Source of the DNA: Microcaldota archaeon
Lineage (GTDB): Archaea; Micrarchaeota; Micrarchaeia; Micrarchaeales; CABMGC01
Reading direction: 5' to 3'
Assembly (NCBI GenBank): GCA_021850625.1
Contig: JAJZLJ010000002.1
Location: 1-64,000 of the forward strand
Length of the DNA stretch: 64,000 bases
Below the pieces are notes generated by a model that saw only the letters and a list, made by a program, of their open reading frames with translations, had not been told where the DNA came from and searched no databases. The translations under genes and the position numbers were made by a program. This document shows, in pieces, positions 1 to 64,000 of this stretch; within the stretch, counting starts at the first letter, position 1; the number at the start of each line of letters is the position of its first letter.

Positions 1-956
1 TTGCCTATCTTTAGAAAGTTCCTTTCAAAATACCGTTCAAAACTCTCAAATCTATTTTCTTTTACTGCAAGAAAAGCTGCACGCGGCTCGCCCCATATAG
101 GTACCTCAAGGAAGCTATTGAATTCGCTTTTCGGGGTAAATACGTTGTTGTCCTCCTGTGTGACTTTTACATGGCCGTGATCCGAGGTTACTACTATATC
201 GAAGCCATTCTCTTTTGCAGGCTTAAATAGAACCTTGGTGATAGATTGTAGCATAGTGTATAAGCTCTGTTCTACCTCCAATGAAGAAGGATCATATTGA
301 TGCTCCATGGTGTCAAGAGTGTCGCAGTATGCCAATACATAATCTACGTCGTCTGTACTCATGAGCTTAGTGATTTTGACGAGCATATCATCAAATGTGA
401 GATATGGAACTATATCTGCTGGACCGAGGGTTGCTACGCTGAGGCCAGATCCAACTAGATTTTTAGGTGTTAAAAAGATAGCTTTCTTGTTCCTAGCTTT
501 TATATTGCCCATAAGCTTTCCTTTCGGGTATAAATCCAATGGATTGATTTTTAGCTTAGGTCCCATCGAATCCATAGCAGATGTCATATAAAGAGAGTTT
601 ATTATCACTCCAGATTCTTTGATAAACAGATTAGTGCCTATTAATCCATGTTCTGCAGGTGTAATCCCTCCGTAAATACTACTTAAAATATTTATAGTTG
701 TAGATGGAAATAAAGTGGTAACCTTCTTATTTTCAAACTTGACCATATTCTTTTTTAGTTCCTGAGTTTTCGAGGTGACTCTTTCAAGTAAATTATAACC
801 AAGTCCATCAATCAGAATGAGAACTTTTCTTTGACTCTTACCTACCAATCCTCCATTAGTCCCGTCTCCTATTTGTTTGCTTGCCTCAAAACTGCTATTC
901 TTAAAGTCAGGCAGAATGAAACCCTCTTCTTTAAGCTCTGATAATATCGATGCCAT
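1..956 (-). CDS. alkaline phosphatase superfamily / type I phosphodiesterase-nucleotide pyrophosphatase-like protein (3' end outside window)
   Basis: Manual reverse translation gives an open frame MASILSELKEEGF...VLILIDGLGYNLL...TTLFPSTT...HGLIGTNLF...YCDTLDTMEHQYDP...VTSDHGHVK with no stop before the window edge; motifs typical of the AP superfamily. Absent from the ORF track because it is incomplete. Confidence 0.85.
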   Translation of the reverse strand, partial: MASILSELKEEGFILPDFKNSSFEASKQIGDGTNGGLVGKSQRKVLILIDGLGYNLLERVTSKTQELKKNMVKFENKKVTTLFPSTTINILSSIYGGITPAEHGLIGTNLFIKESGVIINSLYMTSAMDSMGPKLKINPLDLYPKGKLMGNIKARNKKAIFLTPKNLVGSGLSVATLGPADIVPYLTFDDMLVKITKLMSTDDVDYVLAYCDTLDTMEHQYDPSSLEVEQSLYTMLQSITKVLFKPAKENGFDIVVTSDHGHVKVTQEDNNVFTPKSEFNSFLEVPIWGEPRAAFLAVKENRFESFERYFERNFLKIG

Positions 957-1142
957 ATAATCTTTTAAAACCTGCTTAATTAAATACTTACTTCGCCGCT
1001 TTGAATACTTTGAAATTTACTTTTATCTCAACCATAAATGGCGTTGGATTTCCAGCTCACGTAATTAACTAAGCAAAATTGAGGGTAAAAGCGTAACAAT
1101 AATAAAAGATAACAATATTAACTTATTCTTCTAGTTATATGC

Positions 1143-1520
1143 ATGGCATTTGGCTACGTTGCTATTATAATATTTATTGCTTTTTCAGTATTTATACCAG
1201 CTTCATTAGTACTTAGTTCAATGTTATTAGGATCCAAAAAAAAGCAAAATAAGGTTTCGGGGCTCAATTTTGAAAGTGCAGAGGCAAGTATAGGCTCAAG
1301 GATCTCTATAATGTCAGAGTACTTTCATTACTTTACTGGATTCTTAGCCTTTGAGGTGGTTGTTGCACTTGTACTTGCATGGGCATATGTTGCAAGAGGT
1401 ATTCAATTTACAGACAATATTTATTTCTTAGTTATGTTGTTATTATGTATGATTTTAGAGGTATTTGTTATGCTTTTTGCATTGAAGCGTTTTTGGAGAG
1501 TAGGTGAGTATTTTGAATGA
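1143..1520 (+). CDS. nuoA: NADH-quinone oxidoreductase-like subunit A
   Basis: Three-TM subunit 3 family pattern; first gene of a nuo-type operon. Confidence 0.85.
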   Translation: MAFGYVAIIIFIAFSVFIPASLVLSSMLLGSKKKQNKVSGLNFESAEASIGSRISIMSEYFHYFTGFLAFEVVVALVLAWAYVARGIQFTDNIYFLVMLLLCMILEVFVMLFALKRFWRVGEYFE

Positions 1521-2067
1521 TGATGTACAACTCAACGCAAGACAAGAGATGGATATGTTAGTTGCTGACTCGCTTAAAAAAAGCAAGGCAAAGCCAAATG
1601 TGGCTTTTGCAAAACTGTCTGATTTGAGCAAGGTAATGTCTAAAGGTATTGTAGAATGGTCAAGGGTAAATTCATTATGGCCGCTGCAATTTGGACTAGC
1701 TTGCTGCGCCATGGAGCTTATGGATTTTGGTTCTGCAAGAGTGGATGCTGAAAGAAAGGGTTTTCTGCTTTTTAGAGCTACGCCAAGGCAAGCGGATGTT
1801 ATGCTCGTTGCAGGATGGGTTACAAAATCAATGGTTCCAGAAGTAAAAAGGCTTTATGAACAGATGTCGCAGCCAAGATATGTGATAGCTTTTGGAGAAT
1901 GCGCAACATGTGGAGGACCGTGGTGGGAAAGTTATAATATAATAAAGGGAATAGATCAGGTTCTTCCTGTAGATGTGTATGTTGCGGGATGCCCTCCAAG
2001 ACCGGAAAATCTTTTCTCCGCGCTTATGAAATTACAGAAAAAGGTAGGTGGAAAAATTGAATATTAA
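1513..2067 (+). CDS. nuoB: NADH-quinone oxidoreductase-like subunit B (Fe-S)
   Basis: LACCAMELM...RQADVMLVAGWVTKSM...GECATCGGPWW...VAGCPPRPE; TTG start placed 6 nt after GGTG (track start 1504). Confidence 0.93.
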   Translation: MNDDVQLNARQEMDMLVADSLKKSKAKPNVAFAKLSDLSKVMSKGIVEWSRVNSLWPLQFGLACCAMELMDFGSARVDAERKGFLLFRATPRQADVMLVAGWVTKSMVPEVKRLYEQMSQPRYVIAFGECATCGGPWWESYNIIKGIDQVLPVDVYVAGCPPRPENLFSALMKLQKKVGGKIEY

Positions 2068-2422
2068 AAGAGAGCTGCTTTTGGGCACAGTTAAAAAAAT
2101 GCACGAAGAAGGTTATGATTATTTAGTTAAAATAACAGCAGTTGATTATGTAAAAACTCTGGAGGTGGTTTATATATTAAGAAATTTGAACCTGAACAAA
2201 GACGAGCTTCTTGAGGTTACCATAACTCCTGAAGACGCATGGATAAATAGTATAATTGAAATTTATAAAGCTGCAGAATGGTATGAACGTGAATTGCAAG
2301 AGATGTTTGGAATAAAAATTAAAGATAAAAAACTTAAAAAGTTGCTACTTGAAAAATGGGACGGTAAGGGTTATCCACTGAGAAAAAACTTTCTTTGGAA
2401 TAAACCATATGAAAAAGTGTAG
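2057..2422 (+). CDS. nuoC: NADH-quinone oxidoreductase-like subunit C
   Basis: Short 30-kDa subunit family: ITAVDY...WYERELQEMFGI...GYPLRKNF; TTG start 6 nt after GGTG. Confidence 0.88.
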   Translation: MNIKRELLLGTVKKMHEEGYDYLVKITAVDYVKTLEVVYILRNLNLNKDELLEVTITPEDAWINSIIEIYKAAEWYERELQEMFGIKIKDKKLKKLLLEKWDGKGYPLRKNFLWNKPYEKV

Positions 2423-2424
2423 TT

Positions 2425-3525
2425 ATGGCTTTGACTCGAATAAATATAGGTCCTGTTCATCCAAGCACGCATGGAGTTGCTAGGCTTGTTGTAGATTTAG
2501 ATGGAGACACTATAGTAAAGGTAGAACCGCATGTTGGTTATCTACATAGAGGCGTTGAGAAACTTGTAGAGACAAGAATGTACATGCAAAACCCACCATA
2601 TATGGAAAAGATAGATTATGTTGCCCCTATGTCAGTAGATGAACTTTATGTCGCTACTGTTGAGAAGGCAATGGGAATAGAGGTAAGTGAAAAGGCAGCA
2701 TATGCACGTATGATATTACTTGAACTTCAGAGGATAGCAAGCCACTTATTTTGGATAGGAAGCGTGACAAACGATCTTGGACAGTCCTTCACTGGATTTA
2801 TGTGGGGCTTTAGAGACAGAGATGTTATTCTAAGATTGCTTGAAGAAGCTACCGGACAGAGAATGTTTTATGTTAATATGCGTCTTGGAGGAGTTACGCG
2901 AGAGTTTCCAGAAGATTTTGAGTCTAATGTTTTAAACGCTATGAAGTATATGGAAAAGCGCATTAAAAGCTATGAAAACTTTATAGAAAAAAACCCGATT
3001 TTTATTCAAAGAATGAAGGGGGTAGGAGTTTTGAGAATAGAAGATGCAATAAATTTGGGTGTCACAGGCCACGTATTAAGGGCTTCAGGGGTAAAATATG
3101 ATGTAAGAAAGAATAATCCATATTATCAATATGAAACACTTAATTTTCATACTAAAATCTTAAGTTATGGAGATAATTTATCTAGATATAGAGTAAGAAT
3201 AATGGAGATTGAAGAGAGTATTAGAATAATAAGAGATTCTTTTTTCAAGCTGCAAAGTGCACAGGGAAGCATGGTTGGAATGCCCGTAAAACTAATTTCT
3301 CCAAAGCCAATCAATAAGATATCGATCGTTAATAGGGAGTTACCGAGAGGAGAAGGCTTGATGTATATGGTTGCAGAAGATCAAAAACCGTATAGACTTT
3401 CTATGAGGGCTCCCACTTTTATAAATCTTTCCGCTTTAAACCACATTGCAAGAGGGCATAGACTTTCAGACTTGTTTGCTATCTTTGCAACATTAGATTT
3501 AGTGATGGCTGATGTCGATAGATAG
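2425..3525 (+). CDS. nuoD: NADH-quinone oxidoreductase-like subunit D
   Basis: NIGPVHPSTHGVARL...HVGYLHRGVEKL...RIASHLFWIG; C-terminal MADVDR. Confidence 0.93.
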   Translation: MALTRINIGPVHPSTHGVARLVVDLDGDTIVKVEPHVGYLHRGVEKLVETRMYMQNPPYMEKIDYVAPMSVDELYVATVEKAMGIEVSEKAAYARMILLELQRIASHLFWIGSVTNDLGQSFTGFMWGFRDRDVILRLLEEATGQRMFYVNMRLGGVTREFPEDFESNVLNAMKYMEKRIKSYENFIEKNPIFIQRMKGVGVLRIEDAINLGVTGHVLRASGVKYDVRKNNPYYQYETLNFHTKILSYGDNLSRYRVRIMEIEESIRIIRDSFFKLQSAQGSMVGMPVKLISPKPINKISIVNRELPRGEGLMYMVAEDQKPYRLSMRAPTFINLSALNHIARGHRLSDLFAIFATLDLVMADVDR

Positions 3526-4516
3526 TATACTTAAGTATTTTTACTCCGGATTAAACTCACCGGACTTATTGACAAATATACTTTTTATTATAGTATATAC
3601 AATAATAATCTCATTACTTGTATCTGTATTTGCATATTTATTCGGATGGGTTGAAAGAAAACTTATAGCAAAGTCACAGTATAGGCATGGACCTACGTAT
3701 GTAGGAAAGTATGGAATCTTTCAGAATCTTGCCGACCTTATAAAACTCATAACTAAGCAAAAAGTAGTTCCAGAAAATGCAGATGTTTTACTTCTTAATA
3801 TTGCACCAATTCTTTTAGTAGGCATTACAATTTTAGTGATATTACTTATTCCATTCTCATCTTATCTTCAAGCTACAAATTTTGGATTAGGACTTTTAAC
3901 TGTTTTTGTTTTGCTAGGTTTTACACCATTATTGCTATTTGTAGCTGGATATGCAAGCGGCGGTAAGTTTGCCCAGATAGGCGCACAGAGATCTGTCCTT
4001 ATGCTAGTAAGCTATGAAATACCTATGATATTTGTCATAGCAACTGTAGGTTTTGCAGCAGGCAGCTATAGCTTAAGCGGAATAGTAAACATGCAAAGCA
4101 ACTTATTTTATGCATTTTTAATGCCGCTTGGATTAGTTATATTCTTTATAGCAATGCTTGCAGAGTTGGAACGCTCTCCTTTTGACTTAAGAGAGGCCGA
4201 TTCAGAACTTATTGCAGGTTGGCTTACCGATATAAGCGCGCCGTATTATGCTCTTGCACTTATGCTCGATTATATGAGAATGTTTATGGGATCATTACTT
4301 ATAGTGATCCTTTTCTTTGGAGGATGGAGCGGACCAATATTGCCAGGAATAGTATGGCTCATACTAAAGGCAGTTATAGTTTCATTGTTTATTATTTTAA
4401 TAAGAGTATCATTAGTTAGAATGCGTATAGACAAGATATTAAAAGTAGGATGGATGTATCTACTTCCATTGGCATTGATAAACCTTTTAATAACGTTTAT
4501 TATTGTAATAAGATAG
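3512..4516 (+). CDS. nuoH: NADH-quinone oxidoreductase-like subunit H
   Basis: WVERKLIAKSQYRHGPTYVGKYGIFQNLADLIKLITK; ERSPFDLREADSELIAGW. Confidence 0.93.
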   Translation: MSIDSILKYFYSGLNSPDLLTNILFIIVYTIIISLLVSVFAYLFGWVERKLIAKSQYRHGPTYVGKYGIFQNLADLIKLITKQKVVPENADVLLLNIAPILLVGITILVILLIPFSSYLQATNFGLGLLTVFVLLGFTPLLLFVAGYASGGKFAQIGAQRSVLMLVSYEIPMIFVIATVGFAAGSYSLSGIVNMQSNLFYAFLMPLGLVIFFIAMLAELERSPFDLREADSELIAGWLTDISAPYYALALMLDYMRMFMGSLLIVILFFGGWSGPILPGIVWLILKAVIVSLFIILIRVSLVRMRIDKILKVGWMYLLPLALINLLITFIIVIR

Positions 4517-4537
4517 GATATGGATAAGGTGTAAGAT

Positions 4538-4900
4538 TTGATAGAACCGGTCATAGAAACAATAAAGGCAATTGGAAAAAAACGTTTTACTGTTGAATTT
4601 CCAGAAGAAAAAGAATCATTGCCTGATAACTATAGATCTATGTTTAAATTAGACATTGAGACGTGTATAAGCTGCTCTGCGTGTGCAAGAATATGCCCAA
4701 ACGACACTATAACAATGGTCGGTATAATTACTGATAAGGGGGAAAAGGTTATGCCACAAATAGGCATTGAAAGATGTTTATTTTGTGCTCTGTGTGCAGA
4801 GGTCTGCCCTCCTAAATGCCTTACGCTTACAAAGAATTTCGAGGTTTTAGATGTTTACGATAAACGAGAGTTGATTAAAAGACCCGAGGAACTAGAGTAG
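4538..4900 (+). CDS. nuoI: NADH-quinone oxidoreductase-like subunit I (2x[4Fe-4S] ferredoxin)
   Basis: CISCSACARICP and CLFCALCAEVCPPKC; TTG start 6 nt after GGTG. Confidence 0.9.
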   Translation: MIEPVIETIKAIGKKRFTVEFPEEKESLPDNYRSMFKLDIETCISCSACARICPNDTITMVGIITDKGEKVMPQIGIERCLFCALCAEVCPPKCLTLTKNFEVLDVYDKRELIKRPEELE

Positions 4901-4905
4901 AGAAT

Positions 4906-5382
4906 ATGATAGATACAATATTTTTTGGAATTATCTCTGCGATTATGATAGCCTCAGGAGTATTAGTATTTTATCAGAAAAGTATAATGAGAGCAGTAAT
5001 AGCGCTCACAGTAGCCTTTACCTCAAGTGCGATTATTTTCTTTATTTTAGGACAGGCTTTCATAGCGTTACTACAACTCTTTGTTTTTGTAGGAGGACTT
5101 TCTACATATCTTATAGTGGCTGTGTCGTCAGAGTATAAAAAAATAAACCTGAAAGGATTTATCAGATTATGCATAGTTGCCATCCTTGTCTGTGCTGGAA
5201 TGATGCTACTCTTATTTAAAGCAACTTTTAATACGTCACAAGCTGCAGAAAGCATGAGTTCATTCTTTATCGAGGTATTTCAATCATACTTTCCAATAAT
5301 ATTTATGGCTTTGGTAATGCTGTTTCTTACTGCAATAGGCAGTGTTATAGTAATAAGAAGATTTGTAAAGCTGGTTACATGA
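4906..5382 (+). CDS. nuoJ: NADH-quinone oxidoreductase-like subunit J
   Basis: Hydrophobic NuoJ pattern; position in operon. Confidence 0.8.
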   Translation: MIDTIFFGIISAIMIASGVLVFYQKSIMRAVIALTVAFTSSAIIFFILGQAFIALLQLFVFVGGLSTYLIVAVSSEYKKINLKGFIRLCIVAILVCAGMMLLLFKATFNTSQAAESMSSFFIEVFQSYFPIIFMALVMLFLTAIGSVIVIRRFVKLVT

Positions 5383-5690
5383 TAGGATTATTTTATGTTA
5401 TAGGTGTTTCAATTGCTATGTTTGGTATAGGCATAGCGGCCATAGGATTCGAAAAAAACTTTGTAACGATAATGCTTGCTATAGAGCTTATTTTCATGGC
5501 GAGCACAATAGCAGTTGTAGGATTTTTTGAGTATGCCCAGCCTTTATCCGGGGCTGGAGCTTTCATTAGCATAGTTAGCATCTGGGCTGTTGCTGCAGTA
5601 GAGGTAATAACGCTGATAGCATTTTATGTTTACATGAAGGCTAGAGGCTTTGATTTTGATGTAAGCCTTTTATCAAAACTTAAGTGGTAA
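5379..5690 (+). CDS. nuoK: NADH-quinone oxidoreductase-like subunit K
   Basis: NFVTIMLAIELIFMA, small hydrophobic MnhC/NuoK family; overlaps nuoJ. Confidence 0.85.
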   Translation: MIGLFYVIGVSIAMFGIGIAAIGFEKNFVTIMLAIELIFMASTIAVVGFFEYAQPLSGAGAFISIVSIWAVAAVEVITLIAFYVYMKARGFDFDVSLLSKLKW

Positions 5691-5693
5691 TAA

Positions 5694-7457
5694 ATGCAAG
5701 CGTTAATACTTTTACTTCCTTTGCTCTTTGCCATAGCTGCAGTACGTTTTGTAAGAAAAGACTATACGCGATATATAGCATTAATAGGAAGTTTGACAAG
5801 TCTAGTTTTACTTGTTTTTATAAGCAGTGGCAGCTATACAATACAGTTACTTAATTTAGGAAGTTATTCATTACAAATTTCGACTAATATAGCAGGAATA
5901 AACCTTATGTTGCTTGGAATAGTATTGGGCATAGCTCCGTTAGTAATATTTTACTCCTTTGGATATATGAATATAAGAAGCGAGCAGAGACGTTTTTACA
6001 TAGAGATTTTAGCCTTTGAAGCTGCAATGCTGCTTTTCGCAATGAGTTATAGCTTTATTACCCTTTTTATAGCTTGGGAGTTTCTCAGTCTCACTAGTTA
6101 TATGCTGATAGGATTTTGGTATGAAAAAGAGAGCGCAAATAAAGCAGCTAGAAAGGCTATAACTACCGTTTTCATAGGGGATATTTGTATACTTGCAGTT
6201 ATAGCCATAATACTTTCGATTGCAGGTACAGTAAACTTTAATAGCGCGTTTGCTGCTTTGCAGACACGCCCTGGAATAGATGCTATCGTAGCAGTTTTGA
6301 TGATTATAGCTATCTTTACTAAATCTGCACAGTTTCCATTTAGTGAGTGGCTTCCAGATGCAATGGAAGGCCCAACGCCTGTATCTGCATTTCTTCACTC
6401 AAGCACAATGGTGAAAGCAGGCATATTTGCATTTGTCATACTTCTTCCTATTTTTTCTCAAGTAGGATTTAATTCTTTCATATTTTATATAGCTTTTATA
6501 ACTGTTGTTCTAGCTACGCTCAATGCATTGAAGGAAAAGCATGTTAAACGAATAATAGCCTATTCGACAGTGCAGGAACTTGGGCTCATGATGCTCGCTA
6601 TAAGTGCTGGTGCAGTAGCTGCAGGGGTATACTTTTTCTTTGCGCAGAGTTTTTACAAGGTTCTTTTATTTTTTAGTTCAGGAGCTATAATGGAAGCTAC
6701 AGAAAAGACAAGTATAGATGAAACCTCTGGACTTAAAGTAAACAAGATAGTTTATATCTCTACGTTGTTTGGAATTCTTGCTCTTGCAGGATTCATACCT
6801 TTTGATGGATTTTTTGCCAGCATAGGAATAGGAGCATCGTTTGCCGGAAATATTTTTATATTTGCAATTTTAAGCATAATTGGAATGTTTACAAGTATAT
6901 ACGCATTTAGATGGATGTTCCTTAATAGTAAAAAAGCGTCCCCAGCTACAATTACAAGATACACCTCAATGCCAAAAAGCATGGTATACAGTATGGTAAT
7001 AAGCGCCATACTTACCTTAATAGCATCTGCGGGATTTTTTTATCTTGGAACATTTTTATTTGGAAATGTTTATAATGGAATCGGAGTTGCCGCACTGAAT
7101 ACCACAGATATTTTAATTGAAAGTTTGATTGCCATAATAGGATTAATAATAGCGTATATTATTTATAAAAAAGCTCTGCGTATAAACTCAACTTTTCTTT
7201 CAGAGGTTATGAACAATGGTGTCATAGTTAATAAAGCTTACGAATACTTTGCAGCAGGTCTTTATGGAATTGCTGAGGGTGCATTTCTTTTTGAAGAAAG
7301 TTTGAGCAGACTTTTAGATAGCTTTGGAATTATGTTTATCGATATTGCAAAACTAATTAGGAAAGCTTCAGTAGGAGACATAAATCTTTATGCAATAATG
7401 CTAGCTGTCGGGATTATAATACTTTTTGTCTTTGTATATATTATCAGTGGTGTATGA
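5694..7457 (+). CDS. nuoL: NADH-quinone oxidoreductase-like subunit L (antiporter-like)
   Basis: TKSAQFPFSEWLPDAMEGPTPVSAFLHSSTMVKAGIF; RIIAYSTVQELGLM. Confidence 0.93.
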   Translation: MQALILLLPLLFAIAAVRFVRKDYTRYIALIGSLTSLVLLVFISSGSYTIQLLNLGSYSLQISTNIAGINLMLLGIVLGIAPLVIFYSFGYMNIRSEQRRFYIEILAFEAAMLLFAMSYSFITLFIAWEFLSLTSYMLIGFWYEKESANKAARKAITTVFIGDICILAVIAIILSIAGTVNFNSAFAALQTRPGIDAIVAVLMIIAIFTKSAQFPFSEWLPDAMEGPTPVSAFLHSSTMVKAGIFAFVILLPIFSQVGFNSFIFYIAFITVVLATLNALKEKHVKRIIAYSTVQELGLMMLAISAGAVAAGVYFFFAQSFYKVLLFFSSGAIMEATEKTSIDETSGLKVNKIVYISTLFGILALAGFIPFDGFFASIGIGASFAGNIFIFAILSIIGMFTSIYAFRWMFLNSKKASPATITRYTSMPKSMVYSMVISAILTLIASAGFFYLGTFLFGNVYNGIGVAALNTTDILIESLIAIIGLIIAYIIYKKALRINSTFLSEVMNNGVIVNKAYEYFAAGLYGIAEGAFLFEESLSRLLDSFGIMFIDIAKLIRKASVGDINLYAIMLAVGIIILFVFVYIISGV

Positions 7458-8825
7458 TTGATTTCTTTCTATATTTTTGGAATTTTATGTGCTGGACTCC
7501 TTTTTGGAGATTTACTTCTTGCAATTTTCTCTATTAAGAGGGTGCAGCTTGCTTTTAATCTGTTTATACTGGGAATTATAGGAATTATTATAATTTATAT
7601 TTACTATACAGGATCCTCTGCATCTATTTTAAACATAATATCATTCAATCCATTTTCTGAATTCTTCGCCCTTTTATTTACAGTAGGAGTTGCACTTATT
7701 AATCTTATTTATTACTCATTTGCAGATGATTATCGTGAGTTGTCACTTCTGCTTACTTTTTCCTTGATTGGAATGTATGTAGTGGCATTTTCAAGCACTA
7801 TACCTGGAATCTTTATAGGTCTTGAACTAATGAGCATACCGACTGTTTTCTCTGTTTTGCTTTCCAAAAAAAGCCTTGAAGCAGCTACCAAACTCTTTAT
7901 TATAGCGGCAATATCAATAGCTATCTTTTCATTTGCTATGGCAATAAATTATGGAGGTTCAGGTGCTATAAATCTAATTGAAAGCCAATATTCCACCATC
8001 TTGCTTATTGCGGTAATACTGTTCATAGTGTCGTTAGGTTTTGAAGCCTCTATTTTTCCATTTAATGTTTTGATACCTGATATTTATGAAGGTTCTCCAG
8101 CGTATATAACTGCATTACTTGGAGGTATTAATAAAAAAGTAGGCTTTGCTGCTTTGTTGCAAATACTAATACTTGTGTTTATAGTTTATCATTCTGCGTT
8201 CATAGTAATAGCAATATTATCGGTATTTACTATGTTTTACGGAAATATAGGAGCACTTATGCAAAAAAATCTGAAAAGGATTATGGCCTACTCATCGATA
8301 TCACAAGCAGGATATATACTTATTGGAATAGCAGTAGCGACATCGTATAGCATAAGCGGATCATTATTTCAGATCTTTGCGCATACTTTTATTTTTATAG
8401 GTATTTTAGCCATTATGGCTGTTTTGGAAAAAAGAAATATCTCTACCATAGACGGACTTTCAGGACTTAGCGAGAAAAACCAGTTTATAGCTTTTGCATT
8501 GGTATTATTTATGTTATCATTAGTAGGTCTTCCATTAACCACCGGTTTTGTTGGAAAGGTTCTAATATTTCTTGGCGCTGTTTCTGCCGGGCTTGCAATA
8601 CTTGCATTTCTTGGAATAATAAATAGCATAATATCACTATATTATTATTTGCGCATGATACTAGCTATTTATTCGAAAGGAGAAAAAGTACAGATGATAA
8701 TTGTTGATAATTATGTTTTATCTGTAATAATCATATGCTTAGCTATTACTATACTTTTTGGTGTGTTTCCACAACTAATGCTTGGAATGATTAACAATGC
8801 TGCAGCATATCTTTTGCATTTGTAG
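7458..8825 (+). CDS. nuoN: NADH-quinone oxidoreductase-like subunit N
   Basis: FEASIFPFNVLIPDIYEGSPAYITALLGGINKKVGF; KRIMAYSSISQAGYILIG; TTG start 5 nt after GGTG. Confidence 0.88.
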   Translation: MISFYIFGILCAGLLFGDLLLAIFSIKRVQLAFNLFILGIIGIIIIYIYYTGSSASILNIISFNPFSEFFALLFTVGVALINLIYYSFADDYRELSLLLTFSLIGMYVVAFSSTIPGIFIGLELMSIPTVFSVLLSKKSLEAATKLFIIAAISIAIFSFAMAINYGGSGAINLIESQYSTILLIAVILFIVSLGFEASIFPFNVLIPDIYEGSPAYITALLGGINKKVGFAALLQILILVFIVYHSAFIVIAILSVFTMFYGNIGALMQKNLKRIMAYSSISQAGYILIGIAVATSYSISGSLFQIFAHTFIFIGILAIMAVLEKRNISTIDGLSGLSEKNQFIAFALVLFMLSLVGLPLTTGFVGKVLIFLGAVSAGLAILAFLGIINSIISLYYYLRMILAIYSKGEKVQMIIVDNYVLSVIIICLAITILFGVFPQLMLGMINNAAAYLLHL

Positions 8826-8838
8826 TTATATGTGATAA

Positions 8839-9033
8839 ATGAATCTGTCAAGGAAAGCTTCAATGTATTTTAACTATAAAACTAAGACATCTTTAATATT
8901 TGCAACCTCTGTCATAAGTGGTCTTGGTATTATTCATTCTATTGCACTAATAGATAGAGTATATATTAGACTGATACATAAACTTGATTTGCAATTTAGG
9001 TATAAAATTAATGTAAAAGCAATGAAGGAATAA
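8839..9033 (+). CDS. small hypothetical protein between nuoN and the inverted nuoM (uncertain)
   Basis: 64 aa ORF with GTGAT-like SD just upstream; 3' end overlaps the end of convergent nuoM. No family recognised. Confidence 0.25.
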   Translation: MNLSRKASMYFNYKTKTSLIFATSVISGLGIIHSIALIDRVYIRLIHKLDLQFRYKINVKAMKE

Positions 9034-10399
9034 TTCCTATAAGAATTGTTGATGCTAAGAGAAATATTTCTGAGTATACAATACTATTTACAAGATAACC
9101 TGTTTGTTTTGATCTGCCTGAAAGAAATACTTTTTCAATGATCCAGAATAAAAATGCTCCGAGAAGTATTATACTTATTAACGGAAGTAAAGCCAGCACG
9201 CCAAATGTTGAAAATGCAGCAGTAAAAATAAGTATATCTGCTATAAATCCTGCTGTTAATGGAAGACCCAATGTTGCAAATACTCCCAATATGAATAGAT
9301 AAGCGACAGATGAAAAGTCTTTTATTATTCCTTTCAACGCCGATATTTCTAAGGTTCCGTAAAGTTCTTTTACTGTTCCAGCTATCAAAAATAACATAGA
9401 GATTGCTATCGCATGTGCAAGCATACCGTATAGTGCGCCATTAATTCCTAATGATATTCCAGAGGCTATTCCCAAGGACACTATGGCCATATCTGTTATG
9501 CTGCTATAAGCTATTGCACGTTTGAGATTGTTTTGGCGCATAGCAATAAATACAGAGTATATTGCTGAAAAAGAGAATAATATTGCAAGATATATCTGAT
9601 AACTCTTGAAGATTGGAAGCATTAAACTTACCAATATAAGACCATAACCACCAAATTTTAATAGTACCCCAGCAAGTATCATGCTGCCGGTTGTAGGCGC
9701 CTCGGTATGTGCATCTGGAAGCCAGTTATGAAATGGAAAGATTGGAATTTTTATCATGAACGCTATAAGAAGAAGTAGAAAAATAGGAAACTGAACAGCA
9801 ATTGGAATTGTAGCGCTATTTGCTATTATTTGTGAGATTACAAATGTGCTTGGATAAACATTATAGTATAATAAAAGTATGGCTATTAGAAGAAAAAGGC
9901 TTGATACTATTGAGTAGAGGATAAATTTTATTGAGGCATATCTGCGTTTTGTAGATCCAAAAAGATATATTATAAAAAACATTGAAAATTCAGCTATTTC
10001 CCAGAATATATAAAGCAGGAGAAGATTTGAGGAAAGAAAAAGAGCTAATGAAGATCCTTCGATTAATGCAAAAAGTACTGCGTATATGCGTTCATTATTT
10101 TTTATAAAATATCCTATTCCAATTGAGGATGCAAAAAAAACTATAGATGTCATCAATTCTAGAATCATGGTTATAGAGGTTATTGAAAAACCTACATTGA
10201 AGCCAAGGTATTCGAAACTAATTGAAGCGGTTATCCATGCTTGATTTGTTATAAATCCAAATACCAGAAATAGTGATAAAAGCAATACGATAAATGAGGT
10301 TATTGATTGTACTTTTTTAACAAAATACTTCGGAATTACAAGTATAGGAAGTATTGAAAGAAAAGGAATCAATATTATAAAAAACAGCAAAGGAAACAT
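9008..10399 (-). CDS. nuoM: NADH-quinone oxidoreductase-like subunit M
   Basis: MIKIPIFPFHNWLPDAHTEAPTTGSMILAGVLLKFGGYG; KRAIAYSSITDMAIV. Confidence 0.92.
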   Translation of the reverse strand: MFPLLFFIILIPFLSILPILVIPKYFVKKVQSITSFIVLLLSLFLVFGFITNQAWITASISFEYLGFNVGFSITSITMILELMTSIVFFASSIGIGYFIKNNERIYAVLFALIEGSSLALFLSSNLLLLYIFWEIAEFSMFFIIYLFGSTKRRYASIKFILYSIVSSLFLLIAILLLYYNVYPSTFVISQIIANSATIPIAVQFPIFLLLLIAFMIKIPIFPFHNWLPDAHTEAPTTGSMILAGVLLKFGGYGLILVSLMLPIFKSYQIYLAILFSFSAIYSVFIAMRQNNLKRAIAYSSITDMAIVSLGIASGISLGINGALYGMLAHAIAISMLFLIAGTVKELYGTLEISALKGIIKDFSSVAYLFILGVFATLGLPLTAGFIADILIFTAAFSTFGVLALLPLISIILLGAFLFWIIEKVFLSGRSKQTGYLVNSIVYSEIFLLASTILIGIIPSLLLH

Positions 10400-10460
10400 A
10401 TTATACCTATTATTATATAAGTTCTAGTTAAAAAAGTATATAAATAAGTCAGGTAATAAC

Positions 10461-11246
10461 ATGGAACCTATTGAACATGAAGATGAGATTAAAAAAACAA
10501 TAGATAAACATGGTGGCCTTATAAATAAACAGATGGCATCTAACATTAATAACGAAAGAGAGATAAAAACCTATCAAAAAATGAATGTTGTTTCTCTTTT
10601 AAAAGCATCGGCACTAGATGGAGATATAGTAAGTATTGAGGATAAAATTTATCGTATTTTTAATAAAATAACAATAAATAACGGCAATATACAAAGAATT
10701 AGAAGAATTGTAGTATTAGGAGATGAGGGAAAAACAATAACAACAGTATTATGGGATAAAAACTGCAATTTTATAGATTCTATGCTGATACAAAGAGGGG
10801 ATAGAGTTTCTATAAGCAGCCTTAAAGTTAAAAAATCAAATGATGAAATAGAGTTAACTAATACTGCAGGAACGTATATAGTAAAGACATCGCCGTCTTA
10901 TAATTTTAGATCAAATTTCTCTGAGTTTATTGGTAATGAAAAAAATATAGATATATTAGGTAGAATACTTTCAATAAGTCCAATTAGATATTTTAAAGAT
11001 TTAGATGGAAAGCAAAGCGGTGTTTCAGAATGTAGTATAACAGATGGAACTACCGAGGCACATGTTACAATGTGGCGTTCATCTAGTACTTATTCAAGTG
11101 ATATGCATCCCGGAATGTATGTAAAAATAGAGTTTGCTTCTGTAAAAATACTTGAGGAAAAAATAGAGATAACAGCTTCTGATACATCAAGGATACTTAT
11201 AGGTCAGGGTTTGGGCGCTCTTGTAGGAAAAACAGCAAAGAGTTGA
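10461..11246 (+). CDS. replication protein A-like OB-fold ssDNA-binding protein
   Basis: OB-fold sequence GRILSISPIRYFKDLDGKQSGVSECSITDGTTEAHVTMW...MYVKIEFASVK plus a divergent N-terminal OB-like segment. Confidence 0.72.
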   Translation: MEPIEHEDEIKKTIDKHGGLINKQMASNINNEREIKTYQKMNVVSLLKASALDGDIVSIEDKIYRIFNKITINNGNIQRIRRIVVLGDEGKTITTVLWDKNCNFIDSMLIQRGDRVSISSLKVKKSNDEIELTNTAGTYIVKTSPSYNFRSNFSEFIGNEKNIDILGRILSISPIRYFKDLDGKQSGVSECSITDGTTEAHVTMWRSSSTYSSDMHPGMYVKIEFASVKILEEKIEITASDTSRILIGQGLGALVGKTAKS

Positions 11247-11302
11247 CTTTGATAAATAAAATTTATAGTAAGCTTTATATATAACTAGTTATAAAATTAA
11301 TA

Positions 11303-11403
11303 GTTTTCTGAGGGTGTGATTGAGAACTTATTTTTATCCCACCCAAATCCCAAAATCTTTTCTCTTAGGAGTATGCATTTCGTACTTCAGCCCCTCAGAA
11401 AAC
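11303..11403 (+). ncRNA. candidate structured small RNA
   Basis: TATA-like TTTATATATA about 25-30 nt upstream (11274-11283); terminal inverted repeat TTTTCTGAGG (11304-11313)/CCTCAGAAAA (11393-11402); internal hairpin GGAGTATG-CATTT-CGTACTTC. Strand from the TATA position. Could instead be an operator inverted repeat. Confidence 0.4.
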
Positions 11404-11491
11404 CGTTTATAATGAATTTAATTGGCATGGCAGGCAGTTAATTCAAAATTATTTATTTTATAGTTATAATAACTTACAGTCACCTGATTAT

Positions 11492-12247
11492 TTAATAAAG
11501 CCTTGTACGTTCTTGTGCAGTTTGTAACTCTTCTATTAAAATATTGACATCTGTTCCCATAGTTATAGGTCTTATTGAATCGCCCAGGATTGCAACCTCG
11601 TCCTCTATTTTTGATCTTTCTTCGTTTTCAGTTATGCCAACTATCAGTTTAGTTATGTGAAGAGCGGATATTGATAATTGTGCGTCGCAGATAGCCTCTG
11701 AAAGATTATAGTGTTGGGAGATATATGTTGATCCTTCTGGAATATTTAGGCTATTGCATATTTCAGAATACTTTCTTTCAGAAGGTCTTAAAAGAACTAG
11801 TGTTTTTTGTCCGGTTACTGGAGTACTTGTATCCTCCAGTCTAGTTTCAAGTTTTAATGCTGGAAACTTTTTAAGTATAAACTCAGTGCCCAATTCCTTA
11901 AGTTTAAGTTCTAAATCTTCAGGAGAACCACATATGTTGGAGTAATTTCCTTTAGCATAAGAACGCATAGTTGATACAAGATTATGTTCTATCTCTTGGG
12001 TTGAATTTCCTTTGTTTTTTAATAATGAATGAGTAAATTTACATGCACCGCAATCAGTGTGAGGTATATAAGTTATTTGAGTGATTGGATATTTTGATAT
12101 GAGAGTTTCAAGAGTTGTTGAAACACCAGGTGGATTTCCTGCTGCAGTTCTTACAAAAACAGTTTTACCGTCATTCATTCGATCTGCTACTTGGTTCATT
12201 CTTGCATCTATACACATTATAGCTATCCTATTTATTTTCGTTTCCAT
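11492..12247 (-). CDS. beta-carbonic anhydrase-like protein
   Basis: MCIDARMN and HTDCGACKF match C-x-D-x-R and H-x-x-C zinc ligand motifs. Confidence 0.7.
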   Translation of the reverse strand: METKINRIAIMCIDARMNQVADRMNDGKTVFVRTAAGNPPGVSTTLETLISKYPITQITYIPHTDCGACKFTHSLLKNKGNSTQEIEHNLVSTMRSYAKGNYSNICGSPEDLELKLKELGTEFILKKFPALKLETRLEDTSTPVTGQKTLVLLRPSERKYSEICNSLNIPEGSTYISQHYNLSEAICDAQLSISALHITKLIVGITENEERSKIEDEVAILGDSIRPITMGTDVNILIEELQTAQERTRLY

Positions 12248-12405
12248 TTTTTCGCCTTAACAATTTAAAGAGTCATAAATATATGTAAAAATAAGCTTTG
12301 AGCAAAAACTAAGTTTAACTTTTCCAAATTTCATTTAAATTCGCCAGGGGTGGGATTTATTTTTTTGAATTATTAACAAATCTTTAAATGCACGAATATT
12401 TATAA

Positions 12406-14181
12406 TTATATGTCAACACTAATGCCAAAATCTTCTTTTAATCGTTTTTTGCTTATTTGGGTAGGAGAACCATCAAGAGGTGATTCATACTTTTTATTCT
12501 TTGGAAATAATATAAAATCACGTATATTATCTGAATTTGACAAAAGGGCAACGAGTCTATCAAAACCTAATGCTATTCCACCATGTATTGGAGCTCCATA
12601 ACCTAAGGCTTCTATTAGAAAACCAAAAGTATCTTCTATTGTCTTGTCATTCATTCCCATCATCTTTAGGCTTTTTCTTTGCTGTTCCGGATCTCTTATT
12701 CTTATCGAGCCGCTTGCTATCTCCATGCCATTGAGTACTAGGTCATACTGCCTTGCAAGAGCCTTTTCAGGCTCGGTTTCTATATATTTTATTGTTTCTT
12801 CCTTTGGAGCAGAGAAGGGATTATGTGCAGGCTTAAGTTTACCAGTTACCTCGTCCTTTTCGAACATTGGAAAATCATCTATCCATAAAAAGGAATACTC
12901 ACAAGAATATTTTGCTATTTTATCCCCAATTATCTTACGTATCTTTCCCATTGAGGATAAAAGCAATTTTTCAGATACATCTGAAAAAATAAGTATTATG
13001 TCACCATCTTTTGAAGCTAGCTTCTTTTGTATTTTTTCTGCGGCGCTTCCCATTGAGTTGATTATACTTTCAGGTTCAGAATTGAGCTTCCCATTTTTAA
13101 CAAATAGCCATGTCATGCCGCCTAAGCCAAATTCCTTAGCTAATTCTATTGTCTTAAGAAGATAGTTTTTATCGATCTTAGATGAGGCCAAACCAAACTC
13201 CGCAGCAAACGCCATAGCTTTGACAGATCCTCCTGCAGTTATTACTCTTTTTAACATGTTATAATCGCTATTTCTTATCTCTTCGGTTATATCAAAAATC
13301 TTTGATTCGAAGCGTAGATCTGGTTTATCAGAGCCATAATTTTTCATTGCGTCATTGAATAGCATATGCTTAAATCCTAGTTTTATGTTTTTATTGAGTA
13401 ATTCTTTAAATATTCGCTGAAGCATCTCCTCGACTAATGATTGTATAAATTTTTCGTCTTTAAATGAGATCTCTATATCTATCTGCGTAAACTCAGGCTG
13501 ACGATCCTCTCTTGGATCCTCGTCGCGATAACACCTGGCTATTTGGAAATAACGCTCTAAACCAGAGATCATACATAATTGTTTATATATCTGTGGTGAT
13601 TGCGGAAGAGCATAAAATTTATCCTTGTTTGTTCGTGAAGGAACTATAAAGGTTCTAGAACCAGTTTCATAGGTATCCTTTACTAATGTCGGAGTTTCCA
13701 ATTCTAAAAATTCCTTTCCCCATAAAAACTGCCTTATTGTCTTTGTAAGTTTGTCTCTAAACTCTATTCTTTGTATCATCTCCTTTCTTCTTAAATCAAG
13801 GTATCGATATCTAAGACGTAATTCCTCGTTTGCTAGAAACTTTCGTTTTTCGTCTATAAGCTCAAATGGTGGGATATTAGATTTATTTATTAAATCAAAC
13901 TTTTCAACGAATAGCTCTATTTTTCCGGTTGGATTTGTATTGTCTATTGTATCGTTATCTCTCAGTTTTACAGTTCCTGATACAAAGATAACATACTCTT
14001 TTCCTAGTTTTTCTGCTTCTTTTAGTATATTACCCTCAAAAACAAGCTGAAGAGTACCATATCTGTCTGCAAGATCTATAAATAATTTTCCGCCATGGTC
14101 TCGTATATATCTGCACCAACCATAAAGTGAAACTTTTTTTTCTACATCTTTTATTGTTAATGAGTTACAATTTATTTCCAT
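12406..14181 (-). CDS. aspS: aspartyl-tRNA synthetase, bacterial type with GAD-like insertion
   Basis: 591 aa; RCYRDEDPREDRQPEFTQIDIEISF, APIHGGIALGFDRLVALLSNSDNIRDFILFPKN; bacterial length and motifs. Confidence 0.93.
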   Translation of the reverse strand: MEINCNSLTIKDVEKKVSLYGWCRYIRDHGGKLFIDLADRYGTLQLVFEGNILKEAEKLGKEYVIFVSGTVKLRDNDTIDNTNPTGKIELFVEKFDLINKSNIPPFELIDEKRKFLANEELRLRYRYLDLRRKEMIQRIEFRDKLTKTIRQFLWGKEFLELETPTLVKDTYETGSRTFIVPSRTNKDKFYALPQSPQIYKQLCMISGLERYFQIARCYRDEDPREDRQPEFTQIDIEISFKDEKFIQSLVEEMLQRIFKELLNKNIKLGFKHMLFNDAMKNYGSDKPDLRFESKIFDITEEIRNSDYNMLKRVITAGGSVKAMAFAAEFGLASSKIDKNYLLKTIELAKEFGLGGMTWLFVKNGKLNSEPESIINSMGSAAEKIQKKLASKDGDIILIFSDVSEKLLLSSMGKIRKIIGDKIAKYSCEYSFLWIDDFPMFEKDEVTGKLKPAHNPFSAPKEETIKYIETEPEKALARQYDLVLNGMEIASGSIRIRDPEQQRKSLKMMGMNDKTIEDTFGFLIEALGYGAPIHGGIALGFDRLVALLSNSDNIRDFILFPKNKKYESPLDGSPTQISKKRLKEDFGISVDI

Positions 14182-15476
14182 TATTGCACCTTATGCTCCG
14201 AGGATAGCAGCGATTCAAGCCTTTCTGAAACAAGACGCGGATTTACTTTTAGTTTTTTAGCTATGTTTCCTATTATAAAATTCAATGCTTTCTTGTTTGT
14301 AGCAGATTCTTTTAATAGATTTTTATTGCCATCTATCATTGAACGAATTTCTTTGTCTATCTCTTGAGTATTTGCTACTTTAATATTTATAGTTATTTCT
14401 TTTCCGCTCTCTATTGCTTGTATATCTTTTTGGTCTGGATAATGACCTTGTTCTATAATCTTTATTACCTTTTCAAGTGTTTCTACATCATTTTTACTCC
14501 CATATCTTTGAAGCAAAGAGATTGAATTAAGTATATTTTTCAATTTATAGTTTTTTTCAAACCTTTCTATAAACCCAAGTGAGTTCTTATTAAATTGAAT
14601 GGCTTCTAAGATTTGTGATTCATTAACTCCATATTTTTGAGAGTACTCTTTTGCCATTGAACTAGCGTATATAGGTTTTATTGCTTTAATTTTTGAAATG
14701 TCATAAACAGTTAAATCTGAATCGAAAATAAATCCATATTCTTCATCGCTTTCTTTTTCTCGCGAGGATATCGTAGCCATCTTTGCTTCGTTATAAGAAC
14801 GTGTCTCTTTTTCTATTGGAATATTTTCATTAATTAGTTTTTCCTGTCTTTGTATTTCGTATCTTGCAGCGTCTATAATATTTTTTGTTCCGGTAATATT
14901 CTTAACCTCAACTCTAATTTCAGATAATGAAATATTAAGATCCGCTTTTATTTCCTGTTCCACATCTACGTCTAAATAATATAATATACTCTTAAGTTCT
15001 GTTATAAACATACGGAGATCTTCCTCTGTTTGTATATCAGGTTCAGTAACTATCTCTACAAGTGGGCGACCAGACCTATTATAATCTATTAAGGTGTAGC
15101 CATCTTCTCTTAATATTTTAGCAGGATCCTCTTCCAACTGTACACGCCTGATTCTTATTTTTTTATCTCCAAGCAAAATGAAACCGTTTGAGCCTATTGG
15201 ACATTCTTTTTGAGTTATCTGGAATGATTTTGGCAGATCAGGATAAAAATAAACCTTTCTTTCAAAATAAATTGTTTTAGACGAAGAGCAGTTTAATGCT
15301 TTGGAAATACTAAATGCTATTTTTAATGCAGAGTTGTTCAAAACAGGCTTTGAACCTGGCATTCCAGTACAGGTAGGACATATTGCAGTATTTGGTTCCT
15401 TTGAATGATTCGTACATCTGCAAAATAATTTTGTTTTTGTTGGAAGACCTGCATGAACCTCTAAACCTATTTTCAT
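14181..15476 (-). CDS. gatB: Asp/Glu-tRNA(Asn/Gln) amidotransferase subunit B
   Basis: IGLEVHAGLPTKTKLFCRC...CPTCTGMPGSKPVLN...YFYPDLPKSFQITQ...RVQLEEDPAK...DYNRSGRPLVEIVTEPD. Confidence 0.95.
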   Translation of the reverse strand: MKIGLEVHAGLPTKTKLFCRCTNHSKEPNTAICPTCTGMPGSKPVLNNSALKIAFSISKALNCSSSKTIYFERKVYFYPDLPKSFQITQKECPIGSNGFILLGDKKIRIRRVQLEEDPAKILREDGYTLIDYNRSGRPLVEIVTEPDIQTEEDLRMFITELKSILYYLDVDVEQEIKADLNISLSEIRVEVKNITGTKNIIDAARYEIQRQEKLINENIPIEKETRSYNEAKMATISSREKESDEEYGFIFDSDLTVYDISKIKAIKPIYASSMAKEYSQKYGVNESQILEAIQFNKNSLGFIERFEKNYKLKNILNSISLLQRYGSKNDVETLEKVIKIIEQGHYPDQKDIQAIESGKEITINIKVANTQEIDKEIRSMIDGNKNLLKESATNKKALNFIIGNIAKKLKVNPRLVSERLESLLSSEHKVQ

Positions 15477-15481
15477 AATTA

Positions 15482-16834
15482 TTACCTTAAAACACCTAAA
15501 TTGTATTTAAAATCGTAATTAAATGATAATTCCCATTTTGAAACAAAATCAATTATTGCAGTATCGTTCCAGTGTTTAGTAACTAACTGTGCACCCAACG
15601 GCATTCCGTGTAAATAGGAATATGGAAATGAGATATGAGGAAAACCGCATAAGTTAGGCGGTATTGTAAGCATATCGGTTTTATAAACTTCTAGTGGAGA
15701 AAGTTTGTTTGTGTCTTCAAATCTTGGAGTTTTTATAGGCATTACAGGAGATAATATAAAACCATCGGCAAGAATTTTATTGAGCTCGTTTATTAAAAGT
15801 GATCTTACCTTTAAGGCTTTTGAGTAATATAGATTTTTTACGCTTGCGCTCCTTACAAACGTTCCGAGAACAACTCTTCGTTTGGCTTCTGGACCTAAAT
15901 TTTCTCTTGCATTTGTAAAGAAAGTATTATACTGTTGTGAAAAGTCATTGTTTTTTAAACCATACTTAAAACCAGTATATTTTGCAAGGTTTGTTGATGC
16001 CTCTGCCATGGCAATTATATAGTAAGATGGGATGGCTTTGTCTATAAATGGAAGAGAGCGATGTTCTATAGTATAACCAAGATTTTCAAGTTTTTTTACA
16101 AAAAGCAAAAATTCTTTTTCTATTTCTACATCAAGCCCAGTTATAAGCTGATCTATTAAAATAATCTTTTTCTTATCTGTATCTGTGCATTTTTTATCTA
16201 CGCAGGTCGTATCGTGCGAATCAGGCCCTCTTATTTTTTCATATACATATTTTATATCTTCCGATTTTCTTGCCATTATACCTATTTTATCTAAAGAATT
16301 AGAATAATCGATAAGTCCGTATCTGGATATTGAACCGTATGTAGGGGTAAACCCCACAACACCACAGAATGCAGCCGGAGTTGAAATAGAACCTCCAGTA
16401 GATTCTGCTATAGCTATATGATATTTTAGAATCGCAGTGGCAGCAGCTGCGCCACTGCTTGAACCACCAGTAACGTATCTTTCATCAAAAGGATTCTTTG
16501 CGATGTGTTCAGAGTTTATTCCAAAACTGCCAAAACCAAATTCATCCATATTGGTTTTTCCAAGAAATGAGAACCCGTTGTTCTTCATTCGTTCCACTAC
16601 GGTTGCATTGAATGGAGGAAAATAACCTTTTAATATCTTTGATGAAGCGGTAGTTTCAACATTTTTTACGCAGATATTATCCTTTACGGAAAAAAGAAAT
16701 CCGCTACTGATATTTTCTTGCGATATTGTATTAAAAATATTGAGTTTTTCGTTTAATTTTACAAGTTCACTGTTAAGTTTAATATAATAATCGCCAGGTC
16801 TTTGCTTTTTATTAAACTCTTCTATGGAATTCAT
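15482..16834 (-). CDS. gatA: Asp/Glu-tRNA(Asn/Gln) amidotransferase subunit A
   Basis: Amidase signature: FSVKDNICVK...GKTNMDEFGFGS...VTGGSSSGAAAA...ESTGGSISTPAAFCGVVGFTPTYG. Confidence 0.95.
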   Translation of the reverse strand: MNSIEEFNKKQRPGDYYIKLNSELVKLNEKLNIFNTISQENISSGFLFSVKDNICVKNVETTASSKILKGYFPPFNATVVERMKNNGFSFLGKTNMDEFGFGSFGINSEHIAKNPFDERYVTGGSSSGAAAATAILKYHIAIAESTGGSISTPAAFCGVVGFTPTYGSISRYGLIDYSNSLDKIGIMARKSEDIKYVYEKIRGPDSHDTTCVDKKCTDTDKKKIILIDQLITGLDVEIEKEFLLFVKKLENLGYTIEHRSLPFIDKAIPSYYIIAMAEASTNLAKYTGFKYGLKNNDFSQQYNTFFTNARENLGPEAKRRVVLGTFVRSASVKNLYYSKALKVRSLLINELNKILADGFILSPVMPIKTPRFEDTNKLSPLEVYKTDMLTIPPNLCGFPHISFPYSYLHGMPLGAQLVTKHWNDTAIIDFVSKWELSFNYDFKYNLGVLR

Positions 16835-17103
16835 AGCTCCGGACCCACTACATAAAAACGATACGTTTTTGTATTTTTAAGTATAGCTGGTATATCATCA
16901 AATTCTTCAGGTATATCCTCTGCTGTTTTTTCTGGAATAAGTATTGGATGAAATGCCTCAGTTGTCTCATCGGTTTTTACTGATTTGAGTGAATCGAAGT
17001 AGTTTATTATTTCCTCTACATCGTTTTTTATTGAAGAGTACTCATTTTCATTAAGCTTTATTCTGCATATTTTTAATAATCGATTAAACTCTTTGTCTTC
17101 CAT
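16831..17103 (-). CDS. gatC: Asp/Glu-tRNA(Asn/Gln) amidotransferase subunit C
   Basis: 90 aa; LLKICRIKLNENEY...DVEEIINYFDSLKSVKTDET; 4-nt overlap with gatA. Confidence 0.88.
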   Translation of the reverse strand: MEDKEFNRLLKICRIKLNENEYSSIKNDVEEIINYFDSLKSVKTDETTEAFHPILIPEKTAEDIPEEFDDIPAILKNTKTYRFYVVGPEL

Positions 17104-17162
17104 ATCAAAATACCTTAAAGAACATTGTTATTGTTAAAATTAGAGTAATTTATACTTTTTGT

Positions 17163-18380
17163 TTAGGTGTTTTGAACACGCGTCTTAGATCTACTATTCT
17201 TTCTATTATTAGTGGTGAAAAGATCCATAGACCTTTTTATTGGAATAAGTGTACTTTCCATAAAAGCAGATCGTTCTGGAAAGCTATTGATATCCGAATT
17301 GCCATGTTTAATTGTTGAAGAAGCAGTTCCATTAATTGTAGTTCTATGATATTCTAAATTCAACATACGATTTTTATTGTTTTCAAATGCTTGCATAAAT
17401 TTTCTAAGATATGCCTCACGTTTATCTGAACTTTGAATTATCCCTAGAACATTTGCAGTGTTATTATAATCAAAAGAGTATAAACCAATGCCGTGTATTA
17501 CTCCAGCATCATCTGCCATTTTATTTATCTCATACTCTCCTTTGTTAATATGCACAGATGGAATTTGTGAAGATAGTATTACAGGAATAACTTTTGAGAT
17601 ATCTGATATTATTTGTGTATAGTTAGATGGTATACCTACCGAACCATAACTTAAAAGTATGATTGCTTTGTTTTTTTCAGCTAAAGCAACTAACTGCTCC
17701 GTATTCTCGTTTGGAGATAAAACTATTGTACCTATATTTGAATCGTAGCGTGTCTCAATAAATGGTTTTAACAGTATAAATTGATTATTTATCGGTGTAA
17801 TGTATTTTATCTCGTTGTTTTGTATATGTGCTATTTCTTCTTTTATACTGGAAAAGGTCATATTGCCTTGATTTTCAGTTTCATAAGCCCATTGTCCCGG
17901 AATAACCTTTCCATGAAATACAACGAATACCCCGCCAATTCCAGCTTTTGCAAAGGTTATTGCATCACTCAAATTTTTAATAGCATCGGTATTTTCCTGT
18001 TCTATAGTTTTCATAGAACCTGTTATGATTAATGGTTTTTTTAGATATGAAAGCGATATAGCGAGCATTGATGATGTAAAGCTTAATGTATCAGTTCCAT
18101 GAGTAACTATTATGGCATCTTTTGATTTAAATAAATTGAATGCTTTCTCTGCTATTTTAAGTTGATCTTCAGCATTTATGTTTGTGCTATCTTTATTTAA
18201 CAACGGCACTATTTCTATCTTAATTTTATGATCTTTCGAGATTAATTCTGAGGAATAGCCTAATTGTTCTCTAAGTATACGATTTATTACGCCTTCTGCC
18301 GGTTTTATGCCATTTGAGGAGCTTAAGCTAGAGATTGTACCTCCCGTAGTTATAATAGCAATTTTTATATGCTGCTCCAT
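17163..18380 (-). CDS. type I L-asparaginase / GatD-like asparaginase domain
   Basis: IAIITTGGTISS, AIIVTHGTDTLSFTSSML; no N-terminal extension as in archaeal GatD. Confidence 0.85.
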   Translation of the reverse strand: MEQHIKIAIITTGGTISSLSSSNGIKPAEGVINRILREQLGYSSELISKDHKIKIEIVPLLNKDSTNINAEDQLKIAEKAFNLFKSKDAIIVTHGTDTLSFTSSMLAISLSYLKKPLIITGSMKTIEQENTDAIKNLSDAITFAKAGIGGVFVVFHGKVIPGQWAYETENQGNMTFSSIKEEIAHIQNNEIKYITPINNQFILLKPFIETRYDSNIGTIVLSPNENTEQLVALAEKNKAIILLSYGSVGIPSNYTQIISDISKVIPVILSSQIPSVHINKGEYEINKMADDAGVIHGIGLYSFDYNNTANVLGIIQSSDKREAYLRKFMQAFENNKNRMLNLEYHRTTINGTASSTIKHGNSDINSFPERSAFMESTLIPIKRSMDLFTTNNRKNSRSKTRVQNT

Positions 18381-18499
18381 CTTAACACTATATTAAACCG
18401 GTAAAACAGTAAATAAGTAAATACATATGCTCGTTTAGATTATTATAGTTTACTTACATATGCAGATATTCAATAATAGGCAAGGAAATAAGTTATGCT

Positions 18500-19075
18500 C
18501 TAAAGTGCTGGCTTCAATCTTTCTGAGAAGAACAATAACTCGGTTCCGGTACGCTCTATCTGCATTCTTGCAACATCCTGTTTTTTCCTAAAGTCAGGAA
18601 CTATAGAGTTTGCAAAGCGCAATGGAACGGTTGAGTCATATATTTCAAGCATTAATTTATAATATGCTTCGGTATTTTGTATATTTTCCTTTCTTAACTG
18701 GTCAAATGCTTGGCGTTTAAGCTCACCTACAGAATCGAGAAGACCGAGCAGATAACTTATCTCATCAGTCTTTAGCTCATTTCTAGATGGTATCCTATTG
18801 TTAAGCACCATTTCATACACAGAGCATGCTTCAACATACTCTTGATGAGCCTGCATAGTATTATATTCAAAGCCTATCTCTATCTTTTTTAAAGAGGTAT
18901 TCATCTTTTTAAGCCCAATTATTAATTTTTGCGCAGAAGCGTTATCGTTCGCGTGGACCATTGTTATGATACGCCCAGATTGTCTAATTATCTCGCGAGA
19001 TAAATCCATAATTTTATCTTTTCTTTTATGAAGTGAAATTAACTTTTTTTCTATAGCTTTTATATCTTTAATCAT
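18500..19075 (-). CDS. translin family protein
   Basis: HQEYVEACSVYEMVLNNRIPSRNEL...SYLLGLLDSVGELKRQAFDQLRK; start MIKDIKAIEKK 5 nt after GGTG (track ORF starts upstream). Confidence 0.85.
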   Translation of the reverse strand: MIKDIKAIEKKLISLHKRKDKIMDLSREIIRQSGRIITMVHANDNASAQKLIIGLKKMNTSLKKIEIGFEYNTMQAHQEYVEACSVYEMVLNNRIPSRNELKTDEISYLLGLLDSVGELKRQAFDQLRKENIQNTEAYYKLMLEIYDSTVPLRFANSIVPDFRKKQDVARMQIERTGTELLFFSERLKPAL

Positions 19076-19077
19076 TT

Positions 19078-20004
19078 TTACACCGTTTGAGTAGTTTCTT
19101 CTAGACGAAGAGCTGTTCGTCCATACCAATATAGATATTGTTGAGCATATCCTGCCAAATTGCCCCATCGATTATTTGCAAAATCATGAATCTGTTGTAT
19201 GCTTTTCTTCTTGTTTTTCATATATACCTTTTCTATTATTCGCTTTACCCATACATCTATTGGAAAGGATTGTAAATGACCATATCCAAAAAGAAGAATA
19301 CAATCAGCAACCTTATCTCCCACACCATCAAGCTTGAGAAGCTCATTCTTTGCTTCGTCATAATCTAGCCTATTTATATGATCGAATGAGAATCCATTTT
19401 TTATTTCGTTAGAAACACTTTTTATATATTTTGCCCTAAAACCAGTGCCACAGGACATAAGTTCTGGTATTGTAGCTTTTGAGATTCTTTCTGCACTTGG
19501 AAATAACATAACTTTCTTACCATCTATATAGTATGGTTCGCCGTAGCGTTCTAGAAGATTTTTCATGATTAAACGTATTCGCTTTATATTGTTGAATTGT
19601 GATATTATAAAACATAGAGTAGTTTCCCATGGCTCGTTTTTTGTTATGCGCATTCCATAATAATTTTTTATTGCGTTGTCAATAAATATATCTGTGTTTA
19701 TGTTTGAGTATACTTTTTTTATCTCAACATTTATACCTAGACGATTAAGAAGCTCCTTTTTTGCCGTATTAGAGGTGTATTCTCCGAAATAATCAAACTT
19801 TAGAATGTTATCTCCTGATTTTCTGCTTAAAAGTATAACTCCCTTTTCAGTTGTGTATCGAAGTATTTCCCACTCATTTCTACACATATAATCAGAATAA
19901 AAAGAAAGAGGTTGACCACTCTCAATAGTATCTTTAATGTTAAGATTTGATGCATCTATTTTTATAGGCTTTCGTAAAGATTCAAATGTATTTTGAAGAT
20001 ATAT
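19078..20004 (-). CDS. 8-oxoguanine DNA glycosylase (OGG1-like HhH-GPD)
   Basis: LLKLDGVGDKVADCILLFGYGHLQSFPIDVWVKRII = HhH-GPD. The track ATG start (19887) leaves out upstream in-frame family-like residues NLNIKDTIESGQPLSFYSDY; extension to a putative ATA start at 20004. Confidence 0.85.
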   Translation of the reverse strand: MYLQNTFESLRKPIKIDASNLNIKDTIESGQPLSFYSDYMCRNEWEILRYTTEKGVILLSRKSGDNILKFDYFGEYTSNTAKKELLNRLGINVEIKKVYSNINTDIFIDNAIKNYYGMRITKNEPWETTLCFIISQFNNIKRIRLIMKNLLERYGEPYYIDGKKVMLFPSAERISKATIPELMSCGTGFRAKYIKSVSNEIKNGFSFDHINRLDYDEAKNELLKLDGVGDKVADCILLFGYGHLQSFPIDVWVKRIIEKVYMKNKKKSIQQIHDFANNRWGNLAGYAQQYLYWYGRTALRLEETTQTV

Positions 20005-20031
20005 ACAAACACCACATATTTAACAGTAATA

Positions 20032-21522
20032 TCATACTATATTAGATATATCTTTGCGTATCTGTTCGGTAGTGTCTCTGCTCCTTATTGTAACGGTATT
20101 GTTATTTAATGTATCATAATCGCAGGTTATTGCATAAGGCACTCCTATCTCATCTGAACGCGCATATCTTTTTCCTATACTACCAGTAGAAGACATATAT
20201 GCCGAGATTCCCTTCCCTTTCAAAAGTTCCAACACCTCTGCAGCCTTCTTTTCTAAATCAGCATCCTTTTGCAGTGGAAAAACCGCATATTTATATGGAG
20301 CAAGTTGCTCTGTTAGCTTTAACCATTCCCATCCCCTTTCCTTTCCTTCTTGAACAGAGTTATCAAGTATTGAAAACAAAAGCCTGTCCAAACCTATACT
20401 TGCTTCGACAACATGTGGAACAAGTTTCTTTCCATTTGACATTACCGAAATTTCCTTCCCTGATGTCTTTGCGTGTTGTGACAGATCAAAATCAGTCCTA
20501 TATGCTATTCCTGAGACTTCAAGGTTGCCATGAATAGTTCTTATTTCTAAATCGACGTTTCCTTTTGAATAATGAGGCAGCTCTTCTTTGTTTATCTGCC
20601 TAAATACATATAAACTTTTATCAGATATGCCAAGCTTTTCCAACATCTTAAACTCAAGATATATACACATTGCAAAAAGTCTGTTTGGTATGTATTTCTT
20701 TTCAAGAAGCTCTTTTAAACTGTATAATCTCTCCTCTCCATCAGATGGGCCGAAATTTACCTCTAGTTTAAGCATAGGTTCTATTTCAACTCCATTGAAG
20801 GTAGTTTGCTCTGCTTGAGGATCAAAAAATATCTCGGTTTCCATTTGAGTGAATTCACGCACTCTAACGAGCTGGTTTCTTGGAGATATCTCATTTCTAT
20901 AAGCCTTTCCTATTTGGGCTATAGCAGAAGGAAGTTTAATGCCAAATATTTTAGAGAGGTCCTTAAAATCAACAAATATTCCTTGCGCAGTTTCTGGTCG
21001 CAAATATCCTACATTTTCTTTTTCTTGTCCTATTTGAAATTTAAACATGAGATGAAAATCCTCTATATTTGAAAGCTCACCGCCACATTTTTGGCACTTT
21101 AGTCCATTTTCTATAATCTTCTTCTGCATTCCTTCTTTATTAAGTTTTTTTAACTCTATAAGCGCTTCTTTATCGTTTGAGGTTTCATAGAACTCCTCAA
21201 GCATTTTATCTACACGATAGGATGTGCCACACTTTTTGCATTTTGCTATAGGATCAGTAAAGGTAGCCACATGACCGCTCGCCATAAGAACAATTTCAGG
21301 TGTTATGGTGGTCGTATCTATTTCAAGCGAGCCCAACTGCTCTACAAAAATATCTCTCCAGATATTTTCTATATTGCGTTTTATCTTAAGCCCTATAGGA
21401 CCATAATTGTAAAATCCGCTTACACCCGAATAGATATTAAAGGCTTGATAGTATATTCCTCTATGTTCTATTATGGATGACGCTCGACTTTGTTTTTCTG
21501 TTTTTTGCATTGTATTCACCAA
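20032..21522 (-). CDS. glyS: glycyl-tRNA synthetase
   Basis: FYNYGPIGLKIKRNIENIW...FNLMFKFQIG-like region, YLRPETAQGIFVDF, RNEISPRNQLVRVREFTQMETEIF, EASIGLDRLLFSIL. Confidence 0.95.
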   Translation of the reverse strand: MVNTMQKTEKQSRASSIIEHRGIYYQAFNIYSGVSGFYNYGPIGLKIKRNIENIWRDIFVEQLGSLEIDTTTITPEIVLMASGHVATFTDPIAKCKKCGTSYRVDKMLEEFYETSNDKEALIELKKLNKEGMQKKIIENGLKCQKCGGELSNIEDFHLMFKFQIGQEKENVGYLRPETAQGIFVDFKDLSKIFGIKLPSAIAQIGKAYRNEISPRNQLVRVREFTQMETEIFFDPQAEQTTFNGVEIEPMLKLEVNFGPSDGEERLYSLKELLEKKYIPNRLFAMCIYLEFKMLEKLGISDKSLYVFRQINKEELPHYSKGNVDLEIRTIHGNLEVSGIAYRTDFDLSQHAKTSGKEISVMSNGKKLVPHVVEASIGLDRLLFSILDNSVQEGKERGWEWLKLTEQLAPYKYAVFPLQKDADLEKKAAEVLELLKGKGISAYMSSTGSIGKRYARSDEIGVPYAITCDYDTLNNNTVTIRSRDTTEQIRKDISNIV

Positions 21523-21625
21523 ATTATGTAAAGTAAGTAAATATGATATAGTAAGTATATGATTAACAAAGATATAAATTGTTTCTTGAATATATGTTAT
21601 AGAGTATTAAGCAGTGGTGAGTTAT

Positions 21626-22588
21626 TTGTCTGAAAATAATAAAAATAATAATTTTAGAAAAAATAGATTTAACAATAAAAGAAATGATCATCATGGAAAA
21701 TGGATGAGTAATAATAAAAATAAAGGTAATATAAGAGAACATAGTTTTAATGAAAGAAATGACGATGCTAGAAGAGCAAGATTTATGAGAAAGGCTCGTG
21801 GGGATGTGATAACTGCATACAAAGCAACTGCATTGGATCACTCTATAATAGAGGCTATAAAGGCATATAATGAGCTTGAAAAGGTAAGAAATATTGTTTA
21901 TGAAAGACTTGAGGAGTGGTATAGCGCATATTTTCCAAATGTAAAGATGGGAAATCATGAAACCTACGCCAGAATAATAACAAGCGTGAAAAACAAGGAA
22001 ATAGATGAAACAGTTTTGAAAGGGATAGTAGGAGATGACATCTCACATATAACAAATGGGATAAACTCTTCTCAGGGTTTTTCTGAGATTGATGAAGAAG
22101 AGTATAAAACGCTTAAGAAACTAGCTGAAGAAGAGCTTTCGATAATAAAGCTCCAAGAGATACTTGAGAAATTTCTTGAAGTGCAGACTAAAAAATTAAT
22201 ACCTAACATAGTATATCTTATAGATTATAAAATTGCGGCAGAGATGCTGAGCATGGCAGGATCTATAGAGCATCTTGCAGTTATGCCAGCAAGCACCATT
22301 CAACTTCTTGGAGCTGAAAAAGCCCTGTTTAAGCATATGAAGTTTGGCTCACGACCGCCAAAGTATGGATATCTTTTCAAACTGCCGGAGCTTGCGAATA
22401 TGGATAAGAAAGAGAAGGGAAGGATGGCTCGTGTGTACGCCACAAAGATAAGCATAGCTGCTAGAGCTGATTTTTACACTAAGAGATTCATAGCTGATAC
22501 ACTAAAAGAACAGATAAATAGTATTATGAAAAGAAAGCCGCATACTCAGAAAAATAACCATAATGAAGATACTTTTTCTCAAGATTGA
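21626..22588 (+). CDS. Nop5/Nop56 family protein lacking the usual N-terminal domain
   Basis: Nop-domain AAEMLSMAGSIEHLAVMPASTIQLLGAEKALFKHMKFGSRPPKYGYLF; preceded by an Asn/Arg/Lys-rich tail. TTG start 6 nt after GGTG. Confidence 0.88.
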   Translation: MSENNKNNNFRKNRFNNKRNDHHGKWMSNNKNKGNIREHSFNERNDDARRARFMRKARGDVITAYKATALDHSIIEAIKAYNELEKVRNIVYERLEEWYSAYFPNVKMGNHETYARIITSVKNKEIDETVLKGIVGDDISHITNGINSSQGFSEIDEEEYKTLKKLAEEELSIIKLQEILEKFLEVQTKKLIPNIVYLIDYKIAAEMLSMAGSIEHLAVMPASTIQLLGAEKALFKHMKFGSRPPKYGYLFKLPELANMDKKEKGRMARVYATKISIAARADFYTKRFIADTLKEQINSIMKRKPHTQKNNHNEDTFSQD

Positions 22589-22653
22589 ATTGGTAAAAAA
22601 TTCCAATAAAGTAAGTAAAACGTTTTATACAACGTATAGAAGGATTTAATATT

Positions 22654-23151
22654 TTACCAAGGAACCTCTTTTAATTTTGCTTTATGTGCAACCTTATTTG
22701 TAAATTTATGCAAAACTCCAGTTAGTATGAATATGAAAATTAAACCATATATGCTAGGAAGATTACCTAAGGGAAGCGCAAATAAAAGCGCAAATATAAG
22801 AAACAGATATTGATCCATAAGAAATATGTCCTTTCCTTCTTTATGGCCCATCTGCCTCTTTATAAAACTGCCAAACATATCTCCAAACAAAGTTCCAAAA
22901 CTTAATACTATGCCTATTACAAACATAAATGGCAGCGCAAGAGAAAATAAAGCGCCTATTAAGGTACCTGAAAGCATTCCGAACACGAAACCACGTATGG
23001 TTTTATGCTTACCGAGTATAGGCTTACCACGAAACTTCTTGCCTAAATCTATTGGCAATCCTCCGCCAAATATTACTGGTGCTCCATTAGCAACGTAAGC
23101 AGGGAAGATATAAATTAATGGATAAAGTATTATTGTCCAAAGATAATCCAA
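22654..23151 (-). CDS. carS: CDP-archaeol synthase
   Basis: PAYVANGAPVIFGGGLPIDLGKKFRGKPILGKHKTIRGFVFG. Confidence 0.9.
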   Translation of the reverse strand: MDYLWTIILYPLIYIFPAYVANGAPVIFGGGLPIDLGKKFRGKPILGKHKTIRGFVFGMLSGTLIGALFSLALPFMFVIGIVLSFGTLFGDMFGSFIKRQMGHKEGKDIFLMDQYLFLIFALLFALPLGNLPSIYGLIFIFILTGVLHKFTNKVAHKAKLKEVPW

Positions 23152-23383
23152 TAAATCACAGCGATAATTGTAAAGATAAAGAGAACAATTATTAATACAT
23201 TCTTATCCGAAAAAGTATATAAGAATTTGGTATTTTTTATTTGTTAATTTTGCCTTTTGATTTTTTCTTTTTAATATTTAGCTCTTTTTGCTTTTATTGT
23301 AATTTATGTTGTAATTTATTTTGTCAATTTTTTATTTGACGTAGATATATTCAACAGATTATTTTATTATCTAAAAACTCTTT

Positions 23384-26068
23384 TTATTTGCTTATTATAC
23401 CTTCTGCGCTTTCCCTTGAGCCACCGCCTTTGAATGCAGATCCTATGCTTTTCTTAGCGAACTCCAAAGCTCCGTACTCTGCGTTAGGACCTGCGATACA
23501 AACTACCTCTCCTTGTTTGTTCTTTGCAAGTAATGTAAGAGATGGACGTTCAATAATTATTTTTGAGATAGCCTTTCTGAGTATCTCTCTGCTTCCTTCT
23601 TGTTCAATCACAGCGGTGCTTTCTGATGAATCTATGTCAGTTAGAAGCTGTTTTGCTATGACATTGGCAAGCTCTTCGTCCTTATCTTTCGATGACTTAA
23701 GTAGCAAAGAATAATCGCTTCGCATCTTCTCTATCTTAAGATAAACGCTTTCAAGATCCGAATTAAGTAATGTAGCAGCACTGCTTAGCTCGTTGTGTTC
23801 ATTTTGCATGTACTCAAGAGCAGCTTTACCTGCAACAAATTCTATTCTATCTACGCCGTCGTGAATTCTCGAAGTGTTTATAATCTTTATCATTCCTATT
23901 GAGCTTTCGTAAGAAGCAACATGAAGCCCTCCGCATGCCTCAGCGTCTATAAGCTTGCCATGTTTATCTTTGATTATTATTATACGCATGAGCTTTGCAG
24001 GAACTCCATGACCCTGATATATTGTAAAACCATAATTTTGCTCAGCATCTGCACGGCTCATCTCCTTTACCTCGACTGATATTCCATTGAACAAAATCAA
24101 ATTTGCTAGATCCTCTATAGCCTTTACCTCTTCTAGCGTTAATTTTTCATAATGGGCTATATCTATATGCGCCTTATCTTCATCCTTTCGTGCACCTTCC
24201 TGCCATGCGTGCTTGCCTAGTATTGTCCTTGCAGATGCACTTATTATGTGTGTTGCGGTATGATGTGCCATTAATTTTTTTCTTCTTTCCATATTGACTT
24301 TGCAACTTACTGTTTTTCCTTTTGAAATTGAAGAATCTGGAAGTTTTTTGAGTATGTGGACTACTACAGAACCTACCTTCTGAACGTCTTCAACATCAAA
24401 ACCACTTATAGTACCATTATCTGCAGCTTGACCACCACCCTCTGGATAAAAAGGAGTTTTGTCTAGGACAACATATTTGTCCTTTGAGTATAAAACCTTT
24501 GAGTCTGACTCTGATTTGAAATTATAATACAACTGTTCAGTTTTAGGCAGCTCCTCATTAAAGTCCAATTTAAGTTTTTTTGTTTTTTCCTTTCCAGCAA
24601 AATCTCCCTTTATTATATCTTCATATGCATTATCTGGAAGCTCTATTTCTTTGTCTTCCGCTTTTGCTATAGACTTGATTAATTCTGGAGTTACTCCATT
24701 GCTTTCATACAATGTGCGCAGCTCGTCCTTACTTATACTTGATTTCTTTGAAAGTATGTTTGTTATAAGTTTTCCAGCATTATTTATTGATGACTCGTAT
24801 CTTTTTGCTTCTACATCTATTATTTTTGAAAGTATATCTAAATTATTCTCTAACTCTGGATACAATCCTTTAAGTTCAGTTGCCTGCTTTTCTGCAATCT
24901 CCATTATACTTATGTCCATCTCATACTCTTTTATAAATGCAAGAGCCCTTCGTAAGATTACTCTTAGGTTATATCCTCCTCCTATGTTTGATGGAAGTGC
25001 TCCGTCAGACACTCCGAAAAGCAAGGTTCTTGTGTGATCAAGCGTTGCATAAAATGCCTGCATCGGTTTTATTACGCGCGTGTACTCATCTGTAGAAAGC
25101 CCGGCCTTTTTAAGTATTTGAGTTTCAAGCTTTTTGTATTGTGTTGTTTCTGTAACATCTAATTCGCTTGCGTATTTTGCAAATTTTTTAAAGATTTGAC
25201 TGTTCATTTCAAATGGCAATGCCTTCTTAGTGCTTTTTATTATGTCATGAAACACAGCGTCATAAATGTTATCAAAGCCTGTATAAAACCACAATAACCT
25301 TTCAAAACCCCAGCCCACATCCACTACCTGTCCTTTGAGCTCCTTTATTTCACCATTAATGCTTTCGAATTGCGTAAATACATTGTTTACAAGCTCAAGA
25401 CCATTTGAAAAACCTTCTAAACATGGACCGAACTCGGAGAAATCACCCATTGCCCAGACATCCTCATTATAAACTAGTTTATCTTTTTTAACGCCAAGCA
25501 CATCTATTAAAAATTTATAATCAAGTTCCATTGTTCTATCTCTCCAATAACCTTCTTTAGGATAATTGAAGGCATGTTGACCTGCCATCATAAAACTAGT
25601 TAAATGTCTACCTGTCACTCCTACATTTTCTATATCTCCAAAACGCAGACATATTTGCGGCACTATAAGTGGATTTGCATTATACTCAAAATGCATTGCT
25701 CCGTTCTCTATTCTTTGGAAGTCTTGTATACTTGCTATTGTAAAATAAAGGTCTTGACGCCACCTACTCACTACTGGATAACGTTTTATATATGCATGAC
25801 CATTCTCTTCGAAAAACTTAGAAAATTTACGCCACATTTCTACATAGGATATTGGCGTAGGTTTTTCTTTAAAGAATGAGTACTCAGTGTGTTCAGGATC
25901 TTCACAGGTATCTCTTTCTGAAATACTCCAGAAATTTTTGCCGCAAATTTTACAAGTATATCTATTAAATCCCTCTTTTTCAAAGATTTTTGTTGAATAG
26001 TAAAGTTTGGGATTTTTTGAAAATTCAGTTCTTAATTCTTTCTTATCGAGTTTTATTCCATCAAGCAC
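23384..26068 (-). CDS. alaS: alanyl-tRNA synthetase, archaeal type
   Basis: RRYPVVSRWRQDLYFTIASIQDFQR-like, HHTATHIISASARTILGKHAWQEGA, ACGGLHV; likely GTG start at 26068 (5 nt after GGTG), track start 26092. Confidence 0.95.
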   Translation of the reverse strand: MLDGIKLDKKELRTEFSKNPKLYYSTKIFEKEGFNRYTCKICGKNFWSISERDTCEDPEHTEYSFFKEKPTPISYVEMWRKFSKFFEENGHAYIKRYPVVSRWRQDLYFTIASIQDFQRIENGAMHFEYNANPLIVPQICLRFGDIENVGVTGRHLTSFMMAGQHAFNYPKEGYWRDRTMELDYKFLIDVLGVKKDKLVYNEDVWAMGDFSEFGPCLEGFSNGLELVNNVFTQFESINGEIKELKGQVVDVGWGFERLLWFYTGFDNIYDAVFHDIIKSTKKALPFEMNSQIFKKFAKYASELDVTETTQYKKLETQILKKAGLSTDEYTRVIKPMQAFYATLDHTRTLLFGVSDGALPSNIGGGYNLRVILRRALAFIKEYEMDISIMEIAEKQATELKGLYPELENNLDILSKIIDVEAKRYESSINNAGKLITNILSKKSSISKDELRTLYESNGVTPELIKSIAKAEDKEIELPDNAYEDIIKGDFAGKEKTKKLKLDFNEELPKTEQLYYNFKSESDSKVLYSKDKYVVLDKTPFYPEGGGQAADNGTISGFDVEDVQKVGSVVVHILKKLPDSSISKGKTVSCKVNMERRKKLMAHHTATHIISASARTILGKHAWQEGARKDEDKAHIDIAHYEKLTLEEVKAIEDLANLILFNGISVEVKEMSRADAEQNYGFTIYQGHGVPAKLMRIIIIKDKHGKLIDAEACGGLHVASYESSIGMIKIINTSRIHDGVDRIEFVAGKAALEYMQNEHNELSSAATLLNSDLESVYLKIEKMRSDYSLLLKSSKDKDEELANVIAKQLLTDIDSSESTAVIEQEGSREILRKAISKIIIERPSLTLLAKNKQGEVVCIAGPNAEYGALEFAKKSIGSAFKGGGSRESAEGIISK

Positions 26069-26140
26069 AACAACACCAATAATAAAATACATATATTATA
26101 AAACAGTATAATTATTAATTATACAATATAGTTTTATTTG

Positions 26141-27028
26141 TTACTCTTTCCACCATGTTTTGCATTCCTTTCCAAAGAATTTGCACATCTTACATCTCCA
26201 AACATTTTCTTCTGAAACCGGCCTTGCCTCTCTATCTCCAGACCAGTATTTCATTGCTTCTACAAGATAACTATCAAGTGTTTCTCGTTTATATACTATA
26301 TCCATTTCAGTAAGTATCTGAGTAGTTTGTCGATCTATATATCTTAATTTTAAAATATTACTTAGCTCTGGAAGTTTTTTGAGTTCTTCAAACATTAATT
26401 TATGAATAATATCTAATCTGCGCAACTCGTTTTTTATTCCTATTTGATCCAGCCCTTTAACAAATTCAGTTGACATAGACATTTGCAGTATGCCATTTGA
26501 ATTTATAAAATTTTCGTAGGTATATTCTCCAGATTTTATATCATCAAAAAGATGCTTGTATATTTCGAGCTGTATTTTATCTACATCTATACGTAAACCA
26601 ACATTGTTTGTTCCGTTTTTAGAATTTATTGTTTTATCCTCAACAATTACCGTTTTTCCATCGATTATACGAATTTCATCTAATTGACCGGCAACTCTAA
26701 AACCGTTTATAGAACCATACATGCGTATTTCTCTGCAATAGCCATTTTTTCTAAGATTGATTAGACTAGTATAATTTTCATATGCCCATTTGTATAATCT
26801 ATCAGGATAAGTTATAGGTTCTATAGTAAGTTTTTCCATTACCTTTTCCTGCATTATAGCATGCATAGCTGCACCCTTTGTCATTGCAGGCGTACTATAA
26901 AATCCACCCATTTCATAAAGCTCCATTTGTTTTTCGCACCACAACTGGCTAGCTATGTCTTTTACCGGAACGCTTACCTTTTTAAGCCGCGTAAGTGCGC
27001 TTACCTTTCCCGTTTGCATAAAAAACAT
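26141..27028 (-). CDS. PD-(D/E)XK nuclease, Cas4/EXO5-like with four-Cys [4Fe-4S] pattern
   Basis: LWCEKQ..., VAGQLDEIRIIDGKTVIVEDKT, C-terminal CKMCKFFGKEC. Confidence 0.75.
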   Translation of the reverse strand: MFFMQTGKVSALTRLKKVSVPVKDIASQLWCEKQMELYEMGGFYSTPAMTKGAAMHAIMQEKVMEKLTIEPITYPDRLYKWAYENYTSLINLRKNGYCREIRMYGSINGFRVAGQLDEIRIIDGKTVIVEDKTINSKNGTNNVGLRIDVDKIQLEIYKHLFDDIKSGEYTYENFINSNGILQMSMSTEFVKGLDQIGIKNELRRLDIIHKLMFEELKKLPELSNILKLRYIDRQTTQILTEMDIVYKRETLDSYLVEAMKYWSGDREARPVSEENVWRCKMCKFFGKECKTWWKE

Positions 27029-27029
27029 C

Positions 27030-27097
27030 GTTTATCAGACCGCCTACCTATCTTCATCGCAATAAAGCTCCGCGATCACCAGATCTCATCATATACA
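27030..27097 (-). ncRNA. candidate box C/D sRNA
   Basis: Minus strand: C AUGAUGA (27092-27086), 13-nt guide, D'-like CGGA, 8-nt spacer, C'-like GCGAUGA (27060-27054), 15-nt guide, D CUGA (27038-27035). GC-enriched gap between divergent genes. Confidence 0.55.
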
Positions 27098-27127
27098 TTT
27101 TTATTTATTCACAACATTAATAACACT

Positions 27128-27772
27128 ATGTCTGAAATTAAGGAAAAGGAATTATTCATCTTTGATTGGGATGGCACCCTAAGCACTTCTACGTTGATAG
27201 TTGCAGCTTCAAGAATCTTCAGAAGAGGATATAATCCAAAAAATATAGAGAAGAAACAGGAGTTTTATAAAAAGCTTGGAAACTCTAAAGGAAAAGGGCT
27301 TTCACTTGAACTAAAACAAGATAGAAGTAAGATATTTGCAGTAATTTATGATTTTTATGCTCGCTTTTACATGCCTAAAACTAAAAAGAACTCAATAGAA
27401 CTCCTTTTGGAATTGAATAAGAAGAAAAAAACCGTTACATTATTCAGTGACTCGAGAAGCTATAGACTTATGAATGAGATGCGCTGCTTAAATGTAATTA
27501 AGTACTTTGATTTTATATTAAGTGCAAGTAGCGTAGGAGCATACAAACCTGATCCTACTGGAATACTTTTTATTATAAATAAATATGGAATAGATAAAAA
27601 AAAGGTTGTCTATATTGGAGATACTGTTTCTGACATAATGGCATCAAAATTTGCAGGTGTTAGTTCATGTATAGTTGCTGATGGACTTGAGCCTATAGAA
27701 AAAATAAGGGAGGCAAAACCAGATTATCTATTTGAGAGTTTATCTGATTTATACAAAGCTATACAAAAATAA
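27128..27772 (+). CDS. HAD family hydrolase (phosphoglycolate phosphatase-like)
   Basis: FIFDWDGTLSTS ... VTLFSDSRSYRL ... KPDPTGILFIINKYG ... VVYIGDTVSDIMASKFAG; internal ATG chosen at 27128. Confidence 0.85.
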   Translation: MSEIKEKELFIFDWDGTLSTSTLIVAASRIFRRGYNPKNIEKKQEFYKKLGNSKGKGLSLELKQDRSKIFAVIYDFYARFYMPKTKKNSIELLLELNKKKKTVTLFSDSRSYRLMNEMRCLNVIKYFDFILSASSVGAYKPDPTGILFIINKYGIDKKKVVYIGDTVSDIMASKFAGVSSCIVADGLEPIEKIREAKPDYLFESLSDLYKAIQK

Positions 27773-27843
27773 TAGTGCATTATCCAAAGATTGAAGGTCT
27801 TTGATTTTTGATAATTTATCAATAGGAAAATATAGCTTATTAC

Positions 27844-28476
27844 TTAATGTACTTGCGACTTTAATTCTGTTCTTCTAAGAGCAGCCAGTTCATTTGAGGC
27901 TACTACTTCTACGTAATCAGTATTGACCTTCTTTCTTTTCAACTCGAGAAACTGCGACTCTGTAGCTTTGACAACATCCACTATACAAATATTTTCTAAA
28001 CCAATGTTATTGCAATTTTCAGCAAAAAGATTTACACTGGTTATATCATTTTTTCCCAGTATAAAACCAGTGTTAGGATAAATTGTGCTGAGTTCTATAT
28101 CTAAACCAAAAAGACGCGAGTATTTAACATTAAAACCGTATATTTCAGTATTGTAGATATTAGTTCCTATGAAGTTAGATACCTGTGCATCTACCACTAA
28201 TATTTTACAACCTACAAAGCTAGCTTTTTCGAAAGAGCATCCAGAAAGCTTTGAATGTATAAAAATTGTTGAATTGAAAAGAGTATTTTCAAAGGTACTG
28301 TTTGAACAGTCTATTTTATCAAATATTATTGGTTTTACTACTGCGCTATTAGATGGTATTTCAAATTTCTGCTTATCTACAATTAAATTAGTAAAATCTC
28401 GCCTACCACTATTGTAATCTGAGATAAACTGCTCTGCTGATATACTCCGTTTTGCCACGGTTTTAATAACCCCCAC
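27844..28476 (-). CDS. pentapeptide-repeat-like protein
   Basis: CSNSTFENTLFNSTIFIHSKLSGCSFEKASFVGCKILV pattern of N/F pentapeptides. Confidence 0.5.
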   Translation of the reverse strand: MGVIKTVAKRSISAEQFISDYNSGRRDFTNLIVDKQKFEIPSNSAVVKPIIFDKIDCSNSTFENTLFNSTIFIHSKLSGCSFEKASFVGCKILVVDAQVSNFIGTNIYNTEIYGFNVKYSRLFGLDIELSTIYPNTGFILGKNDITSVNLFAENCNNIGLENICIVDVVKATESQFLELKRKKVNTDYVEVVASNELAALRRTELKSQVH

Positions 28477-28660
28477 AATATCCCCAAATATATATTAAAT
28501 AAATTAATATTTAAATGCTCTTGTTTGGTTAGTTTTTTGTCATATTCTTAATATTTTGAAATTATAACAAAAATGGAGTTTACCGATAGTTTTATAAATC
28601 AATACCAACACAATATTAGTATGTAGTAAAGCATACGGCTGATTCTACAGAGGAAACAAC

Positions 28661-28951
28661 ATGTCAGATGAATATGAAAGAAATGAAGAAGGTAGAGATA
28701 GGGCTAGAGGAGAAAGAAGCGACAGAGGAGACAGAAGACCAGGCATGAAGCCTAATTACTTCCTCCCAAAGCCAGTTAAGGTCGGTGATGAGCTCGATCT
28801 TACAATAGAGGCAACAGCCTCAAAAGGTGACGGAATAGCAAAGAAAGACGGCTACGTAGTTTTTGTAAAAGATGCAAAACAAGGCGAAGCGGTCAAGGTA
28901 AAAATAACTGAAGTTAGAGCAAGATTTGCAATAGGAGAAATAATGAAGTAA
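28661..28951 (+). CDS. TRAM domain protein with Arg/Gly/Asp/Glu-rich N-terminus
   Basis: KVGDELDLTIEATASKGDGIAKKDGYVVFVKDAKQGEAVKVKITEVRARFAIGEI = TRAM. Confidence 0.88.
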   Translation: MSDEYERNEEGRDRARGERSDRGDRRPGMKPNYFLPKPVKVGDELDLTIEATASKGDGIAKKDGYVVFVKDAKQGEAVKVKITEVRARFAIGEIMK

Positions 28952-29099
28952 CGCGGTTGCGTACATAGTTAAAAACAGTTAATTTATTTTATTTTTTTAT
29001 TTTATTACTTATTTTATACCTATTTTTATAATATTATAGACCTTTCAGAGATAAAAACCTTCAGAAAACCTACCGCTCAGAAAAACCATTTATAGTTTT

Positions 29100-29990
29100 T
29101 TGTATAAAGTTAATTGTGTTATGATGGGAAAAACTCTTGAAACTAAGAAAAAAATACTTAATATGCTAAAAGAAAGAAAGATGACTGTTGGAGAGATATC
29201 TAAAGAACTTGGACTTTCACATGCAACAGTTAGCCAACATATTTCTGAATTACAAAATGCAGGAGCAATTGAAAAAATAGATAATGAGCATTTCAAAAAA
29301 TTAAAGTACTATAAAGCTGGAGAAAACTCAAGTAGTATTTTATTAAAATATGCCATTGGTGCAGTAGTTATAATTGCTCTTCTTTCTGGAATAATTTATT
29401 TTTATTACTTGTCTGGAAGTGCAAATAAAAATATAAATAATGTAAATCTAACTACCGTTTCAAATACTATATCAAAAACAACAAATCTTGGAACACAAAT
29501 ATCAGTGAATAGCGCAGGTGCAGAGGCATGTCCATTTTTATTCTATAATTTAAACGGCACTATAAAAAACAGTATAGGCTTTAAAACATATTATCTGAAT
29601 ACTAGCTACGGAACTGTTCAAGACCTAATAATAAATAAAGGAGATATAGGCACATTATATGTTAATGAAACAATAACAAATGTACTAAATGAAAGCGATA
29701 GTAGCTTGTATAATAGAGAACATTATGTATATTTAAGCACAATGGACAACTCCTTTAATTATTCCAATACTGGAATAAATGTAAGCATTAATCCAGTGAA
29801 CTTCACTATAAGAAATAATGAAAGTTTAGGATTTGAGTTGAGTTTTTACATATCTCAAAATGCTATAAATCAGACCTATTGGCTACATATAGACGGGCCT
29901 TGTGGTGGAGGAGTAAAACCAAGCTTAATTACCATTGGAAATACTGCATATAGTGGAAATGTTACAATTCCAGTTGTTCCTTTTGCATAA
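29100..29990 (+). CDS. membrane-anchored ArsR-type winged HTH protein with exported domain
   Basis: ETKKKILNMLKERKMTVGEISKELGLSHATVSQHISELQNAGAIEK then one TM helix and an N-glycosylation-sequon-rich external region; first Met may be at 29121. Confidence 0.75.
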   Translation: MYKVNCVMMGKTLETKKKILNMLKERKMTVGEISKELGLSHATVSQHISELQNAGAIEKIDNEHFKKLKYYKAGENSSSILLKYAIGAVVIIALLSGIIYFYYLSGSANKNINNVNLTTVSNTISKTTNLGTQISVNSAGAEACPFLFYNLNGTIKNSIGFKTYYLNTSYGTVQDLIINKGDIGTLYVNETITNVLNESDSSLYNREHYVYLSTMDNSFNYSNTGINVSINPVNFTIRNNESLGFELSFYISQNAINQTYWLHIDGPCGGGVKPSLITIGNTAYSGNVTIPVVPFA

Positions 29991-30069
29991 TTATTTTTGT
30001 TTTTTTATTTTTAGGATTATTTTGTAAATATAGAACAAGCATAAAATTAAAATTGGGATTAATAAAAAT

Positions 30070-30141
30070 GCGAGCGCCGGGATTTGGACCCGGGCTCTTG
30101 CCTTGGCAAGGCAAAGTCCTACCAGGCTAGACTACGCTCGC
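30070..30141 (-). tRNA. tRNA-Gly(GCC)
   Basis: Minus strand GCGAGCG...GTCTAGCCTGGTAGGAC T TTGCC TTGCCAA GGCAA ... CCGGGTCCAAATCCCGG CGCTCGC; cloverleaf, anticodon GCC. Confidence 0.95.
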
Positions 30142-30166
30142 AATATTTAATTAACAATATTGTTTA

Positions 30167-30958
30167 TTGTTTAAAAATATAAACCTTTGCAAGTTAAAAG
30201 ATATATTCAAAGCATTTATAAAGATTTTTGAGTTATACATATTGGGCGATTTTATAAAAACAGAACATGTTACTACATTAATAGCAGTACTTGCCATATT
30301 AGTATTGGGGCTTGCATTGACAGTTGCGGTTATGTATCCTAATGGAACATCACAAAAAAATAATAATGGTATTGTGATAGTTACTGCATCTGGAACCAGT
30401 GAGCAGTACCCTGCACAAGGAGTAATTTATGTAGATGTGAATGGCACTGGAAATACTGAGCAGATAGCAACGGCGAATCTGTCTTTGAGCATGGCTAAAA
30501 TAAATAATACAGTTTTTTCGTATATAGGAAATAATTCAGAAAATATACAAACACAACAATATTATGTAAATAAGATTAAGAACACTAGTTTGTATCAAGT
30601 TAATGAATACGCTATGATTACTATTTTGAATTCGAGTAATATAAACAATGCAATTAGTGCATTGTCAAAAATAAATAATGTATATGTTACAAGTACAGAT
30701 GCACAATTCTCTAAACAACAAATTACAACAATGAGAAATCAGGCATTAACATACGCATTAGAAAATGCTACACAGCAGGCTATGATTCTTACTGATAATG
30801 CAAGTTTAACTCCAGAGAATATTACCGTTGGACAACTTCATTTCCAGATCTTTGCTGCTCCAGCAGTGCAGAGTCAAGGAATGTCTTCAAACCTGTTTTA
30901 CTATGGCAATCAGGAACTTACTGAGACAGTAACTGTAACATTTTCCAGAAATAACTAG
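30167..30958 (+). CDS. SIMPL domain (DUF541) exported protein
   Basis: N-terminal TM then VTASGTSEQYPAQGVIYVDVNG...TMRNQALTYALENATQQAMILTDNASLT...QELTETVTVTF; exact start uncertain. Confidence 0.7.
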   Translation: MFKNINLCKLKDIFKAFIKIFELYILGDFIKTEHVTTLIAVLAILVLGLALTVAVMYPNGTSQKNNNGIVIVTASGTSEQYPAQGVIYVDVNGTGNTEQIATANLSLSMAKINNTVFSYIGNNSENIQTQQYYVNKIKNTSLYQVNEYAMITILNSSNINNAISALSKINNVYVTSTDAQFSKQQITTMRNQALTYALENATQQAMILTDNASLTPENITVGQLHFQIFAAPAVQSQGMSSNLFYYGNQELTETVTVTFSRNN

Positions 30959-31048
30959 AGTTTAGATAGATTATAAAACAATAGAAATACTTTTATATCT
31001 TTCAAGTTAATATTAGATGGAATATATAATGCTTATTTGGTGTTTTAG

Positions 31049-31597
31049 ATGAAATTAAGGCCAGCAAGAACAATGAGATATATAAACAGTCAAGCATGGA
31101 GTAGATACTCGGTAAAAAAACCTAGAAAGAACTATGTAAAGGCGCTCCCTCACACAAGTCTTTTGATATTTAGAATGGGCGTTGAAAAAAATGATTATGA
31201 TATAGTACTTACGCTTAATACTGATCAATACATACAGTTAAGATCTAACGCTATTGAATCTGCACGATTAGTTGCAAACAAGCATTTAGAAAGAAATCTC
31301 CCAGGGCAGTACTTTTTTAGGATAGTTACATTTCCGCACATGGTGATTAGAGAAAAGAAAAGAGCAACTGGTGCAGGAGCAGACAGATTATCACAGGGTA
31401 TGTCTATGTCCTTTGGAAGGCCAGTTTCAGTAGCAGCAAGAATAAGAAAGGGTAAACCAATTCTTGAAGTACGATTAAAAGAGGCAAATAGAAATATAGG
31501 AAAGGAGGCGCTACATAGAGCAGCTGCTAAGCTTTCAGGATCTTACTCGATTGTTACTTCTGAATACAAAGTAGCAAACAATAATGTAACAAAGTAA
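31049..31597 (+). CDS. rpl10e: 50S ribosomal protein L10e (uL16)
   Basis: MKLRPARTMRYINSQAWSRYSVKKPRKNYVKALPH...GADRLSQGMSMSFGRPVSVAARI. Confidence 0.95.
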   Translation: MKLRPARTMRYINSQAWSRYSVKKPRKNYVKALPHTSLLIFRMGVEKNDYDIVLTLNTDQYIQLRSNAIESARLVANKHLERNLPGQYFFRIVTFPHMVIREKKRATGAGADRLSQGMSMSFGRPVSVAARIRKGKPILEVRLKEANRNIGKEALHRAAAKLSGSYSIVTSEYKVANNNVTK

Positions 31598-31800
31598 TTA
31601 TTTTGTATTACAAGTTCTAATGTAAATAATATTGGTTAATTAAAAGTTTGGAATCTTAAGAATAAAAATATTACAAAGAATAAATAGTTTTTATATCTCT
31701 TTTTTATTCATAGCAATAAATGAGAGTGCATTGTAAAATTATTTTCTATACTTACCAGCACCAATAAACAAGGTAGGATTTCCTGCCAACTATATTAAAA

Positions 31801-32349
31801 TTAATGTTTTACTTTTTTTGATTGTGTAGGGTTTATTTTATCTAGATTTTTCGCTACCTCATTAATCATGAGCTTAAGCCAAGGGGTGAACGACTCAGGA
31901 CTTTTCTTTATCTCATTTTTAAGTTCAGGGATCGAAATCCATTTCCACTCATATACCTCTTCAGAATTTAGCTTTGGAACACCATTGTAATTTCCAAACA
32001 CTATGTGATCGTACTCATTTTCTTTAAGGCCTTTTCCTACATCGGCTTGATATGGAAAATTAAATACTTCATAAAGTTCGCAGTCAAATCCCATCTCCTC
32101 TTTTAAACGTCTGTGGGCAGCATCAAGTGTAGTTTCATTTACACGTTGATGACTACAACAAGTATTAGACCAACAGCCAGGAGTATGATACTTAGAAAGA
32201 GCACGCCTCTGAAGCATTGTCTGGTTTTTATCATTAAATACAAAAATAGATAGTGCGCGATGCCATACACCGCCATTTTGATGCGCCTTTAGCTTTTCCA
32301 TAGTACCTATTTGATTATCCTCTGAATCTACTAGTATTACCTCTTCCAT
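31801..32349 (-). CDS. idi: isopentenyl-diphosphate delta-isomerase, type 1 (Nudix)
   Basis: VWHRALSIFVFN...TPGCWSNTCCSHQR...AAHRRLKEEMGFDCE...NEYDHIVFG; internal ATG at 32349. Confidence 0.92.
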   Translation of the reverse strand: MEEVILVDSEDNQIGTMEKLKAHQNGGVWHRALSIFVFNDKNQTMLQRRALSKYHTPGCWSNTCCSHQRVNETTLDAAHRRLKEEMGFDCELYEVFNFPYQADVGKGLKENEYDHIVFGNYNGVPKLNSEEVYEWKWISIPELKNEIKKSPESFTPWLKLMINEVAKNLDKINPTQSKKVKH

Positions 32350-32443
32350 AAAAACTACCGTTAACGTTAATATACAATATAAATATATATCTATAAATAT
32401 AAAGCTTTCAGTGTATAAGTCATTAGACGAAACAGTGTATTTT

Positions 32444-33379
32444 ATGAAAATACTTTTGCAATTTCCAGAAGGGCTTAAACAAGAAGCATTAAAGCATGCT
32501 AAGAAGCTCGAGCTTGAGGGTAATGAAGTTTTCATCTCAGCTTCGCCTACTTTTGGAGCTTGTGATCTTGCAATAGATGAGGCTAAGAACCTCGGCGCCG
32601 AGAAGCTCATACATTTTGGGCATGCTGAGTTCCACAAGGTAGACTTTAATGTTGAATATATAAGTTATAGCTACGATGCTCCACTAACACTTCTTCCTAA
32701 ATCGCTAGAAAAGCTTGAGCCATATCATAAGATAGGTCTTATGACAACTATACAGCACATACACCAGCTTGAAATGGTGAAGAGGTTTTATGAAGAGCAT
32801 GGAAAAGAAGTAATAATAGGAAAACCATACGGCTTTGCAAAAAAAGCAGGCCAGATACTTGGCTGTGATATAGGCAGTGCAGCAAGCATAGATAAAGAGG
32901 TTGAGGTTTTTGTATATTTTGGAGGTGGATTGTTTCATCCGTTAGGTGCTCTTTTACATACAAAAAAACCATTTCTTCTTGTAGAACCGTTTAATAATAC
33001 AATAGAATTTCTTGATAGATATCGTGAGATATATAATAAAAAAAGCAGAGGTAGAATACTCTCTAGCTTAGATGCTAAAAAAATAGGTATTTTAGTGAGT
33101 ACTAAAAATGGCCAACATAATATGAATCTTGCTAAGATACTTAAAAATAAACTTGAAGCGAATGGGCTTAGTGCAGCTATATTAGTTGCTAATACCTTTG
33201 ATTTTGACTCTATAAATAACATGATGGAGTTCGATGCCTTTGTAAATACTGCCTGTCCAAGAATTGCAATTGATGATACGGATAGAACAAGAAAACCTTT
33301 GTTAAGCGCCAATGAGATAATGGAGGTTATAAAGCTTAAAAAAGAGAGAGTAGAGCTGCAGAAAGAGCATTTGAGATAA
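32444..33379 (+). CDS. dph2: diphthamide biosynthesis enzyme Dph2 (radical SAM-like 4Fe-4S)
   Basis: ILLQFPEGLKQEA...SASPTFGACDLAIDEA...LIHFGHAEF...ILGCDIGSA...NTACPRIAIDD. Confidence 0.9.
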   Translation: MKILLQFPEGLKQEALKHAKKLELEGNEVFISASPTFGACDLAIDEAKNLGAEKLIHFGHAEFHKVDFNVEYISYSYDAPLTLLPKSLEKLEPYHKIGLMTTIQHIHQLEMVKRFYEEHGKEVIIGKPYGFAKKAGQILGCDIGSAASIDKEVEVFVYFGGGLFHPLGALLHTKKPFLLVEPFNNTIEFLDRYREIYNKKSRGRILSSLDAKKIGILVSTKNGQHNMNLAKILKNKLEANGLSAAILVANTFDFDSINNMMEFDAFVNTACPRIAIDDTDRTRKPLLSANEIMEVIKLKKERVELQKEHLR

Positions 33380-33430
33380 AACTGCTTGTTTATAGCTAAA
33401 GGTAGCTTGTCTTTAAGAGAAGAATCGAAT

Positions 33431-34063
33431 TTATACAGATTGTGCAGAGATCTGGCCTATCTCTGCTATAAAGGTCGCATTATTTTTAGGAACATGAAAA
33501 ACAGCCCAAAGATTCCCTTCTATCTTTATTCCACTGCCTGATTTTGGAGCAATAGCAGCAAGTGTTATGGTTATCTGCTCGCTGTTAGTTATGTTATTTA
33601 TAATTAATCCTTGCATACCAGGTATTGTGCCATTTTTTATTGTTGGAGCTGTAGTTAAATTAAGCAGATATAGCTGTGCTCTTGACCAAACGGGATATTG
33701 AGTTTCGCTGAACGTTAAAGTAAGATTTCCAGAGATACCTGATAATACCGGAGTGCTACATGTAAAACCACCATAAGGATCACAATTGGAAAAAAGAGTG
33801 CCGTTAATATGATTTGGAATTACACCATAATTATACCCCGGAGAGATAGCTCCAGAGCCTGCCGTCACAGTTGTAGTTCCAGCATTAACTATAAGGCCGC
33901 TAGAACTTGTAGTAGTGTTATTTGTTGAAGGTATAGCAGTTGATATGACTGAGGTAGGGCTTGTAATTTTTATTGACCCTATACCATTAGACTTTATGTA
34001 AAAATACATTATAACTACAAAGGCTAGAAGCACAAAGTAGGTAAGAATAGCTTTCTTATTCAT
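33431..34063 (-). CDS. exported/TM-anchored protein with pilin-like Cys-pair beta domain
   Basis: Single N-terminal TM; CDPYGGFTCSTPVL...LTLTFSE...GNLWAVFHV resembles the neighbouring pilin. Confidence 0.6.
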   Translation of the reverse strand: MNKKAILTYFVLLAFVVIMYFYIKSNGIGSIKITSPTSVISTAIPSTNNTTTSSSGLIVNAGTTTVTAGSGAISPGYNYGVIPNHINGTLFSNCDPYGGFTCSTPVLSGISGNLTLTFSETQYPVWSRAQLYLLNLTTAPTIKNGTIPGMQGLIINNITNSEQITITLAAIAPKSGSGIKIEGNLWAVFHVPKNNATFIAEIGQISAQSV

Positions 34064-34204
34064 CCAATCGTATTAAGAATAAACGAAAAGATATATAAAA
34101 TATAGAGAAAAGAAATAATTTTAACTATTTGAGTTATAGCGTTAATTATTTCGATAGTTTTTAGAAAAAATATAGAAAGAGTAGATTGAAAATAAAGCTC
34201 AAAA

Positions 34205-34245
34205 ATAAGAAATAACGGGTCAAAACGCCCGAAATAAAAATACCG
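34205..34245 (-). terminator. possible terminator downstream of pilin gene
   Basis: Minus strand CGGGCGTTTTGACCCG hairpin followed by TTATTTCTTATTTTTG. Confidence 0.35.
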
Positions 34246-34274
34246 TTTCTGCAGTAGATATTACTCTACAGCAA

Positions 34275-34790
34275 TTATGTTTGCTTTGCAGTTACTAATG
34301 CTAATTCTGCATACTGTTGTGTTCCTGCATTTGTATAAGTAAGCCATAATTGACCTGATATTGCAGAACCAACTGTTGGAGTTCCTGAACCGTCAGTTGG
34401 AACTGTAACAGAGTATGTAGAACCAGATACCATTGAAGTAGAACCAGTAACTATTTGATTAGCGGTTACACCTAATGCAGTTAATTCAGCTAATGTAGAA
34501 GTTTGTTGGAACTTTGCAAGATTTGAAGTATTTAAGAAATATACATTTGCGTTAGTGTAAGACTGTCCTGAACTTTGGCCAATTGTTACAATTATATTTT
34601 GACCAACGTATACTGGGTTTTGACATATAAAGCCAGACTGTGCTACACAAGAAGTAGGCAGTGTAGATCCTCCAAAGATTCCCAATTCAAAAAGTGCTAC
34701 TAGAACTATAGCTATGATCAATATGGCCCAGCCATATGTCATAAGATATTCCATAGCGCTTTGTCCTTTTAATAATTTCATGGTTACCAC
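34275..34790 (-). CDS. class III signal peptide (type IV pilin-like) protein
   Basis: LLKGQSAMEYLMTYGWAILIIAIVLVALFELGIFGG = class III signal peptide; likely start at the second Met. Confidence 0.8.
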   Translation of the reverse strand: MVTMKLLKGQSAMEYLMTYGWAILIIAIVLVALFELGIFGGSTLPTSCVAQSGFICQNPVYVGQNIIVTIGQSSGQSYTNANVYFLNTSNLAKFQQTSTLAELTALGVTANQIVTGSTSMVSGSTYSVTVPTDGSGTPTVGSAISGQLWLTYTNAGTQQYAELALVTAKQT

Positions 34791-34820
34791 TTTAATATTT
34801 TATAGAAGTATAATGAAAGT

Positions 34821-34840
34821 AATATATATAAAGCTTTCTA
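34821..34840 (-). promoter_or_regulatory. BRE/TATA promoter of the pilin gene
   Basis: Minus strand GAAAGCTTTATATATATT about 35-45 nt upstream of the pilin start. Confidence 0.6.
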
Positions 34841-34872
34841 CTACGAGTTGTGTAAGGATTTGACAATAATTA

Positions 34873-34900
34873 ATGCTTAATTAAGTATGCTTAATTAAGT
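34873..34900. repeat. tandem palindromic 14-bp repeat (candidate operator)
   Basis: Exact ATGCTTAATTAAGT x2, each with palindrome CTTAATTAAG, upstream of the pilin promoter. Confidence 0.6.
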
Positions 34901-34958
34901 ATTTTAGTTATTCGTATAAGATTTTCTTTTGCTTTCCGTTATTAATTTTTACAGTAAT

Positions 34959-36449
34959 TTACAATATAAAAAACCATGGAATGAATAGAATTATGAAGAT
35001 GATCACAGTTATTATAGAAAATAATGTTAATGTTTTTGGATTTTTTATGAGATTCTTGTAAATTCTCCATCCATCAAATCCAGGAAATGGAAGAAGATTT
35101 ACTACTGCGATAAGGAAGTTAAGTATAAGTGAAAGGGTCAGAAATTGGAATATGAATAATGCAATAGAATAGTATAGTCCTGATTTTATTGCTGTTATAC
35201 TAGTTATGAATACACCTATCTTGCCGCTTGAGTTAGCAGTAAGTGAATAGGTGGAAGAGTTGGTAGTTACTACAACTTTAGAAAATGGTTTGTCCGCACT
35301 TGCAACTGACTCTAAAGAGGAGATATTTTTCACTGTTACCCCATTCCACTGTTCGATTATAGAGCCTGGAGTTATCACATTATATGATGGAGAACCAACA
35401 TTTACGCTAGAGATTTGTAGAGAGGTTGTTGAGATGTTAGGAGTAATATATGTAAAGAAAATTAAAGTTAATATGAAAAATATAAAGGTGAATAAGAAGT
35501 TTGCTGAAATTCCTGCTATAAACATATTATTTTGTTTGTACTTTTCAATCTTGCTTAGATGTTTTTCATCGGGCTCTACAAAGGCACCCAGTGGAAGTAC
35601 ACCAAAAAGAACCAGACCTACTTTTTTAATCTTCACTTTATAAACACGCGATAAGATTCCATGAGAAAACTCGTGCACTATCAATATAACTGCAAGGGAA
35701 AGCACCCCTGCGAAAAGAGGCAATGTTATTCCGGGAATTGCTGGAACTAACGCCGGAGTTGCTGTTGATAATGGGGTATAATTAGGCGAAGATGCAGCAA
35801 TAGATGCGGCTACTGAAAATACACCAGATATTACCTGCCATGCACCTATTAAAAGCGAGGCAAAGATAAAGAAGAAAAAACCCCCAATAAGTACTGCTGC
35901 AAGCAAGACATATCCAACTATGCTTATCTGCGAGACTCCAGAAGCTTGCGTGGATAAAGTACTCGAAAGATTAGGTATGTAAATAAACTGTAATGCTAAA
36001 ATAAAATATGGATATATAAGAAGTATTAATACAATTATTGAAGCTAGTCCTAACACCAAAGCTTTTTTTGAGATTCTTTTTGGAAATAGAAAATAGGATA
36101 ATACGCCAAAGCTAAGTACCATTCCCCATTCTGAGAGAAAAATCCAAAATTGCTTTTTATGATCAGATAATTTTTCTATAATTCCTATACCGGCTTTTCC
36201 GCCATAGATGTATAGACCATAATTGCCTTGTAGAGAATTTATTCTAGCAAGCAAAATACCCACTATAAAGAGACTTAGTATACCAATTACAAAACGTATT
36301 AATATAGAGTAAGAAGCCAGATATAGACTTGTAAGCAAGAAAAACTCAGCTATTATAAAAACTAACGTCAACATATGTTTGGTATTTTTCTGCAATGAAA
36401 GCTTTTTATTGTTTTTTTCTATTATTTTTTTTGGAGGTTTGCTTGGCAT
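34959..36449 (-). CDS. M50 family site-2 protease with PDZ-like segment
   Basis: VIL.IVHEFSHGILSRV (HExxH) and NLLPFPGFDGWRI; multiple TM helices. Confidence 0.88.
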   Translation of the reverse strand: MPSKPPKKIIEKNNKKLSLQKNTKHMLTLVFIIAEFFLLTSLYLASYSILIRFVIGILSLFIVGILLARINSLQGNYGLYIYGGKAGIGIIEKLSDHKKQFWIFLSEWGMVLSFGVLSYFLFPKRISKKALVLGLASIIVLILLIYPYFILALQFIYIPNLSSTLSTQASGVSQISIVGYVLLAAVLIGGFFFFIFASLLIGAWQVISGVFSVAASIAASSPNYTPLSTATPALVPAIPGITLPLFAGVLSLAVILIVHEFSHGILSRVYKVKIKKVGLVLFGVLPLGAFVEPDEKHLSKIEKYKQNNMFIAGISANFLFTFIFFILTLIFFTYITPNISTTSLQISSVNVGSPSYNVITPGSIIEQWNGVTVKNISSLESVASADKPFSKVVVTTNSSTYSLTANSSGKIGVFITSITAIKSGLYYSIALFIFQFLTLSLILNFLIAVVNLLPFPGFDGWRIYKNLIKNPKTLTLFSIITVIIFIILFIPWFFIL

Positions 36450-36494
36450 GAGTAAAGATTAGCTACAAATATATTTATAAGTTCACTGCTTTAT

Positions 36495-36959
36495 ATGATG
36501 GGTCATTGTATGTATGATTGTGAGATCTGTGGCAAAAAAACCAAGTCGTTGTATATAATAGATGTTGAGGGTGCTGAGCTTACAACATGTATGAATTGTG
36601 CCGAAGGAAAAAATATAGTAGAAATTATTGAGGAAGAAAGCCCAAAAATAGGAGTTAGAACAACTCAAAAAACCGAAGAAAGTTCCATAGAGGTAATTGA
36701 TAATTATGGGGAAGTTATACGCTCTGCGAGAGAAAAACTAGGAGTGCCGATGAAGGTTCTTGCTGAAATGATAAATGAAAAGGAAAGCATGCTTAATAGA
36801 ATAGAACATGGAAAGTTGCTACCTAATGATAAAGTTGTGCAAAAACTTGAGAAAAATCTAGGTATAAAATTAACTACAAGCATTGAAAAAGGATCACATC
36901 TTCAAAACAAAGGCAATGATGCACCAGTAACATTGGGCGATGCTGCTGTTAAAAAATAG
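36495..36959 (+). CDS. multiprotein bridging factor 1-like (zinc ribbon + HTH_3)
   Basis: CEICGKK...CMNCAEGK and YGEVIRSAREKLGVPMKVLAEMINEKESMLNRIEHGKLLP. Confidence 0.85.
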   Translation: MMGHCMYDCEICGKKTKSLYIIDVEGAELTTCMNCAEGKNIVEIIEEESPKIGVRTTQKTEESSIEVIDNYGEVIRSAREKLGVPMKVLAEMINEKESMLNRIEHGKLLPNDKVVQKLEKNLGIKLTTSIEKGSHLQNKGNDAPVTLGDAAVKK

Positions 36960-36977
36960 GCATACAACAGTGATTAT

Positions 36978-38036
36978 GTGGCAGTAGACATTGCAAAGCT
37001 TGTTGCCGAAATAAAAAGAGGCATTAGCTTTGAAGAACTGTCAGGAAAAACTATTGTCATAGACGCATATAACACAATATACCAATTCTTATCTATAATA
37101 AGGCAGCCTGACGGAACTCCACTTACTGATTCTAAAAATAGGGTGACCAGCCATCTTTCAGGACTTCTTTATAGAACCATAAATTTAATAGAAAATGATA
37201 TACGGCCAGTTTATATCTTCGATGGTATTCCATCTGTCTTAAAACAGAGAACCATAGATGCTCGCATTAAAAAAAGAAATGATGCACTAGTCGCGTGGAA
37301 TAAAGCAAAAGAAGAAGGCATGCTTGAAAGTGCAAGATCACATGCAATGGCCAGTACAAGAATAACACGAGAAATTGTCGATGGAGCAAAGGCTCTTCTT
37401 GAATATATGGGAATACCATACATACAAGCGCCTGGAGAAGGTGAGGCGCAAGGAGCTGTAATGACCAAAAATAATTTAGCTTATGCTTCAGCATCGCAGG
37501 ATTATGATTCATTTCTTTTTGGAGCTAGTGGAATAGTAAGAAATCTTACTATAACAGGAAGAAGAAAACTTCCAATGAAAAATGTTTATATAAATATAGA
37601 ACCTGAATTTGCCACTACCGAGGAACTTTTAAATAAATTTCAAATAACACAAAGGCAACTTATAATGATAGGTGCTCTTATAGGTACAGACTTTAATACT
37701 GGAATAACGAAAGTCGGTCCTAAAACTGCACTTAAATTAGTAAAAGAGTATGATACTATAGAAAAACTCGAGAGGGGTATAAAAGAAAAGTATAACGAGG
37801 AATTTGATGTTCCATTGATTGAGGTAGTAGAACTTTTTGAAAAGCCAGATGTTAAAACATTTACACAGAAAGAATTTGATGATTTAATAAAGAAATTTAA
37901 GCCGGACAAAGAAAAAATTATAAAATTTATGTGTGATGAACATGAGTTTTCTGCCGAGAGAATTGAAAATTCAATCAAAAAACTTTTAGATAGCAGAAAT
38001 ATGGGCAACCAAAAAGGTATAAATAATTGGATGTAG
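36978..38036 (+). CDS. fen: flap endonuclease 1
   Basis: TIVIDAYNTIYQFLSIIRQPDGTPL...RPVYIFDGIP...GIPYIQAPGEGEAQGA...SQDYDSFLFGA...GTDFNTGITKVGPKTALKL. Confidence 0.95.
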   Translation: MAVDIAKLVAEIKRGISFEELSGKTIVIDAYNTIYQFLSIIRQPDGTPLTDSKNRVTSHLSGLLYRTINLIENDIRPVYIFDGIPSVLKQRTIDARIKKRNDALVAWNKAKEEGMLESARSHAMASTRITREIVDGAKALLEYMGIPYIQAPGEGEAQGAVMTKNNLAYASASQDYDSFLFGASGIVRNLTITGRRKLPMKNVYINIEPEFATTEELLNKFQITQRQLIMIGALIGTDFNTGITKVGPKTALKLVKEYDTIEKLERGIKEKYNEEFDVPLIEVVELFEKPDVKTFTQKEFDDLIKKFKPDKEKIIKFMCDEHEFSAERIENSIKKLLDSRNMGNQKGINNWM

Positions 38037-38052
38037 AAAAGATAATGATTTT

Positions 38053-38172
38053 ATGCAAAAGACTGTAAGTAAAAAAACAAGAAGGGTAGGAAAAAAATAC
38101 AGAAAAATGAACTCAATAAACAAGTTAAAAAAACGAAGCAGAAAGCTTATGAAGAGAACAAGGGCAAGGTAA
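38053..38172 (+). CDS. putative 39-aa highly basic protein
   Basis: ATG...TAA: MQKTVSKKTRRVGKKYRKMNSINKLKKRSRKLMKRTRAR; below the ORF-track cutoff; directly downstream of fen. Confidence 0.45.
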   Translation: MQKTVSKKTRRVGKKYRKMNSINKLKKRSRKLMKRTRAR

Positions 38173-38731
38173 GATCCCGATAAAGTTTGTCATTGAATTC
38201 ATAAGCAGTTATATCGCTGTTGTTTTTATCTATTAAATATTTAAACATAAGTTCTTTATTTTTAAATTTTTTAACTTCTTTTGAATGTTCAAATAATAGT
38301 ACATTGTTATTGATGTCCTCCGAGTAAACAACAACTTTGCTATTATCCTCAATGGATAGCACTAAAACCTTTGTTGCAACGCCTCCAAGAGAAATTAAGA
38401 TACTGCAGAGTAAAGAGTAGTAATCGAGCATGTCTCCTATTCCATTTAGAAGTGTTTCAGATGGAGTTTGCCAAAATTGTATGGGAAGTTGGAGTATAGA
38501 GATTTTAGCTTCAAGCTTTTCTAAGACTTTTATTGAAGCTTCATAGAAATTGCTTTTGAAGTCATAAGGCTCAACTTCATTTTTTATAGAAATAACAAAT
38601 GCAAAAACTTCATCTGAATCTGGAGTTATTAATTTTGGTGTATCTGGAAGATAAAGATTTTCGCTCTGTTCTATATAGGTTTTATATCTCAGTATTATCG
38701 ATAGATAAAGAGAGTTATATCGCCTAAGCAA
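38147..38731 (-). CDS. hypothetical protein
   Basis: 194-aa ORF downstream of the Lrp-like gene; N-terminus probably extends further upstream. Confidence 0.55.
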   Translation of the reverse strand: MLRRYNSLYLSIILRYKTYIEQSENLYLPDTPKLITPDSDEVFAFVISIKNEVEPYDFKSNFYEASIKVLEKLEAKISILQLPIQFWQTPSETLLNGIGDMLDYYSLLCSILISLGGVATKVLVLSIEDNSKVVVYSEDINNNVLLFEHSKEVKKFKNKELMFKYLIDKNNSDITAYEFNDKLYRDLTLPLFSS

Positions 38732-38748
38732 CTCGTTTTCAGAGATAG

Positions 38749-39180
38749 CTACCCTAAAACCACCATAGTCTTCGTATTGACTATGCCTGCTTTTGAATGA
38801 ATGTAGTCTAGAAGTATCTCCTTGAAATGCGTAGTATCCTTTGCTATTACACGTATGATTATATCCGCATCGCTCGTTGTTATAAAGCCTTCTCTTACAT
38901 ATATCACAGAAAGAAGCTCTTTTAGAAGTGTATCCTGCGTTCGATTAAGACTTTTAAGAAGATTTATGTCAACATTTATTAAAACAAACGCAGAAAGAGA
39001 AAAACCAGCTTTCTTCCAGTCAATCTCTCCTTTATAGTATTTAATAATCTTTTCCTTTTCAAGTTTTTTAATGCGAAAGTGCACAGAAGATACTGGAGAA
39101 TTAAGCTTTTTTGCAAGGGAGGTATACTTCACTATACCCGAATCTATATTAGTTATGAGCTCTTCATCAAACTCATCCAT
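38749..39180 (-). CDS. Lrp/AsnC family transcriptional regulator
   Basis: HTH LAKKLNSPVSSVHFRIKKLEKEKIIKYYKGEID plus RAM-like C-terminus. Confidence 0.82.
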   Translation of the reverse strand: MDEFDEELITNIDSGIVKYTSLAKKLNSPVSSVHFRIKKLEKEKIIKYYKGEIDWKKAGFSLSAFVLINVDINLLKSLNRTQDTLLKELLSVIYVREGFITTSDADIIIRVIAKDTTHFKEILLDYIHSKAGIVNTKTMVVLG

Positions 39181-39470
39181 GATTAAAGTTAAGATACTTA
39201 AAAATATAAGGTTTGTGTTACAATACGCTTTTACTTACAAGATCTTTTTATAGATAAATAGTACAAAGTTCCAGTTCATATTGTTAATATTTAATGTAAT
39301 AGTATAAGTAGGGTTTATTTTAATAGTAAAGTTAAATAAGTTATAGCGTGAATTGATGATTTATTGGAAATTTTACAATGAAGTATATTAAACATTGCAT
39401 AAAAATGATAAAAAATACAATAATATAGAATAAAAGTATTTAAAGGAGCTTAATCATTAGTATATGCAGT

Positions 39471-39542
39471 TATTTCTATATCTAAAAAGATAGAGAAATG
39501 ATTTAGGGGGTTGGGTTGCCCAAAAGATTAACTCTTTTGGGC
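39471..39542 (+). promoter_or_regulatory. double-hairpin 5' leader upstream of a RAM-like gene
   Basis: ATTTCTATATC-TAAAAA-GATAGAGAAAT (one mismatch) and perfect GCCCAAAAGA-TTAAC-TCTTTTGGGC; TATA-like GTATTTAAAG at about 39435; ORF with GGTG SD starts at 39589. Confidence 0.45.
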
Positions 39543-39588
39543 TTAATATTTAAGCATTGTTTTTAAATAGCTATGCTTAGGTGGGGAT

Positions 39589-39873
39589 ATGAATAAACAA
39601 GATACGAGATTGACTAGAATGAGGAATAGATGCAATGGTTACTCTTTATTTTTTATAAGGCCAACATCTTCCTCAAATGTGCATGATTCTGCTAAAGAAC
39701 TCATGCAGATAGAAACTGTACAGGAGGTCATGATAACCAGTGGAAGATATGGTTTTGTAGTGAAATGTCCTTCTGAGAACAAAAGCGAACAGAAAGTAAG
39801 TAGTTATATCAAAAAAAGATATGGAAACGTAAATGTCTCGAAGCTTGAATGCCATTATCAATATTTAAGATAA
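39589..39873 (+). CDS. stand-alone Lrp/AsnC ligand-binding (RAM)-like protein
   Basis: VHDSAKELMQIETVQEVMITSGRYGFVVKCPSE...VSKLECHYQYLR; GGTG 5 nt before ATG. Confidence 0.6.
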   Translation: MNKQDTRLTRMRNRCNGYSLFFIRPTSSSNVHDSAKELMQIETVQEVMITSGRYGFVVKCPSENKSEQKVSSYIKKRYGNVNVSKLECHYQYLR

Positions 39874-40027
39874 TGATTTTCTACTAGATATATACAGAGT
39901 AAGTCTAATTTACTCTCAGTTTTCGCATATTTTTGTTAGATAATATGATAGGAAAAATATTTTATAATATATCAAATGGATAATTAATTTTTAGAAAAAA
40001 TGTTTTTACATTTTCTTTGTTATGTTG

Positions 40028-41314
40028 CTATGAAAAAGTAATTGTTACTAGACCATTCTCTGCTTCTGGAGCGCCTGCACCTGCAGTGTTAGTAATATCA
40101 CTAACAGAAAGAGCATTTGCCCAACTTGAACCTCCACCACCGCCACCGGTATTAAAAGAACTGCTTGCGCCGCCGCCATAATAACCACATCCGCCTCCGC
40201 CGTTACCACTACCTCCATAACCACCCAGATAATTTGAACCTCCATCACTACCACCAGTGGTCTGAGTACCGCCAGCACCATATGGAGACCCCATACCATT
40301 ATTTCCAATTAGCCCACCGCCATTACCACCATTATTACCAGTATTATAACTACCTCCACCTCCTCCAGCAGCAACGATTATAACGCCAGGATTTGATAAT
40401 TCATTAGTTATGCTGATTGCTGAACAACCGCCACCGCCACCGCCGCCTGGAGTTCCACTTCCACCGCCATTTATGCCGCCTCCGCCTCCGCCACCACTTC
40501 CAAACCAGGCAATTCCACCTCCACCAACAAAGACATATAACTCTGTTCCAAAAGATACAGGATATGTTCCAGAAATATAACCCCCATAACCACCGCTGGA
40601 ATAAAAAGAATATCCTCCTCCTCCACCAGAAAGTTGCACATTAGCCAAATTACAACCTAAAGGGACAAACATATTATACGGTCCCCCAGGTGTACTAAAT
40701 GTAGTTGATGTGTCAGAGCAAGCAACAAGACCGCTTGATAAAGTTGCCTTTGTTGAAAGAGATGCAATTTGACTCACTTGATTAGGTATGCCATTTTTCG
40801 TGTACTGTATCCATAAGGTTCCAGAGAATAGAGTTCCTAAACTACTTGATTTTAATTTGCAAGTAAACAATAATGTCGAAGTACTGCCAGATATTGCATT
40901 TATTGGTAAATTATACTCGGTAGAAAAACTTGATGGTGCAGCAGTAGTATTTGAACATGCTACGCCAGTTATTGTAATCTCAGTACCTGATTCCTGACCA
41001 AAAGTTACTAATACATTACCCGTTGTATTCAATTGAGGATTAGAACACAAGAAACTGGATTGTGCAACACATCCAGAAGAAGATCCCGAAATATTAAATA
41101 TCCCAAGTTCAAAAAAAGTAACAAGAATTACTGCAATAAGAAGAATAGCCCAACCATAAGTCATTAAATATTCCATTGCACTTTGAGCATAAATAGATTT
41201 TGATAAAACTCTGTCAAGTTTATTATCAGAATTTTTTCTGCTTAGACAAAATCTTTTTAAAAAATGATTTATCGATAAACCATTTTTATCATTACTTGAA
41301 GTTATATTGTCCAT
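40028..41314 (-). CDS. pilin-like protein fused to a glycine-rich C-terminal domain
   Basis: AQSAMEYLMTYGWAILLIAVILVTFFELGIF; CVAQSSFLCSNPQL; then extensive poly-Gly segments. Confidence 0.75.
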   Translation of the reverse strand: MDNITSSNDKNGLSINHFLKRFCLSRKNSDNKLDRVLSKSIYAQSAMEYLMTYGWAILLIAVILVTFFELGIFNISGSSSGCVAQSSFLCSNPQLNTTGNVLVTFGQESGTEITITGVACSNTTAAPSSFSTEYNLPINAISGSTSTLLFTCKLKSSSLGTLFSGTLWIQYTKNGIPNQVSQIASLSTKATLSSGLVACSDTSTTFSTPGGPYNMFVPLGCNLANVQLSGGGGGYSFYSSGGYGGYISGTYPVSFGTELYVFVGGGGIAWFGSGGGGGGGINGGGSGTPGGGGGGGCSAISITNELSNPGVIIVAAGGGGGSYNTGNNGGNGGGLIGNNGMGSPYGAGGTQTTGGSDGGSNYLGGYGGSGNGGGGCGYYGGGASSSFNTGGGGGGSSWANALSVSDITNTAGAGAPEAENGLVTITFS

Positions 41315-41413
41315 TTAATATTTTCCCATCGCAAATAATATGTTTTTTATATAGATAACTACAATACTTGTAAATATTAATAGATATAAAGATATAAAGA
41401 TATAAATATTTGA

Positions 41414-42061
41414 TTATTTTAATTTTGAGATAAGTTGCGAGTAATTGTTTATTCTTTTCGAATATCTGTTTAATTTTCTTTTTTTACTGTTTATTACTTT
41501 TTGCATCAAGGTTATCTCTCCTTTTCGCATAAATTTAAAGATTCCTTTATTTTTTTTATGCAGCTCTGTTGCTATCTGATTCAAAACACGTTCCTCTTTG
41601 CTAGATTTACTAGTGTAGGTCGTGAGATTTTTCTCTATGCCGCTTACTAGTTTTTCATGATATTTTTTAATTGATTTGAGATCTCGCGCTTTAGAGGTAA
41701 GTCCAATAAGAATTATATCGGTTATGTCTGTTGTAAATATGTGCTGATAACCAACAGCAAGCTTTTCTATGAAAGCGAGATAACTTCTTAACTCAGGTAT
41801 AGACATATGCTTAGAATTGCCTATTATGTTCTGCATGCATATGGCTTCGTAATCCAAATTTTTTAATAACACCTCCATCCTAGCTGCATGCTCATCGAGA
41901 AGTTGGATTGTTGCCGAACCATGTGGCTCGGTCTTCTCATCCAAAAGCTTGCCGCGCCAGCTATCTTTAACTACTTTTCTTAATATGTCAGTTTCGAATG
42001 ATGAATTAAAAACTTGGGGGGATTTATTTTCATTATTATGCGATTGTGTCGTATTTACCAT
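41414..42061 (-). CDS. hypothetical helical protein
   Basis: 215-aa ORF, ATG 5 nt after GGTG, 15 nt downstream of gltX. Confidence 0.65.
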   Translation of the reverse strand: MVNTTQSHNNENKSPQVFNSSFETDILRKVVKDSWRGKLLDEKTEPHGSATIQLLDEHAARMEVLLKNLDYEAICMQNIIGNSKHMSIPELRSYLAFIEKLAVGYQHIFTTDITDIILIGLTSKARDLKSIKKYHEKLVSGIEKNLTTYTSKSSKEERVLNQIATELHKKNKGIFKFMRKGEITLMQKVINSKKRKLNRYSKRINNYSQLISKLK

Positions 42062-42076
42062 TTATTCACCTTGGAT

Positions 42077-43798
42077 TTATAACGATATAAAGCTAGGGGT
42101 TTTATCTTTTTTATCTAGCTTGAAGAAGCCTACGCGTTCAAACTGGACTATCTCGCCAACTTCCAGAGTTTCAGCATAACTTTCTACGTATCCTTCCTTT
42201 ATATTCAAACTGTTTTTATTGAATGAATCGTTATTAAGCAAATTACCGACTTCGTATATATTGCAGGTTATAAAATTTCCTTCATTTACCCATTGGACTC
42301 TTGGAGCAGTAGAGATTTTTTCTATGTATCTCGCTGTTATCTCTCCATTGTTTATATTTTCTATTTTTACATCAAACAAATCCTTAAGTCTCAAATAGCC
42401 GCCCGCGATTAAGTTATTTGCATCATATGTATTTATAAAGAATGTGTTGCTTAGCATGTAATTTCTGTATCCTAAATCTGCACTTGGATGCAACTTTAAC
42501 TTTGCTTTTGAGCTATCTTCTGTCATACCATTTACCGTAAGTTTCAATGGTTTTTCTATAAAAAATAATCGCTTTGAATGATTGTCGAGTATTTTTTTGT
42601 TTTCTGTTAAAAGTTGATTTATATCTATAGAACTTTCTGTTTTGCTCATTCCAAAACGCATTGAGAATTCCTGTATGGCTTTTGGAGTTACACCACGTCT
42701 TCTTAAACCAGCTATTGTCACAAGTCTTGGATCATCGTAGCCCCAAAGAAGCCCTTGTTTAATTAGCTCGTTTATCTTTCTTTTTGAAGTAAGGTTATTA
42801 GTTATCTCCAATCTTGATATGCTATGTATTCTTGGTTTTCTCAGTGATAAAGAATTAAGAATATAGAAGTAAAGCTCGTCCATCAATTCAAACTCTTTAC
42901 TGCGTATAACATCAGTTACGCCCTTAATAGAATCAATTATAGGAGTATTGAATACGTAAGTAGGCCACACAGTATATCTCGTACCCTGACGATAATGTGG
43001 TGTAGTTTTTATCCTAAATAGAGTAGGATCACGCATAGCGGTATTTAGGGCAGTTAGATCATTATTAAGTCTAACTATAACTCCTTCATCGCTTTGAGTG
43101 CTAATCATGCTACGCCACAGATCCATATTTTCATATATCTCTTGTTTTTTATGTTTGCATGCTATACCACTTACCCTGCTTTTTTTAACATCGTCTGGAG
43201 AACAAGAACATACATAGGCATTTCCTTGAGCGATTAATTTCTCGGATAATTCATAAATTAAATTTATATTATCACTAGCATAATATTCTTCATCGTATGA
43301 AACACCAAGCCACTCCATATCCAGTTTCATAGCATCTACAAATTCCTGACGCTCAGTATCAGGATTTGTATCGTCAAAATATAATGCCAATTTTCCATCA
43401 TAAATCTCGGCGAATTTCTTTTCAGTAAAAAGGACCTTTGCATGACCTAACTGCATTGGCCCGTTTGGTTCTGGTGGAAATCTTGTCATGAAATTTCCTA
43501 CTACAGCACCTTCAAGAAAAAAATGTGGCTTTGCTGTTTTTTCAAGTCGTTCCATCTCCTCAGATTTGAAGTCTTCGGAAAAACGTGATGCCTGTTTAGC
43601 TATCTCGTCTTTAGAAAGAAGATTAACATCTACAACAACTTTTTCTATATATACTGAAAGGGATTTTATGTCAGTTCTAAGTTCAGGAAATTTCGAGAGT
43701 ATTTTATTTAGAGCAGTTTCCTTCCTTGCAGTACCATAGTCTAGTGCATTCTTAAGAACTATCTTTTTTATCTCCTCTTTTTGCTTTTCATTTAGCAT
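42077..43798 (-). CDS. gltX: glutamyl-tRNA synthetase, archaeal type
   Basis: NFMTRFPPEPNGPMQLGHAK...LYFDDTNPDTERQEFVDAM...SKRKINELI; ATG 5 nt after GGTG. Confidence 0.95.
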   Translation of the reverse strand: MLNEKQKEEIKKIVLKNALDYGTARKETALNKILSKFPELRTDIKSLSVYIEKVVVDVNLLSKDEIAKQASRFSEDFKSEEMERLEKTAKPHFFLEGAVVGNFMTRFPPEPNGPMQLGHAKVLFTEKKFAEIYDGKLALYFDDTNPDTERQEFVDAMKLDMEWLGVSYDEEYYASDNINLIYELSEKLIAQGNAYVCSCSPDDVKKSRVSGIACKHKKQEIYENMDLWRSMISTQSDEGVIVRLNNDLTALNTAMRDPTLFRIKTTPHYRQGTRYTVWPTYVFNTPIIDSIKGVTDVIRSKEFELMDELYFYILNSLSLRKPRIHSISRLEITNNLTSKRKINELIKQGLLWGYDDPRLVTIAGLRRRGVTPKAIQEFSMRFGMSKTESSIDINQLLTENKKILDNHSKRLFFIEKPLKLTVNGMTEDSSKAKLKLHPSADLGYRNYMLSNTFFINTYDANNLIAGGYLRLKDLFDVKIENINNGEITARYIEKISTAPRVQWVNEGNFITCNIYEVGNLLNNDSFNKNSLNIKEGYVESYAETLEVGEIVQFERVGFFKLDKKDKTPSFISL

Positions 43799-44461
43799 TT
43801 ATGCACCGCTTTGTGTAATATAAGCTTGATATACCGTTCCATTCTGATAAACTAAAGCCTTTATAAGTATTGGAACTAGCAGTGAATTTGATGGTATTGT
43901 TACATTAAGATAAATACTCCTTACAGAGCTTGGAAGTACTATTGGAACATTCTGCTGCTTTTGACCTGTACCTCCCGATACGGTAAAGTTTACATACGAA
44001 GGAACACTTAACTGCGCAGTTGCATTAAAAATCAAACATGATTTCTCCTTACTTACCAAATTATTTGAAAAGAAGTTATATAATGAAATTGGAGAGAAGC
44101 TTCCAAGATCTATATTAAACTGACGTTGTGTTTGATAAAATGTTGAGACTGAGTTATTACCCTCTAACAAAGTCAATATGTTAGTAACATTAGAGGCAGT
44201 TGAGTTGTATAAACTTTCATTTTTGCATATAACATTTATATTGGCAGTTCCGGTATAATTTTCGATTAATGCATTAGAGGTCGTAGTTAGATATATTTTT
44301 TGTGCAGTTGAATTAGAAGAGGTCTGGTTGGAGGTCTGTGTAGACGAAGTAGGAGTCGTATTGAGATTTGCAAATACCGCATAGGAGGATATAAACAATA
44401 CACCTATAAAAATTGAGAAGATTACCTCGAGCTTTTTTTTGTTTTCCATATAATCACACAA
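43799..44461 (-). CDS. hypothetical exported Ser/Thr/Asn-rich protein
   Basis: N-terminal TM and low-complexity exported sequence; stop abuts gltX start. Confidence 0.6.
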   Translation of the reverse strand: MCDYMENKKKLEVIFSIFIGVLFISSYAVFANLNTTPTSSTQTSNQTSSNSTAQKIYLTTTSNALIENYTGTANINVICKNESLYNSTASNVTNILTLLEGNNSVSTFYQTQRQFNIDLGSFSPISLYNFFSNNLVSKEKSCLIFNATAQLSVPSYVNFTVSGGTGQKQQNVPIVLPSSVRSIYLNVTIPSNSLLVPILIKALVYQNGTVYQAYITQSGA

Positions 44462-44562
44462 AACCTTTTAATAATAAACTATATAATATATAAGTTAAAT
44501 TAAAAGGCTTTCGAAACATATATGTTTTGTATTGTTTTTATATATTACGCTTAAGTGATTTT

Positions 44563-45249
44563 ATGGCTTTTAAGGATGGAGATTTTGTAAAGATAGAATA
44601 TAGCATATGGAGAGGCTCTGATAACATGCTTGTTATGACGACAGATAAGAAGCTTGCTGAAGAAAATGATATATATGACAAGGAGTTCAAATATGAACCG
44701 CGCTTGGTTATTTTAGGAAAAGATAATATGATAAAGGGCGTTGTTGATGTTTTGAAGAATATGAACGTAGGAGATAAAAAGAAAGTAGAGATAACACCTG
44801 AGAATGCCTTTGGAGAACGAATTCAAGAGTTAGTACGTATTCTTCCAGTATCGGACTTTAGAAAAAGGGATATGAATCCTATGCCAGGAATGCAAGTAGA
44901 GATAGATGGCGCTATTGCTACTGTTAAAAGCGTTAACTCAGGAAGAGTTATGATAGATGCTAATCATCCTCTAGCAGGAGAAAAAATAACCTGCGAGATA
45001 AAGGTGCTCGAAGGAATTAATAGTACAGAAGAAAGAACTAAAAGTGTAATGGAACAGTATGGGCTTAAACCGGATAAAGTAAAACTTGATGGAAAATCTG
45101 TTATAATAACTTTCGGAGCCGATACGAAAAAAGATGGAAGATATTTTATAGATAAATCTTCTGCTGTAGAGATGATGATTAGTAATATGGAAATTGACAA
45201 GGTAATTATTCAGGAAGAATATACAAAAGAAGGGAAAAAAGATAAATGA
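44563..45249 (+). CDS. FKBP-type peptidyl-prolyl isomerase (SlyD-like)
   Basis: FKDGDFVKIEYSIW...VLKNMNVGDKKKVEITPENAFGER...ANHPLAGEKITCEIKVLEG. Confidence 0.9.
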   Translation: MAFKDGDFVKIEYSIWRGSDNMLVMTTDKKLAEENDIYDKEFKYEPRLVILGKDNMIKGVVDVLKNMNVGDKKKVEITPENAFGERIQELVRILPVSDFRKRDMNPMPGMQVEIDGAIATVKSVNSGRVMIDANHPLAGEKITCEIKVLEGINSTEERTKSVMEQYGLKPDKVKLDGKSVIITFGADTKKDGRYFIDKSSAVEMMISNMEIDKVIIQEEYTKEGKKDK

Positions 45250-45317
45250 TTTCAGGTAAATAAGTTATAAATTAAGTAAAAAATAAGTAAAAAAATTTAA
45301 ATTTATTTATAGGATAG

Positions 45318-45515
45318 TTATTCAGTTATGTTCAGAGCATAAGTCCCATTTACGGTAAAACCTAGTTTTTTAGCAAGCTCAGATTTTTCCACATTAAGAA
45401 TAACTACGTATCCACTCCATTTTGTCGTTAAATTACTCTGACCACATATCGGACATTTTTCTCCTTGTGAGAGAATAACTTTACAGTTGCGGCATACCTT
45501 TTCCATTTTACTCAT
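45318..45515 (-). CDS. spt4: transcription elongation factor Spt4 / RpoE''
   Basis: CRNCKVILSQGEKCPICGQSNLTTKWSGYVVILN. Confidence 0.9.
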   Translation of the reverse strand: MSKMEKVCRNCKVILSQGEKCPICGQSNLTTKWSGYVVILNVEKSELAKKLGFTVNGTYALNITE

Positions 45516-46117
45516 CTCTTTTTAGCACCAGGCTTGCCGTGAGGTTTTTGTCTTTGACCTTGAACCTTTTTATCTTTTGAAAGCGGCTCTTTTAACCATT
45601 CTGCCTTACCAAGTCCATCTGGCCTCATAGTAAGTGCTATTTTAGTATCTTTTATATTATTTTTAAGACTAATTGTAGAAACCTTTGCATATACTATATC
45701 TCCTTTTTTAAGATTTTTACCTGTATTTCTTGAGATAAATGACCCTGATTTTCTATCGTAATTTATAAAGTCATTAGTTATTTGTGACATGTGAACAAGA
45801 CCATCTATAGGTCCTAATCTTACAAAGCAACCAAAATCAACAAGTTCTGATATCTCTCCAGTTACTATCTCACCCACATCAAGATTAAAGGATAAAATAT
45901 CAAATGTGACTGTGTGGTGTGTAGAAGGATCTCCAGGAAGTATAAAGCCATCGCTTATATTTCTTACATCGAAAAGAGCAAGTATTAGACCTAACTGCTT
46001 GTCTATTGTTCGCTCATATTTAGAGCGCAGTATTGAGATTGCTGCCTTGTTTATATCTTCTCCGAAAAGGCTTGGGGGTATATTTATCGTATCTTTTATA
46101 GTATGCACATAATACAA
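45512..46117 (-). CDS. rpo7: DNA-directed RNA polymerase subunit E' (Rpo7)
   Basis: MYYVHTIKDTINIPPSLFGEDI...S1-like GEIVTGEISELVDFGCFVRLGPIDGLVHMSQI. Confidence 0.92.
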   Translation of the reverse strand: MYYVHTIKDTINIPPSLFGEDINKAAISILRSKYERTIDKQLGLILALFDVRNISDGFILPGDPSTHHTVTFDILSFNLDVGEIVTGEISELVDFGCFVRLGPIDGLVHMSQITNDFINYDRKSGSFISRNTGKNLKKGDIVYAKVSTISLKNNIKDTKIALTMRPDGLGKAEWLKEPLSKDKKVQGQRQKPHGKPGAKKR

Positions 46118-46179
46118 AATCTCACCTAAGGGTTAAAATTTCAATTAGTATTGAGCAGTAAATTAATTTAAGCTTATCG

Positions 46180-46551
46180 TTATCTTAGAGTTCCGGTTTT
46201 TGTAACACTCAATGTGCGTATATTCATATTTCTTAGCTTTTTTTTAAGTTTTATATCATTTGTGCATACAGAGTATTTTTTACTGTTAGCTAACTCAAGT
46301 ATCCATTTATCAACATAAAGTGTTGAATAATTTATCTCTATTTTATGCTTTTTTATAGAGTTTATAGCTACAACAGCTAGCGGCCTCAGTTTAGTTCTAG
46401 AAACTGCAAACTTCTTGAGCTCTAATATAACACCTTTAGATATTATCGGATAGTACTCATTAGTGTTTTCTATTTCATCGAATATATCATTGCCATTAAC
46501 TAATGAGAAGATTATTGAACTGGTATCTATTATCAACTCTTCTTTTTCCAT
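46180..46551 (-). CDS. PIN domain protein (FAF1/UTP24-like)
   Basis: LIIDTSSIIFSLVNGNDIFD...VCTNDIKLKKKLRNMNIRTLSV. Confidence 0.75.
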   Translation of the reverse strand: MEKEELIIDTSSIIFSLVNGNDIFDEIENTNEYYPIISKGVILELKKFAVSRTKLRPLAVVAINSIKKHKIEINYSTLYVDKWILELANSKKYSVCTNDIKLKKKLRNMNIRTLSVTKTGTLR

Positions 46552-46613
46552 GCAAAAATATTTATAACATGATAAACTAAAAAGCTATTGTTGTTAATTA
46601 TTTTGGTATAAGT

Positions 46614-47018
46614 ATGGAACTTGATATGTATGCAGAGGAATTAATTCAAAGCTATGAACATCCTTCACATAAAGGAGTTATAGAAAATCCGACTTTAGAG
46701 AGGCATGAAGAGAATATATCATGTGGAGATAAAATAACAGTTTATATAAAATTAGAAAATAATAAAATAATTGATATCAAATTCAACGGTTTAGGCTGTG
46801 TAATATCTATGGGCTCTGCGGATATGCTAATTGAGGAGCTAAAAAATAAGGAAGTTGATGATATAGAAAAACTCAAAAAAGAAGATCTGCTTAAAATAAT
46901 AGGCATAGACCCTGGACCAGTAAGAATGCACTGTGCAACATTAGCCTTGAGAGCTGTCAAAAAAGCCATCTTTGAGTATGAGAAAAAAGAACCGGATAAG
47001 GAAACAAAAGAGTTATAA
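46614..47018 (+). CDS. IscU/SufU-like Fe-S scaffold protein
   Basis: ENISCGDKITVYIKLE...FNGLGCVISMGSADMLIEEL...RMHCATLALRAVKKAI. Confidence 0.9.
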   Translation: MELDMYAEELIQSYEHPSHKGVIENPTLERHEENISCGDKITVYIKLENNKIIDIKFNGLGCVISMGSADMLIEELKNKEVDDIEKLKKEDLLKIIGIDPGPVRMHCATLALRAVKKAIFEYEKKEPDKETKEL

Positions 47019-47149
47019 ATTAGAGTTTAATTTTACCTTTATTATTCCGCCAGTTATCTTACCATAATGCCTTTTTAATTATAATCTATAACTGTAGCTT
47101 AAAAGTTGGCTATATATGAATCTTTCAAGTAAAGTTTTTCTGTCATAAA

Positions 47150-47208
47150 AATATCTCAGAAGACTTTTTTCATCACAAATCAGAAATACCTCGTCTCATC
47201 ATTAAACA
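47150..47208 (-). ncRNA. box C/D sRNA (dual guide)
   Basis: Minus strand ATGATGA-GACGAGGTATTT-CTGA-TTT-GTGATGA-AAAAAGTCTT-CTGA: canonical C (47202-47196), D' (47183-47180), C' (47176-47170), D (47159-47156) with 12- and 10-nt guides. Confidence 0.88.
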
Positions 47209-47250
47209 TATTTATAATTAAAGTTTATTAATACTTACTAAAAATTAGAG

Positions 47251-47937
47251 TTATCTTGAAATAAATTTTTTAAATATTGAACTTAAAAAATAATTTATGT
47301 CGCTTCCTTTAACTTTGGAACTTTTCTGTTCTGTCCATTTTATCGGAAGTTCGTAAGGAACTATTCCAAGCTTCTGAGATCTTAATATTATTTCTGTATC
47401 GAAAAACCAATGATCGTCTTTTATGTTTTTTGCTTCTTTTTTTATAAATTTTGAAGACCAGAACTTAAAGCCGCATTGATGATCATGCACCTTTGATAAA
47501 AAAATAAAATTAATCAAATAATTATAGACTTTGCTTGCCACAAGCCTTTTTACTCTTCTGTGTATAACAGATTCTTTCGTGTATCTTGAACCGATAACCA
47601 TTAAATTTCCAGTTTCTACAAGAGATACTGCTTTTATAAGATACTCAATTGGAACAGCAAGATCTATATCCATATAACCAATAACATTTCCTTTTGCAAT
47701 TTTTATTGCATTTTTTATTGCCTTCCCTCTTCCTAATTTCTTACTTGAAGTTATAAGCTTAACATTGGGAAGTTTAGAGTAAGATTTTGAAAGCTTTAAT
47801 GTTGAGTCTGTAGAGCCATCCTCAGCAAGAATTATCTCAGAATTGCCTATCTTTGAAACTACTGAGTATATTCTCTTAAAATTATTTTTTAAATTTACCT
47901 CTTCATTGTATAAAGGCAAAATAAGTGTTAATTTTAT
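47251..47937 (-). CDS. family 2 glycosyltransferase (dolichol-phosphate sugar synthase-like)
   Basis: IKLTLILPLYNEEVNL...ILAEDGSTDSTLKL...KGNVIGYMDIDLAVP...HDHQCGFKFWSSK; proposed ATA start at 47937, track TTG start at 47919. Confidence 0.88.
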   Translation of the reverse strand: MKLTLILPLYNEEVNLKNNFKRIYSVVSKIGNSEIILAEDGSTDSTLKLSKSYSKLPNVKLITSSKKLGRGKAIKNAIKIAKGNVIGYMDIDLAVPIEYLIKAVSLVETGNLMVIGSRYTKESVIHRRVKRLVASKVYNYLINFIFLSKVHDHQCGFKFWSSKFIKKEAKNIKDDHWFFDTEIILRSQKLGIVPYELPIKWTEQKSSKVKGSDINYFLSSIFKKFISR

Positions 47938-47983
47938 TTTTTCACCAATAATTAATGACTATTAGACTTTAAAAGGATATTGT

Positions 47984-49174
47984 TTAGTTTTGAGGAAGAA
48001 ATTTTTTGGGATTCATGCCATGAGAAATTAAGTATTTTTTAGTTTGTGCAAGGCTGTATCTTGAGACTATACTAACGTATTTGTCAAGCTCTTTTTGAGA
48101 TTTAACAGGAACTGGAGTTTCAACACTCATTCCATATATACCTTTATCGAGCAATGAGTCTATCACGTAATATCCATTTTTCTTGAATTTTGCAGAATAG
48201 AATGGGTTTGATTTTGTTCCAGTATCTTCAATTCGTGAAAATTTGAGAGGGGATATAGTAAAAAATAAAACTTTATTTATGCATGTAACTGGTATGACAT
48301 TATTTGTAGGCATGGTTACTTTTTTTCCTGTGGTGGTTTTACTATAAATAATTTCAAAATCTTTTTCGAATTCCTTTTTATTTTTTATTGATTTGTAAGT
48401 TTCCCACATATAACTATGTATTACAACTGTAGTGTGTGGCTGGGTTATTTGAGTATACGAGAGTGATCCTGGAAGAAAAAGATAATGACCAGATCCTTTA
48501 TATTTATGCTTTGAAATGGCAGATGAGACAATATAAGGATATGCTAAACTTCCATCACCCGGTAACATACTTCGTCCGTTACTACTGGAGAAAGGTACTA
48601 AAAGCAGTCCATTATTTGAAATCATATTTTTAAGGGAAACCTTTGGAGGTTTATAGGTGAATGGAATACCATATACGGCGCTTAGATCTTTGTAATATTT
48701 TTTCATTGAAAGAGGAGTTTCTGATTCTAAAGAAGTTCTAACAGTTTCTCCATCTCTTGCTACAACAAAAACTGGAAATTTATAATATCCCATACCATTA
48801 TAAGTAGGTACAAAAATTCCTGAACTATAAGTGCTTGAAAGGCTCAGAGGGACATAGATGGCTTTAAATGGAGTTATCTTTTTTCCAGTGAATATAGTCG
48901 CATTACCAAGGTATTGTTGGAATTTTTCGCCATTAATAGTTAAAATTCTACCTTTATTTTTTATATTATGTACCTTTACATCATGCACATCTATTGGTCG
49001 TAATGGTTTTGGTAAATGATATATTCCATAATCTGTAACTGCAGACATAGTAATTACCGCTGAAGCAATAGCTATAGATGCCATACGTTTTAATGGTTTA
49101 AGGTATTCTACCATAGGGCTGAATTTTTCTTGGGTATTTTTTATATTATTAACAACGGCCTTCGTATTTTGCAT
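47984..49174 (-). CDS. hypothetical exported protein
   Basis: 396-aa ORF with an N-terminal hydrophobic segment; no family recognised. Confidence 0.6.
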   Translation of the reverse strand: MQNTKAVVNNIKNTQEKFSPMVEYLKPLKRMASIAIASAVITMSAVTDYGIYHLPKPLRPIDVHDVKVHNIKNKGRILTINGEKFQQYLGNATIFTGKKITPFKAIYVPLSLSSTYSSGIFVPTYNGMGYYKFPVFVVARDGETVRTSLESETPLSMKKYYKDLSAVYGIPFTYKPPKVSLKNMISNNGLLLVPFSSSNGRSMLPGDGSLAYPYIVSSAISKHKYKGSGHYLFLPGSLSYTQITQPHTTVVIHSYMWETYKSIKNKKEFEKDFEIIYSKTTTGKKVTMPTNNVIPVTCINKVLFFTISPLKFSRIEDTGTKSNPFYSAKFKKNGYYVIDSLLDKGIYGMSVETPVPVKSQKELDKYVSIVSRYSLAQTKKYLISHGMNPKKFLPQN

Positions 49175-49216
49175 TTTATCCCATAATTTATTAATTATTC
49201 ACCAATATAAAGATAC

Positions 49217-49897
49217 CTATTTTGTAACAAATGTTATATTTGTTTCCATTATTGATAAATTTAAAGAACCATCGTAAGTATTGTTAGGTAGCTCCAATAA
49301 TACAGATAGTTTACAAGTTCCGGAACATTTAGGGGTTGTATACGTGCCTTCTAATACACCAGTACTAGTCGGAACTGGATATGAGGAAAAATTAAGCACC
49401 TTAAAAGCGTTGGAAGATGTTGTCACATTGCTTATTACAATTCCTTTAAATATTGATAAATAAAGGGTATAATTGTAGATGGAACCAGCTGTACTGCTGA
49501 ACGTAGTGTTTGTATGTATTACTGCAACTTGATCATAAAGAGGAGGCAGTGGCAGTACAAGCACATGTGTTTGATTAGTAACGGTTTTGTTTCGCGACGC
49601 GTTTGTTCTTGTATTAATATCTGGATTATTTACAAGTATTGACATATTTCTTGCGCCATTAAGATATGCCTTATATTCGGTCGTATTTTTAATATAAAAT
49701 GTATTTATATTGTATATATGAAATGTAACATTTGTGATATTAACCATATTGCTTGATTGATTTTTAGATATTGATGTAGTAGTTGAAATTAGATTTTGAG
49801 GCTGCATTGGAATGGAAATAAGTACGTATAATAAAATAACAATTATTATAGCTACGACAGTTATAAAATAAAACTGAGTTTTTCCCATATTAATCAC
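49217..49897 (-). CDS. hypothetical TM-anchored exported protein
   Basis: N-terminal TM, many NxS/T sequons, start directly abuts the upstream pilin-like gene. Confidence 0.6.
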   Translation of the reverse strand: MINMGKTQFYFITVVAIIIVILLYVLISIPMQPQNLISTTTSISKNQSSNMVNITNVTFHIYNINTFYIKNTTEYKAYLNGARNMSILVNNPDINTRTNASRNKTVTNQTHVLVLPLPPLYDQVAVIHTNTTFSSTAGSIYNYTLYLSIFKGIVISNVTTSSNAFKVLNFSSYPVPTSTGVLEGTYTTPKCSGTCKLSVLLELPNNTYDGSLNLSIMETNITFVTK

Positions 49898-52104
49898 TAA
49901 GTTCCTGGATTAGGAGTCCATTGTAATTGGTAAGAGTTGCCAATAGTACTTCCAGGAGGTAGAATATCAACACAATTACCAAATGGTTCTCCAAAACGCA
50001 TAAGAGAGTAATAAAAATCACTTCCCGTAGCGGATATTGAACTACCACTATTACAATCAAGACCAGTATCAGTATATATGGCACCATCGTATGGTGGAAC
50101 AGAAGGAGTTTGAACTTGTGTTGCATACTGGGTGTTAGTCCAATAACCAAAACAATTTCCACTATTAATATCTTGTATTGTAGTACCTACCTCGTAATAA
50201 CCAATATAGACTTCTATTGGTGCACCAGAAGGTGAAATTTGACCAGTATTATAATTACAAGTCCACCCCATTGGAATCCATGCCTCCATATAATTATAAG
50301 CACTGCCCCATTGTGCAGTTTCAGTTATGTCGTTTTTGATATCTTTTAAAGGAAAGTATGGAGCATCAGAACCACTATAACCACCGTTTGAACTTGTCCA
50401 ACTATTAAATTGAAATAGAAGAGGAGTTCCCCAAGAAATACCACCAGTAATTTGAGCATAAGGATCCTGATTTAAAGTATTGTTATAGCCACAACCAACA
50501 AACCAGTTATTGCTTGTTGCTATATTTGAATAGCCAGTAGGAAAAGGAAACCCTGCTTCACTATAAGACGCTGGATTGCTTATTAATGTAAAACTCAAGG
50601 TATTAGCTGGTAGTCCATCACCTGTAGCAACAGATAAACCAACTTGATAAACAAATTGTGGCGACCATACAGTATTAGAGCCATATGGAATTGTTTGTAT
50701 ATAAGTGCTAGTTCCACAACCTGTGCTTGGACCATTTGGTGCTGGTCCAGATATATCATAGTAAGTAACAGTAGGATCAGCTCGTATATAATATGCAGTA
50801 GCAAGAGTGTTTACAGGATATTGTGAACTTGGTATTGTGATAGAGGTAAGTGAACTTGATGTTGATAATGGACCCGCAACATTTGGCGTACTACTAAAAC
50901 CCCATCCTTCGAATATGAATGGTGTTCCAGAACCAATATTACAAGTAGGCTGTGCAATTATAGTTTCAGGGAGAAGATCTTGCGCGGACGGTGCAAAATC
51001 ATAGAAAGGATTTGGTGGTAGCGTTCCTGAACCGATAGTTACACACTGTGCAACTTCTTGTGAGTATGTTGCTGCATAACCACCACCTAATGGGGCATAA
51101 TTATTGAAGTTTGTATAAGTTCCAGAATCAGCTGCTGGTTGTGCATACGCACCGGCACCAACCCACGAATCACCATTAGGAGGACTACCTCCACCTCCAC
51201 CGCCTGTCACAGTTGATGGAGGAGTTGAGGAAGATGAGGAGGAACTTGAAGATGAAGAAGAGGATGATGTTGAGGAAGAAGATGAGGATGATATTGAAGA
51301 TGAAGATGAACTTGAAGAGGAGGAAGATGAGGATGATATTGAAGATGAAGATGAACTTGAAGAGGAGGAAGATGAGGATGAACTTGAAGAGGAAGAAGAT
51401 GAGGATGATGATGAAGATGAAGATGAACTTGAAGAGGAGGAAGATGAGGATGAGGATGAACTTGAAGAGGAAGAAGATGAGGATGATGAAGGTGAAGTAC
51501 CGCCACCAGGATTAGAGATTATTGGTGTTCCACCACCTACCGGTATTTTTATTATGTTATTTTGAAGCAAAACATTAACTGGATATGCATAACTTACTGA
51601 AGATCCTGCAGTTGAAAGTTTTGTTGCTGCTATTTTATTATTGCAATTTGAAGCAAAGCATTCAGTATAATTAAAAAAGAATTGCGGCTCAAGTTGTGCG
51701 CCGTATGAAGGAGTGAAACCAGGGATTGTTGCTGTGCAGGTTACAGCAGTACCACTAGGAACATTGGAAGGAATACATGAGCCAGGAGCATAACTAGATG
51801 ATGGTAAAAGTTTTATCCAGAATGGAAAAGGAGATTGTTGAAAATAGATTTCTTTGCCTAAAAGGTTTGTAAATTCCAAAAGTACTGTCGTACCTAATGA
51901 ATTAGTACTAACTATAAGTTGATAGCATTGAAAGTTTTCTGATATATAACAATAAGAAGGGCTGTATGATGTATTAGAAGAATGAAAGAAAATAAAAAAG
52001 AAGATTATTACTGCTAACGCCAAAATTATTAATGCCCAGGCATAAGAACTAAGGTATTCTGTTGCTGATTGTAATTTCATTACTCCTCTTTTAGCCAAAT
52101 CCAT
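49897..52104 (-). CDS. pilin-like protein with long poly-Ser linker and large C-terminal domain
   Basis: KLQSATEYLSSYAWALIILALAVIIFFF class III-like signal; about 100-residue Ser tract; C-terminal domain over 350 aa. Confidence 0.75.
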   Translation of the reverse strand: MDLAKRGVMKLQSATEYLSSYAWALIILALAVIIFFFIFFHSSNTSYSPSYCYISENFQCYQLIVSTNSLGTTVLLEFTNLLGKEIYFQQSPFPFWIKLLPSSSYAPGSCIPSNVPSGTAVTCTATIPGFTPSYGAQLEPQFFFNYTECFASNCNNKIAATKLSTAGSSVSYAYPVNVLLQNNIIKIPVGGGTPIISNPGGGTSPSSSSSSSSSSSSSSSSSSSSSSSSSSSSSSSSSSSSSSSSSSSSSSSSSSISSSSSSSSSSSSSSISSSSSSSTSSSSSSSSSSSSSSTPPSTVTGGGGGGSPPNGDSWVGAGAYAQPAADSGTYTNFNNYAPLGGGYAATYSQEVAQCVTIGSGTLPPNPFYDFAPSAQDLLPETIIAQPTCNIGSGTPFIFEGWGFSSTPNVAGPLSTSSSLTSITIPSSQYPVNTLATAYYIRADPTVTYYDISGPAPNGPSTGCGTSTYIQTIPYGSNTVWSPQFVYQVGLSVATGDGLPANTLSFTLISNPASYSEAGFPFPTGYSNIATSNNWFVGCGYNNTLNQDPYAQITGGISWGTPLLFQFNSWTSSNGGYSGSDAPYFPLKDIKNDITETAQWGSAYNYMEAWIPMGWTCNYNTGQISPSGAPIEVYIGYYEVGTTIQDINSGNCFGYWTNTQYATQVQTPSVPPYDGAIYTDTGLDCNSGSSISATGSDFYYSLMRFGEPFGNCVDILPPGSTIGNSYQLQWTPNPGT
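51287..51376. repeat. 45-bp tandem repeat within the poly-Ser coding region
   Basis: gatgatattgaagatgaagatgaacttgaagaggaggaagatgag occurs twice exactly (51287-51331, 51332-51376), with degenerate copies on both sides. Confidence 0.85.
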
Positions 52105-52179
52105 AGAAATATATTAAATAATAGACTTTAAATACCTATATGCTTTGTTTAAATAGTATATATCAATAATGTGAGATAA

Positions 52180-54171
52180 ATGTTTGTACTTGGACTACTT
52201 TTTTACATTATAAGTATTATATTTGGTCTTGCGATTGTTTCCCTTTTTCTTGATGACATTATTAAAGAAAATGTTATAAAATACGCCTTTGCCATACCGG
52301 TTGGTTTTACCATGGCAACATTTTTAGTTTTAATTATGGATGCAATGTTTAAAGGATTTAATAACATATTTGTTATTTATGCATCTTTGATAATGATTTT
52401 AACATCAACAATTATTTTAATAAAAAATAAAAATATTAAAATGTTTAAAAAAGAACTGCTTCTAAAACAAATTAAAAAAGAAAAACTTTTTTATGGTATA
52501 CTTTTTGTATTAATAATAGCATTAATAATTCTACAGATATTTGGAGTGCATAACAGTAGCAATGGTATAGTTGGCGGGGATAATTATGGTACCGATTTCT
52601 TATTTCATATAAGTATAGGAAATTCAGTTATATACACAGGTTGGCCACCAAAATTATTATATGCAAATTACGCAACAAATGTCTTTCCATTTATTTCTGA
52701 TTTTTATATGTCTATTCTTATTTTTAATGGAATTCAGCCTGTTTACGCGTTGTATTTGATTAATTTTTTGTTATATTTTTCATTAGTTACATCGACAGTT
52801 TATTTTATAATACTTATAACTAAACATAAAAAAGCTGCTATTTTTGCATTTATATTATTTCTTTTTTGTAGCGTTGGATTGAACATGTTTTTAATATATA
52901 TATTTAGAATAAATCTGCCATTTTTTTCATATTCACAAATACAAAGCATGAATAATAATCTATTTGGAATTGTAACATATCAACTTATGAATTTTGCTGA
53001 ACCTCTAGAGAATAATTTTGCTCCACAGCATGATTATGTTCTTGGTTTTCCGTTAGTTATGATTGTTCTATCGATTTTATATATAAATATTTTTGAAAAT
53101 AAGAAAAAAAATATTATTAATGGCATTGATAAATCTATTCTTCTTGCAGCAATAATAACTGGATTGATGCCATTAACACATCCGTTTTCTTTGATTTTTA
53201 TCTTTATTTTTGGAATAGTTGCAATGTTTTACTCATTATTGAGAAAGGATAAAGTAAATACATTTATGAAAATTTGGCTCCCGTTTGGTATAATATCATT
53301 AGGTATAGCAGCTCCACAACTGTTTTTTATCCATTCTGGAGATATAACACAGGGATTTTTAGGCTCTGTTTTAGGACTTCCATTTTGGAGTAGTACATCA
53401 ATCATAAATGCAATATTATTGCATGGCTTATTTTGGCTTGAAACTATAGGGCCTTTACTTGTCGTAGGAATTATTGGACTTTATTTTTTCAGAAAAAAAA
53501 TTGTAGTTTTTATACCAGTAATTATAGCATTCATTATAGTTAATATCATAAGATTTTCGCCTAGTTTTGGAGATTCTAATAAGATAGTTATTTACTTTTT
53601 ACTCTTTATGAGTATTTCTGCTACTGAATTGTTTTACTTAATGTGGAAAAGGGGAATATTATTTAAAATAGTAGTAATTGTTATTTTTATAATAATAATA
53701 GGCGGAGGAGTGCTTGGCGAGTATTATGATATTTTTGTAGGTTCATATCCAATAGCATCTAATGTTGAGATCTCTGCAACAACGTGGATAATAAACAATA
53801 CACAAGTAGGAAATACCTTTGTAGATAGTTGTTATAATACAGTCTTTGGAATTACTTCATCTTTAGCTGGAAGAAGAACACTGATGGAATTTGAAGGGTA
53901 TATTGGTTTGGTTGGAATAGAGAATTATAATGTTCAAGAAATAGATCAGCAAACTCAAAATTTTATGATGAACCCCACATGTGATTTTGTAAATGAATAC
54001 AATATAAGTTATGTTGCTTTAGAGAACCTTAACACTTTTTCAAGTACATGGTGTGATACTGTCAATTACACTAAATTTTCAAATTCTCAGAGTTTTCAGC
54101 TTTATAAAGGATTTAACGAAAGCTCCCTTTCTAACAATATACTTATTTACAAACCCATATGCAATAAATAA
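52180..54171 (+). CDS. multi-pass membrane protein, glycosyltransferase-like
   Basis: 663 aa, roughly 12 or more hydrophobic helices and an external C-terminal domain; architecture resembles GT39/DUF-type membrane glycosyltransferases. Confidence 0.5.
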   Translation: MFVLGLLFYIISIIFGLAIVSLFLDDIIKENVIKYAFAIPVGFTMATFLVLIMDAMFKGFNNIFVIYASLIMILTSTIILIKNKNIKMFKKELLLKQIKKEKLFYGILFVLIIALIILQIFGVHNSSNGIVGGDNYGTDFLFHISIGNSVIYTGWPPKLLYANYATNVFPFISDFYMSILIFNGIQPVYALYLINFLLYFSLVTSTVYFIILITKHKKAAIFAFILFLFCSVGLNMFLIYIFRINLPFFSYSQIQSMNNNLFGIVTYQLMNFAEPLENNFAPQHDYVLGFPLVMIVLSILYINIFENKKKNIINGIDKSILLAAIITGLMPLTHPFSLIFIFIFGIVAMFYSLLRKDKVNTFMKIWLPFGIISLGIAAPQLFFIHSGDITQGFLGSVLGLPFWSSTSIINAILLHGLFWLETIGPLLVVGIIGLYFFRKKIVVFIPVIIAFIIVNIIRFSPSFGDSNKIVIYFLLFMSISATELFYLMWKRGILFKIVVIVIFIIIIGGGVLGEYYDIFVGSYPIASNVEISATTWIINNTQVGNTFVDSCYNTVFGITSSLAGRRTLMEFEGYIGLVGIENYNVQEIDQQTQNFMMNPTCDFVNEYNISYVALENLNTFSSTWCDTVNYTKFSNSQSFQLYKGFNESSLSNNILIYKPICNK

Positions 54172-54326
54172 TAGCTATGCTTGAAGTTTAAAATACTTGA
54201 TAGTATATAAATCTTTTACCGATAAAGAATATACGTTTTAGAGCTTTGTAAATAATACAATATTTTATATCAAGGAGGATAGCAAAACTTATTAATGTAA
54301 AAATTAAAAGATAAGTAGGTAATAGC

Positions 54327-55001
54327 ATGGTTACATTAATGAAATTTCCAATAGAATCTAAAAGTTCCAAAAACTCCACGAATATTAGCGAAAGCCTACC
54401 AAGCATAGATCTTAGTTCAAAAGAGGAGATCTGGTCGCTAGTAACGCGGGGAATATCTATTAGAAATGTCTTTTTTAAATCAATACAAAAAGAAACATAT
54501 AACGATTTTTCACGTTTATTTGGGGATGTTGTTAGAGATAGAGGTTCTTACAAACATACTGCTAGAACGGAAAGATCTGTATTAGTACGTTATGATTCTA
54601 AATCATTAGTAGGAGAGTTCATACAGTTAATTAAAATGCACGAAGTCGTACCTACTAATATTGCAAGACCTATAGCTATTACAACATGGGGCTCAAATGT
54701 TGTTGGATATTTTGTAGAGTATATAGATGGAAAGCCGCTTGAACATTTCGAATTTGGCTTTATAAAAACAGTTGTACTTAACACAATCATACCAATGATA
54801 AATAAGATGAATAGTAATGGTGTTGGTCATGGTGATATAACTCTTGGTGACAGTACTAGAGAAGGTAACATTAAGGTAGCATCTAATGGGGAGATAAAAG
54901 TATTTGATCCTCTACCATCTTACAAAGATATTGATGATAAATTTAGAATAGAGGCAGATCAGAGTAGCATAACAAAACTTTTAAGAATTTATAATAAATA
55001 A
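54327..55001 (+). CDS. divergent protein kinase-like fold protein
   Basis: VGHGDITLGDSTREGNIKVASNGEIKVFDPL resembles HGD...N and DFG-type motifs of Bud32/RIO/ABC1-like kinases. Confidence 0.55.
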   Translation: MVTLMKFPIESKSSKNSTNISESLPSIDLSSKEEIWSLVTRGISIRNVFFKSIQKETYNDFSRLFGDVVRDRGSYKHTARTERSVLVRYDSKSLVGEFIQLIKMHEVVPTNIARPIAITTWGSNVVGYFVEYIDGKPLEHFEFGFIKTVVLNTIIPMINKMNSNGVGHGDITLGDSTREGNIKVASNGEIKVFDPLPSYKDIDDKFRIEADQSSITKLLRIYNK

Positions 55002-55030
55002 ATTTTATTTACAAATTTCTAATTAAATAT

Positions 55031-55102
55031 AGCCCCTATCGGATTCGAACCGATGTTCGTGGGTCCAAAGCCCACTGTCCTTGGCCACTAGACGAAGGGG
55101 CT
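55031..55102 (-). tRNA. tRNA-Gln(UUG)
   Basis: Minus strand AGCCCCT..GTCTAGTGGCCAAGGAC A GTGGG CTTTGGA CCCAC ... ATCGGTTCGAATCCGAT AGGGGCT; anticodon TTG. Confidence 0.95.
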
Positions 55103-55136
55103 GCGATAAATATTTGTTATACGCATATAAATATCT

Positions 55137-56609
55137 TTAGTAAGATCTTGCAAAGTAAACAATAATATCGGTATCTTTTTTACAGTATATACATTTGCCT
55201 TTTTTCTTTTCATCAAAAGGTATTGCACGTGTTGTTGCAGTGGTTTCAGATTTAATCTTCTCTTCACACTCAATAGTTCCGCACCATGACACCTTTACAA
55301 ATCCTTTTAAGACATTTTCTTTAAATTGTTCATAATTATTTGCAGTGTATATTTTTTCCTTCATTATTGCTTTATTCCTAGTTAAAATATTTTTCTGTAT
55401 TATTTTTAAGGTTTTTATTACAGTAGGTACTGTAATTTCTAATTTTACCGTATTTTTTTCTCCAGTATCTCTTCTTACTACTATTATACTATCGTTCTTT
55501 AAATCTCTAGGACCTATTTCTATTCTGATAGGAATACCTTTTAATTCCCAATAGTTAAATTTGTACCCTGGAGACCTTCCTTCTCTATTATCTAACTTTA
55601 CAGAAATATGCTTTTTTGAAAGTTTTTTTGCAAGTTCAGAAGCTGCTTGCAATATTATAACTTTATCTTCATCTGAATAAAAAATAGGAACTATTACAAC
55701 CTGTATTGGAGCAATCATCGGAGGCAGTATCAAACCTTTATCATCACTATCTAACATAACAATTGCACCTAAAAGTCTAGTCGATATTCCCCAAGATGTA
55801 GTATGCACATTTTGAGATTTTCCTTCTTTGTCAAGATAGCTTACATCAAAATGCTTTGAGAAATTTTCCCCCAGATAATGAGAAGTTCCTGCTTGAAGTG
55901 CTTTTCCATCAGGCATTATGCTTTCTATTGTAGTTGTATATACCGCACCAGAAAACTTCTCTGATTCAGATTTCATACCAGTTATTACAGGTATTGATAA
56001 ATATTTTTCAGATAATTCTTTATAAAAATTAAGAGCTAGATAAACTTCTTTTTCAGCTTCTTCTTTTGTTGCATGTGCGGTATGCCCTTCTTGCCAAAGA
56101 AACTCGCTCGATCTTAAAAATGGGCGCGTTGCTTTTATCTCTGCCCTGGCAACATTACACCATTGATTAAGCAATAAAGGCAAATCTCTCCAACTTCTTA
56201 TCCATTTTGACATAAAATGATAAACCATTGTCTCTGAAGTTGGTCTTACTGCAAAACGTTCACCTATATCTCTATCACCACTTTTTGTAATCCAGAAAAG
56301 TTCAGGAGCAAAACCTTTCATATGTTCAGATTCCTTAAGAAAAAAGCTTTCCGGAATAAACATTGGAAAATAGGCATTTTCATGATTTGTAGATTTTATC
56401 ATTTCATTGAATATGGACTGTATTTTCTCCCATATGGCATAACCATATGGCATTATTGCAACAGTTCCTTGTACAGGACCATAATCTGCTAGTTCTGCTT
56501 TTCTTACGAGCTGCGTGTACCATTCAGAAAGATTCTCGCTTTTTTTTACTGTTATTCCTTTATCATCTTCAGTATTTTTTTTGTCAATCAGATAAACACC
56601 AATAGTCAA
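55137..56609 (-). CDS. proS: prolyl-tRNA synthetase, archaeal/eukaryotic type
   Basis: SEWYTQLVRKAELADYGPVQGTVAIMPYGYAIWE...FLWQEGHTAHAT...GTSHYLGENFSKHFDV. Confidence 0.95.
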   Translation of the reverse strand: MTIGVYLIDKKNTEDDKGITVKKSENLSEWYTQLVRKAELADYGPVQGTVAIMPYGYAIWEKIQSIFNEMIKSTNHENAYFPMFIPESFFLKESEHMKGFAPELFWITKSGDRDIGERFAVRPTSETMVYHFMSKWIRSWRDLPLLLNQWCNVARAEIKATRPFLRSSEFLWQEGHTAHATKEEAEKEVYLALNFYKELSEKYLSIPVITGMKSESEKFSGAVYTTTIESIMPDGKALQAGTSHYLGENFSKHFDVSYLDKEGKSQNVHTTSWGISTRLLGAIVMLDSDDKGLILPPMIAPIQVVIVPIFYSDEDKVIILQAASELAKKLSKKHISVKLDNREGRSPGYKFNYWELKGIPIRIEIGPRDLKNDSIIVVRRDTGEKNTVKLEITVPTVIKTLKIIQKNILTRNKAIMKEKIYTANNYEQFKENVLKGFVKVSWCGTIECEEKIKSETTATTRAIPFDEKKKGKCIYCKKDTDIIVYFARSY

Positions 56610-56651
56610 TTTATTTTAATAATATAATTATATGAATTTAATGCAATAACT

Positions 56652-57242
56652 TTATAAACCTAGCTTTGAAAGTTCTATGTCAAGAGTTCTTCTGTCTTTA
56701 AAATGTATTCCATTTATTCCTGCTTTAATAGCAGAATTAACATTTTCTTCTCTATCATCTATAAAAATAATCTCTTTTGAAGGCAGCTTAAGTTCTTTTA
56801 TTACCTTTTTGTATATTTTAATGTCGGGTTTTCTTAGTTTAATGTAGCAGGAAGCAAATTTAAAATCAAAAAGATCCATATTCATAATTTTTATAGTATA
56901 TAGATATCTAGAAATGTCAACGTTAGATAGATAACCGGTTATATACTCCTTATGTAAAGTAGTTATAAGTTCTATTACATCATAATTAAACATTACAGTT
57001 TCTTTATAAAACTCAAGCCATCTGATTCTGTTTTGTTTCATTCCTAGTTTTATTGCTGTGTTTTTTTCAAATTGTTGAAGTGTTATTTTGCCTTTTTCAA
57101 AATCAGGCAGAGTTACATCTTCTATTACATGACGTATAGTTTTTAATGATAAACCGCCTTCTTTTGAAAGATATTTATAATAAGGTGTATTATTAAAATT
57201 TATAACAACACCGCCTAAATCAAATATAATAGCTTTAATCAT
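56652..57242 (-). CDS. HAD superfamily hydrolase
   Basis: MIKAIIFDLGGVVINF...YLSNVDISRYL...KPDIKIYKKVIKEL...IFIDDREENVNSAIKAG. Confidence 0.88.
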   Translation of the reverse strand: MIKAIIFDLGGVVINFNNTPYYKYLSKEGGLSLKTIRHVIEDVTLPDFEKGKITLQQFEKNTAIKLGMKQNRIRWLEFYKETVMFNYDVIELITTLHKEYITGYLSNVDISRYLYTIKIMNMDLFDFKFASCYIKLRKPDIKIYKKVIKELKLPSKEIIFIDDREENVNSAIKAGINGIHFKDRRTLDIELSKLGL

Positions 57243-57308
57243 ATTACCGATACTCTGCATAAACAAAGCAATATTAATATCTTTGGATGAAAAGATATAA
57301 GAGTAAGA

Positions 57309-57446
57309 GGGGTTGTTGCGTAATCTGGCAGCGCGGCAGGCTCCAGATGTTTAATAATCTTTGAGCCTTATGGCAGTGATGAAGATCTGGAAGTTTGAAA
57401 AATATGAAGTAACCTGCATGTCCGGGTTCAAATCCCGGCAACCCCA
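57309..57446 (+). tRNA. tRNA-Trp(CCA) with 65-nt intron at 37/38
   Basis: GGGGTTG TT GCG..CGC G GCAGG CTCCAG [intron 57347-57411] A CCTGC ... TCCGGGTTCAAATCCCGG-type T arm, CAACCCC A; anticodon CCA. Confidence 0.93.
57347..57411 (+). ncRNA. tRNA-Trp intron with circularly permuted box C/D guide RNA architecture
   Basis: D-like TTGA (57361-57364), GCC-TTAT-GGC hairpin (57365-57374), C GTGATGA (57376-57382), guide ATCTGGA (57385-57391) complementary to TCCAGAT over the anticodon, D'-like TTGA (57395-57398). Confidence 0.75.
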
Positions 57447-57488
57447 AACAAATTTAAATAATGAAGTAATTATATTTAATAGAGAATT

Positions 57489-58274
57489 ATGATAGATTCT
57501 ACAGTAATTAAGAAAAAAATGATAGTTTGTGATCTTGATGGAACGCTTACAGAAAGTAAACTGGGCGTAACACGAGAAATGTCAGAAAACATTAAAAAAT
57601 TAGTAAAGTACCTGCCTTTAGCGGTTATTGGAGGTGGAACGTATAAACAATTTACTGAGCAGTTTGCAGCAGGAATAGGAACTGAAGAAAAAACCTTAAG
57701 CAGAATATATCTTTTTCCCACCTGCGCAACAAGATTTTATAAATATTCAGTAAATACGTGGAAAGAAATTTATGCTGAAACGCTTACTGAAGAAGAGAAG
57801 AAAAAAATAGTAAATGCAATAAATACAGCATTAAATATGACAAACATAAAACCTACACAATTATTTGGAGATATTATAGAAGATAGAGGAACACAAATAA
57901 CTTATTCTGGACTTGGACAAAAAGCGCCTATAGAACTTAAAATAGTATGGGATAAAACTCTTGAAAAAAGACAAAAAATCAAGAGAATATTAGAAACGTT
58001 AATACCGGAGTTTGAGATAACAATAGGAGGAACTACTTCAATAGATATAACAAGAAAGGGAATAGATAAAGCTTACGGAATAAGAAAAATTTGTGAGTAT
58101 TTTAATTATGAGATAAAAGATCTTTTATTTTTTGGCGATGCTATTTTTGAGGGAGGCAACGATTATCCAGTTAAGAGTATTGGTGTAGACTCTATAAAGG
58201 TAGAAAATTACAAAGAAACAATGGCATACTTTAATAAAATAATAGAAATATTTGAAAAAAAAGCGAAAACATAA
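57489..58274 (+). CDS. eukaryotic-type phosphomannomutase (HAD, PMM family)
   Basis: IVCDLDGTLTESK...VIGGGTYKQFTEQ...EDRGTQITYSGLGQKAP...GGTTSIDITRKGIDKAYGI...FFGDAIFEGGNDYPV. Confidence 0.9.
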   Translation: MIDSTVIKKKMIVCDLDGTLTESKLGVTREMSENIKKLVKYLPLAVIGGGTYKQFTEQFAAGIGTEEKTLSRIYLFPTCATRFYKYSVNTWKEIYAETLTEEEKKKIVNAINTALNMTNIKPTQLFGDIIEDRGTQITYSGLGQKAPIELKIVWDKTLEKRQKIKRILETLIPEFEITIGGTTSIDITRKGIDKAYGIRKICEYFNYEIKDLLFFGDAIFEGGNDYPVKSIGVDSIKVENYKETMAYFNKIIEIFEKKAKT

Positions 58275-58287
58275 TGTTATTTTTATT

Positions 58288-58872
58288 TTACAGAGCTAAT
58301 TTAGGAACAATTTTTTTTACTATGTTATTGAATATTTCATTAATTTTAGGTTTATAGAAACTTATTATGTAATAAAGAATTATGCTTAATGCAATTCCAG
58401 CAATTACATCAGTAAAGTAATGTAGTCCTAGATACACTCTGCCAAATAACTCAAGTACTAGCCAAATAAAGTATAATATTCTAAGATATTTGTATGGCTT
58501 TAAGAAAAATATTAAACCAGTAAGAACAGATGCATGATTACTTGGAAAGGAGAATGTATTTTCACATCCAAGGTTATTTATCCATGATAATTCAGATACA
58601 TTGCATGGCCTTGGTTCCATTGTTAGCATCTTTATAATATCAGATACTATAAAAAAAACTACTCCTGCAATAATAAATGTGTATACATTCTTATCCTTTT
58701 TAAGATATAAGTATATTGCAAGTAAAGGTATTACAATTAAAAATGAAGAAGAAAGAGTAGAAAAAAGCGTATTTAGAAATGGACTTGATATAGATTTTAC
58801 AAATTGAAATGCCCAGATGTTTATGTTTATATTATAAGGTGCAAAAAATGATGCAAATGAGAAAATATCCAT
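58288..58872 (-). CDS. PAP2 family phosphatase
   Basis: MLTMEPRPCN...SFPSNHASVLTGL...GRVYLGLHYFTDVIAG. Confidence 0.9.
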   Translation of the reverse strand: MDIFSFASFFAPYNININIWAFQFVKSISSPFLNTLFSTLSSSFLIVIPLLAIYLYLKKDKNVYTFIIAGVVFFIVSDIIKMLTMEPRPCNVSELSWINNLGCENTFSFPSNHASVLTGLIFFLKPYKYLRILYFIWLVLELFGRVYLGLHYFTDVIAGIALSIILYYIISFYKPKINEIFNNIVKKIVPKLAL

Positions 58873-58917
58873 AGTATCGTTTCTTTAGTTTTATATATAA
58901 ATATTAATATTATTACA

Positions 58918-59568
58918 TTATTTGTTTCTGGATCTTAATTTTTTATTTGAAACCTTAGATTTAAAACTGCGCTTTCTTTTATTATTGTACGTTTTTAGTT
59001 TATTCCCAAACTTTGGTTTTTTAACCTTTTTAATTACGAGATAAAGTATAATTATCAAGATTATTATTGCAAGTACAATTAATATTTGGTATAGTATTGG
59101 CAAACCTATTGGTTTTAATGCAGTTACTCCAACTATCTTTGCAACTCCTTGTTGTAAAATAGCTCCACTACCTGAAATTGTAGTATTTGATAGTTCTATT
59201 GCTTGTAATATTCCGCTCCAATGCATCCCAGGTTTATTCTTATTTGATGGCATAAATACAGTAACGTTTAAGGTTAACTGACCTCCTGGAGGAATTGTTC
59301 CATTCATTTGTGAAATAGAAAATGTAGGAGTAGTTGAGTTAGGTATGGTATTTAATGTAGGCAATATTATTTTAAAATTTAAAGATTGAGCACCTCCGTT
59401 TATTAATGTGAAGGGTAGTGAAGCACTGCCACCTATGCTTGCATTAAAATTTAACTGTCCAGCAACTTCCCCGAATTGAGCATAATTAAGATTAATAAAA
59501 AGAAAAGAAAAAATAAGAAAAAAACTAATTAAATGAATACGATTAAAGTTCATATTACCATTTAACAA
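58918..59568 (-). CDS. exported beta-sandwich protein with C-terminal TM and basic cytoplasmic tail
   Basis: N-terminal signal, TM near the C-terminus, tail KKVKKPKFGNKLKTYNNKRKRSFKSKVSNKKLRSRNK; overlaps the next ORF by 7 nt. Confidence 0.65.
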   Translation of the reverse strand: MLNGNMNFNRIHLISFFLIFSFLFINLNYAQFGEVAGQLNFNASIGGSASLPFTLINGGAQSLNFKIILPTLNTIPNSTTPTFSISQMNGTIPPGGQLTLNVTVFMPSNKNKPGMHWSGILQAIELSNTTISGSGAILQQGVAKIVGVTALKPIGLPILYQILIVLAIIILIIILYLVIKKVKKPKFGNKLKTYNNKRKRSFKSKVSNKKLRSRNK

Positions 59569-60074
59569 GAATTCTCAAATGTTATAGTTTGAGTATATGT
59601 ACCTGAAGCCGTTCCGCCAGGAACTTGTAATCCAAAATAAATAGTGTTGGATGTTGAAGGTGATGAAACGGTTGGTGCGGATATTTGTATAGCCGTATCC
59701 ACTAATGAGGTTGTTAAAGAAATTCCATTGTATGAAGATTGAGATATCCCGTTATAGTTTGTTTGACCTACTGCAAAGCTATTACCACCTGAAGTCCAAG
59801 TAGTGCCTTCTAAAAGAATATTTGCAGCTACATTTCCGCCATTGTCAGTATCTGTTACTAGAACGTTTGTGTCGTATGAAGAAGTAGGTGCCATATTTCC
59901 AAAGGTAATCGAGTTAGGAGAAAGTCCTATAAAACAAGCAGATGAAACCACTACATTTGCATTGACATTTGAATTTCCTGAAGAAGGATATATCAAAGGC
60001 AATGACAAATAGCCCATTATAGCGATGACGCCAGCAAAAATACTTAACAATCCTATATTGCGTTTTCCAAACAT
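59562..60074 (-). CDS. small exported protein with terminal ITFENSC domain
   Basis: C-terminus IYFGLQVPGGTASGTYTQTITFENSC nearly identical to the C-terminus of the adjacent giant protein. Confidence 0.7.
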   Translation of the reverse strand: MFGKRNIGLLSIFAGVIAIMGYLSLPLIYPSSGNSNVNANVVVSSACFIGLSPNSITFGNMAPTSSYDTNVLVTDTDNGGNVAANILLEGTTWTSGGNSFAVGQTNYNGISQSSYNGISLTTSLVDTAIQISAPTVSSPSTSNTIYFGLQVPGGTASGTYTQTITFENSC

Positions 60075-60158
60075 AAATAAACCCAGTAATGTATTGACTA
60101 AAACATTTATATAGTTATCCGTTCATGACCAAATATATAACTGCATTGTTTATTTTAA

Positions 60159-63100
60159 TTAGCACGAATTTTCAAAAGTTATTGTTTCTTGATATGTTCC
60201 TGAAGCCGTTCCACCAGGAACTCTCAAACCCAGATATATTGAATTGTTTCCAATAGAAGGTATGCTAATCAAAGTATTTGATAATGTCAGAGTAAGTTTA
60301 GATGCTGCAGAAAAGGGAATATTATTTGTTGCTGCCCAGGTGGTATTACTTACACCAAACTGCATAGGTCCAATCCAATTTCCTCCAAAAATATACATAT
60401 ATGCACCTGCATTGCCATTATTTGTATCACGTATGGAATTTATTGTATTTATACTTGAGGATGGATTTAAAGAACCGAAATTTATCGAGTTTTGATTTAA
60501 AGAAATTGTACAAGTTAAAGAGGAGGAAACAGAAACAGCAGTACCTTGAAGTGAATAGGGCATAACGCCATTAGGAGGGTAAGTTCGTATAATTAATCCA
60601 TTCATATATTGTGTTGAAGTACTAGCTGCTGCATCTCCCACAAATCCAAGATAATTTCCATTGTCTGATACACTATAATTATTAGATGGATTGCTACTTA
60701 TTTCAGTTCCATAAATTCCAGGAGTGGTAGATAAAAACAATTGAGCATTTCCATTGCGTATAGTTAGACCCATGAGCAGCCATTCGTTTGACCATATTCC
60801 AGTATTTGGCGGTGCTGTCCATAAAGTCCATGAACTAGAAGAAGCAATACCATACCACCCTACACCATTTCCAACTCTAGCAATTTGACCATTGCCTAAA
60901 GAATTAACTAAAAAGAATAAATCATCCAAATTTTGGGTGTAGGTATAGTACTCTATTATTGAATTTTCAGTCTGATTGTTTGCAATTGTATACAAATAAT
61001 CACCATTGGCGCCATTTGCATAAAATGCGTTTAGTCCAAATGGAGAACCAGATGGTGCAGAGGTAGTAATTCCCGCAGTGCCTGAAGAGGTCCAACCGTT
61101 TAATGATCCACCATTAAAATAATTATTAAAAATATAATTACCATTGTCATACTGTGCATATGTTGATGTTGCAGTTGGAAACTCGCCTATACCATTAATT
61201 CCAGTATTTGAAAGTAAGTTTAAGGTATTACTTGCAAAACCTAAATACAAGGGATAAATTGAATTTGAAGAGATACCATATGGTAATTTTGTCCATATAG
61301 TAATATTTCCAGTGGTATTTTGCTCTATCCACGAAGGTAAAATAGCTCCGCTAGTATTAAATATCTCAAAATTAGCTAGATTTCCATTATACTGAAGATA
61401 ATTTTTATAAATGCTTTCGTTTATACTTATTAATTGTTGAAATGCTTCCTGCACAGAAGCAGTTTGATTATTAACAATACATAGTGGAGCATAGTAAAGT
61501 ATATTTGAAGGAGTACTGCTAGGCAGATTAATTATACATACATCTTTTTTTGTAGTTTCAGGTAAATAATTACCATTTCCAGAAGTTAATAAGGTAATAT
61601 TGTATAGGCCATTACCAGAAGAATGAAAATCATAAATGGTATTGAAGTAGGTATTAGAGACCAATGCTCCGTTTATATAAAGGGTTGAGTCTAGTTGATT
61701 TCCAACAGTTAAAATTGAATAATTAATAGGAATAGTGCTTTCATTATTTAGTATTACCTTTTGTAGATTTAGCTTTAAAGATGGAGGTGATTGAGTTACG
61801 AGTAATATAGCATTTGAAGTTAACCCCGAATTTGTATCATTAACAGATATAATATAATTTCCAGGAGATAAACAGCTATTAATATATGGAGAAGATCCAC
61901 AAACAGTGTATGACACAGTATTTGTTGATGGACCAGCAGCTAGAACACCATTGATAAATAATTTTAATGTATCTCCATTTTTTGAGCTTATTCCATTAAT
62001 AATATCGGAAGTTCCATACGGAACTGGATTATATTGAAGTTCAATTATCGGTGTTTTTGAGGATTGAGGAGTACCAAATGATGCCGAAGGCATAATGCCG
62101 TTAGGAGGATAGTTACGTATTATAAAGCTATTCCAGTAGGTTATGTATGAAGAACCTAAACCATCACCTATCAATCCAATATAATTACCATTATTTGCAA
62201 TAGAAAATCCAGAGTTTGTAAGAGTTCCTAACGTTGAAAGATAGTTTGATACACTACCGATATACGCATTTGCAGTAGAGCTTGATATGACAATATCATA
62301 TTTATACCAGGTATTTTTTGAGACGTCTATTCCTGGACTTGGAGCCGACCATGAAGTCCACGAAGCAGTTTTTGCAAGACCGGAATAATCGCTACCACCT
62401 CTGCCATCTAGTCTTACCATCTGCCCTGCACCGGCGGAGTTTGTAAGAAAAAACATATCCCCAAGACCAGTAGTATATACATCAAAACTTATAATCGAGT
62501 TTTGAGACAAACTACTAATAGGTATATACATATAATCCCCATTTGCAGAATTTGCGTATAATGCATTATCGCTATCGTAATGACTTCCAGATGGAGCTGT
62601 ATTTTTTTGTCCAGCCGTACCATGTATAGTCCAACCAGAAGTGGATGGTGGTGCTACATTATAATAGTTAAACACACTTGATCCGTCATCATATTGCGCA
62701 TATGAAGTGCTTAATTGTGGTGCTTCGCCAACATCAATCGTATTAAATAAATTTTGTGAAGTTAATGCAAAACCCATATATATTGTTATACTGTTGCTGG
62801 AAGGTATGCTATTATAAAGTTTTAACCAATAAATAGTGTTTGTAGAACTATAAAAATAAACCGAGTTTGTTGGATTGTTTAGTAGAGTATTACTTGTACT
62901 TCCTTCCATCCAACTTGGAATTATAGTTCCATTAAAATAAAAGAATTCTATATTGCTAAGATTTTTAGCTTCGTAACTCTCAAAAGCTAAACTGTTTACC
63001 GAAAGCTGATATTGAAAAGGTATTGGTGTTGGAATATTTTGTGAATTGGATAAAGTAATTGGAACAAATGTATTTATTGTAGATGGTATTACTATTACAG

Positions 63101-64000
63101 TAGGATCTATTGAAGAGTAATTATTATTACCTGATGTATCAAAGGTTATAGTTGCATTAGATGTATAAGATAATGTATAAATAAAACTTTTATTTATTGA
63201 TGTATAATTACCACTTCCGTCAATTATAGTACCATTGCTAAATTTTATTGAATAACTAAATTTTGCATAATTATTGTTCCCTAAAATACCCTGTAGAGAT
63301 ATTGATAAATTATAATTTTTTTGATTGTTTATAATTGGGATATAAAATTTACCAGTCGTATTAGCTTTATTAAATGATACTCCATCAATAGATATTGACA
63401 TATTAGGTAATGCTTTTTCAACTGAAATATTATAATATGAAAGAGTAGATTGATTGTTGTAAGTTATAAAATTTACATTGTTTCCGGCAGGAATAAACTT
63501 TCCATTTTGTTTTATTAAACCGTAACTCAAATTGAATGTTTTATTATTTTGGCTTATGGATATCTTTTTAGTTTTTATATAATTTTTGAAATTTAAAAGT
63601 TGTTGATTGTTTAAAGAAGTAAGATTATCGATAATTGAATAGTTTAAAGATATGTTACTGCTAATTGAGGTATTTATGCTATTGATAGAAGCATTATAGG
63701 TAGTGTTAAGATTTTGATTTAATATTTTAGAACTTATTGCGCTTTTTATATTGCTGATATCTACAGTTGAGTTTAAAGATCCTTTAGTTTTTGAAGAGAT
63801 TAACAACGGTTTAATAAATACACCATTTGACATATTGAAAGTCTTGAATAATGGTAGTATTATTTTTGAAAGATTACTTGGGGCATAATTAGAATAATTA
63901 TATTGAATGTTTTGAGTAATTATTTTATTAGTTATATTAGTAAAATTATTTTTATTAGAGAGATTTGTATTTTTATTGAGTAAAGAGGTATTTACTGATG
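60159..64000 (-). CDS. giant DUF2341-like repeat surface protein (5' end outside window)
   Basis: Reading frame stays open upstream of the annotated Met (63833) to the window edge; two DUF2341-like modules and a terminal ITFENSC domain. Confidence 0.75.
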   Translation of the reverse strand, partial: SVNTSLLNKNTNLSNKNNFTNITNKIITQNIQYNYSNYAPSNLSKIILPLFKTFNMSNGVFIKPLLISSKTKGSLNSTVDISNIKSAISSKILNQNLNTTYNASINSINTSISSNISLNYSIIDNLTSLNNQQLLNFKNYIKTKKISISQNNKTFNLSYGLIKQNGKFIPAGNNVNFITYNNQSTLSYYNISVEKALPNMSISIDGVSFNKANTTGKFYIPIINNQKNYNLSISLQGILGNNNYAKFSYSIKFSNGTIIDGSGNYTSINKSFIYTLSYTSNATITFDTSGNNNYSSIDPTVIVIPSTINTFVPITLSNSQNIPTPIPFQYQLSVNSLAFESYEAKNLSNIEFFYFNGTIIPSWMEGSTSNTLLNNPTNSVYFYSSTNTIYWLKLYNSIPSSNSITIYMGFALTSQNLFNTIDVGEAPQLSTSYAQYDDGSSVFNYYNVAPPSTSGWTIHGTAGQKNTAPSGSHYDSDNALYANSANGDYMYIPISSLSQNSIISFDVYTTGLGDMFFLTNSAGAGQMVRLDGRGGSDYSGLAKTASWTSWSAPSPGIDVSKNTWYKYDIVISSSTANAYIGSVSNYLSTLGTLTNSGFSIANNGNYIGLIGDGLGSSYITYWNSFIIRNYPPNGIMPSASFGTPQSSKTPIIELQYNPVPYGTSDIINGISSKNGDTLKLFINGVLAAGPSTNTVSYTVCGSSPYINSCLSPGNYIISVNDTNSGLTSNAILLVTQSPPSLKLNLQKVILNNESTIPINYSILTVGNQLDSTLYINGALVSNTYFNTIYDFHSSGNGLYNITLLTSGNGNYLPETTKKDVCIINLPSSTPSNILYYAPLCIVNNQTASVQEAFQQLISINESIYKNYLQYNGNLANFEIFNTSGAILPSWIEQNTTGNITIWTKLPYGISSNSIYPLYLGFASNTLNLLSNTGINGIGEFPTATSTYAQYDNGNYIFNNYFNGGSLNGWTSSGTAGITTSAPSGSPFGLNAFYANGANGDYLYTIANNQTENSIIEYYTYTQNLDDLFFLVNSLGNGQIARVGNGVGWYGIASSSSWTLWTAPPNTGIWSNEWLLMGLTIRNGNAQLFLSTTPGIYGTEISSNPSNNYSVSDNGNYLGFVGDAAASTSTQYMNGLIIRTYPPNGVMPYSLQGTAVSVSSSLTCTISLNQNSINFGSLNPSSSINTINSIRDTNNGNAGAYMYIFGGNWIGPMQFGVSNTTWAATNNIPFSAASKLTLTLSNTLISIPSIGNNSIYLGLRVPGGTASGTYQETITFENSC

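Follow-up and report, generated by a model that had tools for sequence, protein, structure and literature searches.

A box C/D guide intron in tRNA-Trp, apparently kept for C34 methylation alone across an order of small-genome archaea

Introns in archaeal pre-tRNA-Trp include a class that doubles as box C/D guide RNA. In Haloferax volcanii an intron of this class directs 2'-O-methylation at C34 and U39 (Cm34 and Um39), as established experimentally (reviewed in PMC4090602 and PMC11408192), and further reviews describe both modifications as directed by euryarchaeal pre-tRNA-Trp introns (PMC7994747, PMC2584109). The H. volcanii intron is dispensable, and the published median length of archaeal tRNA-Trp introns is 65 nt (PMC4090602). 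Circular tRNA-Trp introns were detected in every archaeon covered by one re-analysis (PMC12558985), and a 62-nt circle is described in Thermococcus kodakarensis (PMC9014305). Nanoarchaeum equitans has a permuted C/D RNA, sRNA24, for which a circle was detected, and a C/D intron in tRNA-Met (PMC3491384).

The window, the whole 64,000-nucleotide stretch of DNA analysed here, carries a tRNA-Trp gene with an intron whose features are collected in Table 1. Rfam matches the gene as a tRNA whose anticodon loop carries a long insertion; ARAGORN made no call for it, and Rfam at relaxed thresholds returned tRNA only, with no C/D family match. Our covariance model R1 scores the gene at E 4.5e-37, a value obtained on one of the model's own training sequences. 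Read from the sequence, C34 is 57343, G37 is 57346, A38 is 57412 and C39 is 57413, and because the first intron base and A38 are both A, moving the intron boundaries by 1 nt leaves the spliced tRNA the same. The window also encodes a homologue of Nop5, and fibrillarin is encoded elsewhere in the genome, outside the window; both assignments are confirmed by Pfam.

Table 1. Coordinates of the tRNA-Trp gene, its intron elements and the Nop5 gene in the window
Feature	Position	Strand	Basis or remark
Nop5 (Nop56/58) homologue, box C/D RNP core protein	21869-22525	+	Pfam PF01798, E 4e-47
tRNA-Trp(CCA) gene with intron	57309-57446	+	Rfam RF00005, 48.6 bits, E 2.4e-7
5' exon, positions 1-37	57309-57346	+	Sequence; anticodon CCA at 57343-57345
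Guide-1 target TCCAGAT, covering anticodon and 5' splice junction	57342-57348	+	Sequence; co-variation in Thermoproteota
Intron, 65 nt, canonical position 37/38	57347-57411	+	Sequence; identical place in 110 relatives
Former guide-2 segment	57347-57360	+	3 of 9 pairs at the 3' splice junction in the position-39 register
TGTTT, 5' strand of the intron-side helix of the bulge-helix-bulge (BHB)	57348-57352	+	Pairs with 57400-57404; weak co-variation in relatives, p 0.02
Box D TTGA	57361-57364	+	NTGA in 102 of 106 scored relatives (53 TTGA, 46 ATGA, 3 GTGA)
Hairpin GCC-TTAT-GGC between D and C, which closes the C/D motif	57365-57374	+	Pair conservation
Box C GTGATGA	57376-57382	+	RTGAT or RTGAC in every relative scored by script
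Guide 1 ATCTGGA	57385-57391	+	7 Watson-Crick pairs with 57342-57348; G57390 opposite C34
Box D' TTGA	57395-57398	+	N+5 register to C34
Box C' ATGAAGT, 5 nt beyond D'	57404-57410	+	103 of 110 relatives have RTGA close to the 3' end
GAAG, 3' strand of the BHB central helix	57406-57409	+	Pairs with CTCC 57341-57344, with a C34.A mismatch; a GAAG-NN end is common to short introns outside the order
3' exon, positions 38-73	57412-57446	+	Sequence; C39 is 57413

From 5' to 3' the intron consists of the guide-2 segment, D, hairpin, C, guide 1, D' and C'. A preliminary description made from the sequence had located a 65-nt intron with TTGA, GCC-TTAT-GGC, GTGATGA, ATCTGGA and a further TTGA, and every coordinate that we checked is correct; the C'-like ATGAAGT, absent from that description, brings the number of boxes to four, C' and D' being weaker than C and D. 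The perfect pairing of ATCTGGA with TCCAGAT that it reported is likewise confirmed, and G57390, the fifth nucleotide upstream of D', points to C34 under the N+5 rule. When the intron was shuffled 200,000 times with its dinucleotides preserved, 226 shuffles contained the D-hairpin-C motif, 215 contained a 7-bp guide with D' in the C34 register, and none contained both. The preliminary description's proposal of a box C/D guide RNA, with C34 as the predicted site of 2'-O-methylation, is supported.

This arrangement is maintained by the window's relatives. We searched 149 relatives from its genus, family and order and parsed 110 tRNA-Trp genes, all of which contain the intron (108 distinct sequences, 59-85 nt, median 67), a count to be read with the search in mind: the query was the full 138-nt gene, so copies with an intron were more likely to be picked up. 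No convincing tRNA-Trp match came from 21 of the 149 genomes, where incomplete assemblies could be hiding counterexamples. Counting from the first base of box C, the G opposite C34 lies 14 nt further on in 102 of 103 relatives within the order. The two hairpin pairs that adjoin the boxes are kept in 36 of 36 aligned sequences, with one changed on both sides, and the third pair is partly unpaired across the same set. D' is looser: its GA lies at the N+5 offset in 64 of 108 introns, every other offset from 2 to 13 accounting for at most 10%, and the box is degenerate in about 40% of relatives. C' overlaps the splicing-helix strand GAAG, and short introns of other orders that lack C/D boxes mostly end in AGAAG, so conservation of C' is partly confounded with that of a splicing motif, although the TGA that precedes it is not. 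Four introns of the order (L166, L171, L177 and L180) have an extra hairpin at their 5' end, beside the splice site.

Comparison with other archaea places the intron in the known class. Like the window intron, the euryarchaeal introns, including those of H. volcanii and sR50 of Pyrococcus, sit at the 37/38 site, lay guide 1 over the 5' junction with the N+5 position at C34, and have a BHB splicing fold that shares nucleotides with the guide fold. In Natrinema thermotolerans (CP031304.1) the box order is identical to that of the window: guide ACTGATATA, CTGA, stem-loop, GTGATGA, guide CCTCTGGAGT and CCGA. Guide ACTGATATA pairs with the 3' splice junction and places its N+5 base opposite U39, and guide CCTCTGGAGT pairs with ACTCCAG-AGG over the 5' junction and places its N+5 base opposite C34. 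This gene was found in plasmids with a haloarchaeal-like tRNA-Trp query typed from general knowledge, and the evidence is the retrieved sequence alone; the same query in phages returned nothing useful, and a pattern scan of viral contigs yielded no tRNA-Trp. The tRNA-Trp introns of Thermoproteota (L227-L255; 54-76 nt) share the box order, the C34 guide and a similar length, with the GA of D' at N+5 in 7 of 18. In Thermoproteota the first intron nucleotides and guide 1 co-vary (2.56 of 4 pairs, compared with 1.61 when shuffled; none of 2,000 shuffles as high), and this shows that pairing over the splice junction, and thus in unspliced RNA, is selected for; in the window's order the bases that could show such co-variation are nearly invariant. 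Two Thermoproteota tRNA-Trp genes (L246 and L251) carry, in addition to the C/D intron, an insertion in the D-arm region.

It is in guide 2 that the window's order departs from these comparators. In the euryarchaeal members guide 2 is complementary to the 3' junction and selects U39, whereas the window intron has no complementarity there and position 39 is C. That base alone does not forbid guiding, because C39 is the N+5 base in Thermoproteota, where guide 2 makes 8-9 of 9 pairs with the 3' junction in the position-39 register in 8 of 16 parsed introns (several reaching 9 of 9); in the window's order, with C39 in 106 of 110 genes, not one of 110 introns reaches 7 of 9 pairs, and the mean of 2.8 compares with 3.0 for shuffled guides. 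The preliminary description had noticed both the C at position 39 and a second guide lacking a target in this tRNA, and the 3 of 9 pairs found here bear it out. Guide 2 as a position-39 guide in the order is accordingly excluded by chance-level pairing. The 5' end of the segment, ATGTTT, is conserved on account of the guide-1 target and the splicing helix. The best reading is that the intron would be a four-box guide RNA with one working guide, whose guide 2 has lost its position-39 target in the whole order.

The intron could still be a dual guide if guide 2 had been retargeted to another RNA, rRNA or another tRNA, and the conserved D and C boxes of that half would fit such a history. Against it, the sequence and length of guide 2 differ within the genus, with AATCT, AGACT or GGACT adjoining D, and in a comparison with rRNA, which the preliminary description had proposed, the best complementarity was no better than that of shuffled guides for all six introns compared with genus LSU from two relatives and the partial SSU of the window genome. 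Within these sequences rRNA guiding drops out of the candidates, and we regard retargeting as a whole as very unlikely. A more radical alternative is that the intron is retained for its BHB splicing structure alone, the C/D boxes being relics or products of chance. Sister orders do manage with introns of 13-38 nt, and the H. volcanii intron can be dispensed with (PMC4090602); box C, guide 1, the 14-nt spacing and the D-C hairpin, however, are clearly constrained and none is part of the BHB, which leaves this explanation with next to no credit.

The preliminary description had also cast the intron as a special, circularly permuted and minimal C/D RNA, active mainly as an excised circle, with circularization supplying its natural ends. 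In its favour, circularization-requiring permuted C/D RNAs are known in N. equitans, and since circular tRNA-Trp introns are general in re-analysed archaea, a circular product is likely here as well. Its distinguishing claims are not supported. The guide2-D-stemloop-C-guide1-D' order recurs in Natrinema and Thermoproteota and is thus the ordinary layout of the class, so that a circle-dependent permutation can be set aside; 65 nt is the published median, so the intron is not minimal, and introns of Aenigmatarchaeota go down to 26 nt with one D/C pair. sRNA24 resembles the window intron in coming from a small-genome archaeon and in having D before C, but it is a stand-alone gene whose order makes sense solely as a circle (and the N. 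equitans C/D intron is in tRNA-Met rather than tRNA-Trp). The window intron, by comparison, closes the C/D motif with its own hairpin and separates D' from C' by 5 nt, which allows both motifs to form in the linear pre-tRNA; circularization is not needed for a functional box order. A circle would be required by guide 2, but this part shows no sign of being selected for a target and its spacing through a circle is not fixed (C' to D, mean 18 nt, s.d. 4.9 nt in the order), and guide 1 pairs over the 5' splice junction, as expected if it acts on unspliced pre-tRNA. Nothing in the sequence indicates a guide that would work mainly as a circle, and we think it highly improbable that this one does.

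We therefore consider it very probable that the intron belongs to the known class of box C/D guide RNAs in archaeal pre-tRNA-Trp and is retained here for a single task, the 2'-O-methylation of C34. In the mechanism we propose, L7Ae would bind the D-hairpin-C kink-turn and the D'/C' motif in the unspliced pre-tRNA, and Nop5 and fibrillarin would be positioned over the ATCTGGA/TCCAGAT duplex, so that C34 is methylated; alternatively, the guide may act in trans, from another pre-tRNA or from an excised intron. The RNA would then refold to a relaxed BHB on the same anticodon nucleotides. Such a BHB can be formed, and because its 57341-57344 strand overlaps the guide-1 target the two folds are mutually exclusive, at -40.1 kcal/mol for the guide fold and -31.3 kcal/mol for the BHB fold in a rough evaluation. 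The intron would finally be cut out and probably circularized. In this scheme the second half would retain its boxes, as a symmetric RNP would need, even as its guide is left without a position-39 target.

Outside the order the picture is more varied. The preliminary description had suggested looking for C/D and BHB elements in related genomes, and the retention seen throughout the order does not extend to the rest of the class: 20 tRNA-Trp genes fetched from the same class comprise 2 with a full C/D intron (L209 and L214), 1 with half of one (L208) and 17 with no recognizable C/D boxes, mostly short. The presence of many such relatives means that C34 methylation is not essential throughout the class. 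In the sister orders (L207, L210-L213 and L215-L226) introns without C/D boxes are mostly short, from 13 nt upward, and many end in AGAAGAA. Aenigmatarchaeota loci (L267-L295) share with the window intron a guide 1 whose D' is in the N+5 register to C34: the GA of D' has precisely that offset in 25 of 25 parsed introns (3.7 expected). These introns were the top matches to a model built on C/D introns, so the count does not give a fraction for the phylum. They differ from the window intron in having one guide and a single D/C pair, with a C box that follows a short loop or hairpin; the second pair is mostly gone. At mostly 26-50 nt, these loci (L268 and L274 among them) resemble natural half-size C/D guides, judging by their sequences. 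In another lineage, family f10 of the window's own class, L257 and L258 have introns of 38-42 nt with a CTGGAG guide, TTGA, a TCTTCGGA hairpin and one C box, again a half-size form. In the literature we searched, which did not include the main older papers on the intron, we found no description of natural half-size tRNA-intron guides.

The class, box order and length of the window intron are already known and ordinary; what sets it apart is the loss of the guide-2 target across the order. We lean, with only slightly more confidence than doubt, towards a stepwise reduction from a dual guide for C34 and position 39 (Thermoproteota and haloarchaea), through the four-box single guide of the window's order and the half-size guides of Aenigmatarchaeota and f10, to the plain short introns of sister orders. 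If this is true, the half-size introns, each acting on the precursor that contains it, would rank with the smallest C/D methylation guides found in nature. Overall, our analysis adds an order of small-genome archaea to the range of a known intron function, and shows that one of two guides can disappear without its boxes being lost. With the half-size introns alongside, this order supplies a natural series in which to ask if both halves of an archaeal C/D RNP are required for methylation, and for what reason C34 is kept but position 39 is not.
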